DNA of 64,000 nt from assembly GCA_037200525.1 (NCBI GenBank), contig JBBCGG010000001.1, forward strand, positions 2,274,501-2,338,500, in the 5' to 3' direction. Both the position numbers and the translations under genes were made by a program. This stretch comes from Methylocella sp. (GTDB taxonomy: Bacteria > Pseudomonadota > Alphaproteobacteria > Rhizobiales > Beijerinckiaceae). A model generated the notes under the pieces. The model ran no database searches and was not told the origin of the DNA. It saw nothing but the letters and a program-made list of their open reading frames with translations. Positions 1 through 64,000 of the stretch are shown piece by piece (positions within the stretch are counted from its first letter, which is position 1; every line of letters starts with the position of its first letter).

Positions 1-387
1 ATGATTCGGGACTATAGCGACCACGCGGCCAACGAGCGGACATTTCTTGCCTGGGTGCGCACCGGCATCGCCGTAATCGCCTTCGGATTCGTCATCGAGA
101 AATTCAATCTCTTTGTCCTGGCGATCTTAAGCTCCACGCCCGTCGATGCGGCGCATCGGCTGCGGCTCGACAAACTCTCGGGACCGCTCGGCCGCTACGG
201 CGGCCCAGCTCTTATCTTTCTTGGCCTCGCGCTTGTCGTCGTAGCAACTGCGCGCTTCATCCGCACCGGGCAGCTGCTCGATGACCCCGCCATGCATTCC
301 GCCGGCAGCGTACGCGCTGAGCTGGCCTTAGCGGTGCTGTTAGTGTTGGTTGTCGCGGGTTTAAGCGTTTATCTCATCCTTGGATAA
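1..387 (+). CDS. DUF202 family inner-membrane protein
   Basis: The 128-residue product begins with the hallmark N-terminal stretch of DUF202 (YidH-like) proteins: a short polar segment, then ANERTFLAWVRTGIA running into the first membrane helix. Two further hydrophobic segments lie at about residues 68-87 and 107-127, giving three membrane helices, the usual size and topology of the family. The ATG at base 1 matches the normal family start, so the gene is probably complete although its upstream region is outside the window. Function of the family is unknown. No operon partner is visible: the next recognisable sequence is a decayed gene fragment. Confidence 0.85.
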   Translation: MIRDYSDHAANERTFLAWVRTGIAVIAFGFVIEKFNLFVLAILSSTPVDAAHRLRLDKLSGPLGRYGGPALIFLGLALVVVATARFIRTGQLLDDPAMHSAGSVRAELALAVLLVLVVAGLSVYLILG

Positions 388-486
388 ATGTGACGAAACG
401 AACGATCGGCGCGCCGTGCGCGACGGCATTGTTTAGGAGCAAGTCTGCGCCATCGCATCTGACGCCGTGCTCGCGCTGCGGGCTGT

Positions 487-861
487 CCATATCCAGATGC
501 GCTGTTTGGTTACGTTGCAGAGCAGCTGAACCAGTTTGAACTCGCTTATCTCCACGTCATCGAGCCGCGCGTGAAGGGCAATGTGGTCATCGCCGAAGGG
601 CAGCGGCCTATCGGCGCCCAGCAATTACGCAAAATATTCAAAGGCAAGATCACCGCCGCTGGCGGCTTCGAACCGGATAGCGCGGAAGCGGTCATTGAAA
701 AGGGGGACGCTGATCTGGTTGCGTTCGGACGTCACTTCGTTGCAAATCCCGATTTGCCGAAGCGCATCAAGCTGAGAGCGCCGCTTACCAAATATGACCG
801 CGATACGTTCTATACCTTCGACGCTCGCGGATACACTGATTACCCATTCTACAACGACTGA
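487..861 (+). pseudogene. C-terminal remnant of an old yellow enzyme (NemA-like alkene reductase)
   Basis: From about 487 the frame reads YPDALFGYVAEQLNQFELAY, then HVIEPRV, and ends with the typical old-yellow-enzyme C-terminus (GGF..DSAEAVI.KGDADLVAFGRHFVANPDLP, closing with YPFYND). This is only the last third of the usual roughly 360-residue FMN-dependent ene-reductase barrel. An in-frame TGA at 460-462 lies just upstream of the homologous part, and nothing before it resembles the family. The phosphate- and FMN-binding C-terminal strands are present but the substrate-binding His/Asn half is missing, so no active enzyme is expected. It is a deletion remnant. Confidence 0.85.
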
Positions 862-877
862 GCGACCGACGGTCGCT
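861..877 (+). terminator. Hairpin at the end of the old yellow enzyme remnant
   Basis: AGCGAC and GTCGCT form a perfect 6-bp stem around a 5-base loop right after the stop codon of the remnant. There is no long T tract, so termination strength is uncertain. Confidence 0.35.
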
Positions 878-1186
878 TTGGAGGAGCGATAATCGCGATC
901 TACGAATGATCGAATTGGCGCAGTTGGTCCCTATCATTCCATTGAGCGCCCGCCTTGTCCTCGGAACGCTTTGTGCAGTTTGCCTAACAACGTTTGTAAA
1001 GTCGCACATTGGTAGGATTTAGACGTCTGCCATAGCTGGTACAGATTGGCGCGACGTGCTTGAATGCCTCTCGGTGGTCGGGCGGGGCTGCCACTGAAGT
1101 CGGCATCGACCATTCTACCTTTCCCGTCCAGACCTCCAAAATAGGCTGCTTGATCTCGTTCGCACTATCGAAGGGAGGCTCTCCGT
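862..1186. other. Intergenic stretch, no gene recognised
   Basis: Apart from the hairpin at its left end I see no coding homology on either strand. The last part (about 1150-1186) is the leader of the cytochrome P460 gene, with GGGAGG about 12 bases before its ATG. Confidence 0.5.
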
Positions 1187-1709
1187 ATGAGGCGGATAGT
1201 TTCCGTGCTCGTTGCAGTAGCAGTGATCGCCGGCGTGGTCCCCTACGCGGCCCCGGCGTCTGGACAATCCGATGGAGAGGCCGCCCCGATCTTCGGAGTC
1301 AAAATTCCCCCCGGATACCGCGATTGGAGATTGATCTCCGTGGCTCACGAAGAAGGCAACCTCAACGATTTGCGCGCCATTCTGGGTAATGACGTAGCGA
1401 TCAACGCCTACAGGGAGGGGAGGCTTCCGTTCCCGGACGGCGCGATCATTGCCCGACTCGCCTGGAGTCATATCCCGTCGGAGGAAAACAATAAAGTCTT
1501 TGGCCGCTCCCAATCTTTCGTGGCCGGGGCCCCTACGAACGTTCAGTTTATGGTCAAGGACTCAAAAGAATACGCCTCAACCCGGGGGTTGGGGGTTCGC
1601 TCAATTTAGCGAAGGCAAACCCGCCGATGAGGGGGTGCACAATACCTGTTTTTCCTGCCATGAGCCCGTCAAAGCTCGCGACTTCGTCTTCACTCGTTAT
1701 GCGCCTTAA
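1187..1709 (+). pseudogene. Exported cytochrome P460 family protein, frameshifted
   Basis: The first frame (1187-1609) encodes a signal peptide (MRRIVSVLVAVAVIAGVV, cleavage near ASG-QS) followed by the cytochrome P460 signature region PPGYRDWRLISVAHEEGNL and PFPDGAIIARLAW. It runs into nonsense after KDSKEYAST. The family sequence resumes in the next frame as GGWGFAQF and contains the haem-binding CFSCH motif (1647-1661) before stopping at 1709. One surplus base in the GC-rich run at about 1578-1592 explains the break. Intact P460 proteins are periplasmic c-type haem proteins with a Lys-haem crosslink that oxidise hydroxylamine or bind NO, common in ammonia- and methane-oxidising bacteria. 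Either a true pseudogene or a sequencing error. Confidence 0.85.
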
Positions 1710-1862
1710 GGGCCGAACGTGGAGCGCGCGCATTGCGTCATAACGGAGTCTGAATTTTAAACCGTTCGCGGCAAAAATAATGGATTGATCGACGGAGACG
1801 TTCGGCTTCGTAGGGTCTTGTTAGGCCTGACTCCTATTTACGAATAGGATAATTGCCCCGCG

Positions 1863-3467
1863 TCAAAACTGCGAAGGCGGCGGCTTGCGGATCAGGGCGA
1901 CCAGCAGCAGACAGACGAACGCGCCGACAGCAGCGGCGAGAAAGCCATCGATATAGGCGAGCACCGACGCTTGCCGCGCGACGGTTTGCGCTAGCAACTG
2001 GGTCGCGCGGGCGGCGGCCTCGCCGGCATTGGCCGTGCGCTCGCTGATGGCTCCGCGATACGTCGCAAGCCGGTCGATCGTGTACGAGGAAAGGCCGTCG
2101 ACATGCGCGCCGATCAAATTCGAATGAATCTGTTCTCGCATGCGCACAAAGGTCTGCATGAAGGCTGTGCCGATCTCGCCGCCAAACTGGCGCGCGATCT
2201 GCAAAAGGGCGCCGATCGTCAAAATATCGGCGGGGTTGACCGAACGGACGATCAGCATGAGAAGCGCCGTCAGAGCGAAGGATTGGCCGACGGCCTGTAC
2301 GATCTGGGAGGGAAGAAAATCGTCCGTCGCCCATTCGCTGGTCAGGTTCGTCGCCATCAGGCAAGCAACGCCGACCAAGATGGAGCCAAGAGCCAGAACC
2401 CAACGTGCGTCGACCCGCCGCAGCAAAGCGGCCATGGGCAGTACGATGACGATCTGGGGCAGTGCGATCCAGAGCAGCACGGCGCCAACCTGCAGCTCAC
2501 GAAAATTCTGCACTGTTTGCAAATAGGTCGGGATGATGTAGGCGGTGGAAAGAATAATGAACCGATAGCCAGCGAGCAACGCGAGGAGTATCGGCAGGTT
2601 CTCGCGCACGATCACCCTGATATTTAGAAAAGGACGCGGCGTCACCAGCTCGCGGACGACAAATGTGGTCGTTAGCAGCGCGCCAGACAGCAACAGACCG
2701 TTAACGAGTCCGTTGTTGGTCCAATCGAGCCGATTGCCCTGATCGAGGCCGGCGTAGAGCAGCGCAAAACCTATCCCGGCGTAGGCGAGGCCAGGCCAGT
2801 CGAGATCGCGCAGCACCTCGACCCGGCCTTTCTCGCGCGGCACGCCATACCAGATGCAAGCGAACATCACAGGGAGCACGAGGCAATATTGCCAATCGAT
2901 CCAGGCCCAAGACCAATGATCCGTATACCAACCTTCAAGCGATGCTGCGATGTTCTGCGATAGTTCGGTATTCATTGAGTATAGCGCGATGCCATAGAGG
3001 ACGAGGCGTGGGGGCAGGCTGCGCAGGGTGAAGCTGATGGTAAATGGAATGAATGTTCCCGAGCTGAGGCCGCCGAGAAACTGCATAGTGATAAAAGCGG
3101 TAAGGTTTGGCGATAAGGGGCCGAGCAGACACGTCATGAAGAAGAGCACGATCGCCAACAGCAGAACGCGCCGCACGCCGAACATCGCGCCAACATAGGG
3201 CGAGGCTACGGCCATCACCATCTGGCCGACGCCGAAGCTCGTCGTGATCCAGGCGCCTTCGTCAAAGCTGGCGTGCATGCCGCCGCGCAGATCGGCGAGT
3301 CCGAAGTTCGTGACGCGGTTTCCGAGGTTGCTTATAATCGCGCCGAGCATCACTCCCAGCATGCCGACATAGGGGCGCAGCGAGTCGGCGCTAAGACGCG
3401 GCGGCGCATGGCCGGCGGCTTGAAGCGCCACGCCGGCTGATGTCACTGGGAACAGGTGAAGTTTCAT
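1863..3467 (-). CDS. DHA2-family MFS drug exporter (EmrB/QacA type)
   Basis: A 534-residue protein of many hydrophobic segments, the length expected for 14-helix drug:H+ antiporters. Recognisable features are the first helix motif LGNRVTNFGLADLRGGMHAS followed by DEGAWITTSFGVGQM, typical of DHA2 permeases that pair with a periplasmic adaptor. Its ATG overlaps the TGA of the adaptor gene by the ATGA arrangement (3464-3467), so the two are translationally coupled. It would pump amphipathic drugs or toxic metabolites across the inner membrane using the proton gradient and hand them to the adaptor. No TolC-type outer membrane gene lies next to it in the window, so a shared channel is presumed. 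Substrate unknown. Confidence 0.88.
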   Translation of the reverse strand: MKLHLFPVTSAGVALQAAGHAPPRLSADSLRPYVGMLGVMLGAIISNLGNRVTNFGLADLRGGMHASFDEGAWITTSFGVGQMVMAVASPYVGAMFGVRRVLLLAIVLFFMTCLLGPLSPNLTAFITMQFLGGLSSGTFIPFTISFTLRSLPPRLVLYGIALYSMNTELSQNIAASLEGWYTDHWSWAWIDWQYCLVLPVMFACIWYGVPREKGRVEVLRDLDWPGLAYAGIGFALLYAGLDQGNRLDWTNNGLVNGLLLSGALLTTTFVVRELVTPRPFLNIRVIVRENLPILLALLAGYRFIILSTAYIIPTYLQTVQNFRELQVGAVLLWIALPQIVIVLPMAALLRRVDARWVLALGSILVGVACLMATNLTSEWATDDFLPSQIVQAVGQSFALTALLMLIVRSVNPADILTIGALLQIARQFGGEIGTAFMQTFVRMREQIHSNLIGAHVDGLSSYTIDRLATYRGAISERTANAGEAAARATQLLAQTVARQASVLAYIDGFLAAAVGAFVCLLLVALIRKPPPSQF

Positions 3468-4705
3468 TTTAACGCGGACGAGTTGGCGGGTTGCGCCGGG
3501 TCGTCTTTTTGAGTTGAGGCGGCGCCGTCAGAGCGCTTACCTGCGGAGCCTTGGTCCGCAGAGCGCTCGCTTGCGGTTCCGGTGTCGATCGTCGCCTCGA
3601 CCGACATCCCCGGCCGCACCAGCGCGCCCAGCGCGGGGTTTGGGTCGAGCACGATCTTCACCGGGACGCGCTGCACGACTTTGGTGAAATTGCCGGTCGC
3701 ATTGTCGGGAGGCAGCAACGCAAAGGCGCTTCCGGTGCCGGGAGCCCAACTGTCGACGTGGCCGGTCAAGGCGAGATCGGGGAAAGCATCGACCACGACC
3801 TGCGCCGGCTGCCCGAGGCGCACATTGGTCATCTGCGTTTCTTTGTAATTTGCGATGACCCATATGTTGGGCAGAGGCACGGCCGCAATCACCTGCGCGC
3901 CGGCGTTGATGAACTGGCCGGGGCGGACTTGCCGCTGGCCGACCATTCCGTCAGCTGGCGAAACAATCCGCGTGTAATCGAGATTATTGCGCGCCAGCGT
4001 CTCCTGCGCCTCGGCTCCGAGCACTTGCGCCTGCAGCTGTCTCTCCTGTACGTCTAGACTGGCGAGGAGAGCCTTTTGCTGATCGAGCTGCGCCTTGTTC
4101 AACTGAACCTGGGCGGAAGTGCGCGTCACGTTGTCCTGAGCCTGCTCGACGAGCTGCGGCAATCCGGCGATCCTTGTTTGCAGCAGGTCTTTTTGCCGAT
4201 TGAACTCTAGCTGATAGCGCAACAGATCGGCCTGGGTCGCCTCGATGGTCGCCTCCGCTTGACGGATCAGCGCGCGCTGGACATCCTTTTGGTTGGCGAT
4301 ATTGGCGAGCGTCGCCTGCGCTGCGGCGCGGTTCGCTTCGGCTTGCGTCAGCGCGGCGCGATAGTCGGACGGCTCGATTTCCACGATGAGGTCGCCTTTG
4401 CGGACGGTCTGATAGTCGCGCACCGCCACCTTATCGATGTAGCCGGAGACCTTCGTGGAAAGCGGCGTGATGTCGCCCGTCATATAGGCGTCGTCGGTCG
4501 TCTCGTAGCGGGCGGCGCCGGTCCATCGGTTCCAGCGCGTGGCGACGTACCAGACCAGAAATCCCGCGGCGGCGACCAATCCGACGCGCAACAAAGGATA
4601 AATCCACGCCCGCGCGGACCCATGCGCTGACCCTTGTGCCGACCCTTGCGCGCCGTTCGAGGCCGGCGGCGCGGGTTTGGCAGCGTCGTTGGTCGCGTCA
4701 GGCAT
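3464..4705 (-). CDS. HlyD/EmrA-family membrane fusion protein of the efflux pair
   Basis: 413 residues with one N-terminal membrane anchor (about residues 34-52), then the EmrA-type barrel/lipoyl half (YETTDDAYMTGDITPLSTKV), a long coiled-coil hairpin rich in Gln and Ala, and the second lipoyl half (SPADGMVGQRQVRPGQF). Both ends carry low-complexity tails: Gly-Ser-Ala repeats before the anchor and Ser/Asp/Gln repeats at the C-terminus. The start is supported by GGGAG eight bases upstream. It is the first gene of a two-gene operon and overlaps the permease gene by four bases. It bridges the inner-membrane pump and an outer-membrane channel. Confidence 0.88.
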   Translation of the reverse strand: MPDATNDAAKPAPPASNGAQGSAQGSAHGSARAWIYPLLRVGLVAAAGFLVWYVATRWNRWTGAARYETTDDAYMTGDITPLSTKVSGYIDKVAVRDYQTVRKGDLIVEIEPSDYRAALTQAEANRAAAQATLANIANQKDVQRALIRQAEATIEATQADLLRYQLEFNRQKDLLQTRIAGLPQLVEQAQDNVTRTSAQVQLNKAQLDQQKALLASLDVQERQLQAQVLGAEAQETLARNNLDYTRIVSPADGMVGQRQVRPGQFINAGAQVIAAVPLPNIWVIANYKETQMTNVRLGQPAQVVVDAFPDLALTGHVDSWAPGTGSAFALLPPDNATGNFTKVVQRVPVKIVLDPNPALGALVRPGMSVEATIDTGTASERSADQGSAGKRSDGAASTQKDDPAQPANSSALK

Positions 4706-5040
4706 TCTCGAGGGCTCCCGGTTCGCTCAGCGGGTACTCGCCCGTAAGCGTTAATCCATCGGTATCTTAGCTCAATATTCCGCGCAATGCCCGAGCGGGG
4801 TCAGCATTTTGGGGCTGGCGCGCGCTCTTTCGGAGGCTTGGCGACAATTCTGCGGCGAGGCGGTTGCCTTGCGTGGCTATGACCCTTCGATGCCTCAGCA
4901 GCTTGAGAGTAAGCCTGGATCGGCCGATAGAAACCTGCATAAATGAACTACGAGCGCTTACGGCATTTTACCGCGGCGGCGAAAGTGAACGGCGACGGCC
5001 AAGCCCGGCCGCCCGAATATGAAAAACGAGGCGCGTCGCC
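4706..5040. other. Divergent intergenic region with one 33-codon ORF
   Basis: This region separates the minus-strand efflux operon from the plus-strand GMC gene and must hold promoters for both; I could not pin down convincing -35/-10 pairs. It contains a 33-codon ORF (4943-5044) whose TGA overlaps the ATG of the GMC gene as ATGA. No other coding signal was seen. Confidence 0.4.
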
Positions 5041-5044
5041 ATGA
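4943..5044 (+). CDS. Possible 33-aa leader ORF coupled to the GMC oxidoreductase gene
   Basis: The ORF begins MNYERLRHFTAAAK and ends ...KRGASP, its stop codon sharing four bases (ATGA) with the start of the next gene. No Shine-Dalgarno of note precedes it and the peptide resembles nothing I know. The overlap geometry is what you would expect of translational coupling, but it can arise by chance; evidence is weak. Confidence 0.2.
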   Translation: MNYERLRHFTAAAKVNGDGQARPPEYEKRGASP

Positions 5045-6972
5045 CGACAAGGCGGGAGTTATTAAAAGGGTTGACAGCGGCGAGCGCGGGCGTTGCGGCG
5101 TTATCCTCTAATGCGTTCTTGGCTGAGGCTAAGACTAAAACATTCGATTATATTGTGGTTGGTTCGGGTCCCGGGGGCGGCCCTTTGGCCTGCAATCTGG
5201 CCAAGGCCGGATATAGCGTCTGCTTGATGGAAGCCGGCGGCTCGCCCCGCGATCCCGACGTCCAGAAGCTGATAGAGGTTCCCGCGTTTAATGCGGATGT
5301 GACGGCGGCGCCGAAGGTCGCTTGGGAGTACTTCGTCCGCCATTACTCGGATGACGCGCAACAACAAAAGGACAGCAAATACGTCGCCGCTAGAGGAGGA
5401 GTTCTATATCCGCGCGCGAGCGCAATCGGCGGTTGCGCAATACACAATGTGCTGTTCATGATGTATCCCAGCAACTCAGACTGGCAGCACATCGTTGAGC
5501 TCACAGGCGATAAAAGCTGGTCGCCTGATTTGATGCGCAACTATTTCCAGCGCCTGGAACAATGTCGTTACGCGGCGCCGCACTTCGGGACGGCGGATGC
5601 CACGCGTCATGGGTTTAACGGCTGGCAACCAACCGAACTGCCTGATCCTCGGATATTCTATGACGACCCGCAGTTTAAGGCGATGCTGCATGCAGCAGAG
5701 CGCGTGATGGGCAAATCCGGAGACGTGAATGGTTTTCTTCATAACAAGCTGGATCCCAATGATTACGCCGCGACGCAGAGCGACCGGGAGGGGCTTTATA
5801 GTTTACCGATGTCCAGGAAGAATGGAGTGCGGTGGAGCATCCAGGATCACATTCTAAAAACGGCGGCGGCGTATCCCAATCTTACCATCATGACCAATTG
5901 CCTGGCGACGCGCATTCTCATGAATGACGAGACGGCGACCGGAGTCGAATACATGCAGGGGGCCCACTTGTATCGCGCCTCTCCGCTGGCCGACCCGACC
6001 GTGCCGATGCCGCAGACAAACGAAGTCCGGGCTGCCCGTGAGGTCATCATTGCGGCGGGCGTCTTCAACAGTCCGCAAATCCTGAAGTTATCTGGAATTG
6101 GCTCCGCCGAGGAGTTGTCCAACTTTGGCATTCCGACGCGGATCGAACTCCCGGGAGTGGGGACGGGCATGATGGATCGTTACGAAGCCTCGGTGGTGAC
6201 GCAACTTAAAGATCCGCTCACGGTGTTTGACAAATGCGTCCCCAGGTCTGCCGCGGACCCCTGTTTGGCGGCCTTGCAACAAGGCAAGGGGATCTATACG
6301 ACCAACGGAGTGCCGCTTGCTGGCATTCGTAAATCCGACCCTTCCCGGCTGGATCGCGATCTAGTGATCTTCCTCGCGGGTGGACAGTTCCGCGGCTACT
6401 ATCCGGGGTGGCAGAAGGACTTGTTCAACCCCGCACGGCTCAGCTGGGCAGTGCTTAAAGCTCATACTCAGAACCGCGCCGGGACCGTAATGCTTCGATC
6501 GAACGATCCGCGCGACGCGCCGCAGATCGATTTCCATTATTTCCAGGAAGGCAGCGATCAGTCCGGTGAGGACCTTGCGTCGGTCGTGAATGCAATTCAA
6601 CTGATCAGGCGGCTAAATGCCGAGATCCCGGATTATGCCTCATCTGAGCTGGCGCCGGGACCGGCGGTGCAAAGCGCAGACGAAATCGCCACTTTTGTGA
6701 AGAATGAAGCGTGGGGCCATCATGCGTCATGCAGCAACCGGATGGGGACGAGCGCGGACCGCATGGCGGTGGTCGACAGCGAGTTCAAGGTTTTCGGCAC
6801 GCGCAATCTGCGCGTGGTGGATGCTTCGGTGTTTCCGCGAATTCCCGGCTATTTTATTACGATCCCGATTTTCATGATCAGCGAAAAGGCCAGCGACGTA
6901 ATATTGGCGGATGCCCGTTCGCGCGGCGGAATGCGTCATCCGAAAAGATCGGGCGGTACGCAAAACCTTTAG
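5041..6972 (+). CDS. Tat-exported GMC-family FAD oxidoreductase
   Basis: The 643-residue product starts with a twin-arginine signal (TTRRELLKG and a hydrophobic Ala-rich segment to about residue 30). The FAD dinucleotide-binding motif VVGSGPGGG sits at residues 39-47, and the GMC C-terminal region has the active-site His pair at 560-561 (WGHHASCSNRMG) followed by DASVFPRIPGYF. Members oxidise alcohols, sugars or choline-like substrates, passing electrons to quinone or cytochrome c when periplasmic. The IPGYF variant near the C-terminus, instead of the GNTNAPT stretch of choline dehydrogenase, places it in a less characterised subgroup. It is followed after about 310 bases by the nitrile hydratase-like genes on the same strand. 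Substrate unknown. Confidence 0.88.
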   Translation: MTTRRELLKGLTAASAGVAALSSNAFLAEAKTKTFDYIVVGSGPGGGPLACNLAKAGYSVCLMEAGGSPRDPDVQKLIEVPAFNADVTAAPKVAWEYFVRHYSDDAQQQKDSKYVAARGGVLYPRASAIGGCAIHNVLFMMYPSNSDWQHIVELTGDKSWSPDLMRNYFQRLEQCRYAAPHFGTADATRHGFNGWQPTELPDPRIFYDDPQFKAMLHAAERVMGKSGDVNGFLHNKLDPNDYAATQSDREGLYSLPMSRKNGVRWSIQDHILKTAAAYPNLTIMTNCLATRILMNDETATGVEYMQGAHLYRASPLADPTVPMPQTNEVRAAREVIIAAGVFNSPQILKLSGIGSAEELSNFGIPTRIELPGVGTGMMDRYEASVVTQLKDPLTVFDKCVPRSAADPCLAALQQGKGIYTTNGVPLAGIRKSDPSRLDRDLVIFLAGGQFRGYYPGWQKDLFNPARLSWAVLKAHTQNRAGTVMLRSNDPRDAPQIDFHYFQEGSDQSGEDLASVVNAIQLIRRLNAEIPDYASSELAPGPAVQSADEIATFVKNEAWGHHASCSNRMGTSADRMAVVDSEFKVFGTRNLRVVDASVFPRIPGYFITIPIFMISEKASDVILADARSRGGMRHPKRSGGTQNL

Positions 6973-7157
6973 ATCGCAAGTCAGCGGTCGCTTCTTATAG
7001 GCGCCAACGGCGACCGGTTCGATCTAGGCGATGTTATCTGGCGGGGCGAAGGGCGGTCCAGCAAACCGATTTGTGGATAAACCGCGCAGGGTCCTGCGGC
7101 AGGGACTGTTGCTTGCGGGAGAACAATCGCCTTTTTTAGCGAGCGAAGGAGGCGACT

Positions 7158-7298
7158 ATGGACGCGTCTATCTTTCGCCAATGGCGATGGGCCCAGCTTG
7201 CCAGGGGAGTCGCTTGGATCCAGATTGGACCAGAATTGGATTTGCATCGCCCCATGCGGGATGCAGCGACGGAGGAAGGCTCATGTCAGAAGGATTAG
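7158..7298 (+). CDS. 46-aa small ORF with a strong ribosome site, leading into the nitrile hydratase-like genes
   Basis: A very good Shine-Dalgarno (AAGGAGG, seven bases before the ATG) precedes this ORF, whose product begins MDASIFRQWRWAQLARGVAW. It overlaps the first nitrile hydratase-like gene by 16 bases, so ribosomes leaving it would reinitiate there. It is Trp/Arg-rich near the start and matches no family I recognise. It may be a small accessory protein or a leader peptide; alternatively the ribosome site may be a relic. It is the only coding signal in the gap between 6973 and 7282. Confidence 0.4.
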   Translation: MDASIFRQWRWAQLARGVAWIQIGPELDLHRPMRDAATEEGSCQKD

Positions 7299-7630
7299 GT
7301 CGCGCGCAAAAGCCGCCGCCGAGCGTTGTGAACGCGGAAGGTAACGAGCCGCTTTTTAAAGCGGGCGATGCGGTCAAAGTCTCGGTGCGGTTTCCCATCG
7401 GCCATTTCCGCGTGCCGAACTATATTCGAGGCAAGCGCGGCTTTGTGGAATCTGTAATCAAACCGGCCGCTGTAAATAACGAGGATGAAGGCTTCGGCCT
7501 AAACGCAGGAGTCAAACGCCACTACTACCGTATCGCCATCCCGCTAAAGGACCTATGGCCGAAATATATCGGCTCCCCGAAGGACGGGTTGCGTATTGAA
7601 GTCTTCGAGACTTGGTTGGAAAGGAACTGA
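7283..7630 (+). CDS. Nitrile hydratase beta-subunit C-terminal-like protein (thiocyanate hydrolase alpha type)
   Basis: 115 residues made up of the SH3-like barrel that forms the C-terminal half of nitrile hydratase beta subunits: FKAGDAVKVSVRFPIGHFRVP then YIRGKRGFVE, and a C-terminal LWPKYIGSP...RIEVFETWLE. In thiocyanate hydrolase this half is a separate subunit (ScnA), and three-subunit nitrile hydratases are also known. The ATG at 7283 is chosen over upstream in-frame starts because GGAGGAAGG lies just before it and homology begins about 30 residues later. It is the first of three closely packed genes (gap of 3 bases to the next). It should pack against the metal-binding subunit and shape the active-site channel. 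Confidence 0.8.
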   Translation: MSEGLGRAQKPPPSVVNAEGNEPLFKAGDAVKVSVRFPIGHFRVPNYIRGKRGFVESVIKPAAVNNEDEGFGLNAGVKRHYYRIAIPLKDLWPKYIGSPKDGLRIEVFETWLERN

Positions 7631-7633
7631 AAG

Positions 7634-8275
7634 ATGAAGGCCCACGAGCATGACCATACGCCGGCCCCGGATGCAAGCGATTCACTAAACTACTATGAGA
7701 TCATGGAGACCGCCATTCGGGAATTGCTTGTAGATAAGCAAGTGATTGGACCGGGGGAGATCCGGCGAATGCTCGAAGTAATGGACTCCCGTGCGCCGGC
7801 GCTTGGCGCGAAAATAGTGGCGCGCGCTTGGGTTGATCTGGAATTTCGCGCGCTTTTGCTCGCAGATGGCCGCGCGGCCTGCGAAGCGCTCGGCATCGAC
7901 TTTTTTGAGGACACTCAACTCATGGTGCTCGAGAATACGGACAAGGTGCACAACATGGTTGTTTGCACGCTCTGCTCTTGCTACCCGCGGGAAATTCTCG
8001 AACTGCCGCCGGACTGGTACAAGCTGAAACCATATCGTGCGAGAGCGGTTTTCGAGCCTCGTGCTGTCTTGGCCGAGTTCGGCACGATAATTCCAGACGA
8101 CGTAGAAATCCGCGTTAGCGATTCGACAGCCATGGTGCGTTTTCTGGTGTTGCCGCAGCGGCCGGAGGGAACCGACGGTTGGAGCGAGGAGAGGCTCGCC
8201 GCCTTAGTCACGCGCGACGCCATGATCGGCGTCGTGAAAGCCAGCATTCCGGAGACGGAGCACAAATCCAAATGA
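7634..8275 (+). CDS. Cobalt-type nitrile hydratase alpha / thiocyanate hydrolase gamma subunit
   Basis: 213 residues with the catalytic metal-binding motif VCTLCSCYP: Cys111, Cys114 and Cys116 with Ser115. The Thr after the first Cys is the cobalt-type signature (iron enzymes have Ser). Downstream stretches LPPDWYK, RAVLAEFG, DSTAMVRFLVLPQRPEGT and TRDAMIGV are conserved across the family. The metal centre hydrates nitriles to amides or, in thiocyanate hydrolase, converts thiocyanate to carbonyl sulfide and ammonia; sequence alone does not decide between them here. The motif is followed by RE rather than the common WP, a possible substrate determinant. A His-rich N-terminus (HEHDH) could handle metal. 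Its stop overlaps the next start (ATGA). Confidence 0.88.
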   Translation: MKAHEHDHTPAPDASDSLNYYEIMETAIRELLVDKQVIGPGEIRRMLEVMDSRAPALGAKIVARAWVDLEFRALLLADGRAACEALGIDFFEDTQLMVLENTDKVHNMVVCTLCSCYPREILELPPDWYKLKPYRARAVFEPRAVLAEFGTIIPDDVEIRVSDSTAMVRFLVLPQRPEGTDGWSEERLAALVTRDAMIGVVKASIPETEHKSK

Positions 8276-8619
8276 CCGACTCAGAAAACCTGCTGAAATG
8301 GCTTCCGACCGAAATGGGCGGCCTGGAGGGCGGCCCTATCCAACGTGTGGAGCACGAATATGCGCCCTGGGAAAAGCGCTGTCACGCGTTATCCGTTCTT
8401 CTCGACATTCACAAGATCATCAGCACTGAAGAAAAGCGCCGCGGGGTCGAGAGTCTCGGGTCCGAAATTATTGGTAAGCTGACTTACTACGAACGATGGA
8501 TAGTCGCCTTTGCCAACATCCTGTTTCAGAAGCAGATACTCACGCCCGAGGAGCTGTCAAAAAAGATGGCGGAAGTAGAGGATCGTCATTTGGGTCACGC
8601 GCATGGCGCTCATGGTTGA
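8272..8619 (+). CDS. Nitrile hydratase beta N-terminal-like protein (thiocyanate hydrolase beta type) or activator
   Basis: 115 residues matching the helical N-terminal half of nitrile hydratase beta subunits: MGGLEGGPI near the start, PWEKRCHAL, the YYERWIVAFANIL helix and LTPEEL. The C-terminus is His-rich (HLGHAHGAHG). The metallochaperone-like activators of this enzyme family (P15K, p14K, NhlE types) share the same fold, so this gene could be the missing beta half, an activator, or serve both roles. It starts inside the stop codon of the catalytic subunit gene (ATGA, 8272-8275), indicating coupled synthesis. In Thiobacillus thioparus the N-half gene comes first; here it is last. Confidence 0.75.
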   Translation: MTDSENLLKWLPTEMGGLEGGPIQRVEHEYAPWEKRCHALSVLLDIHKIISTEEKRRGVESLGSEIIGKLTYYERWIVAFANILFQKQILTPEELSKKMAEVEDRHLGHAHGAHG

Positions 8620-9199
8620 ATGATTTCCAGAGCGATGGCGCACTGGCGTCGTTGCCCGGGGGAAGGGGGCCTAGAGGTCGCGGTCGGAGGCCGGTCATTG
8701 TTCGCCAAAGCGCAACTCTTGGGGGCCTGCGTGCTCGTGCCGCTAAGGATTCGCCCTGAGATGGGCCACGGCCATTAGCGTCACGATCGACCAGACTCGC
8801 AAATTCTCCAGGCCTTGAGCGTCCGGGCCGCCGGCGGGCTTCTTGCGTCTGCGGCCATGGCGTTGGCGTCGATCTGGCTTACGGGACCGTGTGCAGCCCT
8901 GCAGGCGGCGGACAGCATCGCAGCAAAACCGCGAAAACCGCGAAAACCGCCGCGGCATCGCGACGCAAAAACCTGCGCTGCGGCGAAAGAAACAAGAAGC
9001 CGCCCAGAAATGCGTCGCGGCAGTTGCAAAACCCTTTTGACGCTGGTAGCTCAGCGAGCAATTGACGAGCGCATAGCCGATTTAGAGCAACTCATTTGCA
9101 ATCGGAGGGTCTGGGGTAAAAAAGCGAGTTGGATCATGCGCTTAAGGTTCGCGCGATCCGATCAAATACCGAACGGGCACCGGAATCGGTGTTCATAGG
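8620..9199. other. Gene-poor stretch between the nitrile hydratase-like operon and tRNA-Thr
   Basis: No separate nitrile hydratase maturation gene follows the operon. A possible small exported protein can be pieced together on the plus strand from 8857 (signal-like MALASIWLTGPCAALQAAD) to 9040 (ending CVAAVAKPF), but only by assuming a frameshift near the short repeat at 8925-8951. I do not regard it as an intact gene. Confidence 0.3.
8925..8951. repeat. Three tandem copies of a 9-bp unit (AAAACCGCG)
   Basis: Units at 8925-8933, 8934-8942 and 8943-8951; the last differs in its final base. In one frame it encodes Lys-Pro-Arg repeats. Such repeats are prone to slippage. Confidence 0.7.
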
Positions 9200-9274
9200 G
9201 CCGGCGTAGCACAGCGGTAGTGCAGCGGTTTTGTAAACCGAAGGTCGGGAGTTCGATCCTCTCCGCCGGCACCA
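9200..9274 (+). tRNA. tRNA-Thr (anticodon TGT)
   Basis: A full cloverleaf can be drawn. The acceptor stem is GCCGGCG (9200-9206) with CGCCGGC (9264-9270), the D arm is GCAC..GTGC, the anticodon loop is TTTGTAA with TGT at its centre, and the T arm is GGGAG-TTCGATC-CTCTC. A9271 is the discriminator and CCA (9272-9274) is genome-encoded. It reads ACA codons. It stands alone, with no evidence of an integrase or of a duplicated 3' end elsewhere in the window. Confidence 0.93.
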
Positions 9275-9527
9275 TCTACCTTCCTTCGGGCCGAGCCCGA
9301 CGTCAGCAGGATAGTTCGGGCTGCCAAGTCATCGTCGTTCTGGCTGGAATGCAGAACCTCCTGCGGCTCCAGACGTAGCAGCGTCGGGAACTGGACTTCC
9401 CCGGCTACGATACCAAGCTAGAGCGGCTGCTGGCGTGATTTACTTGCGCTTATCGAGTTCAACCACCCCAAGTCCATTTAATTAGCGCGGCTTGAATTCG
9501 CTTAGCGCTTGTTGTGCAGCATCTCAA
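9275..9527. other. Non-coding stretch downstream of tRNA-Thr
   Basis: Short ORF-like pieces exist but none resembles a known family. The stretch ends in the hairpin described next. Confidence 0.4.
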
Positions 9528-9557
9528 GGACGGCCGTGCCTACAGGCACGGCCGTTC
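9528..9557 (-). terminator. Strong hairpin downstream of the phospholipase C gene
   Basis: ACGGCCGTGCC (9530-9540) and GGCACGGCCGT (9545-9555) form a perfect 11-bp stem with a four-base loop, 39 bases beyond the stop codon of the minus-strand phospholipase gene. The T tract is short (CCTT), so it may act in both directions or as an mRNA-stabilising stem. Confidence 0.55.
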
Positions 9558-10320
9558 CTCTCTTCTCAAGGGCTTGCGCGACGAAGCGCCTGTTCTCAGG
9601 CCTTCAGGGTCACCAGACCGCCCATCGCCGGATCCGACATGCTGTCGCGTCCGGTCTCGACATGGCCGGCCAGGCGACGCTGGAAGCTCGGGTCCTCCGC
9701 GACCGTGACGACCACGTCGTACCAGCCTTCGAAACGGTCAAGCGGCAGCTGGAAGTCGCCATGCCCCTCCGGAGGAAGCACGCGGTGGGCCTTCTCGCCC
9801 GTGTACGCATCAAGCAAGGTCACGCTAGCGATCCGCGCGCCAGCATTCCGGACCGACAGTGAGAACGAGCCGTTGTCGTCGAATCCGTGTTCGCGTTCGG
9901 AATGGGCATCGACCGCCACGGCGCCCGAGCCAACGCTGCCCTTAAAGTGGCGCGTGAACCCGTTCGGGCCGTAGACGGTCAGGTCGTATGAGCCAGAGAC
10001 CGTCCAGCTTCCCGACAGCTGCTTGCCGGCCTCGACCGTGTAGGTCCGGACCGGATCGGTGGTTTTGCCAGAGCGCACTTGGAACACTGCACCCGCGCTG
10101 CCGCTGTTGACGAAGCGCAGTTCGACCGTGTTGGTGAAAGCCCGGACCGCGCTGTAGACGTCCAGCTCGTAGGGCAAGGCGCGCGCCGGGCGGACGCCCT
10201 TTTCCTGCGGCGGAACGCCGATGATCACGTTGTTCGCCGTAAGATTGACGTTCGGCGGATTGACGGCGCCGGAAAGCTCTCCGATCGAAGGCAGGAAGTG
10301 CGTGGTGGACGGTAGATCTA

Positions 10321-11153
10321 GGCTCAGGACTCATTGATTGAGATAGAAGAGGACGGCGGCTGCGATGCAGATGGCGGAGAAGAAGGTGTGGGCGCATCGA
10401 TCATAGCGGGTTGCGATGCGCCGCCAGTCCTTGAGCTTGGCGAACATGTTCTCGATTTTGTGACGCTGGCGGTAGAGCGTCTTGTCATAGGCAATGGGAA
10501 GCTTGCGGCTTCTGGTTGGCGGGATGCAGGGCTCGACGCCCCTGGCCTTCAGCGCGGCGCGGAACCAGTTGCTGTCGTAGCCCCTGTCGGCGATCAACAT
10601 TGAAGCGGGCGGTAAAGCCTTGAGCATCAGCCGCGCGCCCTTGTGGTCGCTCATCTGGCCCTCCGAGAGCAACATGACGAGGGGCTTGCCGGCGCCGTCG
10701 CAAACGACGTGGAGCTTCGAGTTCAGTCCGCCTTTCGTGCGCCCGATACGGCGGGGAAGAGCCCCTTTTTGAGCAGGCTCGCCGCTGTGCGATGCGCCTT
10801 CAGATGCGTGGCGTCGATCATGATGCGCTCGGGCTTTGGACCTTCGCCAGCGAGCGCGGCGAATATGCGGTCGAAGACGCCGAGCCGGCTCCAGCGGATG
10901 AAGCGATTGTAAAGCGTCTTGTGCGGCCCGTAATCCTTGGGCGCATCTTTCCATTGCAGGCCGTTGCGGATCACATAGACGATTCCGCTGACCACCCGAC
11001 GGTCGTCAACCCGCGGAACGCCATGCGACAGAGGAAAATGCGGCGCAAGCCGCGCCATCTGCCGCTCGCCCAACAAAAACAAATCACTCATCCCAGCCTC
11101 CCCATGCGGAGACCAGGAATCACATCTCAGGCAAATTTAATAGGTCCTGAGCC
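10321..11153 (-). mobile_element. IS5-family (IS427-like) insertion sequence, copy 1 (833 bp)
   Basis: The element begins GGCTCAGGAC and ends GTCCTGAGCC, with imperfect terminal inverted repeats, and is flanked by TA on both sides (target ...GATCTA/TAGATC...). It lies inside the phospholipase C gene. A second copy with matching translations in every frame lies at 36364-37196, suggesting recent transposition. The transposase is read on the minus strand in two overlapping frames. Confidence 0.92.
10331..11091 (-). CDS. IS5-family transposase, orfA and orfB joined by a -1 frameshift (copy 1)
   Basis: OrfA (11091-10723, 122 aa, MSDLFLLGERQMARL...) carries the helix-turn-helix DNA-binding part and the first catalytic Asp (MIDATHLKAH). 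OrfB continues in the -1 frame to 10331 with RRIGRTKGGLNSKLH, the second Asp (LIADRGYDS) and the C-terminal Glu region (RHKIENMFAKLKDWRRIATRYD). Reading switches within AAAAAGGGGC in the KKG codons of orfA, a plausible slippery site. Together they form a DDE transposase of the usual IS427-group length. Confidence 0.9.
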
Positions 11154-12815
11154 TAGATCGACCGTCTTGTCGTTCGGGTTCTTGAAGTTGAACACGGACG
11201 TCAGGTCGCCGCAGACGGCGCGGCGCCAGGGCGAGAGGTTGCGCTCGTGGACCCCGAAACGCTTCTCGATGAACTGGATCACCGAGGTATGATCGAAGAC
11301 CTGCGAGTTCACATAGCCGCCCTTGCTCCAAGGCGAGATCACGAGGCACGGCACGCGGCTGCCGAGACCGATCGGGCCGTTCGGCGTCGAGGTCGTGACG
11401 ATTTCGAGGCTGTAGTCGACCGTCGACGCGCCGAGGTCGGGCGCAGCGGGGAACGAGGACGTCGCCGGCGGCGAGGGCTGAACGAGGTGGTCGAAGCTGC
11501 CGTCGGCTTCGTCATAGTTGACGATGAAGACCGTCTTGCTGAACAAGTCGGGCTTCGACACTAGGATGTTGAGCACCTGAGAGATGTACCAGGCGCCATA
11601 ATTGTTGGGGAAGGAGGCGTGCTCGCTGTATCCGGCCGGCGCGACCAACCAGGTGACCTGGGGCAGCGTGCCCTTCTTCACGTCTTCCTTGAAAGGTTGG
11701 AGCAGGCTTTCGGCCCAAGCCTCCCACGCCGGGGCCGGCGCGCTCGCTGGAGGTTGGGTGGAGGTTATCTGCGTCCCGGTGCAGGCGTTGTCGAAGAGCG
11801 AGGTTCCGGTGCGCGCCGCCGCGTATTGGGCGAAATAGAGCAGCGAATTGTCCGTGAAGTTGCCGTCGAAATTGTTGGCGGGCGACCCGTCGCCGAAGTC
11901 CGGCGCGAAGGTGGCGCCTTCGAGTCCTGATAGATCCGCCAGGTCACGCCCGCCTTGTCCAGCACCTCGGGCAACGTCTCCCACGCCAGATAATGGCCGA
12001 GGGGGCTAAGGCCGTTGTCGGTGATCGGGCCCGAGCCGAAGCCGTCCGTGCCCTTCGCGCCGAGATAGTTGACGTTTCCGACGGAGCCGGTCCACAGGTA
12101 ATAGCGATTGGGATTGGTCGGGCCCATGATCGAGCTATAGTAGTTGTCGAGCACAGTGAAGGCGTCGGCCAGCGCGTAGTGATAGGGAATGTCGTCGCGC
12201 GTGAAATAGCCCATCGCCAGCGGGCCCTTCTGGATCGCCCAGTTGTCATATTGCCCAAGGTTCCAGGCGAGGTGCGTGCCTTCCCAACTGTGGTCGGTTC
12301 CGCCGATGTAGGTGAAGCCGAGGGTCGTGAGCCCGGGGCTGATTTTCGAGGGATCGATACGGAAGGGCGGGATCACGGGAACGCTATTCGCCGGGCCGCC
12401 GAGATTGCCGGAATTGGCCGGCACGCCGAAGCCGGCGCCCGCCGGCTGCAGGAACACCGAGGCCTTGACGGCGCCGCCCGACTGAAGCGGCAGATTGATC
12501 TGGACCGCGCGCGGATCGGCAAAGCCGCGCACCCCGCGCAGCGTGCCGAAGTGATGGTCGAACGGACGGTTCTCTTGCATCAAGATCACGATATGCTCGA
12601 CGTCCTTGATGGTGCCCGTGCGGGTTGTTGGCCGGGATCGCAAGCGCCTTCGCGACGCTGGAGTCGAGCGTGCTGGCCATGGCGCCGGTTCCCAGCATTT
12701 GCAGGAATTGACGGCGATCGGTACTGTTCATCGGATTAAGTCCCCCAGGTGCAATATTGCGTGATCTGCATAGAAATTTGTCATTGCGGAGTGATGAAGC
12801 TAAAGCTAAGGAACT

Positions 12816-14831
12816 GTGATTGAGCTTCATCATTGCGAATCCGAGGCGGACCCCGCCGCCAGCGAGTTGCGCCGCATCGACGAACTCACGCGGGGTCGTC
12901 GGCACGCCGAGGCGCTGGCGGCCGCCAGCGCGCTGCTGCAGCGCGCCCCGTCGCAACGGGCCGCGCTGTATTGGACGGCGCTAAACCAGCGGCTGCTCGG
13001 TCAGGCGAAGGATGCGCTCGCGACGCTAGACGCGTTTGAGCGGGCGCATCCGAACTACAGCCTCCTTTTTCAAGAGCGGGGTCATTGCCTCGCGGCGCTG
13101 GGCGACCCCTCGTCCGCCATCGCGTCTTTCGAACGCGCGGTCGCGCTCAATCCGGCCCTGGCGCCGAGTTGGGGGATGCTGGAGCGACTGCTGAGCGCGG
13201 CCGGCGAGCCGCAGAGGGCGAGCGTCGCGGAGCAGCGCCTAGCGAAGCTGCAGGAGCTGCCGCCCGCGATCGTCGAGGCGGGCGGCCAATTCTGCGACGG
13301 CGAGCTTGCTGCGGTGGAAAATCTTCTGACAAGTCACATCATCAGAGAGGGAAGGCATGTCGAGGCGCTGCGCCTGCTTGGGCGGGTCGCGCAACGGCGC
13401 GGCGCGGCGGATCGGGCCGAGGAGCTTTTTCGCGAGGTGGTCGACGCTGCGCCGGGTTACGCTGACGCGCGGTTCGATTACGTCAGCATTCTAATAGAGC
13501 GCCAGAAATATCCGGCGGCGCTGGAGCAAGTCGAGCACCGGCTGCGGACCGCGCCGTCTGACCCCGAGGCCCGATTTTTTCGCGCCACCATACTCGCGGG
13601 CCTCGGACGCCACGACGAGGCGATCCCAATCTTCAGCGAGCTGCTCTCGCAGACGCCGCAGCGCAATCACCTGCGGATCGTGTTGGGCCACTCGCTGAAA
13701 GCGCTGGGCCGGAACAATGAGGCCGTGCAGGCCTACCGAGACGCAACCAGCGGCCAGGCCGACATCGGCGATGCTTACTGGAGCCTCGCCAACCTGAAGA
13801 CCTATCGTTTCAGCGACGACGAAGTCGCGCGCATGCGGGGCCTTGAGGCGCTATCTCGCCCGGGACTACCGGATCGCGCACACCTTTGCTTCGCGCTCGG
13901 AAAGGCGCTGGAAGATCGAGGCGACTACGGTGGGTCCTGGGCATTTTACGAGCGCGGCAATTCGCTGATGCGGGCGAAGAGCGGCTACCGTCCTGAGGCG
14001 ATTGAAGGCGCCGCCCGCCGCCTTCTCGAGGTATGCAGCGAGGAATTCTTCGCCGCCCGCACCGGCGCCGGCGCAGCGGCTCGCGACCCGATCTTCATCG
14101 TTGGGCTACCACGTTCGGGCTCGACGCTGCTCGAACAGATCCTGGCCTCGCACCCGGACGTCGACGGCACGCAGGAATTGCACGACATCCCTCGCATCAT
14201 TTCGGAATTCCAAGGACAGGGATCAAACGGCCGCGGTGCGCGCTACCCGGACCTGCTGCGGGACCTCGATCCACTCCTATTCGAGCGCCTCGGGGACCGC
14301 TACCTGGACGAGACCCGTGTCTATCGACGCGGGCGGCCGCGTTTCATCGACAAGATGCCGAACAACTTCCGGCACATCGGCTTGATCCACCTGATGCTGC
14401 CGAATGCAACGATCATCGATATTCGACGCGAGCCGATGGCCTGCTGCGTCAGCAACCTAAAGCAGCTCTATGCGAGAGGACAGGAGTTCTGCTACGGAAT
14501 CGAGGAGATCGCACGGTATTACCGGACGTATCTGGAGTTGATGCGTCACTGGGATCGCGTCCTGCCGGGGCGGGTGCTTCGGGTCAGCTACGAGGACCTG
14601 GTCGAGGACCTCGGCGCCAGCGTGCGCCGGATTCTTGCCTATTGCGGACTCGAATACGACCCGGCATGTCTGGCGTTTCACCGCAGCCAGCGCGCGATAA
14701 ACACCCCCAGCTCAGAACAGGTGCGCCAGCCGCTCTTCCGTGAGGGAATCTCCCAGTGGCGGAACTATGATCCCTGGCTAGATCCGTTAAGGAAGGCGCT
14801 GGGCGACGCAATCGTTCGCTACCGCGATTAG
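12816..14831 (+). CDS. TPR-repeat protein with C-terminal sulfotransferase domain
   Basis: The 671-residue product has roughly ten tetratricopeptide-like helical repeats over residues 1-390. These are followed by a sulfotransferase domain whose PAPS-binding loop reads VGLPRSGSTLLEQIL at about 429-443, with later motifs DKMPNNFRHIGLI, IIDIRREP and RVSYEDLVED. Proteins of this layout resemble bacterial relatives of tyrosylprotein sulfotransferases and would transfer sulfate from PAPS to a protein or glycan; the target here is unknown. There is no signal peptide. The start is GTG at 12816 with AAGGAA upstream. The gene is divergent from the dead phospholipase C gene, only 84 bases away. Confidence 0.85.
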   Translation: MIELHHCESEADPAASELRRIDELTRGRRHAEALAAASALLQRAPSQRAALYWTALNQRLLGQAKDALATLDAFERAHPNYSLLFQERGHCLAALGDPSSAIASFERAVALNPALAPSWGMLERLLSAAGEPQRASVAEQRLAKLQELPPAIVEAGGQFCDGELAAVENLLTSHIIREGRHVEALRLLGRVAQRRGAADRAEELFREVVDAAPGYADARFDYVSILIERQKYPAALEQVEHRLRTAPSDPEARFFRATILAGLGRHDEAIPIFSELLSQTPQRNHLRIVLGHSLKALGRNNEAVQAYRDATSGQADIGDAYWSLANLKTYRFSDDEVARMRGLEALSRPGLPDRAHLCFALGKALEDRGDYGGSWAFYERGNSLMRAKSGYRPEAIEGAARRLLEVCSEEFFAARTGAGAAARDPIFIVGLPRSGSTLLEQILASHPDVDGTQELHDIPRIISEFQGQGSNGRGARYPDLLRDLDPLLFERLGDRYLDETRVYRRGRPRFIDKMPNNFRHIGLIHLMLPNATIIDIRREPMACCVSNLKQLYARGQEFCYGIEEIARYYRTYLELMRHWDRVLPGRVLRVSYEDLVEDLGASVRRILAYCGLEYDPACLAFHRSQRAINTPSSEQVRQPLFREGISQWRNYDPWLDPLRKALGDAIVRYRD

Positions 14832-15265
14832 CGCAGCGGCGGAATTGCTTATCACGTCGTCTTGCGGCGGAGCGACATAGTCACCCGCAAGCAAGAGAAA
14901 GTCATCGCAAAAAAAGCAGTGCAAGCTTACCCGAAAATCTGAGTTTGAGCCGTTACCGGCGATCCGTAAAGAACAAGCTGAAGGAGGCCGCCATGGAGCC
15001 GTCAGGCGATAATCGCTTTTCCAACGAATGGGTTGGAAGACATCCCCGTTTTATTCCGTGCCCAAGTCTAATTAACTAGCGTTAGGCGATCTCAGATTGT
15101 AATTAGAATAACTACATTGAACAAATTTTCGATTTACATGATTATTGTTTCCTATTATCGATTCAATACATAAGCAAGCCAGCCAGCGAAAACAACCTCG
15201 TCGCAAGCCAGCCAGCGTCTCACACTTTCAAGAGGCTGGATCATGTCAGTCGCACGAGCGCGGCC
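14832..15265. other. AT-richer leader region before the TonB receptor gene
   Basis: A well-placed AAGGAGG precedes a 28-codon ORF starting at 14993 (MEPSGDNRFSNEWVG), which I cannot identify. From 15070 the sequence becomes AT-rich, as expected for an iron-regulated promoter, but I could not recognise a clear Fur or Irr box. No other gene is visible. Confidence 0.35.
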
Positions 15266-16735
15266 GTGGTGACCGTCGCGACTTTTTTCGCCATAGCGCC
15301 GGTTCGAGGACAAACGGTGCCGAGCTCGCCTCAAGGATCAAATCCCCCTGAACCCGCAGCTTCGGCGCCCGATTCTGCGTCGCAGGCGGCGACGCAGAAT
15401 CCGGGTCTGAGCAGCGTAATTTCTCTCGATCAGATAACGGTGACGTCGACGAAAACAAACGAAGAGGTGATCAACGCTCTCGCCGCATCTAGCGTTGTCG
15501 ACACATCGCAGATCGATATTTTGCAGCCCTCGAAAATGTCCGGAGTGTTGCAGGACATTCCGGGCGTCACCACGCGGGAAAGTCAAAACGATCCGGGGCA
15601 ATCGGTCAACATTCGCGGGTTGCAAGATTTTGGGCGCGTCAACATTCTGCTCGACGGCGCGCGGCAAGACTATCAGATCTCAGGCCATAACGCTAACGGA
15701 ACCTATTATCTCGATCCGGCTTTCGTTGGCCGGGCCGACGTCACCCGCGGACCGGTGTCGAACGTCTATGGGTCAGGCGCGATCGGCGGAGTTGTTTATT
15801 ACACGACGAGAGGGGTCGATGACGTCCTCAGCCCCGCTCAGAATTATGGCGCGTCGCAGACGACGGGCCTAGGCTCGAACGGCCAGGAAATTCTGACCAG
15901 CACGTCAGGCGCCGCCCGGCTCGGGACCATCGCCGATCTCTATGGGCAATTCGTCTATCGCGGCATCGCTTCCTATTATGACGGCCTCGATACGAAGATC
16001 GCGGACACCGGAAGCACGCTCGCGGGCGGTCTGTTCAAACTCAACTTCCGTCCCATCGACGGCCAGCAGATCATCTTCACCGCAATGACGCAGGATTATA
16101 ATTTCGCCAACAACGGGACGAGCGATGTAGGCGCCCGCTGAGGCGACTACGTTACGACCAATAATTTCACGCTGGGCGCCACATTCAGCAGGCCCGATCT
16201 GCCATTGGTCGATTTAAGCGCCAAGGTCTATTACACAACCACCGAGAACAGACAAACGTCAATCACCCCGGACGCGACCTACAGCGCCTTAGGAGTGGTC
16301 CCCGGCGATCCGCTCGCGGATTCCATGTCGACGGTCGGTTTCGACGTTCACCATACGTCCCGCTTCTTGACGGGACCGTTCAGCCACGAACTGACCTATG
16401 GCGGCGACAGCGCGTGGGATCACGTTAGCACGTTCGACGATGCGGGAGGATTTATCTCGGCGCTCACGCCGTCTGGATCGAGGCGGCTCTCGGGCGCCTT
16501 CGTTCAGGATCAGGCGGGCTACAATGGCTGGCTAAGGATCATCGGCGCCCTGCGCTATGACGACTATAGTCTGCAAGGCGGAAGCCTACATACCGGCGGG
16601 TCGCATCTGTCGCCGAAGCTCACCATCGGCATCACGCCAATCCAAGGCTTTGAGATCTACGGGCTCTATGCGGAAGGTTATCGCGCGCCTTCCATAACCG
16701 AGACGCTTATCAAGGGCGTCCATCCCTTCCCGGCG
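15266..16735 (+). pseudogene. TonB-dependent receptor (haem/haemoglobin type), nonsense-mutated and 3'-truncated
   Basis: The start of the outer-membrane receptor is clear: signal-like ATFFAIAPVRG, a TonB-box region (ISLDQITVTSTKT), and a plug domain with VLQDIPGVTTRESQ, QSVNIRGLQDFGRVNILLDG and VYGSGAIGGVV. An in-frame TGA stops the frame at 16139-16141, after which barrel sequence continues in the same frame up to YAEGYRAPSITETLI and HPFPA (ending 16735). There it abruptly joins a truncated transposase gene, so the last third of the barrel is gone. The initiation codon is uncertain: GTG at 15266 is in frame, while the ATG at 15243 meets a stop after nine codons. Normal receptors of this class exceed 650 residues. 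No ABC or TonB partners are nearby. Confidence 0.88.
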
Positions 16736-17074
16736 GAGTCCCCCTTTAGCGCCGGCTGCGCAGTGATGCGCCCGGACAACGGTCGAGTCGATCATCTGAA
16801 CGCTCTCGCCGACGCCCTCGGTCTCGTTCAGGGCGTCTAGAAAGAGTTCCCATAATCCGGCGAGCGTCCAGCGCCGGAACTGCCGGTAGACCGACGACCA
16901 CTTGCCGAAATGTTCGTGCAGATTCCGCCGCTGCGCCCCGGTGCGGGCGATCCAGAAAATTCCATCGAGAACAAGACGGTGGTCCTTCGGCCGTCGCCCG
17001 CTATGTGCACCGCGAACCGTCACGAAGGGCTCAAAACAGGCCCATTCCTCATCGCTCATCAATCCCCGAATCAA
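16736..17074 (-). mobile_element. Truncated IS5-family transposase fused to the receptor remnant
   Basis: From the ATG at 17074 the minus strand reads a typical IS5-type N-terminus (MIRGLMSDEEWACFEPF, then GRRPKDHRLVLDGIFWIARTG) as far as MIDSTVVRAHHCAAGAKGG. It then breaks off at about 16736 inside receptor sequence. The catalytic C-terminal half and one terminal repeat are missing. A deletion appears to have removed both the end of the IS and the end of the receptor gene. The outer IS end probably lies near 17090-17112. Confidence 0.85.
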
Positions 17075-17399
17075 GCCCGCCTCCTTGCCAAAGCGACCTT
17101 GAATCAGATCCTTGCCACGATGGGAATCCTATCCGTCAACAGGTCCTCGTCGCCCCAGCGGGGTGACATACGAAGGCTTCGAACTCAGTGCGTTGCGCAA
17201 GCGCTGGGCTAGGGCGTTGCGTCGCCTGTCGTCTCACAACGGGTCGTCCGCTGCGAGGAAGCGATGAACGGATTCTCCGATTCGGTTATGTCCGGCGCGG
17301 CGGTGAAAGGCAGCCAAGTGCCGAGGTCGTTCGCATCGACGATGCAGGCGTCATCCTGGCTTACTTCGCCGATCCGCTTCCCGGCGAAACGAGCGCAGC

Positions 17400-17547
17400 T
17401 AATGGCCTGCTCGACGCAGACGCGGCGACCGAGACCGCCTTGCGAAGCCGGGCGTTCTCAGCCGCAAGCTCCTTGAGCCGCTTGAGGCTGGCCGCGCTTC
17501 AGTCCGCCATATTCCTTGCGCCGCCGATAATACGCAACCTCCGTTAG
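17400..17547 (-). mobile_element. Remnant of an IS3-family orfA
   Basis: Read on the minus strand, this shows GLTEVAYYRRRKEYGGLK and, after a one-base shift, LKRLKELAAENARLRKAV, the leucine-zipper end of IS3-type OrfA. Nothing of orfB is left. The rest of the gap between about 17112 and 17635 shows no gene. Confidence 0.7.
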
Positions 17548-17635
17548 GCCTTCACGGAGGATCACTTTTCAGGGGAAAGCCATTCCCGCTGAGGAGAGGT
17601 ATAAACGCTAACTTTGCTTATGCTCGCTCGGCTCC

Positions 17636-18214
17636 TTACGGCGTAAAGAGAAACCCGAAAAAGCCCGGGCGCGGATTTGCCTGACCCGCGGAGACGCCAT
17701 ACTCGCCGCCCGGGCTAACGCCGGTGACCACCACCTGCGTATTCCCTAGGCCATTCGCCTTCACCAGCGCATAAAGTGTGGCGGCATCCCTGGGCGAGAT
17801 GCGCACGCAGCCATGCGAGACCGGTTTGCCAAGATTCTTTACGTCTAAGCTGCCGTGGATGGCATGACCGTCTTTCATAAAGAAAATGGAATGGGGCATC
17901 GCGGCGTTGTCCCACTCTTTGCTATGCCAAATTTCGTTCATAGAGGTGGCGGTATAGGTTCCTGATGGAGTTGAATATCCCTCTCGGCCAGTTGAAACCG
18001 GCCATTCATATGCTTCCGCCCCATCCAAAAAAACTGTCATTTTTTGATTTGTTTTGTCGATGTTGACGAGGACGGCAACTCCCGCTTCGTCAGAGTGATT
18101 AACGCGGGCGTGGCCGGAGCCCGCATAAACCGACGCCGGAAATAGGGCCGACGCCATGGCGATGGCTGTCAACAAAAGCGCAATTCTCATCGATTGATTC
18201 GAGGATGTGCACAT
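17636..18214 (-). CDS. L,D-transpeptidase (YkuD domain), exported
   Basis: 192 residues from the preferred ATG at 18214, which has TTGGAG six bases upstream; an internal ATG at 18190 directly before the signal peptide (MRIALLLTAIAMASALFPAS) is the alternative. The YkuD domain spans about residues 45-165 with the catalytic HGCVR motif at 135-139 (Cys137) and an upstream His in HAIHGSL. Such enzymes form 3-3 crosslinks in peptidoglycan or attach lipoproteins to it in the periplasm. The Gly/Pro-rich C-terminus lacks an obvious cell-wall binding domain. It stands alone, between IS remnants. Confidence 0.85.
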   Translation of the reverse strand: MCTSSNQSMRIALLLTAIAMASALFPASVYAGSGHARVNHSDEAGVAVLVNIDKTNQKMTVFLDGAEAYEWPVSTGREGYSTPSGTYTATSMNEIWHSKEWDNAAMPHSIFFMKDGHAIHGSLDVKNLGKPVSHGCVRISPRDAATLYALVKANGLGNTQVVVTGVSPGGEYGVSAGQANPRPGFFGFLFTP

Positions 18215-18908
18215 ATGCGGCTCCAAGGCTGCGAAAATGAGGATAGGCCCAACCCCGGCAAACGCAAACGTCCGCGCATATTTTTTTCGCGCCGCCCCGC
18301 TCTGGCTTGGTGCGGCTCGGAAGAGGCCAAATTGTCCGAACGAGCCATTGCGCGGGACCGGCTGCCTCGAACGCTCCATCGGCCGCGTTTCAGGCCGTGA
18401 GTTCGGCCAGGCCGTCGCCTACGCCGGGACCAACCACGGTCCGAATCAAAATATCATGAGTTCGGAACGAGCGGGACTCCATTACGACTATTCTGTCCCC
18501 CGCGACCATGACGACCGAACCTGAAATTGAAAAAAATGACGGGCAAGTTCGCCGCGCGTAGTTGCGCTCTCGTCAGCGATCATGGCGCCCTGCAAGGCTA
18601 AGATCACGTAATGCGGCAGCGTAAGACCGCAGATCGGCGTGACCGGCCTATGCGGTGCAAAGGCGTATGATCCTGAGATAGACCTTGTCGAGATGCGAGG
18701 TCGCAGGGCGCTTTGGCCGGCCTCGGCGCAAATCCGCCGCCATCTTCGGCCCAAAATTATTCACCCAGCGCCGGACGATCTCATAAGAGAGGGAGATCCG
18801 ACGCTTCGCCGACAAATCGACGTGGCAGAAGCTCAAGCTTCGCAAAAAAAGACGCCCTCAAACCGGACGGTTTAAGGGTGCCATCACATCAGATTTAAAT
18901 CGCGCGCC
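18215..18908. other. Gene-poor stretch with an IS6-family remnant
   Basis: Only the IS6-type fragment at 18680-18845 is recognisable. Other short open frames on both strands show no family resemblance. Confidence 0.4.
18680..18845 (-). mobile_element. Remnant of an IS6-family transposase
   Basis: The minus strand reads ISLSYEIVRRWVNNFGPKMA and then RPATSHLDKVYLRI, matching the SYETVRRW and WHLDE region of IS6/IS26-type transposases around the first catalytic Asp. Both ends of the element are missing. Confidence 0.65.
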
Positions 18909-20885
18909 TTATTCGGTGTAAGGCTGATTGTTCGGCGCGGCGGTGAAGTCGAAAGCGTCGAACAAATCGCCAATCGCCGGGCTATTGGTCGGAACGTAAG
19001 GATTTCCCTTCGTGGCCGTCGGATTGGGCAGGTTGTCGCGGCTGCGATCCGTCAGCGGCTGGAGCTTCCAGTTGCGCTCAATGAACTTCAGGATCGATAC
19101 ATGGTCGGAATAGGTGTGGTTGACCATGCCGCCGGTTGTATAGGGCGAGAGGATCAGCAGCGGAATGCGAGGTCCGTCGCCGAAGAAGTCTATCGTCTGG
19201 ATGAAGCCGGAGTCCCAATATCCGCCAGCTTCATCCCAAGTGATGAACACGGCTGTCGTGGCCTTCAGCTTCGGATTGGCGTCGAGAGCATCGAGAATTT
19301 TCTGGGTATAGGCCTCGAAGAGATCGATCTTGGAGGTCTCCGGATGACCGTCAAGAATGCTGTCTGGCTTGCCAAACGAGACCGACGGCAGCGTATCGTT
19401 ATTGATGTCGGCGATCAGATCAACGGTGTCTTTGATATGCTCCATCCTGACCGCGGGATTAACCATGATCGATGTTGCATACAAGAATGGATTGCAGATC
19501 AGGCAGTATGTGGCGCCAACTGCATGCGCGGGGTCCGCGATGGCGGCGGCAGCGAAATCGGGGTTCGTCGGATTAGCGGCGACAGCGTCGTTTGAGAGGA
19601 TGACCGCGTCATTGAAAGACCCCCCGAAATAACCCCAGGAAATCTTCTTTTCGTTCAGCTCATCGCCAATAGTTCTGAGTGGCGAAGGCGGAAGGTTGTT
19701 GCCGCCGGACAGCGCGCCATTCGGGAGAAAGCCAGGGTTGGTGTTGTTCACCATATAATAGTGATTTTCCTGACAATTTGGCTCGGCGTCGTAGGGAAGA
19801 ACATTGAGGTAATCGATAATCGGCTTGATGCCCGGCTGGGTTACGTCCGAACAATTGGCGAACCGTTGATCAGAAATGTATTGATTGACGGTCCCCCGGA
19901 CAGGATTAGGGTTGGCGATGAGCGACGCTGGCGGCGTGGTCGGATTGCCTTTGCCATCGGTCCAGAAGACGTCATCGCCGGTGCCAAGCATTTCGTGATT
20001 GATGGCGGTGCCGCCGGGCATCGATTGATGCATGTTATCAAGGAGGGTGAACCGGTCCGCGAGAGCCTTCAGCAGCGAAGCCTGTTCTTCCTCGGCGTCG
20101 AGGAATCCCATTGAATTGCCTTCGCTCTTATCCGTCGCGGAAAAGGTCGCCATCACGAAGGGGAACAGATCGTTGAGGCAGCCCGACGTATTGTCCTTGG
20201 TCACCGAGGAGAGTTTGCAATCCTGCTGTTGCCGGTTCGGAAAGAACTCGTGCTTCGTGTCGCCGGTGTAATCATCGTCGCTAATGTTGGCCCCAAGCAG
20301 CACGTAGGGTCCATTCAACGTGCCGGCTCCGGGAATGCGCGTATCCAACACACCGTTCGGGAGACCCGTCGCGCCTGTCGTCAGCAGACTAAGATCGTCC
20401 TTTTCGACATCCGCCTCAACGGCGGCTAAGGCGATTGAGTTGAACGGTCCGTCTTGCTGCGCAGTGGTCGTCTGCGCAGTCGGCGCCGAACGGGTGTTCG
20501 GTTGAGGCATCAGATTGGACGCGCCGTAAGGGGTCTTAGAGGCCGTCGGCGCGCCGATGTAGTAAACATTCTGTGGCCGAACCGAGAACTGCTGAGCCAA
20601 GGCGAAATTAGGCCCCGGTTGGCCGTTTTCCTTGACGATGCCCTTGGATAGAAGGTTCGAAATCGTCTGGCCTTTGCCCTTCGGCTTGTAGACGCCGAAT
20701 GTATGATCAAGACCGCGATTTTCGCCGATCAGGATGACGACGTGTTTAATCGGGCTTTTGGTTTCCAACGAGGCCGCGGCGTCTGTGCCGGCCGCATAGC
20801 CGGTGGTGCTCGACGCGAACGTCGACAGCGCGCACAACGCAGCGGTGAACCGCCACGTTCTGCCGGCATGAGGGTTAGACTGCAT
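18909..20885 (-). CDS. Large secreted phosphoesterase (PF04185 family)
   Basis: 658 residues with a signal peptide (basic start, hydrophobic segment to about residue 30, Ala-rich cleavage region). The phosphoesterase family motif IKHVVILIGENRGLDHTFG follows at about residues 45-63. Metal-site regions recur later: GGTAINHEMLGTGD, FITWDEAGGYWDSG and IPLLILSPYTTGGMVNHTYSDH. The family includes phospholipases C and acid phosphatases; substrate cannot be told here. It differs from the dead phospholipase C at 9596-12731 in lacking the C-terminal beta domains and in carrying a long insertion, so it is not a duplicate. It stands alone on the minus strand and could replace lost phosphate-scavenging activity. 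Confidence 0.85.
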   Translation of the reverse strand: MQSNPHAGRTWRFTAALCALSTFASSTTGYAAGTDAAASLETKSPIKHVVILIGENRGLDHTFGVYKPKGKGQTISNLLSKGIVKENGQPGPNFALAQQFSVRPQNVYYIGAPTASKTPYGASNLMPQPNTRSAPTAQTTTAQQDGPFNSIALAAVEADVEKDDLSLLTTGATGLPNGVLDTRIPGAGTLNGPYVLLGANISDDDYTGDTKHEFFPNRQQQDCKLSSVTKDNTSGCLNDLFPFVMATFSATDKSEGNSMGFLDAEEEQASLLKALADRFTLLDNMHQSMPGGTAINHEMLGTGDDVFWTDGKGNPTTPPASLIANPNPVRGTVNQYISDQRFANCSDVTQPGIKPIIDYLNVLPYDAEPNCQENHYYMVNNTNPGFLPNGALSGGNNLPPSPLRTIGDELNEKKISWGYFGGSFNDAVILSNDAVAANPTNPDFAAAAIADPAHAVGATYCLICNPFLYATSIMVNPAVRMEHIKDTVDLIADINNDTLPSVSFGKPDSILDGHPETSKIDLFEAYTQKILDALDANPKLKATTAVFITWDEAGGYWDSGFIQTIDFFGDGPRIPLLILSPYTTGGMVNHTYSDHVSILKFIERNWKLQPLTDRSRDNLPNPTATKGNPYVPTNSPAIGDLFDAFDFTAAPNNQPYTE

Positions 20886-21992
20886 AACTACTCCAAAAAT
20901 GTCTACTTCCGCTTACCCCCAGGCGGTGAACCATTAGGATACATACGTGACAATATTATTGCGGAAGCAACTATTTTGTAAGACTGGCTGAAGCCGGCGC
21001 GACTTGCGAACGCCGGCCAACCCCGCTGAAACGGAATTACAGTTCAGGGCCGCCAATCCGATGATCGCCGACCTAATGCCAATCGCGCCAGCCGCCGTCA
21101 GGCTGCTGGGCGTTGCGATTGGCCCCGAGCGCCATCGGGGCCATCGCCGTGGTTGGGGATTTGGCGGCGTGGGCGCCCGGGCGGCGCCTCGCCCACGAGC
21201 TTAAACGCGGAGGGATGGATAACTACGTCGGTCATATTTAATTTGTGGCCCAGAGACCGATTGCAGCGCCGAAATCGCCACCGGAACCAGCGGAGCGCCA
21301 AAAGCCTGCAAGAAGCTCGTGAAGGAATCACTTAGATTCTTCACGTTGGCGCCGAGGTCGGCCTTGACGATATTGCCACGTGCCTCACCGCCATGCGTTA
21401 TCATACAGCTTGGCGTCGCGATCGGTGAGCATGGTTCTGAATATAGAGGCTGGCGCGCTGTCGTGCAGTCTCGGGTTCAAAAACCCGGTAGCGTTCCTGT
21501 TGGATATCGGCATTTGAGGTCATGCCGAGACCCCCTTTGTTGGAGTCCTTCAGGACGTCTTCGCCAACCAAGCGCCGGGGCTCGGTTACCGCATCAGCAC
21601 CCGACTTACGCCGCCCGCGGCTTCCGCTTCTCTATTGAGGCGCTCCGGGTCCAGCCTAGTCGGTCTGAGGGTCGATGCTGCCGCCGCGAAGTTCGATTGC
21701 CTCGGCCAAAACCTGCAAGGGTTGGTCCGCAGGGGCACCCGTTAGGCTTTCGAAAGCCTTCGCCGCCTTTCCGAGCCCCTGGCACACAAGGCTGATGGTC
21801 GTGCGCTGGGGGATGCTAGCGTCTCTGACGCGCGCGACCGGCGGGGTGCATGTCTTGCCTCGGATATTCTATGCTCGATCGAGGGGATGGGCCGCCTTAG
21901 ACAGTGGCGACAGGACATGGCGGCGGTCGCCTAAAGGCGACATGCGGGGCAATAGCCGACGACTAACGTCTCGGTCAATTGCAACAGCGAAG
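20886..21992. other. 1.1-kb region with only gene debris
   Basis: No intact gene recognised. On the minus strand, the stretch 21795-21664 reads as protein-like sequence (ISLVCQGLGKAAKAF... to LAEAIELRGGSID) ending in a stop, and 21404-21201 (MITHGGEARGNIVKADLGAN...) also looks coding-derived. A further 41-codon piece begins MTSNADIQQERYRVFEPETA near 21518. These may be pieces of decayed genes; I cannot name them. Confidence 0.35.
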
Positions 21993-22427
21993 CTAGATGC
22001 CTTTTCCTTCGATGCCGCCCAGAGCCTTTTTGTTAGTGGAGAACCATTCGGCTTCGGCGCCGGGCTTAGGCAGGATGAGGCCGTATTCCATGGCCGTGTT
22101 CGGATCTATTTCAGTCACGCCGAGCACGAGTTCAATTTCCGCTTTTCCTGTGATGCGCGAAAAGCTCGCGCTAATTTTCCGAAGCAGGATTTGCTTAATA
22201 TCGATTGATCGCCCGGATCTGATCAGGCCGGTGATCAGCACCCTTTCGATATCCTCTTTACCCGCCGTGAAATGGCGGCCCGCGGGAATATCCAAGAATA
22301 TAACGTGGACGAATTCGCGGGGAGCACCTGTAGCTTCGATATGATGGACGGTGATCGCTTCAGCAATCTCAGCGCGTTGGGACGCAGTGAGCATCCCGGC
22401 AACCCCTTCGACATGATAGACAGGCAT
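21993..22427 (-). CDS. Tautomerase superfamily protein (cis-3-chloroacrylic acid dehalogenase-like)
   Basis: 144 residues beginning Met-Pro: after Met removal, Pro1 is the catalytic base of this superfamily. The sequence PVYHVEGVAGMLTASQRAEI then REFVHVIFLDIP resembles the two-domain cis-CaaD/MSAD-type tautomerases of about 140-150 residues rather than the 62-residue 4-oxalocrotonate tautomerases. Conserved Arg residues around 70-75 could bind a carboxylate substrate. Such enzymes isomerise or dehalogenate small unsaturated acids in the cytoplasm. It lies downstream of the exported hydrolase gene on the same strand, separated by a hairpin, so co-transcription is partial at best. Confidence 0.75.
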   Translation of the reverse strand: MPVYHVEGVAGMLTASQRAEIAEAITVHHIEATGAPREFVHVIFLDIPAGRHFTAGKEDIERVLITGLIRSGRSIDIKQILLRKISASFSRITGKAEIELVLGVTEIDPNTAMEYGLILPKPGAEAEWFSTNKKALGGIEGKGI

Positions 22428-22473
22428 TCCATTTACCTCACACTTTTAAAACGGCCCAGCGACCCATGAGATA

Positions 22474-22500
22474 GCCTCCCGGAATTGATCGCCGGGAGGC
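22474..22500 (-). terminator. Hairpin between the hydrolase and tautomerase genes
   Basis: GCCTCCCGG (22474-22482) and CCGGGAGGC (22492-22500) form a perfect 9-bp stem with a nine-base loop, immediately after the stop of the minus-strand hydrolase. No T tract follows. Confidence 0.5.
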
Positions 22501-22507
22501 CCATCGC

Positions 22508-23275
22508 TCAATCCACCAAGGCGGCCTTCTCAATCACTGCGGCGACTTCCCCTGCGTGAACAACGAGCGACGCGTGGCTGCCGTTCACATCCGTGACCTT
22601 CGCCTTCATGCGGGCGGCGAACATCTTTTGAGCCTCGGGCGCGATCACCTTGTCCTTGGTGGTAAGAACATAGAACGTCGGCTTGTCGCGCCACGCAGCC
22701 ACGTCGACCGGGGCCTCAAAGGCGGTATGGTTCAGCGGCAGCTGGGAGTTTGCCAGAGCCTCAGCGATATTGATCGGAAGATCTGCTGCGACGGCCGATG
22801 GAAAGACTTTGGGGTCGATATAGAGATTACCCTTTTCGTCCGGGTGGATGGCGCTCGTGCCCTCAGTAGCGGGACCGGCCTTTGAAAGCGATGCGAGCGA
22901 CTCTCCGACGTCTGGAGCAAAAGCGGAAACGTAGACAAGCGCCGAGACCTTGGGATCGTTTCCCGCTTCGGTGATCACGACGCCGGCCCACGAATGGCCT
23001 ACGAGTACGGTCCGTCCCGTTTGAGCGGCGAGCGCCTTCTTGGTGGCGTCAACGTCGGCGGCCAGCGACGTCAACGGGTTCTCAACGAGAGTCACGTTGT
23101 AACCCTTCTTGGTCAGGATGTCGGCCACCGGCTTCCAGCTCGTCTGGTCGACGAACGCTCCATGGACCAACACGATGTTGTGGGCCGCCCCCTTGGGGAG
23201 TTCGGCTGCGCGGGCCGAGGCGGAGAAGGCTGCGCCGGCAAGAAGAGCGATGGCTGAGAGCATAAGATTTTGCAT
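22508..23275 (-). CDS. Exported alpha/beta hydrolase, paralogue 1
   Basis: 255 residues with a clean signal peptide (MQNLMLSAIALLAGAAFSAS, cleavage near ARA-AE). The fold motifs are the oxyanion strand IVLVHGAF, the nucleophile elbow GHSWAGV (Ser95) and the C-terminal His in NGSHASLV. The start at 23275 is supported by AGGAG upstream. Related exported hydrolases lie at 27367-28095 and 30040-30819, sharing the VLVHGxF..W..V.ADxL..xGY layout and ALVYVxAxAPD after the nucleophile. The family contains esterases, and no substrate is apparent. Upstream lie a hypothetical gene on the same strand and a divergent TetR gene. Confidence 0.85.
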   Translation of the reverse strand: MQNLMLSAIALLAGAAFSASARAAELPKGAAHNIVLVHGAFVDQTSWKPVADILTKKGYNVTLVENPLTSLAADVDATKKALAAQTGRTVLVGHSWAGVVITEAGNDPKVSALVYVSAFAPDVGESLASLSKAGPATEGTSAIHPDEKGNLYIDPKVFPSAVAADLPINIAEALANSQLPLNHTAFEAPVDVAAWRDKPTFYVLTTKDKVIAPEAQKMFAARMKAKVTDVNGSHASLVVHAGEVAAVIEKAALVD

Positions 23276-23369
23276 TTGGTATTCTCCTGTTGATTCAACT
23301 GATCGTCGCCAAAACCAATCCTGTGAAGCGACGCCCCAGAGGGTGGCGGAACGGCGTGGTCCAAGATGT

Positions 23370-23834
23370 CTAGAAAGGTTCCGCGTTGCGCGAATGCATA
23401 GCGGATCGTAGCGAGCGAAACAGAACCGCATCTGACGTTGCGGCAAGCTCGCAATTCATGTGCAGTCGGAAGGGCGCGCGTGGGAATGGATCGTGAATTG
23501 GGCCGAGCATCGCGCGACCGTTGACCGAGGTCAGCGAATTTGAGCAGAGTGGGAGCCCTTGCGGAAAGCAATACGCGCCGTCGATCGCACCGTGGATCCA
23601 ATATGATCCCTCTATTGCTTCCGGCCCTTCTTCCTTTGCAACCCATCCTACCGTTGAATATTCTTCTATGAGCGCAGCGCGTAATTCTTCGCTTGCGCAG
23701 CGGCTCATGCCCCGCACCCATTTTATGACCGCGACAAGGTCGCTGGCAGGATCTGGATGATCTATGCAGGCTGCTATCTTTTCAGTGTCGGCGCAAAGCC
23801 GCGAGGCTGCGATGTCAGGATCAATGGCGGACAT
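23370..23834 (-). CDS. Hypothetical protein, divergent from a TetR regulator
   Basis: 154 residues from the ATG at 23834; the reading frame stays open further upstream but without an ATG. The product is soluble, with acidic helical N-terminal half (DLVAVIKWVRGMSRCASEELRAAL) and a Cys/Pro/Phe-containing second half. I recognise no family. There is no Shine-Dalgarno. A 19-bp inverted repeat and the TetR start lie just upstream, so it may be the regulated target if it is a real gene. Confidence 0.4.
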   Translation of the reverse strand: MSAIDPDIAASRLCADTEKIAACIDHPDPASDLVAVIKWVRGMSRCASEELRAALIEEYSTVGWVAKEEGPEAIEGSYWIHGAIDGAYCFPQGLPLCSNSLTSVNGRAMLGPIHDPFPRAPFRLHMNCELAATSDAVLFRSLRSAMHSRNAEPF

Positions 23835-23858
23835 GAGCGCTTTAACATATTGATGTTC

Positions 23859-23877
23859 ATCATCATAAAATGATGAT
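23859..23877. promoter_or_regulatory. Candidate TetR operator (perfect inverted repeat)
   Basis: ATCATCAT-AAA-ATGATGAT, eight-base arms around three bases, 39 bases before the TetR start and between divergent reading frames. Size and placement fit an autoregulatory operator. Confidence 0.5.
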
Positions 23878-23915
23878 ATGCGCTCTTGCTTATATCTGAA
23901 ACTCGCATTTTCCCG

Positions 23916-24548
23916 ATGTCGCAAAAACCCCCTCGAACCCAGCTAAGCCCAAGAAAACAGGCGACTCAGGCGCGCGCGGTCTCCACTGTCGATGTCATTG
24001 TGGAAGCGGCAGCTCGCATATTGGAGGACGCCGGATTCGAGGGATATACGACGAATGCCATCGCAAGGCGGGCTGGCGTCAGCATAGGATCGCTGTACCA
24101 ATATTTCCCAGGAAAGGACGCCATCACCATTGCTCTGATCGAGCGAGAAACGGCCGGCGTTTTGGCGAGCATTGAGCAGGCCGCTGCTGATCCCGACTGG
24201 CGCCAGGCCCTTGCAACGATGATACGTGTGGCCGTTACTCAGCAGCTCCGGCGCCCCAAATTGGCGCGACTGCTCGATATCGAGGAGCGGCGGTTGCCCA
24301 ATCCCGCCCGCGACAAACGTGTGGCCGATATCGTGTTCCCGGCCGTAATTGACGTGCTTGGCCGTTCGGGGCTTGTGTCGCCGGACGTCGTTAGCACGGC
24401 GGCTCTCGACATTATGGCAATTACCAGGGGAATGACAGATGGCGCCGGCGCACGCGGCGAGCCGGCGGACGCTGACCTCGAGGGACGGATTTTCCGCGCA
24501 ATCCTAGGGTATCTGGAACAGGGCGTTGTTGAGAGCGCAGCCCAATGA
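23916..24548 (+). CDS. TetR/AcrR-family transcriptional regulator
   Basis: 210 residues. The N-terminal helix-turn-helix domain reads VIVEAAARILEDAGFEGYTT then IARRAGVSIGSLYQYFPGKD at about residues 23-63, the canonical TetR signature, followed by an all-helical ligand-binding domain. The ATG at 23916 is preferred over an upstream in-frame TTG because the family starts just before the domain. The ligand is unknown; the neighbouring exported hydrolase and tautomerase genes are natural candidates for control through the inverted repeat at 23859. It converges on the AraC-type gene. Confidence 0.88.
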   Translation: MSQKPPRTQLSPRKQATQARAVSTVDVIVEAAARILEDAGFEGYTTNAIARRAGVSIGSLYQYFPGKDAITIALIERETAGVLASIEQAAADPDWRQALATMIRVAVTQQLRRPKLARLLDIEERRLPNPARDKRVADIVFPAVIDVLGRSGLVSPDVVSTAALDIMAITRGMTDGAGARGEPADADLEGRIFRAILGYLEQGVVESAAQ

Positions 24549-24603
24549 GATTGCTCTCGACGGCTTCGAACTCGCTTGAGCCAAACGAGACCCAGCGATT
24601 TAA

Positions 24604-25587
24604 CTAACTATTGCGCGCTTCTCGAGGCGCCGTTCCAAACATCGCTTTGAAAGCTCGACTGAATGCCGCCTCGGATCTGTAGCCGATAGAATGGGCAATC
24701 TCCTTCACCGTGAGGTTTGAGCTTCGCAACCGATCCGAGGCCGTTGCAAGGCGCAAACGATGCAGATAGCGCAGCGGCGTTTCGCCGACAGTCTCCATAA
24801 AGAGTTCGGCGAACCGGGAACGGGACATGCCGGCAATAGACGCCAGCTCCTCGACTGACCAGTTCCTTGTGGGGTCGCGGTGAAGCGCCGCTACGGCTCG
24901 GCTCACGCGTGCGTCTGCAAGCGCGCCGACCCAGCCTTGTCTGGTTCCGAGCGATTTCGCCCATGTCCGAATGCAGCGGATGATCAAGATATCGATGAGG
25001 CGGGAAACCATCAAAGCCACTCCGGGCTCCTGCATCGTAGCTTCTACAAGAAGAAAATGGGCAACGTCCCTGATGAGGAGAGCAGACTGATCGGCGTCCC
25101 TGGCTATGTGGATAATTTCCGGCAAAAGGTTGAGCAGCGGCGCCACCCCGCCTTTATTCTCGAACTTGAATGTGGCGCTGATTGTGCGCGCGGTTATCGC
25201 TCCGCTGCCGTGTCTGAGAATAGACGCCTGCACTCCAAAGGAGTCGACTTCGAGCGCTGTCTCCGTTTCCGACTTGCGGTTAACTCCGTCGGTGAGCGCG
25301 TATCTTGCCGGGTGCGGCAAAACCGCGACATCTCCCGCCGAAAGGCTTAGCGGTGATCGTCCCTCGACTTCGATGTCAATCACGCCTTCCTGAATCACAT
25401 GGATGCAGGCGGAGCTAGGTTGAAACCGCACATTGAAATCTGTCCCAAGTTCGGTCGTGAAAACCCGTTCCCCACTTAGCTGCACAAACCTGAGTATGTC
25501 TGACAGCAGATCGTTCGATGGTTGAAAATCGGACGTGGGAGCACGAACTTCGTCGTTGCTGTCATGGGTTTTCAAAGCGACATCCAT
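24604..25587 (-). CDS. AraC-family regulator with cupin sensor domain
   Basis: 327 residues from the ATG at 25587. The N-terminal half is a cupin-type domain (VIQEGVIDIEVEG...LSAGDVAVLPHPARY), as in AraC-type regulators of oxidoreductase and hydrolase genes. The C-terminal pair of helix-turn-helix motifs is intact (SVEELASIAGMSRSRFAELF and KEIAHSIGYRSEAAFSRAFK, ending FGTAPREAR). It faces the decayed hydrolase region and the hydrolase gene at 26322, whose expression it may control; that link is inferred from position only. Confidence 0.88.
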   Translation of the reverse strand: MDVALKTHDSNDEVRAPTSDFQPSNDLLSDILRFVQLSGERVFTTELGTDFNVRFQPSSACIHVIQEGVIDIEVEGRSPLSLSAGDVAVLPHPARYALTDGVNRKSETETALEVDSFGVQASILRHGSGAITARTISATFKFENKGGVAPLLNLLPEIIHIARDADQSALLIRDVAHFLLVEATMQEPGVALMVSRLIDILIIRCIRTWAKSLGTRQGWVGALADARVSRAVAALHRDPTRNWSVEELASIAGMSRSRFAELFMETVGETPLRYLHRLRLATASDRLRSSNLTVKEIAHSIGYRSEAAFSRAFKAMFGTAPREARNS

Positions 25588-25959
25588 TAGTTTCCGGCTC
25601 GGGCAATTCCGGCGCCTACCCATTCTGTGCCGGATTTAAATTAGGAATACCCCCACCCAAACCATATCGCAACGCCGCTTAGAAGGGGCTTTGGAGCAAC
25701 GCTGAACGGCAAGGCGATTTCCGTCAGTCATGAGCTGGGTCTCGGGACCGAAGTGCTGGGGACTTGCGGCGCTGCCGCGCGTATATGACCAATTGCTGGC
25801 GATTATCCGAAATGTTCGAGCCTAACTCCAAGATGCTAAGCGTCATTGCGATCCGGTCGCGATCTAAGTGACTTCACCGATAGAGACAAAAGATGAGAGC
25901 GCGCAGCTGGAAACAGTGCGACGCTCGACGATGACGGGATCCGACTCGACTGCCAACGG

Positions 25960-26065
25960 TTGGGGCCGCGGAACGGAACGCTTCTGGCGCCGCTGCGGCA
26001 TTTCTCCGGCGACGTCGACGCATGGGATCTTGCAGTCGTCGCCATCATTGCGTTCGACAGGCCGG
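25960..26065 (+). pseudogene. Fragment of an alpha/beta hydrolase related to the gene at 26322
   Basis: One frame reads NGTLLAPLRHFSGDVDAWDL then AVVAIIAFDRPG. It parallels residues 45-74 of the next gene (GTPLVLLQHFSGNIDAWDPAVV...AADRP). The catalytic part is absent. It suggests a tandem copy that has decayed. Confidence 0.65.
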
Positions 26066-26196
26066 GCCGGCCGCATGATCGATCTAACGCGAGACAGCGC
26101 GGAAGCGATCGGCGCTGGCGACAGATGGTTCGCTATCCCATCGCCGTTAGGTCCTCCCCTTCAAACGAAAGAAAGAATCGGACGGGGCATCATGTA

Positions 26197-26264
26197 ATCC
26201 GGAGGCCGCGGCAGCCAACGCTCGTCAACGCTAATTTTCAGCTCACAGCATCAGCATTGACGCC
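26197..26264. repeat. 68-bp upstream repeat, copy A
   Basis: Aligns without gaps to 27275-27342; by hand count 50 of 68 positions agree. Each copy ends a little before the start of a hydrolase gene (58 and 25 bases), so the 5' regions of the two genes share ancestry. Confidence 0.6.
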
Positions 26265-26321
26265 AATAAAATCTAAACAAACCACGAAGACGAAGCTTTA
26301 CTTAACGACGGGAAGGCGCAG

Positions 26322-27200
26322 ATGACGCAAATAACTAAAATATCTGAGCTCGGAACCATGGGAGGCGAGCGCGCCGCGCTTGAAACAACGCCCACCCGTT
26401 ACGTCGAAGGCGGCGGGATCCGCTTCGCCTATCGCCAACTCGGGCCATCGACCGGAACGCCGCTGGTTCTGCTGCAGCACTTCTCGGGCAACATCGATGC
26501 GTGGGACCCCGCCGTCGTGAACGCCCTGGCCGCCGATCGTCCTATGATCGTTTTCGACAACGCCGGCGTCGGCCGCTCGACAGGCCAAACCCCCGACAAT
26601 GTCGCCGCGATGGCCCGCGATGCAGTCACCTTTATCAATCTGCTCGGCCTCTCCAAAGTCGACCTGCTGGGGTTTTCCCTCGGCGGCTTCGTCGCTCAGA
26701 TCATTGCCGCCGAGCACGGACCTCTGGTCCGCAAGGTGATCCTCGTCGGCACTGCTCCGAGAGGCGGCGAAGAGCATCTGCTGGCGGTGCTCCAGGAGGC
26801 TTTCTCACACACTGAGGCGCCGGATATCCGGCTGCCGCTGTTCTTCACAAGATCTTCCGCCAGCCAAGCGGCGGGTCTAGCGTTCCTGAAGCGGGCGAAG
26901 GCCCGCACCGAAGATCGCGACGCCGACAGCGGCAAGGCCGTGACCGATCCGCAGGCCAAGGCGCTGATCACCTGGTGCGCCACGCCCGATCCCGAGCACG
27001 CCATTCTGCGCGCGATCACGCAGCCCGTCCTTGTGGCCAGCGGCAGCAACGACACCATGCTGCCGGCGGATAACGCCTACGCGATGTTCAAAGCTCTGAG
27101 CAACGCTCAGCTCATCCTCTATCCCGACTCCGGGCACGGCGCTCTCTTTCAGCACCACGAGGCTTTCGTCAGCCATGTCCGGACCTTCTTGGACGCGTAG
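26322..27200 (+). CDS. Cytoplasmic alpha/beta hydrolase (non-haem peroxidase/epoxide hydrolase-like)
   Basis: 292 residues without a signal peptide. Motifs are LVLLQHFSGNIDAWD (oxyanion region), GFSLGGF (Ser119 nucleophile), SGSNDTMLP (catalytic Asp region) and DSGHGALFQH (catalytic His). The architecture is that of the large alpha/beta hydrolase family that includes cofactor-free haloperoxidases and esterases. The ATG at 26322 follows AAGGCGCAG weakly. It is followed 166 bases later by an exported hydrolase with a similar 5' region. Confidence 0.85.
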   Translation: MTQITKISELGTMGGERAALETTPTRYVEGGGIRFAYRQLGPSTGTPLVLLQHFSGNIDAWDPAVVNALAADRPMIVFDNAGVGRSTGQTPDNVAAMARDAVTFINLLGLSKVDLLGFSLGGFVAQIIAAEHGPLVRKVILVGTAPRGGEEHLLAVLQEAFSHTEAPDIRLPLFFTRSSASQAAGLAFLKRAKARTEDRDADSGKAVTDPQAKALITWCATPDPEHAILRAITQPVLVASGSNDTMLPADNAYAMFKALSNAQLILYPDSGHGALFQHHEAFVSHVRTFLDA

Positions 27201-27274
27201 GCGGCCGCGGCGCCGCGGTCGCCCGGCGCGGTTAAACCCCCTCGAACAAAGGATTAGCCGGACGATCCATCAGA

Positions 27275-27342
27275 ATCGGAAGGCCGCGGCCGCCAATGCT
27301 CTCCAAAGTCTATTTTTAACTCGTGGCATCGGCGTTGATGCC
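27275..27342. repeat. 68-bp upstream repeat, copy B
   Basis: Counterpart of 26197-26264, located before the exported hydrolase gene at 27367. Confidence 0.6.
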
Positions 27343-27366
27343 TTTCCAACTCAAGGACCCCCCAAA

Positions 27367-28095
27367 ATGAAACTTCTTCTCTCCGCGGTCGCCGCTTCCG
27401 TCTTTGCATTCGGCGCCAGCGCGATGGCCGCAGAAAAGCCTCCCATCGTCCTGGTCCATGGCGCCTTCGAAAACGCCCAGGTTTGGGGTCACGTCGCCGC
27501 CAAGCTTCAAGCTGATGGCTATAAGGTCGTGGCCGTCGATCTTCCGGGCCGTCCGGGCGCGCCCGCGGCGCCGGACAAGGTCAGCCTCGACCTCTACCGC
27601 GACACCGTGATCAAGGCGCTGCGCAAGTTCCATCGTCCCGCCGTCGTGGTCGGCCACAGCTTCGGCGGCATCGTCATCGCTGACGTTGCGCAAAAGGACC
27701 CAAGCAAGGTGAAGACCCTGGTGTTCGTCGCCGCCTACTTGCCGCAGGATGGCGACTCCCTCGTGTCGATGGCCAACAAGGATGCAGACGCCAAGATCGG
27801 CCCCCACCTGCAGATCGAGAAGGAAAAGGGCATCGCCTCCATCGAATACTCGGCCCGCGCCGATCTATTCGCCAATGGCGGTCCCGACGCGTTGCGAAAG
27901 GCGATCCCGGATCTGATTCTGGATGAGCCTCTTGCCCCGCTGGCTACCCCAGTGCACGTGACCGCCGCTCGCTTCGGCCGTGTGGACAAGGTCTACGTGC
28001 ACACCGCGATAGAGTACACCCTACCGACCGGCCACACGCCGTTCCTCACCGACCCAGACGGTCTGGCCAACGCGATCGAGGCTGCCGCGAAATAA
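27367..28095 (+). CDS. Exported alpha/beta hydrolase, paralogue 2
   Basis: 242 residues beginning with a signal peptide (MKLLLSAVAASVFAFGASAM, cleavage AMA-AE). The domain shows IVLVHGAFENAQVW, the nucleophile elbow GHSFGGI (Ser98), LVFVAAYLPQDGDS and the C-terminal His in PTGHTPFL. The ATG at 27367 starts the signal peptide, so the longer upstream frame is ignored. Together with paralogues at 22508 and 30040 it makes a set of three exported hydrolases of one family within 8.5 kb. A hairpin follows the stop. Confidence 0.87.
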   Translation: MKLLLSAVAASVFAFGASAMAAEKPPIVLVHGAFENAQVWGHVAAKLQADGYKVVAVDLPGRPGAPAAPDKVSLDLYRDTVIKALRKFHRPAVVVGHSFGGIVIADVAQKDPSKVKTLVFVAAYLPQDGDSLVSMANKDADAKIGPHLQIEKEKGIASIEYSARADLFANGGPDALRKAIPDLILDEPLAPLATPVHVTAARFGRVDKVYVHTAIEYTLPTGHTPFLTDPDGLANAIEAAAK

Positions 28096-28126
28096 ACGGT
28101 TCACGATCGGTCTAAGACGCAAGGGC

Positions 28127-28150
28127 AGGGCGGCCTCGCCGCTCCGCCCT
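28127..28150 (+). terminator. Hairpin after exported hydrolase 2
   Basis: AGGGCGG and CCGCCCT form a 7-bp stem around a ten-base loop, 32 bases after the stop codon. No clear T tract. Confidence 0.4.
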
Positions 28151-28344
28151 CGCTATCGAGTGCGCATACAGGCCTGCTTTTGGGGATTCGCGCAGCAAGA
28201 AATGAGAAATTCAGAGCCGTTGGCGCAGAGCAGGCGTCGCTTAATTCCATCATCATATTGGTCGTACGCGCCGAAGCCTCTGACAGGATCTCTCGGCCCT
28301 TGTGGTCGTAAACGGCCGTCAGGTTGGACGGACGGGATCAGGAC

Positions 28345-29079
28345 ATGAACGAAGAAAGCGAGCAGTCGAGGCATATTCTTGTTATCGATGACGATGCCGC
28401 TATGCGCCAGATGATCGTCACTTATCTCGAAGAGAATTATATGAATGCCGTTCCGTGCTCGGGACGGGGGGATATGGTTCGTCAATTCGCGCGGAAGGAA
28501 CCGAGCTTAGTGATCCTTAATTTAGTGCTCGGTCGAGAGGACGGACTCGAGTTGCTGCGCGAGATTAAATCTAACTCCAAGATCCCCGTGATCATCGTTA
28601 CCGGTCAACGCTCGAGCGCAATTGATCCGGCAGTCGGATTGGAGCTGGGCGCCGACGATTATCTAACCAAGCCTTTCAGTCTTCGCGAACTTTTGGCGCG
28701 CATCCGCGCCGTGCTGCGCCGTGGGCCAATCGAGCAAACGACGCCTGACGAGGATCGGGCTCGAGGGCGCTGCCGATTTTGCGGCTGGCGACTCGATTTG
28801 CGCACGCGACAGCTGGTTGATCCCAACGATGTTCCAGTCTCGCTTACAAAGGCTGAGTATTCCTTGCTCGACGCGTTCCTCCACGCGCCGCAGCGACCGC
28901 TCTCCCGCGAGTATCTCCTCCACGCGACGCGCATGCATGACGATGTCTTCGACCGGACGATTGACGTGCGTGTCCAGCGGCTGCGGCGCAAATTGGAGAT
29001 CGATCCAAGCTCACCTGCCGTCATTCAGACCCAGCGCGGAGTCGGCTCTGTTTTTACGCCGGAGGTTGAATGGCTCTGA
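28345..29079 (+). CDS. OmpR-type response regulator lacking the phospho-acceptor Asp
   Basis: 244 residues: receiver domain (about 9-125), then a winged-helix DNA-binding domain (about 145-240, with LTKAEYSLLDAFLHAPQRPL and DVRVQRLRRKLE). The acidic pocket IDDD (15-18) and the conserved Lys (LTKPFS) are present, but the residue where Asp is phosphorylated is Asn59 (LVILNLVLGRED; codon AAT). No histidine kinase gene lies nearby. The protein may therefore act without phosphorylation, as in other atypical regulators, or be locked in one state. The ATG at 28345 is chosen as the first Met shortly before the domain. Confidence 0.87.
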   Translation: MNEESEQSRHILVIDDDAAMRQMIVTYLEENYMNAVPCSGRGDMVRQFARKEPSLVILNLVLGREDGLELLREIKSNSKIPVIIVTGQRSSAIDPAVGLELGADDYLTKPFSLRELLARIRAVLRRGPIEQTTPDEDRARGRCRFCGWRLDLRTRQLVDPNDVPVSLTKAEYSLLDAFLHAPQRPLSREYLLHATRMHDDVFDRTIDVRVQRLRRKLEIDPSSPAVIQTQRGVGSVFTPEVEWL

Positions 29080-29223
29080 TCCGCTCGAAAATAATTGGCG
29101 GCGCGTGACCTTGCTCGCCGCCGGCTCCTCAATCATTGTAGGCTTGTTGGATGACGGGCTATCACTTAGACCAAAGGATTGGTGGGGGCAGGTTTTAAGC
29201 CGCGTTCAGAATCATGGAGAGTG

Positions 29224-29805
29224 ATGATGTCGGGAAGAGTCTTTGGCGCAGTCGCTCTGCTTTGCGCGAGTGTGGCGTTGGGAGGCGCCGCCATGAGTGG
29301 CGCACCGGAGGACCTTGGGGTCTCGACCGCTCCCGTCGTGATGGATCATATTACAATTGAAACGTCCACGCCCTATCGACTCGTGACATCTCGGCTCAAT
29401 GCCGAGGTCAGGCGCTTCTACAACAGCTATCGTGAACTCCTCAAGGAAAACAAGATTGACGAGCTTCGCGCGAAGCTGACGGAGGGCCTCGAGCCAGATG
29501 GTTTCATGATCCACTTCGTAGCGGAACAGGGCGGTTTGCTGGCGCTGGAAGGAGGACGGCAACAGGGGAACGTCTACTATCTCGGCAACGTCGTCGCCGC
29601 CGCCCAAATGACGAAGCTGAATTTTAGCGCCGCGCTCTACGCTCCTCTGCGGCTTAATGTATATGAAAACGCGCATGGCGGGACGACCTTTGAATACGAT
29701 AAGCCCTCAATGCGGTTTGGGCAGTTTCACAATGCCGATATCGACAAGGTCGCCCAGAGCCTCGATGACCATATGCTGCGTCTGATCAAGAAGGTGAGCG
29801 CGTGA
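29224..29805 (+). CDS. Exported DUF302 family protein, paralogue 1
   Basis: 193 residues. A signal peptide (MMSGRVFGAVALLCASVALGGAAM) is followed by a DUF302-type domain with the family signature YYLGNVVAAAQMTKLNF then APLRLNVYE and TFEYDKPSMRFGQF. A GGAGAG lies just before the ATG pair at 29224/29227. DUF302 proteins are small alpha/beta proteins of unknown function, sometimes associated with sulfur or redox metabolism. A cytoplasmic relative lies at 51236-51739. It follows the atypical response regulator by 144 bases on the same strand. Confidence 0.78.
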   Translation: MMSGRVFGAVALLCASVALGGAAMSGAPEDLGVSTAPVVMDHITIETSTPYRLVTSRLNAEVRRFYNSYRELLKENKIDELRAKLTEGLEPDGFMIHFVAEQGGLLALEGGRQQGNVYYLGNVVAAAQMTKLNFSAALYAPLRLNVYENAHGGTTFEYDKPSMRFGQFHNADIDKVAQSLDDHMLRLIKKVSA

Positions 29806-30039
29806 GGCGTTTCCAATCTTGAGCGCGGGATCACATCGGTTATGTTGAACAAAACTAATCGCAAATTTCTTCTCCCTTCGACGCCAACAAGCGCGGCGTT
29901 CGCGGCGCCACGGTTCGCTGCGCGCCGGCCGCCGAGAGGCGGTGAAGGGGAAGGGGACTTCAACATCGACATTCGGTGCGCCGTTTGTGTTTGCGCCGGG
30001 CAGATTCTGCCGCACACCCTCACGATCGAAAGAAGATAG

Positions 30040-30819
30040 ATGATGATGATGATGAATAGACGTATTTTTTTGGCCGCGATGATGGCCGGCGCCGCCGCCT
30101 CGCTGATTTCTACCCGGGGCATGGCCGAAATCCCCGCTCCGCCGAAGGCGCGCAACGTCGTCCTCGTGCATGGACTGTTCGCCGATGGATCCAGCTGGGC
30201 CGAGGTGATCGCGCGATTGCAGGCGGCAGGCCTTAATGCCACGGCCGTGCAAAACCCTCTGACGACGCTGCCTGAAGCGGTAGCATCCGCGGAGCGCGTG
30301 CTGGCGCGACAGGACGGCCCGACGGTTTTGGTCGGACATTCCTTCTCGGGAATGATCGTGACGGAGGCCGGCATGCATCCAAACGTCTCGGCTCTTGTCT
30401 ATGTGGCGGCGAGGGCGCCGGATGCGGGCGAGGACTACGGGGCGTTGGCCAAGACATTTCCGACGCCGCCTGCATCCGCCGGCGTCATCTTCGACGGTGA
30501 CGAGGGGCGCCTCAGCGAGGCCGCCTTTTTGCGCGATTTCGCCGGCGACCTGCCGGAAGCGAAGGCGAAGGTGCTCTATGCCGTCCAGGAACCGTTCCAA
30601 AAGGCTCTGCTCACAGGCAGGACCACGCAGGCGGCCTGGCGGTCGAAGCCAAGTTTCTATGCCGTTTCGACGGAAGACCGGACGATCAATCCCGATCTCG
30701 AACGCTTCATGGCCAAACGCATGGGAGCCAAGACCATCGAACTGAAATCAAGCCATCTCTCGCTGATCTCACATCCCGACGAGATTACCCAGCTGATCCT
30801 GGAAGCCGCCGGACATTGA
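30040..30819 (+). CDS. Exported alpha/beta hydrolase, paralogue 3, with an (ATG)5 start
   Basis: The gene begins with five consecutive ATG codons (30040-30054), so the true start is ambiguous by up to four residues. The signal peptide follows (NRRIFLAAMMAGAAASLIS, with an Arg pair that could also serve Tat export). Motifs: VVLVHGLFADGSSW, the nucleophile elbow GHSFSGM (Ser101 counted from 30040), ALVYVAARAPDAG and the C-terminal His in SSHLSLI. It is closest in layout to paralogue 1. The AGAAGA before the repeat is a modest ribosome site. Confidence 0.86.
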   Translation: MMMMMNRRIFLAAMMAGAAASLISTRGMAEIPAPPKARNVVLVHGLFADGSSWAEVIARLQAAGLNATAVQNPLTTLPEAVASAERVLARQDGPTVLVGHSFSGMIVTEAGMHPNVSALVYVAARAPDAGEDYGALAKTFPTPPASAGVIFDGDEGRLSEAAFLRDFAGDLPEAKAKVLYAVQEPFQKALLTGRTTQAAWRSKPSFYAVSTEDRTINPDLERFMAKRMGAKTIELKSSHLSLISHPDEITQLILEAAGH

Positions 30820-31109
30820 AACTAGCGACGCGGCCGGGGACCACAAAGGCGCGCAGGTATGGCGCGCCGGCCGGAATCAATCTCCTCAACGATGCTCGCC
30901 GTCTAGCCCACATAAACACGGCGGCGCAACGTTGGGGCGCGGCGCGAGGGATCGAAGATCTAGCCAATGCGACCAATGATCTCGCGAAGCAAGCGGGTGA
31001 CGGATCGGTTCAATATCAGGACTTTGAGGAAATCCTCGGCCTGTTGCACGCGGGCGGCTTTTTTGACAGAGACAAAGGCGAGGGAGGCGCGCATGTCGCG
31101 CCTCCCTGA
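30816..31109 (+). CDS. Possible small protein downstream of hydrolase 3
   Basis: A 97-codon frame opens with TTG overlapping the hydrolase stop (TTGA). The product is soluble and helix-prone (LNDARRLAHINTAAQRW, LANATNDLAKQAG). Its last codons lie within the hairpin at 31081-31107 and no family is recognised. It could be a coupled gene or simply an open frame in GC-rich DNA. Confidence 0.22.
   Translation: MKLATRPGTTKARRYGAPAGINLLNDARRLAHINTAAQRWGAARGIEDLANATNDLAKQAGDGSVQYQDFEEILGLLHAGGFFDRDKGEGGAHVAPP
31081..31107. terminator. Bidirectional hairpin between convergent genes
   Basis: AGGGAGGCGCG and CGCGCCTCCCT form a perfect 11-bp stem with the loop CATGT, between the plus-strand hydrolase region and the minus-strand amidotransferase-like gene. 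Confidence 0.6.
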
Positions 31110-31124
31110 CGTCATTGGGCCTGA

Positions 31125-31814
31125 CTATTTCCCGTTCTTTTTCAGCGCATCAATCAGAAGCTTCGCGGCCGGGCCGGACGAGGCCGGATTCTGGCCAGTG
31201 ATCAGCTGGCCGTCGGCGGCTGTGTGAACGCCCCAGTTCTTGACCTTGGAAAAAGTGGCGCCGAGCCTCATCAGTTCGTCCTCGACAAGGAAGGGCACAA
31301 CTTTCGTCAATGCTACCTCGTCTTCCTCGCCATTGGTGAAGCCGGTCACGGTCTTGCCCGCGACGAGCAGCTTGCCGTCCGGGGTCTTGACATGACGCAG
31401 CGCGCCGGAAGAGTGGCAGACCACCGCGAAGGTCTTGCCCGCGGCCAGGAAGGATTCGAGCAGCTTGATTGAGTTTTTGTCTTCGGCGAGATCCCACATC
31501 GGCCCATGACCGCCAGGGTAGAAGACGGTATCGTAGTCCTCCTGCTTGACGCTATCGAGGCGCACTGTTCTGTCGAGCTGGGCTTCGGCGTCGGCGTCCT
31601 TCTCGAACCGGCGGGTGATGTCGGTCTGGAAATTCGGCTCGTTGCTCTTGGGATCTAGCGGCGGACGGCCGCCCTTGGGCGATGCAAGGGTGATCTGGGC
31701 GCCGGCATCCTTGAAGACATAGTAAGGCGCCGCCAATTCCTCCAGCCAGAAACCGGTCTTGCGCCCCGTATTGCCGAGCTGGTCATGGGAGGTAAGAACC
31801 ATCAGGACCTTCAT
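31125..31814 (-). CDS. DJ-1/PfpI-family class I glutamine amidotransferase-like protein
   Basis: 229 residues covering the whole single-domain fold. The nucleophile elbow AVVCHSSGAL places the reactive Cys at 133, and the Glu at residue 25-26 (FWLEELAAPYY) is the conserved acid of the DJ-1 group. FYPGGHGPMWDL and the C-terminal TGQNPASS region match the ThiJ/HchA-like class, known as glyoxalase III or deglycase-type stress proteins acting on reactive aldehydes. It is cytoplasmic, with no signal peptide. The start has GGAG (AAAGGAGCGC) upstream. Confidence 0.88.
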   Translation of the reverse strand: MKVLMVLTSHDQLGNTGRKTGFWLEELAAPYYVFKDAGAQITLASPKGGRPPLDPKSNEPNFQTDITRRFEKDADAEAQLDRTVRLDSVKQEDYDTVFYPGGHGPMWDLAEDKNSIKLLESFLAAGKTFAVVCHSSGALRHVKTPDGKLLVAGKTVTGFTNGEEDEVALTKVVPFLVEDELMRLGATFSKVKNWGVHTAADGQLITGQNPASSGPAAKLLIDALKKNGK

Positions 31815-32329
31815 AATGCGCTCCTTTCCGTAGTCGTTGCAGAGTGACTCGGGTGATTATGCTAGTCGCCTGTAGGGTCGTGGTCGGAAGGCGCAGACGC
31901 TCGATTTGATTTGGGAGCCGCGTTTCCGGCCTCGCCCGAGCTGTTGCCGTCACAATGATGCGTGTCTTCTCGGCCAACGGCCTCGTGGCCTTGGACCCGA
32001 TCCCCGAGTGCGGCCGGCGAGATGGGCTCTTCGCTCAGGGCTTCATTTCTAGGGCCCTCCCCAGACGATATCAAGGTCGAGCGGCTCCAATTGCGGCGGC
32101 GCATTTGGCTCGGGCGGGATCTTTGACGTCGCCGTCGCTTTTGACGAAGCTGACTACGTTTCGTGCGGCGGCGGTCGAACCTGTGCGAATTATCTGCTTT
32201 CCGGCAGCGCAATTTGGTGCTGCGATGATAGCTACAGGCGCGAAGCGGCCTAAGGTGAAAAGCGGCCATTTCCCAATTTTGGCCTCTCGGCAGCTACAAC
32301 ATTGACGGCGATGGTCAAGGAGATCTGAT
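31815..32329. other. Gap without a recognisable gene
   Basis: Long open frames exist on both strands (for example 31862-32269 minus, 31955-32305 plus), but their products are low-complexity Arg-rich or lack any family likeness. The region carries the promoters of the genes on either side. Confidence 0.4.
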
Positions 32330-32710
32330 ATGGAAGATCGAGAGATTCGAGCGGATCTGGACCGCCACTGGGCCGCCTCCGACGCGAACGACTTCGAAGA
32401 GGAGCATCAGATTTACCGAGAGGATGCGGTGCTCGAATATCCTCAATCGGGCGAGCGCATCCGCGGGCGGCGGAAAATACAGTCGTCTCGCGCAGCGCAG
32501 CCGAACCGGAAGCGCTTCACAGTGAGGCGGATAATCGGCGCGGGCGACCTTTGGGTCACTGAATATATTCTAACCTATGATGGGCGGCCGTCTTACACCG
32601 TGAGCATCATGGAGTTCCTCGATGGGAAGGTCGCCCGCGAGACCCAGTATTTCGGCGATCCGTTCGAACCGGGGCCTTCGCGCGCGCAATGGGTCGAGCG
32701 GATGCTTTGA
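32330..32710 (+). CDS. NTF2-like (SnoaL-type) small protein
   Basis: 126 residues with the cone-shaped NTF2/SnoaL layout: an N-terminal helix (REIRADLDRHWAASDAND), the YREDAVLEYPQSGERIRGR segment, and paired strands ending SIMEFLDGKVARETQYFGDPFEP. AAGGAG sits nine bases before the ATG. Such proteins bind small ligands or catalyse isomerisation; several are annotated as ketosteroid isomerase-like. It overlaps or abuts the DNA glycosylase gene, suggesting co-transcription. Confidence 0.8.
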   Translation: MEDREIRADLDRHWAASDANDFEEEHQIYREDAVLEYPQSGERIRGRRKIQSSRAAQPNRKRFTVRRIIGAGDLWVTEYILTYDGRPSYTVSIMEFLDGKVARETQYFGDPFEPGPSRAQWVERML

Positions 32711-33324
32711 AGCCTCGGCGCCGTAATGATGGCCATCTGCCGCTCGCTCGCTCCGATCTGCCGATCGATACGGCGTCCCTCGCCCGCTATCTCATTGGCA
32801 AGACGTTGGTGCGGGAGTTGCCTGAAGGCATCGTCAGCGGTCGCATTGTTGAGACCGAGGCTTATGTCGTCGGCGACGCCGCCGGGCACGCCTACCGGGG
32901 GATGACACAGCGTAATCACTCGCTGTTTCTCGAGCGCGGACACGCCTATATTTATTTCGCCTATGGCAGCTCATACATGGTGAATGTTTCGAGCGAGACG
33001 CCCGGGATCGGAGCCGGCGTCCTGATCAGGGCGCTCGAGCCGCTCGAAGGCATTCCGATCATGCAGCTAAATCGCGGCATCGAGCGCTTGCGAGACTTGG
33101 CGCGAGGACCAGGAAGGCTCGCTGCCGCGTTGCGGGTTGATCGTCGGCTTGACGGGCTCGATCTTTGTCAGGCCGGTCCGCTGTGGCTGGGACGCGATGA
33201 TCACGAACCCGGCGAAATCGGGCAAAGCATCAGGATCGGCATTTCGCGGGATGCAAACCGACTCCTGCGATTTTATCTTCGGAACAGTCCGTTCGTCAGC
33301 GGTCCAAGATCGCTCAAGGAATAA
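32689..33324 (+). CDS. 3-methyladenine DNA glycosylase (AAG/MPG family)
   Basis: About 205-211 residues. The alkyladenine glycosylase family is recognised by LARYLIGKTLVRE, the catalytic-Glu motif GRIVETEAYVVGD, HAYRGMTQRN and ERGHAYIYFAYGSSYMVNV. It removes alkylated or deaminated purines as the first step of base excision repair. The start is unsettled: ATG at 32689 overlaps the previous gene by 22 bases, while TTG at 32707 would give a TTGA overlap with its stop. Neither has a strong Shine-Dalgarno. Confidence 0.9.
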   Translation: MGRADALKPRRRNDGHLPLARSDLPIDTASLARYLIGKTLVRELPEGIVSGRIVETEAYVVGDAAGHAYRGMTQRNHSLFLERGHAYIYFAYGSSYMVNVSSETPGIGAGVLIRALEPLEGIPIMQLNRGIERLRDLARGPGRLAAALRVDRRLDGLDLCQAGPLWLGRDDHEPGEIGQSIRIGISRDANRLLRFYLRNSPFVSGPRSLKE

Positions 33325-33448
33325 GAGACTGTTACAGTCGCCCTCGTCCTTTTTTTGGAGGAGAGTGAGGACCCGGAGCCCGTTTCCTACGCAGACGCCC
33401 CCGTCCTACTGCACGAACTCCTCCGCCGCATACGAATGCGGTGGCCGC

Positions 33449-34333
33449 TCAGGATGCCAGGGGATAGTGCAACTCGAAAGCCGCCCTGTTCGCGTTGATA
33501 AAATCCTCGATCGTCATCAACGGCTGACCAATGATCTTCGCACCAATGCTGTCGATGCCTGCGAGGAGTCCCTCCTGCTGATCGATCGTCACGGCCTCGA
33601 AGTGCTTGCGCATCGCCGACGCATCCTGAAGGCCGAGCAGTTCAAGAAACGTCGATACGGTGGCATGCTCGTAGGGCAGGTCCTTGCCGAGGACGCGACC
33701 CACCTCCGCTGCGAGCTCCTCATGGCTATATTCAACCGGTCCGTGCAGCGCATAGGCGTTGCCCGCGTGGCTTTCCGGCTTTTCGAGGATGCCGACGATA
33801 ATCCGCGCACTGTCGGCCGCGGCGAGCGGAGCAAAGCGGCTCTCCTTGCCAAAGGGCATCACGTAGCGGCCATAACGGATCTGGGGCGCGATGTAGAGCA
33901 GCCATTCCGCGAAGAAGGTGATCCGCAGATGGGTAGAGGGCACGCCCGACCAATTGAAGATCTGTTCCGAGAGCCAATGGTTCTGGGTCGCTTTGCTTCT
34001 TGCGAATGGGCGCGACTGCTTATGCGACATGTTCACGAGAAGCTCGACGCCTTGCTCTTTGGCCGCTTGGGCGAAGATAACAGCCGCCTCCACCAGCCCC
34101 CTGGCGAGGGGGTAGCAGAAATACGCACGCTGGACGCCCTCCATGGCTATGCGGACGTCGCGCAGGCTCGACAGATCGCCGAGCGCCACATGCGCGCCGA
34201 GATTCCGAAGCCGCTGAGCGCGCTCGTCGTCCCGGTGCGCGAGCGCTTTGACCTGAAAGCCGCGCTCCAACAAGAGCTTTACCGTCGGCCTGCCAGTGTC
34301 GCCGGTCGCGCCGGAAACCAAGATCGTCGTCAT
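33449..34333 (-). CDS. NmrA-type NAD(P)-binding protein (quinone reductase/azoreductase-like)
   Basis: 294 residues with the Rossmann signature ILVSGATGDTGRPTV at the N-terminus and the NmrA layout (VKALAHRDDERA, HVALGDLSSL, and later IDSIGAKIIGQP, TIEDFINAN). Family members are atypical short-chain dehydrogenases that sense NADPH or reduce quinones. The ATG at 34333 is preferred, with GGGATG spacing upstream. It lies 51 bases downstream of the flavin reductase gene on the same strand, forming a likely two-gene operon divergent from a TetR gene. Confidence 0.85.
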   Translation of the reverse strand: MTTILVSGATGDTGRPTVKLLLERGFQVKALAHRDDERAQRLRNLGAHVALGDLSSLRDVRIAMEGVQRAYFCYPLARGLVEAAVIFAQAAKEQGVELLVNMSHKQSRPFARSKATQNHWLSEQIFNWSGVPSTHLRITFFAEWLLYIAPQIRYGRYVMPFGKESRFAPLAAADSARIIVGILEKPESHAGNAYALHGPVEYSHEELAAEVGRVLGKDLPYEHATVSTFLELLGLQDASAMRKHFEAVTIDQQEGLLAGIDSIGAKIIGQPLMTIEDFINANRAAFELHYPLAS

Positions 34334-34384
34334 TGCCGCATCCCTGAGAGGTCTGTCTGAAGGCGTCAATCGCAGTGGCGCCTA

Positions 34385-35101
34385 TCAGGAAACCTTGCCG
34401 TCGCCGGCCGGCGACCAGCTCTTTTCCGTCAGCGGCGACCAGTGAGCGTCCTTGCCGTCAAGGCGCCGCATACGAGATCCGGCCCGATCCTGAAGGACCT
34501 CATCAGCCACCGGACACGCGAAGACATTTTCACTGAGCACATATTCGCCCTCGAGACGTCCAACCGGCTGCAGCGCGGCCGTGTCGATGCGGCCATTTTC
34601 CAGCGCCAGGGCGTCAGCGACGTGGAAGCGGACGATCTTGCCGATGACCAGATGGTCGCCGACCTCTCCCATAGGGAGGATCCTTTCCAGGCGGCACTCC
34701 ATCGAAATCGGCGCATCCGCCACGCGCGAAGGCTTCACCAAATGGCTGGGGGCCTTACGCAGCCCGGCCGCCTCGAATTCGTCCACCTCAGGCGCGAACT
34801 CGACAGAGGACGCGTGCATCGCATTCGCCTGCAACAGCGAAACGATGTTGACGACGAATTCTCCGGTCGCTTGGATGTTGACGAGGGTGTCTTTCAACCG
34901 CAGCCGATCCGACCTCGGCTGAATCGAGAGGCTAACCATCGGCGGCTTGCGTGAGACGACGGTGAAGAACGAGAACGGCGCCAAGTTCGGGACGCCGTCT
35001 GCGGACAGTGTGGATGCCCAGCCGATGGGCCTTGGCACGACGCTTCCGATCAACAGTCTGTAACAGGCCGTTGCGTCCATGGTTTCGGGGTCGAAGATCA
35101 T
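34385..35101 (-). CDS. Flavin reductase-like FMN-binding split-barrel protein
   Basis: 238 residues with the flavoredoxin/flavin reductase fold: VVPRPIGWASTLSADGVPN, LAPFSFFTVVSRKPPMVSL and DTLVNIQATGEFVVNIV. Such proteins bind FMN and use NAD(P)H to supply reduced flavin or reduce small substrates in the cytoplasm. GGAG seven bases before the ATG supports the start. First gene of the pair with the NmrA-type gene; the divergent TetR gene and its palindrome suggest shared control, a common arrangement for quinone or electrophile detoxification. Confidence 0.87.
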   Translation of the reverse strand: MIFDPETMDATACYRLLIGSVVPRPIGWASTLSADGVPNLAPFSFFTVVSRKPPMVSLSIQPRSDRLRLKDTLVNIQATGEFVVNIVSLLQANAMHASSVEFAPEVDEFEAAGLRKAPSHLVKPSRVADAPISMECRLERILPMGEVGDHLVIGKIVRFHVADALALENGRIDTAALQPVGRLEGEYVLSENVFACPVADEVLQDRAGSRMRRLDGKDAHWSPLTEKSWSPAGDGKVS

Positions 35102-35543
35102 CGTGCAGCTCCGCGAGAGTTTCAGGCAGATCGAATACGGTCACGACCACCGCCGTAAATGCACGACGAAGTGGAGCGCTCCGATGTCGGGTTGGTCCGC
35201 ATCGACGCTCGCCGTCGCCAAATGACCGCGGGCGTTTGATCGGCCGAAACTTGGTCAGGTGAGATCAGGTTGCGGATGACGGCGGCGTCGATGATTTCGT
35301 GGGGCATCGCAGCTGAAGTAGTCAACTCCTTTGCGACCGCCGCCTTCCGCGGCCCCAATCCCGCCTGCGCCGGGGACCAGGGCTACGGAACCTTCAATCC
35401 TCATAACGACCTCTCGAAAACGGGAAAACGCCTCTCGCAGTTGCTTTCCGCACCCCGGAACGTTATGATTGCAATCATAATGATTGTATTAATGGCGATA
35501 GCAATGATTAGAGTCAAGCCGAAACGCGCGGCGGATCGAGAAG
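35102..35543. other. Divergent regulatory region between flavin reductase and TetR genes
   Basis: No gene recognised. The right part is AT-rich and holds the perfect palindrome at 35463-35480 plus similar AATGATT half-sites up to about 35511. Confidence 0.5.
35463..35480. promoter_or_regulatory. Candidate TetR operator, perfect 18-bp palindrome
   Basis: TTATGATTGCAATCATAA is its own reverse complement and lies 63 bases before the TetR start in an AT-rich island. Further ATGATT-like half-sites follow within 30 bases, so it may be a compound site. Confidence 0.6.
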
Positions 35544-36113
35544 ATGAAGGTTTCTAAGGCCAGAGCGTCGGTCAATCGCGACGCGATCGTCCAGGCGGCT
35601 TCCGCTCAGATTCGGGGCCGCGGATTCGATCAGCTGAGCGTCGCCGAAGTCGCTCGAGCAGCCGGCCTGACCCACGGCGCGCTCTACAGCCATTTCCCGT
35701 CGAAGGATGCGCTCGCGGTGGAGGCCACGAAGCGCGCCTTCGACGATTGCCTTCGCGATTTCACCGGCCTAACCGCCTCGGAGTTCCTGCAGCAATATCT
35801 CTCGACGGAGCACCGGGACGATCCGGAAGAGGGTTGCCCGACGGCGGCGCTGGCGTCGGAGATTCCGCGGCTGCCGACCAAGTCGCAGGCGACCTTCCGG
35901 AACGGGATCGAGGACTTCGTCGCTTTGGCGGGCGAAAGCCTCGAAGCGGTCGGCGCGGAACATGGCCATGACCGCGCCATTCTTATGTTCGCTGCGATGG
36001 TTGGCGGCGTTGCCTTGTCCCGCGCCGTCCGGAATGTTGATGAACCGGGCTCTGCCGACATTCTGCGGGCCGTTGGCGACCAGCTGCGGCTCCTCTTGTC
36101 CGTGCCTGCCTAA
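35544..36113 (+). CDS. TetR/AcrR-family regulator of the flavin reductase/NmrA pair (putative)
   Basis: 189 residues with the TetR helix-turn-helix (AIVQAASAQIRGRGFDQLSV, then AEVARAAGLTHGALYSHFPS) at about residues 11-50. The second half is a helical ligand domain with a Cys-containing EEGCPTAALASEI stretch, as in regulators related to electrophile- or quinone-responsive repressors. Cys98 is a candidate sensor residue. The gene is divergent from the flavin reductase operon and has a perfect palindrome upstream. A mobile element lies 250 bases downstream. Confidence 0.87.
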   Translation: MKVSKARASVNRDAIVQAASAQIRGRGFDQLSVAEVARAAGLTHGALYSHFPSKDALAVEATKRAFDDCLRDFTGLTASEFLQQYLSTEHRDDPEEGCPTAALASEIPRLPTKSQATFRNGIEDFVALAGESLEAVGAEHGHDRAILMFAAMVGGVALSRAVRNVDEPGSADILRAVGDQLRLLLSVPA

Positions 36114-36363
36114 CGCTTTACTTATTTAGCCTCGACGGTATGCGGCCGCGGAAAATCTGAGGTAGGCCCGCGCGATCGTTACATGACGCGATGTGGGCCC
36201 GCATAAAGTTAAAGTGATTGGTCTCAGACTCGACCAGAACATCGCGCATTGTTCCTCAGCATTCTCCGGATTGCACCGGTAGATCTCGCCGAATTGATTT
36301 TGCGCGCCATGGCTCCAGAGCAGAATTGGAGCTGAAGTCGAACGACGAAACTTACCACGCCTA

Positions 36364-37196
36364 GGCTCAGGACTCATTGATTGAGATAGAAGAGGACGGC
36401 GGCTGCGATGCAGATGGCGGAGAAGAAGGTGTGGGCGCATCGATCATAGCGGGTTGCGATGCGCCGCCAGTCCTTGAGCTTGGCGAACATGTTCTCGATT
36501 TTGTGACGCTGGCGGTAGAGCGTCTTGTCATAGGCAATGGGAAGCTTGCGGCTTCTGGTTGGCGGGATGCAGGGCTCGACGCCCCTGGCCTTCAGCGCGG
36601 CGCGGAACCAGTTGCTGTCGTAGCCCCTGTCGGCGATCAACATTGAAGCGGGCGGTAAAGCCTTGAGCATCAGCCGCGCGCCCTTGTGGTCGCTCATCTG
36701 GCCCTCCGAGAGCAACATGACGAGGGGCTTGCCGGCGCCGTCGCAAACGACGTGGAGCTTCGAGTTCAGTCCGCCTTTCGTGCGCCCGATACGGCGGGGA
36801 AGAGCCCCTTTTTGAGCAGGCTCGCCGCTGTGCGATGCGCCTTCAGATGCGTGGCGTCGATCATGATGCGCTCGGGCTTTGGACCTTCGCCAGCGAGCGC
36901 GGCGAATATGCGGTCGAAGACGCCGAGCCGGCTCCAGCGGATGAAGCGATTGTAAAGCGTCTTGTGCGGCCCGTAATCCTTGGGCGCATCTTTCCATTGC
37001 AGGCCGTTGCGGATCACATAGACGATTCCGCTGACCACCCGACGGTCGTCAACCCGCGGAACGCCATGCGACAGAGGAAAATGCGGCGCAAGCCGCGCCA
37101 TCTGCCGCTCGCCCAACAAAAACAAATCACTCATCCCAGCCTCCCCATGCGGAGACCAGGAATCACATCTCAGGCAAATTTAATAGGTCCTGAGCC
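36364..37196 (-). mobile_element. IS5-family (IS427-like) insertion sequence, copy 2 (833 bp)
   Basis: Same ends, length and predicted proteins as the copy at 10321-11153. The flanking TA duplication gives the target ...CGCCTA/TAGCGC.... As with copy 1 the restored target contains CTAG. It is inserted between genes, 250 bases after a TetR gene; the short flanks show no interrupted gene. Confidence 0.92.
36374..37134 (-). CDS. IS5-family transposase, orfA and orfB joined by a -1 frameshift (copy 2)
   Basis: OrfA spans 37134-36766 and orfB continues in the -1 frame to 36374. Residues match copy 1 throughout, including the Asp regions MIDATHLKAH and LIADRGYDS and the Glu-containing RHKIENMFAKL. 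The shift site again lies in AAAAAGGGGC. Confidence 0.9.
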
Positions 37197-37336
37197 TAGC
37201 GCATCATCCCGAACGACATGTTCGACGACAATCTTTTCCGGTAAAATGATTTTGCGTGCGAATATAAGCTTGTTCGGTTTTCCTATAGTCAGCTGAAAGA
37301 CCTCGACTGAAGTCTGACGGTTTAGCCCTCGTCTTA

Positions 37337-38174
37337 GGGCCCAGACCCATAAAATGGTTGGCGTGACAGGCGGATTGTGATTCACAGCTTCCGAAAGGAA
37401 GCGACTATGAATCGGGATCAATTCTGGCTGACGGACGCGCAGTTCGCGAAGATCGCGCCGCATCTTCCCACGGACACGCGCGGCAAGGCGCGCGTCGATG
37501 ATCGCCGGGTGGTCAGCGGGATCATTCATGTGCTGAAATCTGGCGGACGCTGGATTGACGCGCCGCTGGAGTACGGGCCAAAGAAGACTCTCTACAATCG
37601 CTACGTTCGCTGGGCTGCTAAGGGCGTTTGGATCGATCTGTTCCACGCGCTTGCGCAAGCAGGCGGGCCGCCGGCGCAGGTCCTCATCGACTCCTCGGCG
37701 GTCAAGGCGCATTGCTCGGCCAGTGGCGGCAAAGGGGGGAGAAGAATCAGGCCATCGGCCGTTCGCGCGGCGGGCGCACAACCAAAATCCACGCATTGAC
37801 CGATGCGGACTGCCGCCCGCTGTCTTTCATGCTCACCGGCGGCCAAATCGCCGATTGCTCGGCGGGCGCGGAGCTTATCGCGCGACTTCCTCCTTGCGAA
37901 ATCCTCCATGGCGACAAGGGCTACGACGCAAATGCGATCCGTCGGCAGGTCGAGGAGCGCGGAGCTATGCCGAATATCCCGCCCAAGGCCAATCGCAGGT
38001 GGAAGAACTGCTTCTCGCCCTTCCTCTATCGAAACCGCAACGCCATCGAACGCATGTTCTGCCGCCTGAAAGACTTCAGGCGCGTGGCTACGCGCTACGA
38101 CCGAAACGCATTAAACTTCCTCGCCACAGTCTGCATCGCCGCTACCGTTTGCTACTGGTTGTGAGTCTGGACCC
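37337..38174 (+). mobile_element. Second type of IS5-family insertion sequence (838 bp)
   Basis: Ends GGGCCCAGACCC and (inverted) GGGTCCAGACTC are near-perfect terminal repeats, flanked by TA on both sides. It lies 140 bases from copy 2 of the other IS, in opposite orientation. Its transposase differs clearly in sequence from that element. Confidence 0.88.
37407..38164 (+). CDS. IS5-family transposase, two-frame (orfA/orfB)
   Basis: OrfA starts at 37407 (MNRDQFWLTDAQFAKIAPHL) and covers the helix-turn-helix and first Asp (LIDSSAVKAH), ending at 37799. The -1 frame carries on with SRGGRTTKIHALTDADCRP, the second Asp (LHGDKGYDA) and NRNAIERMFCRLKDFRRVAT, to a stop at 38164. The switch would occur in the G-rich run AAAGGGGGG near 37730, a plausible slippage site. 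Catalytic DDE residues are retained, so the element may be active. Confidence 0.87.
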
Positions 38175-38361
38175 TAGCCGAAAACCCCGGTCAAAACCCA
38201 TTTTGGGAGTAATCTGCGAACAGCCCGCGTAACCGGCTATCTTGCGTATTTGTGTGCTCCCGATTAGGCAAAGGTCCGTGGAAGGATTGATCAAGGCGCC
38301 AGGCGGAAAGATGACAGCGCGAGCGACTTTTTTTTTTGCGCGCAAACAGACGGAGGCTTCG

Positions 38362-38889
38362 ATGCGACGAGTTCTTGCCGCTGCGGCGATCGCCGTTTCT
38401 ATTGGCGGCGGCGTCGTTTTCGGGCAGGTCGCCCCAAGGCCTGGCATGGGACCGACATCCCCGTTGGGCTCGATAAATTCCAACGCGCCGTCAGGACCAA
38501 CGGGAATCCCTCTTGGCGCATCTGAATTGAATACGGTCGGGGAGAGTCCACTCGCCGGCGCCACGCCTTGCAACAGCGGAGCGGCGACAGCCGGCGAATC
38601 GGCTGGATTAAGCTCCACGTTCGACGGGGGCGGTTCGGCGACGATGGGGACCGGTTGCGGCTCCGGCGGATCCGGCCTGCCCCTCGGCGGAGCGGGAACT
38701 TCCGGCGTCGCAGGGTCGGCGCCAGGGTCCATGGGCAGCGGCATCCCGCTTGGCGCCACTGAGCTTGGCGTTCCGGGCGAAAGTCCGGAAACGACAGGCT
38801 CCCCGCCTCCCGACGTCCCAGGTACGCCTTGTCCCGGTCTGTCAGTGACGTCGGGCGCGCCTGGCATGTCCGCAGCGAGCCGCTGCTGA
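38362..38889 (+). CDS. Secreted Gly/Ser/Pro-rich repeat protein
   Basis: 175 residues: a signal peptide (MRRVLAAAAIAVSIGGGVVF) followed by low-complexity sequence. A loose repeat of about 85 residues recurs: GIPLGASELNTVGESPLAG and GIPLGATELGVPGESPETTG, with a partial GLPLGGAGTSGV between; each full repeat is followed by a Thr-Pro-Cys. Three or more Cys pairs could form disulfides. CGGAGG lies six bases upstream of the ATG. I recognise no family. It precedes the RND efflux genes by 45 bases on the same strand, hinting at co-transcription. Confidence 0.6.
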   Translation: MRRVLAAAAIAVSIGGGVVFGQVAPRPGMGPTSPLGSINSNAPSGPTGIPLGASELNTVGESPLAGATPCNSGAATAGESAGLSSTFDGGGSATMGTGCGSGGSGLPLGGAGTSGVAGSAPGSMGSGIPLGATELGVPGESPETTGSPPPDVPGTPCPGLSVTSGAPGMSAASRC

Positions 38890-38934
38890 TAAGATTGGAG
38901 CGCTTGCTAACAAGATCGGAATGGAGAGCATTCG

Positions 38935-40104
38935 ATGCCGAAACGGCTTATTATTCTCGGGGCGGCGCTGCTGGTCATCGCCGCCGCGGTCGGCGTGACG
39001 GTCCGGCATAAGGACGAGGCGCAGCCGACTGCGCCAGCTGCCTCCGCTCCTTCGATTCCGGTTGTGGCGGCAACGGTCAAAAGCCACGACGTGCCCATTT
39101 ATCTGATCGGCGTCGGCACCGTCATAGCCTTCAACAATGTCCAGGTGCGCAGCCAGATCACCGGACCGCTTATCTCGATCAATTTCCACCAAGGGCAGAC
39201 GGTGAAGAAAGGCGATTTGCTCGCCGTCATCGATCCTCGTCCTTATCAAGCGGTCCTCGATCAAGCGACCGCTGATCGCGACCGCGATCAGGCTCAGCTT
39301 GCCAACGCGCAAGCCAATCTCGGCCGCTATACGCCGCTGGAGGAAAAGGGTTTTGCTACGTCGCAGCTGGTCGACACGCAAAAGGCGCAGGTGGCCGAGC
39401 TTCAGTCTAAGGTGGAGTCCGATGAAGCGGTCATCGAAAGCGCAAAGGTAAATCTTTCATATACTCAGCTGACTGCGCCAATCGATGGCGTCACCGGCAT
39501 CCGGCAGATCGATCAAGGCAACATCATTCACCCCTCGGATCCGAACGGCCTGGTCGACGTCACGCAGATCCAGCCGATATCGTTGATCTTCACGCTGCCT
39601 GAGACAAATTTCACCGAAATCCAGCAGGAAATGGCCAAGGGGCCGGTCAAGGTCCTCGCCTACACTCAGGACGACAAGACGAAGCTCGACGAAGGCAAGC
39701 TCCTGCTGATCGATAACCAAATCATTCAAACGACCGGAACGATAAGATTACGAGCCACATTTCCAAATGCCCAGCACATGCTTTGGCCGGGCGAACTCGT
39801 CAACGCGCGGCTGCTTCTCAGAACTCAAAAAGACGGATTGACGATCCCTGTTGCAGCCGTGCAGCAAGGTCAGAAGGGGTCCTACGTCTACGTGATTGCG
39901 AACGATGGGACAGCGCAGATACGCCCAGTGACTGTCGCTCAGATCAGCCAGGGCCAAGCTCTCATCGATTCCGGCCTCAGCGCGAACGAAAGGGTCGTCG
40001 CCGACGGCCAATACAGGCTCCAACCCGGTTCTCGCGTTCACGAGCTGCATGGCGAAGCCGCACGTGAATCCGATCTGCAAAGCTCGGAGCAGGAAATCCC
40101 ATGA
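38935..40104 (+). CDS. RND efflux periplasmic adaptor (MdtA-like)
   Basis: 389 residues with an N-terminal anchor/signal (LIILGAALLVIAAAVGV). Then come barrel-sandwich and helical-hairpin domains: VGTVIAFNNVQVRSQITG, INFHQGQTVKKGDLLAVIDP, a 60-residue hairpin, and APIDGVTGIRQIDQGNIIHP. The sequence DVTQIQPISLIFTLPE is typical of the MdtA branch that serves MdtB/C-type pumps. GGAGAG precedes the ATG. Its stop overlaps the pump gene start (ATGA at 40101). It links the pump to an outer-membrane channel that is not encoded here. Confidence 0.9.
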   Translation: MPKRLIILGAALLVIAAAVGVTVRHKDEAQPTAPAASAPSIPVVAATVKSHDVPIYLIGVGTVIAFNNVQVRSQITGPLISINFHQGQTVKKGDLLAVIDPRPYQAVLDQATADRDRDQAQLANAQANLGRYTPLEEKGFATSQLVDTQKAQVAELQSKVESDEAVIESAKVNLSYTQLTAPIDGVTGIRQIDQGNIIHPSDPNGLVDVTQIQPISLIFTLPETNFTEIQQEMAKGPVKVLAYTQDDKTKLDEGKLLLIDNQIIQTTGTIRLRATFPNAQHMLWPGELVNARLLLRTQKDGLTIPVAAVQQGQKGSYVYVIANDGTAQIRPVTVAQISQGQALIDSGLSANERVVADGQYRLQPGSRVHELHGEAARESDLQSSEQEIP

Positions 40105-43100
40105 ACCTCTCGGCGCCATTCGTTCAGCGGCCAATAGCGACGGCGCTATTGATGGCGGGGCTGCTGCTCTGCGGCTTGGTCACTTACCGGCTGCTGCCGG
40201 TCGCCTCGCTTCCAAACGTCAATTTCCCAACCATCGCGATTTCCGCGGAGCTTCCGGGCGCCGATCCCCAGACGATGGCGTCCACGGTCGCAACGCCGCT
40301 TGAGCAGCAGTTGAGCCAAATTCCCGGCGTCACACAGTTGACCTCATCGAGCGCGCTTGGCTACACGCAGCTCACAGTACAATTCGAGCTCAGTCGCGAA
40401 ATCGACGGCGCGGCGACGGATGTTTTGGCCGCAATCAATGCAGCGGCCCCATATCTGCCGACCGATTTGCCGTATCCGCCGACGATCCGGAAGGTCAATC
40501 CGGCTGATGCTCCGATAATGCTTCTGGCCCTTACCTCCGATTCGTTGCCGATGACGACAGTCGACGCCTACGCAGAAAATATTCTGCTGCCGAAGATCTC
40601 AACAATATCCGGCGTCGGTCTCGTCGGAATAGGCGGCCAGCAAAAGCCCGCGATCCGCGTTCAGGTTGATCCGCAAGCGCTCGCTTCGCGAAATATCAGC
40701 CTCGAGGATGTTCGCGCGGTGCTGAGCGAAGCGAACGTCGATCTGCCGAAAGGGACGCTCAACAGTCCGCGTCAGACGTTTACGCTCAATACGAATGATC
40801 AGCTTCTGAAGCCTGAAGCCTATGACGATCTGATCATTGCATATCGCAACGGCTCGCCGGTGCGCATTCGCGACATAGGAAAGGCGATCGACGGACCTGA
40901 AAATGATTTGCTGGGCGGCTGGTACAACAAGCAACAAGCCGTCGTTCTCGTCATTCAACGTTTGCCTGGCGCCAACGTTATAAAGACAGTGGACACTATC
41001 AAAGCGATATTGCCCCAGCTCCAAGCGTCAATCCCGCCCGCCATCAAGGTCTCGATCGCCTCGGACCGCACGCTGACTATACGCGCCTCCGTCGCCGATG
41101 TGCAATTTACTTTGATGCTGACCGTCGCGCTTGTAGTGATGGTGATATTCATATTCCTGCGCAATTTCTGGGCGACGGTTATTCCCGCCGTCACAGTGCC
41201 GCTTTCACTTATCGGCACGTTTGCGGTTTTGTACGAACTTAATTTCAGCCTCGACAATCTGTCGCTTATGGCGCTCTCGATAGCGGTCGGCTTCGTGGTC
41301 GACGATGCGGTCGTGGTGATCGAAAACATCGTTCGCTATCTTGAAGAGGGCCTTACGCCCATGGAGGCCGCGCTCAAAGGAGCGGGAGAAATCGGCTTCA
41401 CGATCGTTTCGATTACGCTGTCGTTGATCGCGGTGTTTATCCCGTTGTTCCTGATGGGCGGTTACGTCGGCAAATTATTCCAGGAATTCGCCGTAACCAT
41501 CAGCGTCTCGCTGATTCTCTCGCTTATCATTTCGCTCACGCTGACGCCGATGATGTGCGCGCGTCTGCTCAAGGATCAGTCGAGAAAACAGCACGGTTGG
41601 GTCTACCGGCTATTCGAGCGCGGCTTTGACGGTCTGCTGGCGTTGTACGAACGCGGCCTCAAGATCGTTCTGCGGCATCAGTTTGCGACGCTGCTCGTGA
41701 TGTTGGGGACGATCGCTTTCACGGGCTATCTTTATGCCGTCATTCCCAAAGGCTTCTTTCCTGAGCAGGACACCGGACTGCTTCAGGGCATCACCGAGGC
41801 GGCGACGGATATCTCATTCCCCGCCATGGTCGAGCGCCAACAGGCGCTCATGGATGTCGTCCTGAAGGATCCGGCGGTCGACTCGGTCTCCGACTACATT
41901 GGCCCCGGAGGCTCGACGCCGACGCTCAATCAGGGGCGCGTCTACATCGTCTTGAAGCCGCTCAAAGAACGCGGCGTCAGCGCGCAGCAGGTCATGGATC
42001 GGTTGGCTCCTCAACTCGCCAAAGTGCAGGGCATCCGTCTCTTTTTGCAGGCGACGCAAGACATCGTCATTGGCGGCCGGCTCTCGAAGACGCTGTATCA
42101 ATACACTCTTTCCGACCCCGATCTGGACGAACTCAATCACTGGACGACGGTCTACCTCGATAAATTCAAGACGATTCCGGGAATGATCGACGTCAGCACG
42201 GACCAGGAGAATGGCGGCCCGCTGCTCAATGTGACGGTCAATCGGGAGGTGGCGTCGAGTTTTGGAATTCTGCCTTCGACAATTGACAACATTCTTGACG
42301 ACGCCTTCGGCCAGCGCATCGTCTCCACCATGTACACGGCGCTCAATCAGTATCATGTCGTTCTTGAGGTCGCGCCGAAATTTCAGTACGGCCCGGAAGC
42401 GCTTGCCGGCATCTATGTCAGCTCTTCAACTGGCCAGCAGGTTCCTCTGACCACAGTGGTGAAAAGCAATATTGAGCCGTTGCCGATCGTGGTCAATCAC
42501 CAGGGAATGTTTCCCTCCGTTACGATCTCATTCAACTTGAAGCCCGGCGTGGCGCTCGGAAATGTCGTCGCGGCGGTCGGTCAATTTGATCGAGAGAGCG
42601 GCAAACCAGCATCATTGATGACGGGCTTCCAAGGCAACGCCCGCGCCTACCAAAATGCACTGGCGGGCACGCCCGTGCTAATAGCGGCGGCGCTGGTCGT
42701 CATCTACATCATCCTCGGCGTGCTCTATGAAAGCATGGTCCATCCGATCACCATCCTTTCGACGCTGCCATCCGCCGGCATAGGCGCGTTGTTGTTGCTG
42801 ATGGCCGTTCGTCTCGATCTCAGCGTGATCGCCATCATCGGCATCATTTTGTTGATTGGAATTGTGAAGAAAAACGGCATCATGCTGGTGGACTTCGCGC
42901 TGGAGGTGCAGCGAAACGAACGATTGTCCCCGGAGGAGTCGATCTACCGCTCCTGTACCCTCCGCTTCCGGCCTATCCTTATGACAACCATGGCGGCGCT
43001 CCTCGGCGGCGTGCCCTTGATGCTTAACAAGGGCAACGGAGCGGAACTGCGCCAGCCGCTCGGATATACGATCGTCGGCGGTCTACTAGTGTCGCAGCTT

Positions 43101-43214
43101 CTGACGCTCTATACGACTCCAGTCGTCTATTTATATCTCGACCGGCTTGAAAAATGGACGCAACGCCTGATGCGCGGTCCGAAAAAGCCTGACGCGGGTG
43201 GAGCTGGCGCATGA
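40101..43214 (+). CDS. RND multidrug efflux transporter (MdtB/MdtC-like)
   Basis: 1037 residues with the RND layout: N-terminal helix, two large periplasmic loops, and two blocks of membrane helices. The motif D-loop pair of the proton relay is visible as VGFVVDDAVVVIENI in the first half, and FVDFAL-type sequence (GIMLVDFALEVQRN) and RFRPILMTT in the second. PxxxGxFPEQDTG after the first block is the HAE1 family mark (IPKGFFPEQDTG). It exports drugs or bile-salt-like compounds in exchange for protons. It is coupled to the adaptor by a 4-base overlap, and a tiny ORF overlaps its own stop. Confidence 0.93.
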   Translation: MNLSAPFVQRPIATALLMAGLLLCGLVTYRLLPVASLPNVNFPTIAISAELPGADPQTMASTVATPLEQQLSQIPGVTQLTSSSALGYTQLTVQFELSREIDGAATDVLAAINAAAPYLPTDLPYPPTIRKVNPADAPIMLLALTSDSLPMTTVDAYAENILLPKISTISGVGLVGIGGQQKPAIRVQVDPQALASRNISLEDVRAVLSEANVDLPKGTLNSPRQTFTLNTNDQLLKPEAYDDLIIAYRNGSPVRIRDIGKAIDGPENDLLGGWYNKQQAVVLVIQRLPGANVIKTVDTIKAILPQLQASIPPAIKVSIASDRTLTIRASVADVQFTLMLTVALVVMVIFIFLRNFWATVIPAVTVPLSLIGTFAVLYELNFSLDNLSLMALSIAVGFVVDDAVVVIENIVRYLEEGLTPMEAALKGAGEIGFTIVSITLSLIAVFIPLFLMGGYVGKLFQEFAVTISVSLILSLIISLTLTPMMCARLLKDQSRKQHGWVYRLFERGFDGLLALYERGLKIVLRHQFATLLVMLGTIAFTGYLYAVIPKGFFPEQDTGLLQGITEAATDISFPAMVERQQALMDVVLKDPAVDSVSDYIGPGGSTPTLNQGRVYIVLKPLKERGVSAQQVMDRLAPQLAKVQGIRLFLQATQDIVIGGRLSKTLYQYTLSDPDLDELNHWTTVYLDKFKTIPGMIDVSTDQENGGPLLNVTVNREVASSFGILPSTIDNILDDAFGQRIVSTMYTALNQYHVVLEVAPKFQYGPEALAGIYVSSSTGQQVPLTTVVKSNIEPLPIVVNHQGMFPSVTISFNLKPGVALGNVVAAVGQFDRESGKPASLMTGFQGNARAYQNALAGTPVLIAAALVVIYIILGVLYESMVHPITILSTLPSAGIGALLLLMAVRLDLSVIAIIGIILLIGIVKKNGIMLVDFALEVQRNERLSPEESIYRSCTLRFRPILMTTMAALLGGVPLMLNKGNGAELRQPLGYTIVGGLLVSQLLTLYTTPVVYLYLDRLEKWTQRLMRGPKKPDAGGAGA

Positions 43215-43330
43215 GACCGGGCTGTCGTTATGTTCGCTTCAACCCGTTTCCCTGGATATCCGAGGCCATGGATCTCAAGAAAGAGAAGAATTTCTTTGAG
43301 ACCGGCGTCATCGAATATCATCTTTCATAG
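43211..43330 (+). CDS. 39-aa small ORF coupled to the RND pump gene
   Basis: Starts at the ATGA overlap with the stop of the pump gene (43211-43214). The product begins MRPGCRYVRFNPFPWISEAM, continues with a Lys/Glu-rich stretch and ends GVIEYHLS. The geometry equals the adaptor-pump coupling just upstream. Small proteins that bind RND pumps are known (AcrZ for AcrB), but this one has no clear membrane helix, so such a role is speculative. No homologue recognised. Confidence 0.4.
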   Translation: MRPGCRYVRFNPFPWISEAMDLKKEKNFFETGVIEYHLS

Positions 43331-43358
43331 TCATATGTTGATCCGGTAGGGGACGCTG

Positions 43359-44261
43359 ATGATTTCTAGTCCCTGCATAGGACTCTGCCGCATTGATGAA
43401 AGTGTGAGCCTGTGCCTCGGCTGCGCCCGCACGCGCGACGAGATCGCGACGTGGGGAAAGACGTCGCGCGACGAACGAAACCGGGTGTGGGCTGAATTGC
43501 CTGCTCGGCGCGAGCGTCTGGGCTTGGGCTTGCACCGGCTCGGATGGAGCGTCGACGAATTGCAGTCGTTCATCGTGGATACGCTGCGATTCGGCGGCGG
43601 CGCTTGGGTATCCGGCATTTACGGCGCCGTCGCGGAGTTCTTTATCGACGAGGGAGAGCATGTCGATCTCGATACCAGAGAGCGGGATGTCGTCGCCCGC
43701 ACGTCTCGAGGCGCAATCTCGTTCGAGGCGTCGGAACATATCCGAGCCTTTGCGTTCGGCTCCTCCTTAGATCCGGCGGCCCACGACGTCATCATTCTCG
43801 CGGTGTCGCGGGAGCGCGCGACGCTATTGCCGCTGTTTGGCCTGACTTGCCTTGGAGCAGATGCGGCGGCTATCGACGGCGAACGCCGGAGCGAAACGCT
43901 CTATGACTTCGGACTCGGCAGGATGGCCGCGGGGTTTGGCATCCGCACTGCGCGGCCCGATCTCGTGACGAGCCTCGGTAGATGCGTCGGCATGAAATGG
44001 CCGGAGCTGTTAGCCTCGATCGGCAGCGAACTGCTTCGCGTTTCGCCGACGCGGGTCGTTCGAAGCTCGGTGGGAAGAATAGAGGTGTTCACGCCGATCC
44101 CATCTCCGGGCGACGCATCGCCCCAAGGACCTCACACGCACTTTTTGCCGGACCATCTCGCCATCGGCGGAGATCTGCCGCCGTCCTTGCAAATTCCCGA
44201 CGCCTATATTCCTTGCGCAATTCACTATCCCGCAAAGTCCGCCGTGCTCTTGTCCGATTGA
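43359..44261 (+). CDS. DUF1289 N-terminal domain fused to a long uncharacterised region
   Basis: 300 residues. The first 55 hold the DUF1289 (YdhL-like, predicted Fe-S or metal-binding) pattern: SPCIGLCRIDESVSLCLGCARTRDE...W, with four Cys. Stand-alone DUF1289 proteins are 60-90 residues, so the remaining 240 residues are an addition that resembles no domain I know (GGAWVSGIYGAVAEFFIDEG, then IRAFAFGSSLDP). The extension may be a separate enzyme-like fold. It lies 28 bases after the small ORF of the efflux operon, so it could share its transcript. Confidence 0.78.
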   Translation: MISSPCIGLCRIDESVSLCLGCARTRDEIATWGKTSRDERNRVWAELPARRERLGLGLHRLGWSVDELQSFIVDTLRFGGGAWVSGIYGAVAEFFIDEGEHVDLDTRERDVVARTSRGAISFEASEHIRAFAFGSSLDPAAHDVIILAVSRERATLLPLFGLTCLGADAAAIDGERRSETLYDFGLGRMAAGFGIRTARPDLVTSLGRCVGMKWPELLASIGSELLRVSPTRVVRSSVGRIEVFTPIPSPGDASPQGPHTHFLPDHLAIGGDLPPSLQIPDAYIPCAIHYPAKSAVLLSD

Positions 44262-44691
44262 CGTTTCAGCGGACGATCCACGTCGTCTTGGGACTGCCCG
44301 ACGAAGGCGACCTCGTTCTCTTAGGAGGAGCGACAACCCGCCGCTGGTCAAGATTTGGGAGCAAGCGCCGGCGTTGCGCGCAGCGGCGATGCGCTTAAAT
44401 TATTGCCCGCAAGCGATTTTCTTCCGCGCCGCGAAAAGACTTTTCTGTCCTTCACGAGTGATGATGTGCAGCATCGTATTGATATTGCGTCTTTTTTCTA
44501 TCTTTAGCGTGGGCGGGCGACATTCCCTTGACGCTCGGCTGAACGCCGTTAGAATTGTGGCGAGGCGAGGGTGCGCAAAGAGAGCGCCGCACTCGAACCA
44601 TAACCCCTCAGTGCGTTTGTCATAGGCCGCGTTGGCGGATTGTCGTCAGCTAGCGTCCGCATCACCTTGGCGGGTTTTATTGGACAAATCT

Positions 44692-44720
44692 TTGACAATC
44701 GGCTTCATCCTCTCATAGCT
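44692..44720 (+). promoter_or_regulatory. Candidate sigma-70 promoter of the argD operon
   Basis: TTGACA at 44692-44697 and ATAGCT at 44715-44720 are 17 bases apart. The -35 is perfect, the -10 mediocre. A transcript would have a leader of roughly 110 bases before the GTG start of argD. Confidence 0.4.
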
Positions 44721-44762
44721 CATTGATATTGCTTGTAAATATGATGAGTTAAACCATCCCTA

Positions 44763-44779
44763 CCGCCCTATTCGGGCGG
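44763..44779 (+). promoter_or_regulatory. Leader hairpin upstream of argD
   Basis: CCGCCC (44763-44768) and GGGCGG (44774-44779) form a 6-bp GC stem with loop TATTC, followed by CGATTTGATTTT. It resembles a weak intrinsic terminator within the leader and could serve attenuation; this is inference. Confidence 0.3.
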
Positions 44780-44835
44780 CGATTTGATTTTGAGCATTCG
44801 CGATCCAGTTTCAGCATCCACCCCGGAGACAATAC

Positions 44836-46041
44836 GTGCCATCGTCGCTGCTTCCCACCTACGCCCGCGCCGATCTCGCCTTTGAGCGGGGAGATGGAGT
44901 CTGGCTGACTGCGACGACCGGCGAACGATTTCTCGATTTCGGCGGCGGCATCGCCGTAGCCTCGCTCGGCTATTCGCATCCCCATCTCGTTGAAACGCTG
45001 ATCGAGCAGGGCGGCAAGCTTTGGCACACCTCCAACCTTTTCAAAATTCCGCAGGCGGAGCGTCTCGCCGCGCGCCTTGCGGAGGTCAGCTTCGCCGATT
45101 ACGCGTTCTTCACCAATTCCGGCGCCGAGGCGATAGAGGGCGCGATCAAGACTGCGCGTAAATATCAATCGGCGAGCGGACACCCGGAAAAGTTCCACAT
45201 CATCACCTTTAACGGGGCTTTCCACGGCCGGACCCTTGCGACGATCGCGGCGGCTGGCAATCCCAAATATATCGAGGGATTTGGTCCCAAGGTCGAAGGC
45301 TTCGATTCCGTCGATTTCGGCGATATTCAAGCGGTCAAGGCCGCCATCGGTCCGCAGACTGGGGCGATCCTGGTCGAGCCGATCCAAGGCGAGGGGGGCA
45401 TCCGCGTTCCTGCGCCGGGATTCTTGCGCGCGCTGCGTGATCTTTGCGACGAGAAGGGTCTTCTGTTGGTCTTCGACGAAGTCCAAACCGGCGTCGGCCG
45501 CACCGGCAAGCTATTTGCTTATGAATTGTCCGGCGTCGCGCCCGATATCATGGCGATCGCCAAAGGCATCGGCGGCGGATTTCCGCTCGGCGCGTTCCTC
45601 GCCACGCGCGAGGCCGCCAAGGGTATGGTTGTTGGGACGCACGGAAGCACCTATGGCGGCAATCCCCTGGCCACCAGCATTGGCAACGCCGTGCTGGACG
45701 TCGTGCTCGCGCCCGGTTTTCTCGATCACGTCGCCTTGATGGGTTTGAGACTGAAGCAAGGCCTTGCCGGATTGAAGGACGCCCATCCCCGCGTGATCGC
45801 CGAGATTCGTGGCGAGGGTTTGTTGCAGGGCATCGCTCTGCGCGTCCCAGTCGGCGAGTTCGCCGCCGCCGCGCGAGCCGAAAAGATCCTGGTTATTCCG
45901 GCAGCGGACAATGTTGCGCGTCTGTTGCCGCCCTTGATCATCAACGAGGAAGAAATCGCCGAAGGGATCAAGCGCCTCGGCGCCGCTTGCGCGCGCTTCG
46001 AAACCGACAAAGCCGCAGCCCTGAGCGAGGCGAGCGGATGA
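44836..46041 (+). CDS. argD: Acetylornithine aminotransferase
   Basis: 401 residues, the standard size. Class III aminotransferase features: [40 protein letters not shown], the PLP-binding pocket [13 protein letters not shown] and the Schiff-base Lys243 in [13 protein letters not shown]. It converts N-acetylglutamate semialdehyde to N-acetylornithine with glutamate, and may double as succinyldiaminopimelate aminotransferase in lysine synthesis. The start is GTG with GGAGA upstream. Its stop overlaps the argF start by ATGA, making the first joint of a tightly coupled operon. Confidence 0.95.
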
Positions 46042-46994
46042 CCGCCTCCAGCATAGAGGGAGAGATCGCCATCGCCCGGCACTTCCTCGATCTTTCGGAG
46101 ATTCCCGCAGTCGATCTTCGCCGCATTCTCGATGCCGCCGTTGCGATCAAGTCGCTGCGGCGCAAGGGCCAGCCGGCGGCTGAAAAACCGCTCGCCGGCA
46201 AGGTTCTGGCGATGATCTTCGACAAGCCTTCGACGCGCACGCGGGTGTCGTTCGATCTCGCCATGCGTGAGCTCGGCGGCGAGACGATCATGCTGACCGG
46301 AAGGGAAATGCAACTTGGGCGCGGCGAGACCATCGCCGACACCGCGCGCGTCCTGTCGCGTTTCGTCGATGCGATGGTGATCCGCGTTTTGAAGCATGAC
46401 GATATCGTCGAACTCGCGCGCTATTCCGCCGTGCCGGTGATCAACGGGCTGACCAAGCGTTCGCATCCGTGTCAGGTCATGGCCGACGTTTTGACCTTCG
46501 AGGAGCATCGGGGACCGATCAAGGGACGCACGGTGGCATGGAGCGGCGACTCAAATAATGTTCTGGCGAGCTGGGTCCATGCCGCGCAACGGTTCGATTT
46601 CTCGTTGAATGTGGCGACCCCCGCCGAGCTCGAGCTTTCCGGCGATCTCGTGGATTGGGCGCGCCGCTTCGGAGCCCGCCTCAATCTTATGCGCGATCCT
46701 TTCGAGGCTGTTGATGGCGCGGACGCGGTGGTCTCGGATTGCTGGGTGTCGATGGGCGATCAGGACGAGGCCTCTCGCCACAATCTGCTCGCGCCTTACC
46801 AGGTGAATGGAAAGCTGATGGCCGCCGCCGCCAAGGATGCGATCTTCATGCATTGCCTGCCCGCTCATCGCGGCGAGGAAGTCACCGATGAGGTCATCGA
46901 TGGCTCGCAATCTGTCGTCTTTGATGAGGCCGAGAACAGACTGCACGCCCAAAAAGGCATCCTGTCCTGGTGCTTTGGAGTTGCGAAAGCATGA
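46038..46994 (+). CDS. argF: Ornithine carbamoyltransferase
   Basis: 318 residues. The carbamoyl-phosphate loop KPSTRTR lies at residues 63-69, with [15 protein letters not shown] and the ornithine-site [11 protein letters not shown] further on. It transfers the carbamoyl group to ornithine, giving citrulline in the arginine pathway; it acts as a cytoplasmic trimer. The ATG at 46038 is fixed by the ATGA overlap with argD. The stop overlaps the hslO start in the same way. Together with argD it supplies two arginine biosynthesis steps. Confidence 0.95.
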
Positions 46995-47968
46995 TGGATA
47001 TGGCTTCTGCGCCGTCTCAGGGTCCTGCCTCGCGGCCGGTTTCGGATCAGGGCCTTGATGATGCGGTGCTTCCTTACGCCGTGGATCAGCTTGACGTGCG
47101 CGGCCGCGTCGTGCGGCTTGGCCCCAGCGTCGATCATATCCTCGAGCAACACAATTATCCGCCGCCGGTGGCGCGAGTCGTCGGCGAGGCTTTGGCGCTG
47201 ACCGCGCTGCTTGGCTCATTGTTGAAGTTTAGCGGACGGTTCCAACTGCAAACGCGCACCGACGGCGCAATCGACATGCTGGTTGTCGATTTCGATGCGC
47301 CTGATCGCCTGCGCGCTTTTGCACGTTTCGATGCAGAAAAGCTTGCGGTTGGCGGGGACCTGCTCGGCAAAGGTCATCTCGCCTTCACCGTCGATCAGGG
47401 CGTCGATGCATCGCGCTATCAAGGGATCGTCGCCCTGGAGGGGCAGGGGCTCGAGGAAGCCGCGCATCAATATTTCCGTCAGTCCGAGCAAATTCCAACG
47501 CTGGTCCGTCTGGCCGTGGCGCAAAGGGTCGCTGGCGATGGCGTCAGCTGGCGGGCGGGCGGCCTGCTGGCGCAGTTCTTGCCAAGATCCAGCGAGCGGC
47601 AAAGGCGAGCGGATCTCCATCCTGGCGATGCGCCGGATGGGCTGACGTATGAGGCGCCGCAGGAGGATGACGCCTGGACTGAGGTCAAGGCCATCGCCGC
47701 CACGATCGAGGATCATGAACTCGTCGATCCGACCTTGTCGAGCGAGCGGCTGCTATACAGGCTGTTTCACGAGCCCGGTGTAAAAGTCTTTGAGCCGCAA
47801 ATTTTGCAAGATGCCTGCCGCTGCTCGGATGATGGCGTTAGATCCATGCTGCGCGGGTTTACCGCGGAGGACCGCGCCGACATGGTGGGCGATGACGGCA
47901 TGATCGGCGTCACCTGCGAATTCTGCTCGACCTTCCGCGCCTTCGATCCAAAAGATTTCGAAGATTAG
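46991..47968 (+). CDS. hslO: Redox-regulated holdase chaperone Hsp33
   Basis: 325 residues. The N-terminal substrate-binding domain is recognisable from [20 protein letters not shown] and the C-terminal zinc-binding switch carries the Cys pattern CRCSDD...VTCEFCSTF, the four thiolates that release zinc on oxidation. Oxidised Hsp33 binds unfolding proteins during peroxide or bleach stress. The start ATG overlaps the argF stop (ATGATG, 46991). The argD-argF-hslO linkage is common in Hyphomicrobiales and suggests co-translation rather than shared function. Confidence 0.95.
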
Positions 47969-48169
47969 CGCCTATGCGGCCGGGGCTCCGCACATGCGAG
48001 CCGGCTCATCGAATAGCTTGCCTTTTGGTTCCGGCGCGACGGCGACTGAGTTGATTCCATTTCAACCCCGGCTCAAGATCGGCGGGGCGCCGCAGGCTCT
48101 TTGGCGCCCATTTGGCGCCATTGACCGCAGACGCTTCGGTCTCAACGCGCCATGAGAGGAGACGCGACT

Positions 48170-49816
48170 TTGACCTGGCGAACTCATGAGGTTGTCAATC
48201 AATTTGACGAATTGACCGGTTACAACCTGTTTGCCACCGACGCGTGTCTTCGTCAGTCTGTGGAGAGAGAGGGAGCCGACTGGTTCGCGCGCGAGCTCGA
48301 CGCGTTTGGCGCCCGCATCGGAAGCCCCGAAAGCTTCCGCATGGCCGATGAGGCGAACCGGCATCCTCCCGAACTGAAGACATTTGATCGCCGCGGCCGC
48401 CGTCTTGACGAAGTGACATTCCATCCAAGTTGGCACGCTCTCTTGGCGCTATGCCGCGAGCCGGGGCTGATCTCGCTTCCGTTTTCCAGTCAGCGTTCTG
48501 GACGTTGGGCGGCCTCCGTCGCCGGTCTCTATCTGCATGGTCAGGTCGAGGCCGGCACGATGTGCCCCACGACGATGACCCAGGCCTGCATTCCGCTGCT
48601 TCAAAAGGAGACTGCGCTGTGGGCGCAGCTTGGAGAAAAACTCCATTCTCGAGAATATGACGCGCGCGATATTCCCATGGAGCAAAAGTCCTCCATTCTG
48701 ATCGGCATGGGCATGACCGAGAAGCAGGGCGGCTCGGACGTGCGCGCCAATACGACGCGCGCGACGCCAGTCGGCGCCGGCGGGCGCCGGGGCGAATATA
48801 CGCTGCGCGGCCACAAATGGTTTTTCTCGGCTCCGATGTGCGACGCCCATCTCGTCGTGGCGCAGACCGACGCCGGTCCGACTTGTTTTTACGTGCCCCG
48901 CTGGCGGCCTGACGGTTCGAAAAATGATGTTCAGATTCAGCGCTTGAAGGATAAGATCGGCAATCGCAGCAATGCGAGCGCCGAGGTTGAGTTCTTCGAC
49001 GCTTTGGGCGTCATGATGGGCGAGGAGGGACGAGGCATCCCGACTATCATTGAGATGGCCACGTACACGCGCCTCAGCTGCGTCATCGGCAGCGCCGCGA
49101 TCTTGCGTCAATGCGCGGTGCAAGCAATAGCCTACGCGCGTCAGCGGCGGACCTTCGGCCATCGTCTTGTCGAGCAACCCTTGATGCGCTCCGTGCTGAC
49201 CGATCTTGCCCTGGAGAGCGAGGCCGCGGCGCTGTTGATGGTGCGCCTTGCGAGGGCCTTTGAAGACAGCGGCGACCCGAGCCAACGCGCTTGGAAGCGC
49301 ATCATGACTCCGGCTGCCAAATTTTGGATCTGCAAACGCGCGGTTGAACTCAGCGGCGAGGCCATCGAGGTGTTTGGCGGCAATGGTTTTGTGGAGGAGG
49401 GACCGATGGCGCGTCTGTTTCGCGAAGCGCCGGTCAACTCCATTTGGGAAGGCGCCGGCAATGTGATGTGCCTCGACGTCATGCGCGCTGTTCGCCGCGA
49501 ACCCGAGACGGCGCTCGCTTTATTGGACGAGTTCGCCGCTGACGGCGGCGATGAGCCGCGCATCAAAGGACAACTGAAGGCCCTTCGCGACGCCTTGTCC
49601 CTGCCGGGCGACGAACTTGAGGCGTTAGGCCGGAGATTTGCCCAGCGTCTCGTGCTGACTGCTCAGGCCTGTCTTCTGCGTCGCCAAGCCCCGGCTATGA
49701 TGGCGGAGGGATTTCTCGCGACGCGCTTCGATGGGCAATGGGGTCGCGTCGTCGGAGCCGGAGATATGCGGCGGCTCGACGTCGATGCGCTGCTCGAGCG
49801 GACTTATCCGCTCTGA
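48170..49816 (+). CDS. AidB-type acyl-CoA dehydrogenase
   Basis: 548 residues from TTG at 48170, which has GAGAGGAG eight bases upstream and gives the family-like start TWRTHEVVNQ; the in-frame ATG at 48152 lacks a ribosome site. Family features are MCPTTMTQACIP, MGMTEKQGGSDVRANTT, RGHKWFFSAPMCDAH, and FGGNGFVEEGPMARLFREAPVNSIWEGAGN. E. coli AidB is an FAD protein of the Ada response that binds DNA and is linked to protection from alkylation. Many AidB-like proteins are plain acyl-CoA dehydrogenases, so the role is uncertain. It is monocistronic. Confidence 0.88.
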   Translation: MTWRTHEVVNQFDELTGYNLFATDACLRQSVEREGADWFARELDAFGARIGSPESFRMADEANRHPPELKTFDRRGRRLDEVTFHPSWHALLALCREPGLISLPFSSQRSGRWAASVAGLYLHGQVEAGTMCPTTMTQACIPLLQKETALWAQLGEKLHSREYDARDIPMEQKSSILIGMGMTEKQGGSDVRANTTRATPVGAGGRRGEYTLRGHKWFFSAPMCDAHLVVAQTDAGPTCFYVPRWRPDGSKNDVQIQRLKDKIGNRSNASAEVEFFDALGVMMGEEGRGIPTIIEMATYTRLSCVIGSAAILRQCAVQAIAYARQRRTFGHRLVEQPLMRSVLTDLALESEAAALLMVRLARAFEDSGDPSQRAWKRIMTPAAKFWICKRAVELSGEAIEVFGGNGFVEEGPMARLFREAPVNSIWEGAGNVMCLDVMRAVRREPETALALLDEFAADGGDEPRIKGQLKALRDALSLPGDELEALGRRFAQRLVLTAQACLLRRQAPAMMAEGFLATRFDGQWGRVVGAGDMRRLDVDALLERTYPL

Positions 49817-49996
49817 CCTCGCCAAATGTCGCAGAATCTTACAGCGACGCGCCGCCCGCTCGAGGCGCAACCCCGCGACCCTCTGGTGGAAGTTTGCTTG
49901 TGCGCCCATTGAATTACGATCGGCATGTATTATGATATTGGTCAGATAATTTACCAACGAGCCGCGCTTGTCGCACTCTGAATGAGGCCTAATCTC

Positions 49997-51187
49997 ATGC
50001 CGACCGTCGATCCAGTCGTCATTGTTTCCGCTGTCCGTACGCCGCTTGGCCGGTTTATGGGGGAGCTGTCCGGTCTCTCCGCTTCGGCTCTTGGAGCGCA
50101 CGCGATCCGCGCCGCGCTGGATCGCGCGACGCTTTCGTCCGAGCGGGTCGACGAGGCGCTGGTTGGTTGCGTGCTGCCCGCCGGACAGGGGCAGGCTCCG
50201 GCGCGCCAGGCTGCGCGTCGCGCTGGACTGCCGGATGCGACGGGCGCGACCACAATCAACAAGGTCTGCGGGTCCGGCATGAAAGCGACGATGCTCGCGC
50301 GCGATCTGATATTGGCGGATTCCGCAAACATCGTTGTCGCGGCGGGCATGGAGTCAATGTCGAACGCGCCCTATCTGCTTGGCAAGGCGCGCGCCGGCTA
50401 CCGGTTTGGGCATGACCGCGTCCTTGACCATATGCTGCTCGATGGACTCGAGGACGCTTATGAAGCTGGACGCTCCATGGGCGATTTCGGCGAGGCGGCC
50501 GCGCAAGCCTATCAGTTCACCCGAGGCGATCAGGACGCCTATGCAGTGGAGACGCTGACGCGCGCTAGAACGGCGATCGAGAAGGGCTATTTCAAAGCCG
50601 AAATCGCGCCCGTTCCGGTCACGGGAAAGAACGGGGAGCAACTGATCGAGAATGACGAGCATCCGTTAAAAGTCTCGCCGGAAAAAATTCCGAAGCTGAA
50701 GCCTGCTTTCCGCCCGGATGGAACAATTACGGCGGCGAGCGCCTCCGCCAACGCTGACGGCGCAGCGGCGCTGGTCCTGACGAGAAGGTCTCTTGCTGAG
50801 CGCGAGGGACTGCCGATCCTTGCCGAGATTACGGCGCACGCAACTCATAGTCAGGAGCCCGCCTGGTACACGACGGCGCCGATCCCGGCGATCCGTAAAT
50901 TGCTCGATAAGGCAGGCTGGGCGGTTGATGATGTTGATCTTTTCGAGATCAACGAGGCCTTCGCCGTGGTCGCTATGGCGGCGCAGCGCGATCTTGGCAT
51001 TCCGCGCGAAAAGCTGAACGTGAACGGCGGCGCCTGCGCGCTCGGCCATCCAATCGGCGCCACTGGCGCGCGCATCATCGTTACCTTGCTGCACGCACTT
51101 GCGCGGCAAGGGCTGACTCGCGGCGTAGCGGCGCTTTGCATTGGCGGCGGCGAAGCTACGGCGATCGCTATCGAGCGCCTGCATTGA
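49997..51187 (+). CDS. Acetyl-CoA C-acetyltransferase (thiolase)
   Basis: 396 residues from the ATG at 49997 (GAGG upstream); an ATG five codons earlier is the alternative. Thiolase signatures are intact: the acyl-accepting Cys91 in INKVCGSGMKA, the NEAFA motif (FEINEAFAVVAM), GGACALGHPIGATGAR and the C-terminal CIGGGEATA with the second catalytic Cys. It condenses two acetyl-CoA to acetoacetyl-CoA or cleaves beta-ketoacyl-CoA; in this kind of bacterium it may feed polyhydroxybutyrate or the ethylmalonyl-CoA route. No phaB lies next to it. Confidence 0.92.
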   Translation: MPTVDPVVIVSAVRTPLGRFMGELSGLSASALGAHAIRAALDRATLSSERVDEALVGCVLPAGQGQAPARQAARRAGLPDATGATTINKVCGSGMKATMLARDLILADSANIVVAAGMESMSNAPYLLGKARAGYRFGHDRVLDHMLLDGLEDAYEAGRSMGDFGEAAAQAYQFTRGDQDAYAVETLTRARTAIEKGYFKAEIAPVPVTGKNGEQLIENDEHPLKVSPEKIPKLKPAFRPDGTITAASASANADGAAALVLTRRSLAEREGLPILAEITAHATHSQEPAWYTTAPIPAIRKLLDKAGWAVDDVDLFEINEAFAVVAMAAQRDLGIPREKLNVNGGACALGHPIGATGARIIVTLLHALARQGLTRGVAALCIGGGEATAIAIERLH

Positions 51188-51235
51188 CGGGGCAGGCGGC
51201 TTGCGTCCATGCTCCTCGGAGGAGGGGAGGTAGCA

Positions 51236-51739
51236 ATGCAAGACCAAAGCACGCTGATCCATCTCGAATATGTAGGCGACCGCAGCTTTGATGAGATTGT
51301 CGCCGCCTTCGAGGCGGCGACAGCACCGGTCAACGGCGACCAATTTCGGGAAGCTGTCGTTGCTTCCGTGGGCGACGTCGAGGATTTCGAAAAGCGCATA
51401 CATGGCTTCGAAGGGCCAAGCGGTTTCATGCGATTCCTTGACATCGATCACGGTGCCTGGATGCAGGTGTTGGGCATTCCGGGGCGAGCAAAGTGTTATA
51501 TCCTCGGCAATCCCTTGATTGCCGCGACGATGGTTCGCCATGATATCGGCGCCGGTCTGAATGCGCCGGTGCGCATCTTGATTATCGAGGACCCTTCGAG
51601 CCGCCGCGCGAAGCTCGTTTATGATCTTCCATCATCGCTGATGGCGCGCCTTGGCAATGATCAACTCAATGCCGCGGCGCTGAAGCTCGATGAAAAGCTC
51701 GCGGCCCTGGCTGAACTCGCGACGGGCGCCCACGCATAA
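51236..51739 (+). CDS. DUF302 family protein, paralogue 2
   Basis: 167 residues without a signal peptide. The DUF302 hallmark CYILGNPLIAATMVRHDIGAG, then APVRILIIED and KLVYDLPSSLMARLGN, is clear. An excellent ribosome site (GGAGGGGAGG) lies before the ATG at 51236. Its function is unknown. It follows the thiolase by 48 bases on the same strand and is closed by a hairpin, so the two may be co-transcribed. The exported relative is at 29224-29805. Confidence 0.85.
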   Translation: MQDQSTLIHLEYVGDRSFDEIVAAFEAATAPVNGDQFREAVVASVGDVEDFEKRIHGFEGPSGFMRFLDIDHGAWMQVLGIPGRAKCYILGNPLIAATMVRHDIGAGLNAPVRILIIEDPSSRRAKLVYDLPSSLMARLGNDQLNAAALKLDEKLAALAELATGAHA

Positions 51740-51751
51740 CGCGCGGCGCTT

Positions 51752-51770
51752 GCGGCGCGACCGGCGCCGC
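51752..51770. terminator. Hairpin between convergent DUF302 and cupin genes
   Basis: GCGGCGC (51752-51758) and GCGCCGC (51764-51770) form a 7-bp GC stem with a five-base loop. No T tract. Confidence 0.45.
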
Positions 51771-51814
51771 ATGATCGTCTCTGGACGGTCAGAGCAACCT
51801 TTCGGGATTGTGCT

Positions 51815-52282
51815 TTAGCCGGGGTGCGTCGGATCGATCCAGCGCACGGTCTCGGGCTTCTCGGCGTGTTCGATATCGAGATTGATAGCGACAGCCTCGC
51901 CGTCCGAGCGCACGAGCACGCCCAGCACTTCGTCCGGGCTAGCGTTAATCTCCTGATGCGGCGCGTAGGGCGGGATGTAGATGAAGTCGCCCGGGCCGGC
52001 GTCGGCGGTGAATTCCAGGGCGGCGCCCCAGCGCATCCGCGCGCGGCCCTTCAGCACATATATAACGCTCTCGAGGTGGCCATGATGATGTGCGCCGGTT
52101 TTTGCATTGGGATGGATCGTCACCGTTCCGGCCCAAATCTTTTGCGCGCCGACGCGAGCGAAGTTGATCGCGGCCTTTCGATCCATGCCGGGGGTCTGCG
52201 CGGTGTTCGGATCAAGAGAGCCAGCCGGGATCACGCGCACGCCGTCGTGTTTCCAATTTTCGGGAATGTCGCTCGACGCCAT
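51815..52282 (-). CDS. Cupin-domain protein
   Basis: 155 residues from ATG 52282 (a GTG three codons earlier is possible). The single cupin barrel shows the metal-binding pattern GAHHHGHLESVIYVLKGRAR...GDFIYIPPYAPHQEIN, with His residues in both conserved motifs, so a bound metal ion is likely. Such proteins include dioxygenases, isomerases and small sensors; the substrate cannot be deduced. It is monocistronic and convergent with the DUF302 gene. Confidence 0.85.
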   Translation of the reverse strand: MASSDIPENWKHDGVRVIPAGSLDPNTAQTPGMDRKAAINFARVGAQKIWAGTVTIHPNAKTGAHHHGHLESVIYVLKGRARMRWGAALEFTADAGPGDFIYIPPYAPHQEINASPDEVLGVLVRSDGEAVAINLDIEHAEKPETVRWIDPTHPG

Positions 52283-52393
52283 AGCTTCCACTCGCTTTGC
52301 CCTAGAATTTCCGGCGCATCTTATCGACTCTCAGGCGAGGGCCGGACGCTGCTGTTCTGAAGCGATGATAGTGCGGTCTTTTGCATCAAAGCG

Positions 52394-52795
52394 CTAGCCT
52401 TGCCGCTCGGCGCTCCATGATCCGACGCATTGCATAGTCGGCGAGGACCAACTGCCGGAGCCAGTTTTGCCCTTCAGCTTTCCAGCGACATTGGCGATTT
52501 GATTATCGCGCCGGAACGCCAGCGAGACAATGCCGCGCGCGCTGATCTCGCCGCTCGCTTGCATGAATCCATCAGCTGGCGACGTGACGCGCCCATCGGC
52601 GACGGTGATCGTCCAATGGTAATCCTTATCGCACATGCCTTGCAGAGTGACGACGTGGACCGCATAGACGCCATCGTGATCTCTGGCGATGACGGAACGC
52701 GGCCTTTGTTGCGCATCCAACGCCGTGATCCCGATCAAGCAACTCGCGGTCGCGAGCGCAGCCGCGAGAAGACGCTGGCAGGAATTAAAACGCAT
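52394..52795 (-). CDS. Small exported protein of unknown function
   Basis: 133 residues from ATG 52795, which has GAAGGAG seven bases upstream. A signal peptide (RLLAAALATASCLIGITALDA) is followed by a compact domain: DGVYAVHVVTLQGMCDKDYH, WTITVADGRVTSP, GEISARGIVSLAF, KGKTGSGSWSSPTMQCVGSW. The repeated beta-strand pattern and two Cys suggest a small disulfide-bonded beta barrel. The pattern is seen in periplasmic hypothetical proteins of Hyphomicrobiales, but I cannot name a function. Confidence 0.75.
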   Translation of the reverse strand: MRFNSCQRLLAAALATASCLIGITALDAQQRPRSVIARDHDGVYAVHVVTLQGMCDKDYHWTITVADGRVTSPADGFMQASGEISARGIVSLAFRRDNQIANVAGKLKGKTGSGSWSSPTMQCVGSWSAERQG

Positions 52796-52916
52796 TTTCT
52801 CATCTCCTTCTGACTGCATCTAGGTAAGTTTACAACTTTTTGGACGGGTTAGGCAAAAAGCGATTACCTGCACCGAAGCGTTGCCGATCATTGCGACAGG
52901 AGCTTTGGGCTACGGC

Positions 52917-54773
52917 TCAAAGGGTTGCTGCTAGCGCGCCTTTGAGAATCGCCGGAACATTGGCGCCCGGATAAGCAAAATCGACGATGCCGGCGTCACG
53001 TAACGCCAGCTCCATATCGCCCGGTGGGGCCGCGAGATAAATGGCTGCGGCTCCTGCCGCACGCAGGGCTTTCGCCGCGGCCGTGGCTCCGGCAAGCATA
53101 CCGCCGGATGTGCAAATGCAGGCGATCTTGCATCCCGAGAGCCTGAAAGCCTCTGCCGCCGCCGCCGGGCGCTCGAAACCGTCACTGCTCAAAACTTCGA
53201 TCCCCGCAATCTCGAAAAAGTCCATGGCGAACGTCGCGCGTGGCGCGAAAGTTTCCGAGGGACCAAGATTTGCGAGAAAAAGCTTGGGCCTTGCGCCGGT
53301 CCGCATAAGGGCGGCGTCGGACGCCGCCCTCAACGACTCAAAGGGTTCGGCGTCGCGATGCCAGGCCAGCGGAATGCAGCCGCCATGCGCTGGCGTTGGC
53401 GTCTCACGCGGGGGAGCAGGAGCCATGGCCAGCACGCGGACTGGCGTTGCGGCAAGGTCGGGAAATGTGCTGACGCCGACGATCGGCATGGCGCGGCGCG
53501 CGATCGCCTCGCACCGCCTTGCGGCAGTTGCGGCGATCTCTTCTTGCGGCAGACCGGCTTTGAGGCTCTCAATCATTCCGCCAGCTTTCTCGAAGCGCTG
53601 GAAGAGGGACCAGGCTCGCTCGCAAAGTTGATCCGTCAGCGCCTCAAACCCGCCGGAGCCAGCTGCGGGGTCCGCGACCATCGCAACATGGGCTTCCTCC
53701 AGCAGCAGCAATTGCGTATTGCGAGCAATGCGGCGCGCGAAGTCGTCGGGCAGCCCTAGCGCAAGCGTGAAAGGCAGCATGGTAATCACGTCTGCTCCCC
53801 CAAGTCCGGCGGCAAACGCCGCTGTGGTCGCCCGGCATATGTTGACCCAGGGGTCTTGCCTCGTCATCATTCGGAACGCGGTCTCGGCATGCAGCCGGAC
53901 CGGCTTCGCCGCCAGGCCGCAAGCTGCCTCTACGCACGCCCAGAGCCGCCGTAATGCGCGGAATTTGGCGAGGGTCAAAAATTCGTCGGCGTCGGCGACG
54001 AGAAGAAAAGCGATCTCGTCTCTGGCTTCCTCGAGCGATGCGCCATTGGTTTCGAGAAGCCTCAGATAGGCGAGGCCAGTCGCCAGCGCCGCGGCGAGTT
54101 CCTGCGCTTCACCCGCGCCGGCTTCATGATAGGGCCGACCATCGGCGACCATCAAGCGTCCGGAAAAGCCGCTGGCGCGCAGAGTCCGGCGCAGGCCTTC
54201 CGCCGTGCGGCCGATCCCGGCGAGGGCATCAGCGTCAGCGCCAGAGCGGGCAAAAATGCCGATCGGATCGAGGCCAAAGTCGACATCGAGCGCTGCGGCG
54301 GTCAAGCGCCGCTTGTGAGCCAAAAGGCCGAACCAAGCGGCGATCTCGCTGGCGCGGTCTCCGGCGTCAAGGCGCAACGAAACTAGATCAAGTTCGATAT
54401 TTTGCAGCGCGGCGTCAAGGTCGCTTTCGCTTGCGATGTCGAGACCAAAGCCGCGTCCGCTCTCGGCCTTTGATACGCAGAGCGTTAGGGCGCCGGCACC
54501 GCTCTTAAGATCGGCCAGAGCGATGTCATTGGCTGCTGCGACTTCGGGATGATCCATTCTTTGCGAGATCGCCCAGGCCCCCGACTTCTGTCGCAAGGCG
54601 CGGTCGCAGTTTCCGGCGCGGGGGTACAGCGGTTCAATCTTCAACCCTTCGAGCGTTGACGAAGCGAGCTTCTCGAAAGCCTCGCCGTTCAGCGCCGCAT
54701 CGACGCGCTTGCGCCAGGCCGCGGCGTCCGTCGGAGGAAATGGGGCGCTTGAGTCTATTTCGGGACGGGGCAA
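52917..54773 (-). CDS. mutA: Methylmalonyl-CoA mutase small (beta) subunit
   Basis: About 618 residues from a TTG at 54773, chosen because AGGAAGG lies nine bases upstream and the family N-terminus (FPPTDAAAWRKRVDAALNG, then EKLASSTLEGLKIEPLYPR) begins right after; the open frame reads further back only through an unrelated gene. The TIM-barrel half contains TRQDPWVNICRATTAAFAAG and GADVITMLPF; the C-terminal flavodoxin-like half (ACICTSGGMLAGATAAAKAL) lacks the B12-binding DxHxxG, as normal for the small subunit. It would pair with MutB to convert methylmalonyl-CoA and succinyl-CoA. No mutB is adjacent in this window. Confidence 0.88.
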   Translation of the reverse strand: MPRPEIDSSAPFPPTDAAAWRKRVDAALNGEAFEKLASSTLEGLKIEPLYPRAGNCDRALRQKSGAWAISQRMDHPEVAAANDIALADLKSGAGALTLCVSKAESGRGFGLDIASESDLDAALQNIELDLVSLRLDAGDRASEIAAWFGLLAHKRRLTAAALDVDFGLDPIGIFARSGADADALAGIGRTAEGLRRTLRASGFSGRLMVADGRPYHEAGAGEAQELAAALATGLAYLRLLETNGASLEEARDEIAFLLVADADEFLTLAKFRALRRLWACVEAACGLAAKPVRLHAETAFRMMTRQDPWVNICRATTAAFAAGLGGADVITMLPFTLALGLPDDFARRIARNTQLLLLEEAHVAMVADPAAGSGGFEALTDQLCERAWSLFQRFEKAGGMIESLKAGLPQEEIAATAARRCEAIARRAMPIVGVSTFPDLAATPVRVLAMAPAPPRETPTPAHGGCIPLAWHRDAEPFESLRAASDAALMRTGARPKLFLANLGPSETFAPRATFAMDFFEIAGIEVLSSDGFERPAAAAEAFRLSGCKIACICTSGGMLAGATAAAKALRAAGAAAIYLAAPPGDMELALRDAGIVDFAYPGANVPAILKGALAATL

Positions 54774-55156
54774 CTCATATCGCCTTCCTGGCAGTTGAGA
54801 TAGGCGTTCAAGCCTTTGATGCGGTCCTGCGTCATGCTGCTTCTGCAATTCTGCACGAGGGTATGATAGAGGCTGCCATCCTTGGCGGCATTGGTCGCGA
54901 AAGCGCATTCGGCGTCGCGAAACAGCAGCCAATCTCTCTGTGACGCGATCAGCAATTGCTTTGTCTCGTCGCTCCCCTTCAGGCGCGCGATAATGTCCCT
55001 GTAGATTTGGTTCAGCTCCGAGTCGGTGCTTTTGATGCCTGCATCGGCGCAGCCGTTCATTTCGGTCTGGGTCTGCGCGTTGGCGCAATCGTCCGCGCGC
55101 GCAGATGAAATCCAACCGGAGGCAAGCAAGCTGACGATAATAAGTACGTAAGGCAT
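54755..55156 (-). CDS. LprI-family (DUF1311) exported protein
   Basis: 133 residues from ATG 55156. Signal peptide (LIIVSLLASGWISSARA) followed by the LprI/DUF1311 domain: CANAQTQTEMNGCADAGIK, ELNQIYRDIIARLKGSD, QRDWLLFRDAECAF, with the typical paired Cys. In mycobacteria LprI inhibits lysozyme; in other bacteria the role is unproven. The end of the gene overlaps the mutA start by 19 bases, and the mutA ribosome site lies inside it, so both are on one transcript. Confidence 0.85.
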   Translation of the reverse strand: MPYVLIIVSLLASGWISSARADDCANAQTQTEMNGCADAGIKSTDSELNQIYRDIIARLKGSDETKQLLIASQRDWLLFRDAECAFATNAAKDGSLYHTLVQNCRSSMTQDRIKGLNAYLNCQEGDMSCPVPK

Positions 55157-55233
55157 CTCAACTCTTTCTCTCATCGGCGCTCAGGAAATTAAGCCATGCG
55201 CGAGCGCGCGCAAAGATATTGCATTGCGGAACA

Positions 55234-55572
55234 TCAATTCGCGAGATCGAGAAAGCAGCGGCCCGCTCGATCTTCCGTCTCGACGATCCAGAGATCGGGG
55301 TCGAATTTGAGTTGTCGGGCTAGCTTGAGTTCGGCCTCCGCCGGATCAATCCACGGATCGCTGTGCATCCTCGCGAACAGACGGTCCTGATTTTCCTGTA
55401 GCTCGCTTTGGGGGGCGGGGCCAAAGAGCGCGGCGACGCCGTCGAGACGGTCGATCTTGACGAAAATCGCGCCGGCCTCAGCCGCGCCGCGTCGGCGCAG
55501 AACGGCGACAGCGCCCTCATGCGCGCAGCGCCTCAGATAGGCCGAAACCCAAAAATCGGCGCGAAGCCGCAT
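55234..55572 (-). CDS. DUF1491 family protein
   Basis: 112 residues from ATG 55572, with TTGGAGAG eight bases upstream; the longer frame before it lacks family likeness. The sequence RLRADFWVSAYLRRC then GAAEAGAIFVKIDRLDG and DPDLWIVETEDRAG is typical of this alphaproteobacterial family of about 110 residues. Function unknown. It is the first gene of the minus-strand set with lprI-like and mutA, and is divergent from the M20 peptidase gene. Confidence 0.88.
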   Translation of the reverse strand: MRLRADFWVSAYLRRCAHEGAVAVLRRRGAAEAGAIFVKIDRLDGVAALFGPAPQSELQENQDRLFARMHSDPWIDPAEAELKLARQLKFDPDLWIVETEDRAGRCFLDLAN

Positions 55573-55703
55573 ATTTTCTCTCCAATAATGGCGTAACCAC
55601 CCGGCGCCAGCAAAAATCGCCTTTGCCCGACCCGCACATGACCTGATATCTGGATGATAATCCATTGGCGCCCGGCGCGCCCCGCCGAATCGTAGGAGAC
55701 CTC

Positions 55704-57086
55704 ATGGCCGCGCTCGAAACTGTTCTGCAAAAGATCGACGCCAACCTCGATTCCGCCTTGCGACGGCTTTTCCAGCTCATTGAGATCAAATCAGTTTCGA
55801 CTGATCCCGATTTCGCTCGCGATTGCGCAGCCGCGGCGCATTGGCTGGTTCACGAATTGAACTCTATCGGATTCGACGCGTCCGTTCGGCCGACAAAAGG
55901 TCACCCGATAGTGGTCGCCCACTGCAAAGCGGCGCGCCCGGACGTGCCTCATCTCCTGTTTTATGGCCATTACGACGTGCAGCCGGCGGACCCTCTCGAG
56001 CTCTGGGAAGCCCCACCATTCGAACCTCGCATCAAGGACGCAGAGACGGGAAAGCAGATCGTTGGACGCGGCGTGGCCGATGACAAGGGCCAGCTGATGA
56101 CCTTCATCGAGGCTTGTCGCGCCTTCAAGGAGACTGGCGATCTGCCCTGCGCGATCACCTTCCTTCTCGAGGGCGAGGAAGAGACCGGGTCGCCATCGTT
56201 GCCGGCCTTTCTTGACGCCAACAAGCAGGAGCTGGAAGCCGACCTCGCGCTTGTCTGCGACACGGGGATGTGGGATCGCGAGACGCCGGCGATTACGACG
56301 ATGCTGCGCGGCCTCGTTCTCGAGGAAGTCATCATCCACGGCGCCAACCGCGATCTGCATTCAGGGATTTTTGGCGGCGCCGCCGTCAATCCGATCAATG
56401 TTCTTGCGGGCATCATCGCCGGGCTGCGCGATGACGCGGGCCACATCGCCTTGCCGGGCTTTTATGACGGCGTCGCCGAATTGCCCGAGGCGGTCACCGA
56501 GCAATGGGCCAAGCTGAAATTTCGCGAGGAGGACTTTCTCGGCGATGTCGGTCTGTCCGTTCCGGCGGGCGAGGAGGGGCGCGGCGTGCTGGAGATGGTC
56601 TGGTCGCGGCCGACCTTCGACGTCAACGGCATTATCGGCGGCTATACCGGCAAGGGATCGAAGACTGTGCTGCCTGCGCAGGCCAGCGCCAAATTCTCGT
56701 TTCGGCTTGTCGGCAATCAGGATCCCGCCAAGATCGCGGAAAGCTTCCGCTCTTATGTCAAGAAGAGCCTGCCCGCCGATTGCCGGGCCGAATTCATCTC
56801 CCATGGCGGTTCGCGGGCGCTGCAACTGCCTTTCAGCTCAGACTCTCTCTCTCGGGCGGCTCGGGCTTTGCAGGCGGAGTGGGGCAAGGAGCCGGTTTTC
56901 GCAGGCTGCGGCGGCTCGATCCCGATCGTCGGCAATTTCAAGGCCGACCTCAAGATGGATACATTGATGATTGGCTTTGGCCTCGAAGATGATCGCGTCC
57001 ATTCGCCGAACGAGAAATATGAACTTGCCTCGTTCCACAAGGGCGCGCGAAGCTGGGCGAGGGTTTTGCAGGCGCTGGCGCTTTAG
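55704..57086 (+). CDS. M20-family dipeptidase
   Basis: 460 residues from ATG 55704, preceded by TAGGAGACC. The zinc peptidase motifs are LLFYGHYDVQPADP (first metal-binding His and Asp), GRGVADDKGQ (bridging Asp), FLLEGEEETGSP (catalytic Glu pair) and CDTGMWDRE; a His in NRDLHSGIFGG belongs to the dimerisation lid. It hydrolyses dipeptides or related amides in the cytoplasm, in the ArgE/DapE/carnosinase superfamily. Monocistronic; a hairpin follows. Confidence 0.92.
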   Translation: MAALETVLQKIDANLDSALRRLFQLIEIKSVSTDPDFARDCAAAAHWLVHELNSIGFDASVRPTKGHPIVVAHCKAARPDVPHLLFYGHYDVQPADPLELWEAPPFEPRIKDAETGKQIVGRGVADDKGQLMTFIEACRAFKETGDLPCAITFLLEGEEETGSPSLPAFLDANKQELEADLALVCDTGMWDRETPAITTMLRGLVLEEVIIHGANRDLHSGIFGGAAVNPINVLAGIIAGLRDDAGHIALPGFYDGVAELPEAVTEQWAKLKFREEDFLGDVGLSVPAGEEGRGVLEMVWSRPTFDVNGIIGGYTGKGSKTVLPAQASAKFSFRLVGNQDPAKIAESFRSYVKKSLPADCRAEFISHGGSRALQLPFSSDSLSRAARALQAEWGKEPVFAGCGGSIPIVGNFKADLKMDTLMIGFGLEDDRVHSPNEKYELASFHKGARSWARVLQALAL

Positions 57087-57101
57087 AGCGCGATTCTAAC
57101 C

Positions 57102-57133
57102 GTCGCCAAAGGCCTCCTTGGCCTCATGGCGAC
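57102..57133. terminator. Hairpin between convergent peptidase and murJ genes
   Basis: GTCGCCA (57102-57108) pairs with TGGCGAC (57127-57133), and AGGCC with GGCCT inside, giving a long stem with a small internal bulge between two convergent genes. Confidence 0.6.
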
Positions 57134-57178
57134 GCCTGCTGTCGTCGCAATGGGCAGACCCGACGAACCCCGGCGGAT

Positions 57179-58714
57179 TTAGCCTGATTTCGATGACCGC
57201 AGCCTGACGCCCGCAAAGCGAAGACCGGCGATCAAAACCAGTCCATAGATGAGCGCTCCGCCGCTCCCGAGCAAAAGCAGCTCCAATTCATTGACGAAGT
57301 GTCCGATTTTCGCCGCAAGACGCTCGACCGGCGCTGCGGCGGAAAGCGCGAAAAACGACAAGGCGCAGGATGCGACCGAGACGCAGGCGGCGGTCTTCCA
57401 CAAGAAGAGATCAGGCTTCATCGTCCCGCGTCGGATCGCAAAAATCACCAGAAGGACAAGATTGATCCAAGCGCCGGCCGCTGTCGCCGTAGCCAGTCCG
57501 ACGGCGCCTAAAGGTTTGAACAGGACGATCTTTAACGCGACGTTGAACGCCACCGCCGTCAACGAGATCATCATTGGCGTTTTGGTGTCGCCATGCGCTT
57601 GGAAGCTCGCCAGCGCCGATCGGACCAGCACGATGGCGATCAGGCCAAATCCATAGGCCGCGAGCACTGCCGCCGAAGCGTCGGCGGCCTCCGGCGTGAA
57701 GGCGCCATGGAGAAAAATGCCGCGCATGATGAATTCGGGGATCATGATGAAGGCGATGAAGAATGGCGCCGAAAGGGCCAGCGAAAGCGCGATGGTTCGG
57801 TTTTGCGCGTGCAAGGCGCCGCCAGGATTTTCGGCGGCGAGGAGGCGGCTCATCTGGGGCAAGAGCACGGTGCCCGCCGCGATGCCGATGACGCCGAGCG
57901 GCAATTGATAAATTCGGTCGGCATAGTAAATCGAGGAGACGCCGCCGGTCGGCAGCATAGAACCGATGATCGTGTCGGCGAAGAACGCAATTTGAGCGCC
58001 GGCGGAGCCGATCACCGCCGGTCCGAGCATCGCCAGAAAGCGCTTGACCGCAGCGCTCATCCTTGGCCACGCAAAGCGCTCCAGAATGCCGGCGCGGTAA
58101 GCCGCAATCGAAGTAAGAGCCAGTTGGAGGAGCCCCGAAACGGCAAGGCCCCAGCTCGCCGCGACAGCTGCATTGGGAAACAAGAAGGCGACGCCGACGA
58201 ATGCGACGATTGCGACATTCATCAGCACTGGCGCGAGGGCGGCGGCGGCAAAGCGCCCATGCGCGTTCAAGGCTCCCGATTGCAAGGTCACAAGGGTGAT
58301 GAACAGGAGGTAGGGAAAGGTTATGCGGGTCAGCGTAACCGTCAGCGCGAATTTCGAGGGGTCCGCGCGAAAGCCTGGCGCAAGAACATCGACGAGAGCG
58401 GGCGTGAACGCCCAGGCGAGAAGCAGCAGAACGATCTGCGAGATGAGCAGCCCGATAAAGATCTGGCCGGAGAATTTTTTCGCGCCCTCGAGACCTTCCC
58501 CGTGCAGCACGCGCGAATAGGTCGGGACAAAAGCGGCGTTCCATGCGCCTTCGCCAAAAATCGCGCGAAAATGATTGGGCAGCCTCTGCGCCACGACGAA
58601 AGCATCGGCGAGCAAACCGACGCCAAGAACCGCGCCAAGCACGACATCGCGTAAAAATCCCGCGGCGCGCGAGAGCAACGTGAAGCCGCCGACCGAAAGC
58701 AGGCTTTTGTACAT
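57179..58714 (-). CDS. murJ: Lipid II flippase MurJ (MviN)
   Basis: 511 residues, the typical size, with 13-14 membrane helices. Diagnostic sequence lies at the N-terminus: TLLSRAAGFLRDVVLGAVLG, ADAFVVAQRLPNHFRAIFGEG, AWNAAFVPTYSRVL, including the central Arg residues of the transport cavity. It moves lipid II across the inner membrane for peptidoglycan assembly. The start at 58714 is eight bases after the stop of the upstream glycosyltransferase gene, indicating an operon. Confidence 0.95.
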   Translation of the reverse strand: MYKSLLSVGGFTLLSRAAGFLRDVVLGAVLGVGLLADAFVVAQRLPNHFRAIFGEGAWNAAFVPTYSRVLHGEGLEGAKKFSGQIFIGLLISQIVLLLLAWAFTPALVDVLAPGFRADPSKFALTVTLTRITFPYLLFITLVTLQSGALNAHGRFAAAALAPVLMNVAIVAFVGVAFLFPNAAVAASWGLAVSGLLQLALTSIAAYRAGILERFAWPRMSAAVKRFLAMLGPAVIGSAGAQIAFFADTIIGSMLPTGGVSSIYYADRIYQLPLGVIGIAAGTVLLPQMSRLLAAENPGGALHAQNRTIALSLALSAPFFIAFIMIPEFIMRGIFLHGAFTPEAADASAAVLAAYGFGLIAIVLVRSALASFQAHGDTKTPMMISLTAVAFNVALKIVLFKPLGAVGLATATAAGAWINLVLLVIFAIRRGTMKPDLFLWKTAACVSVASCALSFFALSAAAPVERLAAKIGHFVNELELLLLGSGGALIYGLVLIAGLRFAGVRLRSSKSG

Positions 58715-58721
58715 CGCTGAC

Positions 58722-59873
58722 TCAGGTCCAATCGCGGCGGCGCGCGAGCGGATCGTCCGGCAGGGGCGGCGCGACCCCAAGGCGCTCCTCGATCAGGTAG
58801 AGCGGGCGCCGCTTCACTTCGGCGAAGATGCGGCCGATATATTCCCCGATAATGCCAAGAGAGAGCAATTGAATGCCGGCGAAGAAAGTGATCGAGACGA
58901 TCAATGAAGCATAGCCCGGAACATCGACCCCGAAAATCAGCGTGCGAATCCCATAAAAGCTCGCCAACGCCAGCGCCAGAACCGAAGTGAGAAGACCAAT
59001 GTAGGTCCACACCTTCAGCGGCATCGTCGTAAAGGACATGAGCCCGTCGAGCGCGAAATGGGTCAATTTCCGGTAGCTGAACTTGGACGATCCATGCGCG
59101 CGGGGAGCGACCTCAAAAGGCACGCCGATCGATTTGAAGCCGATCCAGGCATAAAGTCCTTTGGAAAAACGCGCATGCTCGCGCATGCTTCGCAAGGCCG
59201 CGACAGCCTTCGCGTCGAGCAGCCGAAAATCGCCGGCGCCTTCAGGCAGGCTGGTTTCCCCGAGCGAGCCGAAGAGCGTGTAAAAACGCTGCGTCAGCAT
59301 CCGCCGTAACGGCGAATCTGTTGATCGATCAACGCGCTGCCCGAAAACATTCTTGTAACCCTCCCGCCAGCGCGCGACGAAGGCTTCGATCATCTCGGGT
59401 GGATGTTGCAGGTCGGCGTCCATAATGATGGTGGCGGCGCTGCGGACATGATCGAGGCCTGCGGCGACGGCGATCTCCTTGCCGAAGTTCCGGCTCAGCG
59501 ATAGCGCGCGAATGCGGGGGTCGGAATCATGGATGGCGCGCAGGATCTCTAGCGTGTCATCGGTCGAACCATCATCGACGAAAATGATTTCAAACGAGCG
59601 CGCGCAGGATTCAAGGACCGGGAGGAGCCTTTCAAGCAGCGGCCGTATATTCTCGGATTCATTATACACGGGCGCGACGACGGACAGTTCCGTTTCCGCC
59701 GGGACCACGTCGGGTCTCATCATCGAGGGGGCCTCGTTTTCATCGGAAGCTGCGGCAGGCGTAGGCTCGGCTTTGGTTGTCGGCATCCTGGCCTTTGTGC
59801 GAGCCTCGCCTTTTGCTGCGGGCCCGTCTTCTGGAAAAGAGAAAGTCGAATGATGCTTGTGTTTCAAACCCAT
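58722..59873 (-). CDS. GT2 glycosyltransferase (GtrB/DPM1-like) with two C-terminal membrane helices
   Basis: 383 residues. The catalytic domain has ELSVVAPVYNESENIRPLLE, IIFVDDGSTDDTLEIL, SRNFGKEIAVAAGLDH and MDADLQHPPEM (the DxD-type site). This is the pattern of polyprenyl-phosphate glucose/mannose synthases. Two membrane helices near the C-terminus (about 310-370) anchor it. A 50-residue charged, proline-rich N-terminal tail precedes the domain; internal Met codons at residues 30, 51 and 52 leave the start open. It lies upstream of murJ in one operon and is divergent from the ChbG-type gene. It likely makes a lipid-linked sugar. Confidence 0.88.
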   Translation of the reverse strand: MGLKHKHHSTFSFPEDGPAAKGEARTKARMPTTKAEPTPAAASDENEAPSMMRPDVVPAETELSVVAPVYNESENIRPLLERLLPVLESCARSFEIIFVDDGSTDDTLEILRAIHDSDPRIRALSLSRNFGKEIAVAAGLDHVRSAATIIMDADLQHPPEMIEAFVARWREGYKNVFGQRVDRSTDSPLRRMLTQRFYTLFGSLGETSLPEGAGDFRLLDAKAVAALRSMREHARFSKGLYAWIGFKSIGVPFEVAPRAHGSSKFSYRKLTHFALDGLMSFTTMPLKVWTYIGLLTSVLALALASFYGIRTLIFGVDVPGYASLIVSITFFAGIQLLSLGIIGEYIGRIFAEVKRRPLYLIEERLGVAPPLPDDPLARRRDWT

Positions 59874-60023
59874 GATTTTGTTTTGGCGTATTTTATGTTC
59901 GCCGAAGCGCCCTGAAATGCTCTAGGCTTTGAGATTGATATGCGCAAGATAGCGCGTAAGATTCGCTCTGAGAGCGCCGGAGCAGTTAAAAAACGCTGGC
60001 GACCCCTGGGAGGAGTGACGCGG

Positions 60024-60899
60024 ATGGGCAGCGACCAGGCTTCCTTTTCATTCAGCCTATGCGCCGATGATTTCGCCTTATCGCGCGGGGTCAGCCGGGG
60101 CGTCATCGAGGCGCTCGCCGCCGGCCGCTTGAGCGCGACGAGCGTCATGACGACGCGGCCATCGTGGCCGAGGGACGCGCTGGCGCTCTGTCCCTTCAAG
60201 GACACTGCCGACATCGGCTTGCACCTCAATCTGACGCTGGGCGCGCCGCTGCGCGCCATGCCGCGCTTTGCCGCCTCGGGTAACTTTCCCGAGGTAGCCC
60301 GCGTGCTGAAGGCGGCGCGGAGGGGTGAATTGCCTGAAGAGGAGATCAGGGCCGAGATTGAGCGTCAGCTTGACAGTTTTGTGGATTATTTTGGGGTTCT
60401 TCCCGATTTCGTCGATGGACATCAGCACGTCCAGATCCTGCCGCAAATCCGCCAGTGGCTCTTTGACGAATTGGAGGCGCGAGGGCTTCGCGGCAAAATC
60501 TGGCTGCGCAACAGCGCCGATAGGCCCTCGCGCATCCTGCGGCGCGGCCTCGAGCTGAAGAAAGCATTGGGCATCGTCTGGCTCGCCAAGGGATTTGCGC
60601 GGGAGGCGGCGGCGCGGGACTTTTCCACCAACGAAGGTTTTTCGGGCTTTTCGCGCTTTGATCCCTGCCGCGATTATGCCCATGATTTCGCGACTTATCT
60701 TTGCGCTCCCGGACGGTGCCACCTGATAATGTGTCATCCGGGCTATTGCGACGAGGAGCTTGTCCTCGCCGATCCGGTCACGCTCACGCGCGAAAGAGAG
60801 CTGAGCTTCCTATTGTCGCCCGCCTTTTCAAATATGCTTGAACGCGCCTCGGCGAAACTGACGCGCTTGTCTCCACGCAAGAAAGAGATGGCTGTTTGA
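60024..60899 (+). CDS. ChbG/YdjC-family carbohydrate deacetylase (HpnK-like)
   Basis: 291 residues from ATG 60024 (GGGAGGAG upstream). The metal-binding motif LCADDFALSRGVSRG and DGHQHVQILP are present, as is the C-terminal CHLIMCHPGYCDEEL, all diagnostic for this TIM-barrel deacetylase family. Members remove acetyl groups from N-acetylated sugars; HpnK acts on N-acetylglucosaminyl hopanoid intermediates. The GT2 gene divergent from it makes a lipid-sugar role plausible. The stop overlaps the SDR start (TTGA), so the two are coupled. Confidence 0.85.
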   Translation: MGSDQASFSFSLCADDFALSRGVSRGVIEALAAGRLSATSVMTTRPSWPRDALALCPFKDTADIGLHLNLTLGAPLRAMPRFAASGNFPEVARVLKAARRGELPEEEIRAEIERQLDSFVDYFGVLPDFVDGHQHVQILPQIRQWLFDELEARGLRGKIWLRNSADRPSRILRRGLELKKALGIVWLAKGFAREAAARDFSTNEGFSGFSRFDPCRDYAHDFATYLCAPGRCHLIMCHPGYCDEELVLADPVTLTRERELSFLLSPAFSNMLERASAKLTRLSPRKKEMAV

Positions 60900-61693
60900 C
60901 CCGAGGCGCGCCGCTCTATCGCGCCCGCCCCGCCGATGGCGTCGCCCTGGTCACCGGGGCGAGTTCGGGCATTGGCCGGGCGGTCGCGCTTGAACTTGCA
61001 AAGCGCGGTTTTACGGTCGCCGCCAGCGCCCGGCGAGCTGCGGAATTGGACGCTTTGGCGGCGGAGTCCAAGCATATTTTCAGCTTCCCCGGCGATATTA
61101 CCGACCGGGCGGGAATGGCGATGATGGTCGCGGCCATCGAAGCGGCGCTTGGACCGATCGCGCTCGCCTTCCTCAATGCGGGCGTTTATTTCCCGGCCGA
61201 GCGGGAGGGGTTTTCCGCCGACATCCTCTGGCGCACTTTTGAGATCAATGTCGGCGGCGCGGCCAATTGTCTCGAACCCACGCTTGCCGCCATGCAGCGG
61301 CGGGGCCGGGGGCAAATCGCGATTACATCCTCGCTCGCGGGCTATGGCGGGATTCCGGGCTCGCTAGCCTATGGCGCCAGCAAGTCGGCGCTGATCACCA
61401 TGGCCGAAGCCTTGAAGCTGACTTACGAGCCGGCCGGCCTCACCATCCAAATCGTCAATCCCGGCTTCGTCGCGACGGCGATGACAGCGCATAATGACGA
61501 TTTCGAAATGCCTTTCATCATGACCGCCGAGGCGGCCGCGAAGATCATTTGCGACGGATTCGAGAGAAGCGGCTTCGAGATCACTTTTCCGCGAAGGCTG
61601 GCTTATCTATTCAAAGCTGTTTGCCTGATGCCTTATGCATTGTTTTTCCCGCTGATGCGAGGGGCGACGAAGCGGGTTCAGCGCGATGTCTAA
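60896..61693 (+). CDS. Short-chain dehydrogenase/reductase
   Basis: 265 residues starting with TTG inside the stop of the deacetylase gene. Classical SDR features: cofactor loop TGASSGIGRAVALEL, NAG motif (AFLNAGVYFP), Ser in ITSSLAGYGG and the catalytic YxxxK (YGASKSAL). After the Arg pair of the early strand (SARRAAEL) NADPH is the likely cofactor. A hydrophobic C-terminal tail (LFKAVCLMPYALFFPLM) suggests membrane association. It may act on the same lipid-linked substrate as its neighbours. It is followed by a heme-binding-like gene remnant. Confidence 0.9.
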   Translation: MTRGAPLYRARPADGVALVTGASSGIGRAVALELAKRGFTVAASARRAAELDALAAESKHIFSFPGDITDRAGMAMMVAAIEAALGPIALAFLNAGVYFPAEREGFSADILWRTFEINVGGAANCLEPTLAAMQRRGRGQIAITSSLAGYGGIPGSLAYGASKSALITMAEALKLTYEPAGLTIQIVNPGFVATAMTAHNDDFEMPFIMTAEAAAKIICDGFERSGFEITFPRRLAYLFKAVCLMPYALFFPLMRGATKRVQRDV

Positions 61694-61794
61694 GCGGGGA
61701 ATTTAAGCATATCCGCGAGGTCCGGCTTCCTTGCGGGCCTGTTTCAGGAGCAGGATACGAAGCCAAAAATAACAAATCAAAATGGGAAATATCC

Positions 61795-62326
61795 ATGCAA
61801 CAATACGCCTTCGCCGCAAAGCTTATCGCGGCAACAATCTTGGTGTCCGGCCAGAGTTATGCGCAACAGCCGGCGGGCGCCCAGTCCGCTTGACGTCGTG
61901 CCCGACAGGATGCCGTTCGAAATCCCTTATGGGCCGCCGATCTCGCTCGATCGCGCGCAGGCCGTTATCGCGGGCGCGATCGCTGAGGCGAAGAAGCGCA
62001 ACTGGAAGGTGAATGTTGCGGTGGTCGATTCGGGCGGCAACCTCGTCGCCTTTGCCCGCATGGACAATGCCCAGCTGGCCTCGATTTCAGTCGCCGAGCA
62101 CAAGGCTCGCACTTCCGCCAATTTCCGCCGGGAGACCAAGGTATTTGAGACCGCTATATATGGCGGCTTGGTCAATCAGATTACGGTTGACGGAGTGATC
62201 GGTTCGCGCGGCGGAATCCCGCTGGTCGAGGACGGCGAGCTGATCGGCGCCATCGGCGTCTCGGGCGCCGCCGCCTCGCAAGACGAGGTCTGCGCCAAGG
62301 CGGGCGTAGCAATCCTCAACAAATAA
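61795..62326 (+). pseudogene. Exported GlcG/HbpS-like protein, frameshifted after the signal peptide
   Basis: The first frame (61795-61893) is a signal peptide (MQQYAFAAKLIAATILVSGQ, cleavage SYA-QQ) that stops at a TGA. The mature domain continues in the next frame from about 61880 to 62326: PLDVVPDRMPFEIPYGPPIS, VNVAVVDSGGNLVAFARMD, SVAEHKARTSANFRRET and GGIPLVEDGELIGAIGVSG, the GlcG/HbpS (DUF336) pattern. An ATG at 61859 could yield a cytoplasmic form. One surplus or two missing bases between about 61865 and 61890 explain the break. HbpS-type proteins bind haem or cobalamin outside the cell membrane. Confidence 0.85.
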
Positions 62327-62546
62327 CGCGCCGAGACCATTTGCGACAGGTCTGAGCGGGGCGGCTTGGAAATGACGTTTCCGCCGCCTCTCTTATGCGC
62401 GCAAAGCACAATGCTTGTTGCTCTGCGCATTTGGCGTCGATTTCTTTTGAGGCGCTGCTTTGCGCTTTCGGATTTTGTGCCATCCTCAGCTTTGGCTCGT
62501 CGCGCGCAGCGCGAAACGACGCCCAAGCAATGCGGGAGGATTATGC

Positions 62547-63641
62547 ATGCGATCCATGTTTCTGGCGCTCGTCTTGGCGGTCGCCGCGGCGAGTCCCTCC
62601 CGCGCTGATGATCCCTTGCTCGCGGAGGCGACTGACCTCGCCGGCGCAGTCATGTTCGGCGAGTCTGGGGCTCCCGGCATGGTTTTGGTTGTCGTGCGCG
62701 GCGACAGCAGCGTCGTCCTCGGCTACGGCGAGACCGAAAAAGGAAATAATCAGAAGCCGGATGGAAACAGCCTGGTCCGCCTGAATTCGATCACGAAAGT
62801 CTTCACGACCGAAGTGCTCGCTTCCCTCGTCGCGGATGGCAAATTGCGCCTGACCGATACGCTGCAGCGCGACGCCGGCGATGTGAAGACGCCGGAGTTT
62901 GGCGGCAGGCCGATCACATTGCTCGATCTCGCCACCTATTCTGCTGCGCTGCCGCGCGAAATGGGATATGCGCCGGAAGGCGTTATGCCTCGCGCATGGC
63001 CGTCGCGCGCCGATCGCTGGGCGTGGCTCAGCCATTTCCAATTGCCCTGGGCGCCGGGCACGGTCGCCGCCTATTCCAATGTCGGCTTCGACCTGTTGGC
63101 GGACGCGATCGAAACGTCGGGCGGCGCACCCTATCCCGACTTGTTGCGCACGCGCGTCACCGCGCCGTTAGGCATGGCCGATACCGGCTTTGCACAGTGC
63201 AAGCGGCTCATGATCGGCCGCGGCCTCGGCGGCGCCGGCCCCTGCGTCGATACTCATGCGACCGATGGAAGCGGCGGCCTCTACAGCACCGGCAATGATG
63301 TGGCGCGCTGGCTGCGCCACAATCTCGATGACGCCAATGAGACATTGGCGTTGAGCCACGCCATCTATCGCCAGCGTCAGGCGTTGCCCGCCGCCATCGG
63401 TTTTGACGAAGCGGGACCGATGGCGGGCCTTGGCCTTGGCTGGGTCATCATGAATAGCGACGGAATTCGGCCGGCGCTTATCGAGAAAAGCGGCGGCGGC
63501 GTCGGTTTCATGAGCTATATCGCGTTCGCGCCAGGCCGCGGCGTCGGCGTGTTCGTCGCCGTCAGCCGCGCAGATTTCGGGATGTTCTCAAAATTGACCG
63601 GGGCCGCAGTCGGGATGATCGCGAACCTCGCCACGCGGTGA
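62547..63641 (+). CDS. Exported serine beta-lactamase-like hydrolase (AmpH-type)
   Basis: 364 residues from ATG 62547 with GGGAGG upstream. After a signal peptide (MFLALVLAVAAASPSRA) the serine hydrolase fold shows the SxxK motif SITK (Ser81, Lys84), the YxN motif (AYSNVGF) and EKSGGGVGF as the third element. This is the class C beta-lactamase/DD-peptidase superfamily, and the protein most resembles AmpH and related peptidoglycan-trimming enzymes of the periplasm. A clinical beta-lactamase role is unlikely from these data. It is transcribed towards guaA. Confidence 0.86.
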   Translation: MRSMFLALVLAVAAASPSRADDPLLAEATDLAGAVMFGESGAPGMVLVVVRGDSSVVLGYGETEKGNNQKPDGNSLVRLNSITKVFTTEVLASLVADGKLRLTDTLQRDAGDVKTPEFGGRPITLLDLATYSAALPREMGYAPEGVMPRAWPSRADRWAWLSHFQLPWAPGTVAAYSNVGFDLLADAIETSGGAPYPDLLRTRVTAPLGMADTGFAQCKRLMIGRGLGGAGPCVDTHATDGSGGLYSTGNDVARWLRHNLDDANETLALSHAIYRQRQALPAAIGFDEAGPMAGLGLGWVIMNSDGIRPALIEKSGGGVGFMSYIAFAPGRGVGVFVAVSRADFGMFSKLTGAAVGMIANLATR

Positions 63642-63816
63642 GGCAAAATAAACGCGCGTAGGCGCCATCGCTCAGCGAGAGCGCCGCAGCTCCTGCTTTT
63701 GCAGCGGCGTCTTGACTGCTCTCTGTTTCGGGCCAATCAAATTTCGGATGATGCGCTGCTTGCGCCGTGGACCGCGATCGCCTAATCGAGCTTTTTGCTG
63801 AAGAGAAGGACGCGGC

Positions 63817-64000
63817 ATGGCGGAGAATGATCTCCACGATACAATTGTCCGGCATCACGACAAGGTTTTGATCGTTGATTTCGGCTCGCAGGTCACGCAA
63901 CTGATCGCGCGCCGGGTGCGCGAGGCAGGCGTTTATTGCGAGATCGCGCCGTTTCAGTCAGCGGAGAAGGCCTTTGCGGAGCTGGCGCCAAAAGCCGTGA
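63817..64000 (+). CDS. guaA: GMP synthase (glutamine-hydrolysing), 5' end only
   Basis: The first 61 residues are in the window. [20 protein letters not shown] then GVYCEIAPF is the N-terminus of the class I glutamine amidotransferase domain of GuaA. The full enzyme aminates XMP to GMP in purine synthesis; the catalytic Cys and the ATP pyrophosphatase domain are beyond the right edge. AAGGA lies before the ATG at 63817. The window ends in the gene, not at a true stop. Confidence 0.93.

Follow-up and report, generated by a model that had tools for sequence, protein, structure and literature searches.

A cobalt-type gene set of the nitrile hydratase family with a split beta subunit in the order C-half, alpha, N-half, conserved within one clade

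We analyzed a window of 64,000 nucleotides from Methylocella sp. (contig JBBCGG010000001.1), in which three adjacent genes on the forward strand belong to the nitrile hydratase (NHase) family. Cobalt enzymes of this family carry the metal on a CTLCSC motif, the cysteines of which are oxidized, and hydrate nitriles to amides. The genes lie in the order C-terminal half of the beta subunit (betaC), catalytic alpha subunit, and N-terminal half of the beta subunit (betaN), hereafter C-alpha-N, with the following features.

5041..6972, + strand: GMC oxidoreductase with an RR-type N-terminus, 310 bases upstream of the set
7271..7279, + strand: ribosome-binding-site-like sequence GGAGGAAGG, 5' of gene 1, read directly in the sequence
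7283..7630, + strand: gene 1, C-terminal half of the NHase beta subunit (betaC), 115 aa, with a Pfam NHase_beta_C match
7634..8275, + strand: gene 2, Co-type catalytic alpha subunit, 213 aa, with an NHase_alpha match and CTLCSC
8272..8619, + strand: gene 3, N-terminal half of the NHase beta subunit (betaN), 115 aa, with an NHase_beta_N match

The open reading frames run from ATG 7283 to the stop codon at 7628-7630 (gene 1), from ATG 7634 to the stop codon at 8273-8275 (gene 2), and from ATG 8272 to the stop codon at 8617-8619 (gene 3), the stop of gene 2 and the start of gene 3 sharing ATGA. The spacing between the three genes is tight. The Pfam matches to NHase_beta_C (E 2.7e-16, 60.2 bits, cut-off 27.7), NHase_alpha (E 1.4e-76, 256.4 bits, cut-off 27.2), and NHase_beta_N (E 1.7e-17, 64.0 bits, cut-off 21.5) are well over the curated cut-offs, which excludes chance. 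Frames and matches agree with the initial annotation, which had described a betaC gene, a CTLCSC alpha gene, and a betaN-like gene in this order. The metal motif of gene 2 comprises C111, C114, and C116. Gene 1 has the conserved residues H41 and R43, the latter at the place of the C-half catalytic Arg, and gene 3 has E14-M-G-G (the DxGG motif), K55, R56 (in the catalytic Arg position), and E60. The set thus combines an alpha subunit that is over the family cut-off and carries C-x-L-C-S-C with separate N and C halves bearing R56 and R43, which is the composition of a three-subunit (split-beta) NHase. The genome, a single contig of 5.24 Mb, contains one NHase alpha match and one betaC match. The predicted fold of gene 1 (pLDDT 72.9) ranked the NHase beta chain 3qz9_B first (E 7e-7) and also matched the alpha chain of thiocyanate hydrolase (SCNase), 2dd4_A (E 1.2e-6, TM 0.68/0.66). 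For gene 3 (pLDDT 71.8), SCNase beta chains ranked at the top with weak values (E 4e-3, TM 0.50), and this model contributes little to how the gene is read.

We then looked at gene order in related loci, using N, alpha, and C profiles over six-frame ORFs. C-alpha-N was found in 20/20 examined loci of the window's kind (here the clade loci), namely, the window, 8 loci in 7 other genomes (G039, G098, G163, G192 with two copies, G216, G361, and G413), one in Candidatus Accumulibacter (L031), and 10 plasmid records. In an order-level search of 397 genomes, alpha matches with E <=1.3e-116 were confined to the window's genome and these seven, the next match being at 6.5e-84. Samples at the class level (385 genomes) and at the phylum level (398 genomes), both partly overlapping the order-level one, had only the window's own genome in the top alpha range, with the next matches at 1.8e-94 and 4.0e-87, respectively. 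Alpha matches were present in 138 plasmid records, 14 of them at 60-80% identity; 11 of these 14 are Rhizobiaceae, and all 10 that we examined were C-alpha-N. Public annotation of the plasmid-borne genes gives only nthA and SH3-like proteins. A scan of genome contigs with poor patterns gave 26 loci, with C-alpha-N at L031 alone. The other orders met were alpha-(N=C)-N, N-C-alpha, (N=C)-alpha-N, N-C-alpha-N, and rare N-to-alpha fusions. The order had initially been claimed to be unlike both scnBAC and NHases with a fused beta subunit; this was borne out, and the survey makes it a conserved trait of one clade. At the alpha/N junction, for which coordinates were read in the window, L198-L201, L203, and L241-L243, the two genes overlap by 1 or 4 bases in 8/9 loci and are separated by a gap of 2 in the ninth.

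Some loci showed peculiarities of their own. The set's alpha gene is interrupted by an IS21 element in plasmid pRSpC104a of Rhizobium sp. C104 (L245, about 8001-11100). The two copies in G192:C1 (L132 and L133) are near identical and lie ~89 kb apart; their upstream oxidase, cytochrome c, and metallo-beta-lactamase (MBL) genes match, downstream they diverge, and one copy has only a short piece as its aquaporin match. In the split group, betaN and alpha occupy a single open frame at L013, L041, L068, L074, L188, and others. Ten of the 11 listed genomes of genus g599 (f290) have 3 to 5 alpha matches each, and the eleventh has 1.

The available text of PMC7193024 lists six NHase gene organizations, C-alpha-N not being among them, and that of PMC13243292 gives alpha-beta-accessory, beta-alpha-accessory, and the Streptomyces canus set. 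The order is likewise not described in the portions of PMC8278588 and PMC3323583 available to us, and we found no description of a C-alpha-N NHase in the open-access literature. With C-alpha-N added to alpha-N=C and N-C-alpha, every cyclic arrangement of the three pieces (alpha, beta-N, and beta-C) has now been seen.

We built a final alpha-subunit tree from 67 chosen rows: 19 from the clade (L245 was omitted, its alpha gene being interrupted), 29/67 from N-C-alpha sets plus L202 and L244, 4/7 from SCNases, 3/6 from MYC sets, and 10/56 from NHases. MYC is our label for six loci (L044, L045, L047, L050, L052, and L056), one of them with a Methylocystaceae record; L056, the one scored, exceeds the SCNase cut-off. 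SCNases were defined as matches over the TIGR03887 cut-off, which occurred in 7/379 genomes of an order-level search centered on G751. The 19 C-alpha-N rows formed one clade with support 99/94, in a tree for which the bootstrap was unsettled (0.978). They had already done so in a first tree of 122 rows (10 C-alpha-N rows, SH-aLRT 99) and again in a tree of 155 rows with SCNases added. The sister of the clade, joined at 100/99, is a plasmid set of Streptomyces sp. NBC_01176, which has the order N-C-alpha and is accompanied by aquaporin and HoxN genes. SCNases and MYC sets formed a separate clade (100/99), and the alpha-first NHases formed another (100/100). Given one C-alpha-N clade, its N-C-alpha sister, and the separate SCNase and NHase clades, a single origin of the permuted order from N-C-alpha is most likely, and this order marks a single lineage.

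The same data bear on the possibility that the set is a thiocyanate hydrolase, or an enzyme for another small anion, with rearranged genes. Like SCNase (scnB, scnA, and scnC), the set has three chains with a split beta subunit and a CTLCSC catalytic subunit; the best PDB match of gene 3 by sequence is an SCNase beta chain (2.9e-8); and a basic residue is shared at beta position 55, which is Lys in 20/20 clade N-halves and in the Streptomyces sister, Arg in 13/13 SCNase and MYC rows, and neither of these two in any of 56 NHases. The alpha subunit, however, scores 220.7 bits against the SCNase model TIGR03887, below the cut-off of 291.45, whereas the 7 SCNases found score 338.5-400.3; against the NHase alpha equivalog model TIGR01323 it reaches 244.6 bits, just short of the cut-off of 249.85, a value that is borderline within the clade (256.2 for L031, over the cut-off, and 248.3 for L003, below it). 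SCNase loci are N-C-alpha-N in 6/7 cases, with an N-like gene behind alpha, and N-C-alpha in 1/7; the arrangement given for SCNase in the available part of PMC7193024, alpha-beta-gamma-activator, differs from these 7 loci. Residues typical of SCNases are also missing from the clade, namely, Lys at alpha 167 (13/13 SCNase and MYC rows, including 7/7 SCNases), Asn at beta 60 (7/7), and Tyr at betaC 41 (6/7), and aquaporin neighbors, present at 14/20 clade loci (2 of them short pieces), suggest a neutral solute. We therefore consider an SCNase improbable: the initial candidate function of thiocyanate hydrolase is not supported by the catalytic-subunit phylogeny, and the shared order, although it does recur in many genomes, does not fall inside known scnBAC operons. 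The substrate is probably a nitrile.

We then compared residues in one alignment, using the numbering of the window. Both beta arginines are general, R56 of the N-half and R43 of the C-half each being present in 20/20 clade loci, 69/69 N-C-alpha sets, 7/7 SCNases, 6/6 MYC sets, and 56/56 NHases. The initial annotation had drawn attention to an RE after the Cys motif; R119 and E120 are indeed there, but they do not mark the set. Position 119 is R in 19/19 C-alpha-N rows, 7/7 SCNases, and 6/6 MYC sets and is R (64) or K (5) in the 69 N-C-alpha sets, so that a basic residue is general in split-beta sets, whereas the alpha-first NHases have W (53/56) or H (3/56) there; E120 also occurs in 8/56 of the latter. 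What sets the clade apart is alpha 162, which is S in 19/19 clade rows, W in 56/56 NHases, and H in 61/69 N-C-alpha sets, and alpha 167, which is hydrophobic (M, I, V, or A) in 19/19 clade rows and acidic in 56/56 NHases and 68/69 N-C-alpha sets. Together with Lys55 of betaN, these positions mark a subfamily, with a substrate that may differ from an ordinary nitrile. Since the clade has changed at residues nearly fixed elsewhere, the substrate of an ordinary NHase should not be assumed. Two other candidate traits were rejected. A His-rich alpha N-terminus is a general feature across groups (average His count over the final 50 residues of the N-terminal stretch, 6.4 in 10 C-alpha-N rows, 8.2 in 67 N-C-alpha rows, 7.9 in 56 NHase rows, and 5.3 in 7 SCNase rows), and a clade-specific betaC insertion amounted to one residue only.

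Gene 3 might be, as initially considered, solely an activator of the P14K/P15K type, the beta N-half having been lost. It does sit in the activator position, and activators share the beta-N fold, as reflected in its 18.8 bits (1.2e-3) against the accessory model TIGR03889. That score is well below the cut-off of 46, and gene 3 does better against the beta model TIGR03888 (48.1 bits). The GG of DxGG is kept in 20/20 clade N-halves, 56/56 NHases, 7/7 SCNases, and 67-68/69 N-C-alpha sets (68 for the second Gly), and its place is a gap in 68 accessory rows (54 + 5 + 6 + 3), all rows of this alignment having been trimmed to the profile. When the frames were inspected without trimming, [DE]xGG occurred in 10/10 C-alpha-N, 65/67 N-C-alpha, and 56/56 NHase rows and in 3/68 accessory rows, where it lies upstream, outside the aligned place. 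E60 is kept as well. The arginine at position 56 is invariant among structural N-halves, and R also occurs there in accessory rows, in 22/54 NHase cases and in 11/11 SCNase and MYC cases. A tree of the N proteins (180 rows and 91 columns, built before SCNase loci were added and with weak forks next to the clade) separated the 10 permuted N proteins from the NHase accessory rows (54 rows, support 98), but the accessory rows of the 6 MYC sets grouped on the same side as gene 3. The set has a single N, a point in the activator's favor, and no other N lies beside it at any of the 20/20 clade loci, so that a mere activator would require the functional split beta to have been lost throughout a conserved clade. 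We regard the activator reading as very unlikely, and gene 3 is on balance best read, from these motifs and scores, as the structural beta N-half. A related scenario, in which the first N was lost from an SCNase-like N-C-alpha-N set, was considered and is unlikely, since the remaining N is not P15K-like.

Other N genes were sought across the genomes with PF21006, a profile that can miss accessory genes. Besides gene 3, the window's genome had one match over the cut-off, an interrupted NHase-accessory-like ORF far away (G000:C1:3585833-3586090, - strand, L140/L142; 27.8 bits, one in-frame stop). It looks like a relic of the activator of an ordinary NHase operon, being interrupted and residing in a genome whose sole alpha and betaC belong to the set. 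Among the 7 other clade genomes, a second N was not found in 4; in the other 3, the search left accessory genes of ordinary NHases unlisted, and a distant activator may therefore exist elsewhere in the genome.

Among the closest known systems is that of Streptomyces canus, compared here by its published description rather than by tree placement. As described in the available part of PMC7329996, AnhD, AnhE, and AnhA are encoded in the order N-C-alpha with no activator gene reported and form AnhD2E2A2; AnhD, the N-half, acts through AnhD2A as a metal (cobalt) and self-subunit-swapping chaperone; and the enzyme is active on the nitriles ACE, THI, and BN, which we read as acetamiprid, thiacloprid, and benzonitrile. 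Both this enzyme and the window set are cobalt-type, with alpha and separate beta halves; they differ in gene order. The N-C-alpha sets of Pseudomonadota and others also have three separate chains and Arg or Lys after CTLCSCYP but differ from the C-alpha-N sets in order, in having other residues at alpha 162, alpha 167, and beta 55, and, in 22/23 cases, in the absence of neighboring aquaporin, DUF302, MBL, or cobalt transporter genes. To our knowledge, these split-beta N-C-alpha sets are uncharacterized. Ordinary Co-type NHases share the family, the metal motif, and the catalytic arginines; unlike the C-alpha-N sets, they have a fused beta subunit in 53/56 alpha-first rows, Trp after CTLCSCYP in 53/56, and an activator gene.

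We consider it rather probable that the set encodes a cobalt enzyme of the NHase family composed of alpha, betaN, and betaC, probably two of each, in which betaN would also serve as a cobalt and subunit-swapping chaperone, with no need for a separate activator. By analogy with the family, cobalt would be bound at the CTLCSC of alpha, the two beta halves would each contribute one of the beta arginines, and a nitrile would be hydrated to an amide. By likeness to AnhD, betaN may double as activator, being at once half of the beta subunit and the chaperone for cobalt loading. Its gene lies directly behind alpha, the place of the activator in beta-alpha-activator operons. As betaN occupies the activator slot and overlaps alpha, formation of an alpha-N loading complex could be favored, which betaC would then complete to the enzyme. 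PMC3511329 proposes that the alpha-activator complex forms more readily when the activator gene directly follows alpha, the measured gain in activity being small. We infer that the C-alpha-N order may aid cobalt loading in a comparable way, and the set provides a natural setting in which to ask whether the location of the gene promotes cobalt loading in a system with the N-half as its own chaperone.

We then evaluated the gene neighborhood. The neighbors at the 20 clade loci were genes for aquaporins (14), DUF302 proteins (10), MBL-fold hydrolases (10), and cobalt transporters (9), the short aquaporin pieces being at L132 and L135. At least one of the four was present at 18/20 clade loci, the exceptions being the window and L031. 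The same neighbors were found in controls at 1/23 N-C-alpha loci (the Streptomyces sister), 3/21 NHase loci (CbtAB only), and 0/5 MYC loci, a comparison that favors the clade, as the context queries came from the clade's own loci and the flanks were ~8 kb in controls versus 8-10 kb at most clade loci. We count the cobalt transporters in favor of a cobalt enzyme. No link between nitrile hydratase and DUF302 was found in the open-access literature.

A more far-reaching interpretation, which we put forward tentatively and judge possible rather than likely, is that the clade constitutes a distinct mobile cobalt enzyme system. Its cassette would consist of genes for an aquaporin, a DUF302 protein, an MBL-fold hydrolase, and a CbtAB or HoxN importer; its active site would be distinguished by alpha S162, a hydrophobic residue at 167, and beta Lys55; and it would have a new substrate and a betaN acting as both enzyme part and translation-coupled cobalt chaperone. 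A subfamily is marked by these residues and by the repeated presence of aquaporin and cobalt-importer genes nearby, and its substrate may be new.

One specific substrate is suggested by L133 and L134 (2/20 loci, one genus), where aquaporin, DUF302, mandelate racemase-like, aldehyde dehydrogenase, and benzoylformate decarboxylase genes lie downstream of the set, the decarboxylase of L133 scoring 635.6 bits against a cut-off of 493. The enzyme could thus be a mandelonitrile-type alpha-hydroxynitrile hydratase feeding aromatic-acid breakdown. These genes are restricted to a single genus, however, and are lacking at the other 18 loci, including the window, and a single amidase query gave no match at L133/L134. 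We find this substrate quite unlikely for the set, and we rejected the mandelate pathway as its general context.

The window copy itself has unusual traits. None of the cassette genes (aquaporin, DUF302, MBL-fold, and cobalt transporter) is near it; its alpha has Glu at position 123, where all 166 other alignment rows have Gly; its end branch is the longest in the clade (0.41); and only 1 of 14 other genomes of the same genus has an NHase alpha match, of another type. Downstream of the set, two overlapping ORFs (10331-11091, - strand) presumably resemble an IS5-type transposase. These traits could point to a transferred set that is in decay and has lost its function, an explanation we consider unlikely in view of the three intact frames, the ribosome-binding-site-like sequence, the Cys motif, and the two retained arginines. 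The C-alpha-N set, with an order that recurs in related sets of other bacteria, seems to be a genuine variant within an established type of enzyme, rather than a thiocyanate hydrolase or a broken set.

Finally, we inspected other genes of the window. The GMC oxidoreductase upstream of the set was considered as a partner and rejected: a homologue is present at 1/20 clade loci, the window only, and it probably lies outside the system. A DUF302 protein (35.2 bits) is encoded at 51188-51736 (+ strand), ~43 kb from the set. Upstream of the set, positions 1154-1606 (+ strand) encode a cytochrome P460 family protein (PF16694, 70.5 bits), and in Rhizobium leguminosarum (L201) and R. ruizarguesonis (L242), too, P460 genes lie near the C-alpha-N set.
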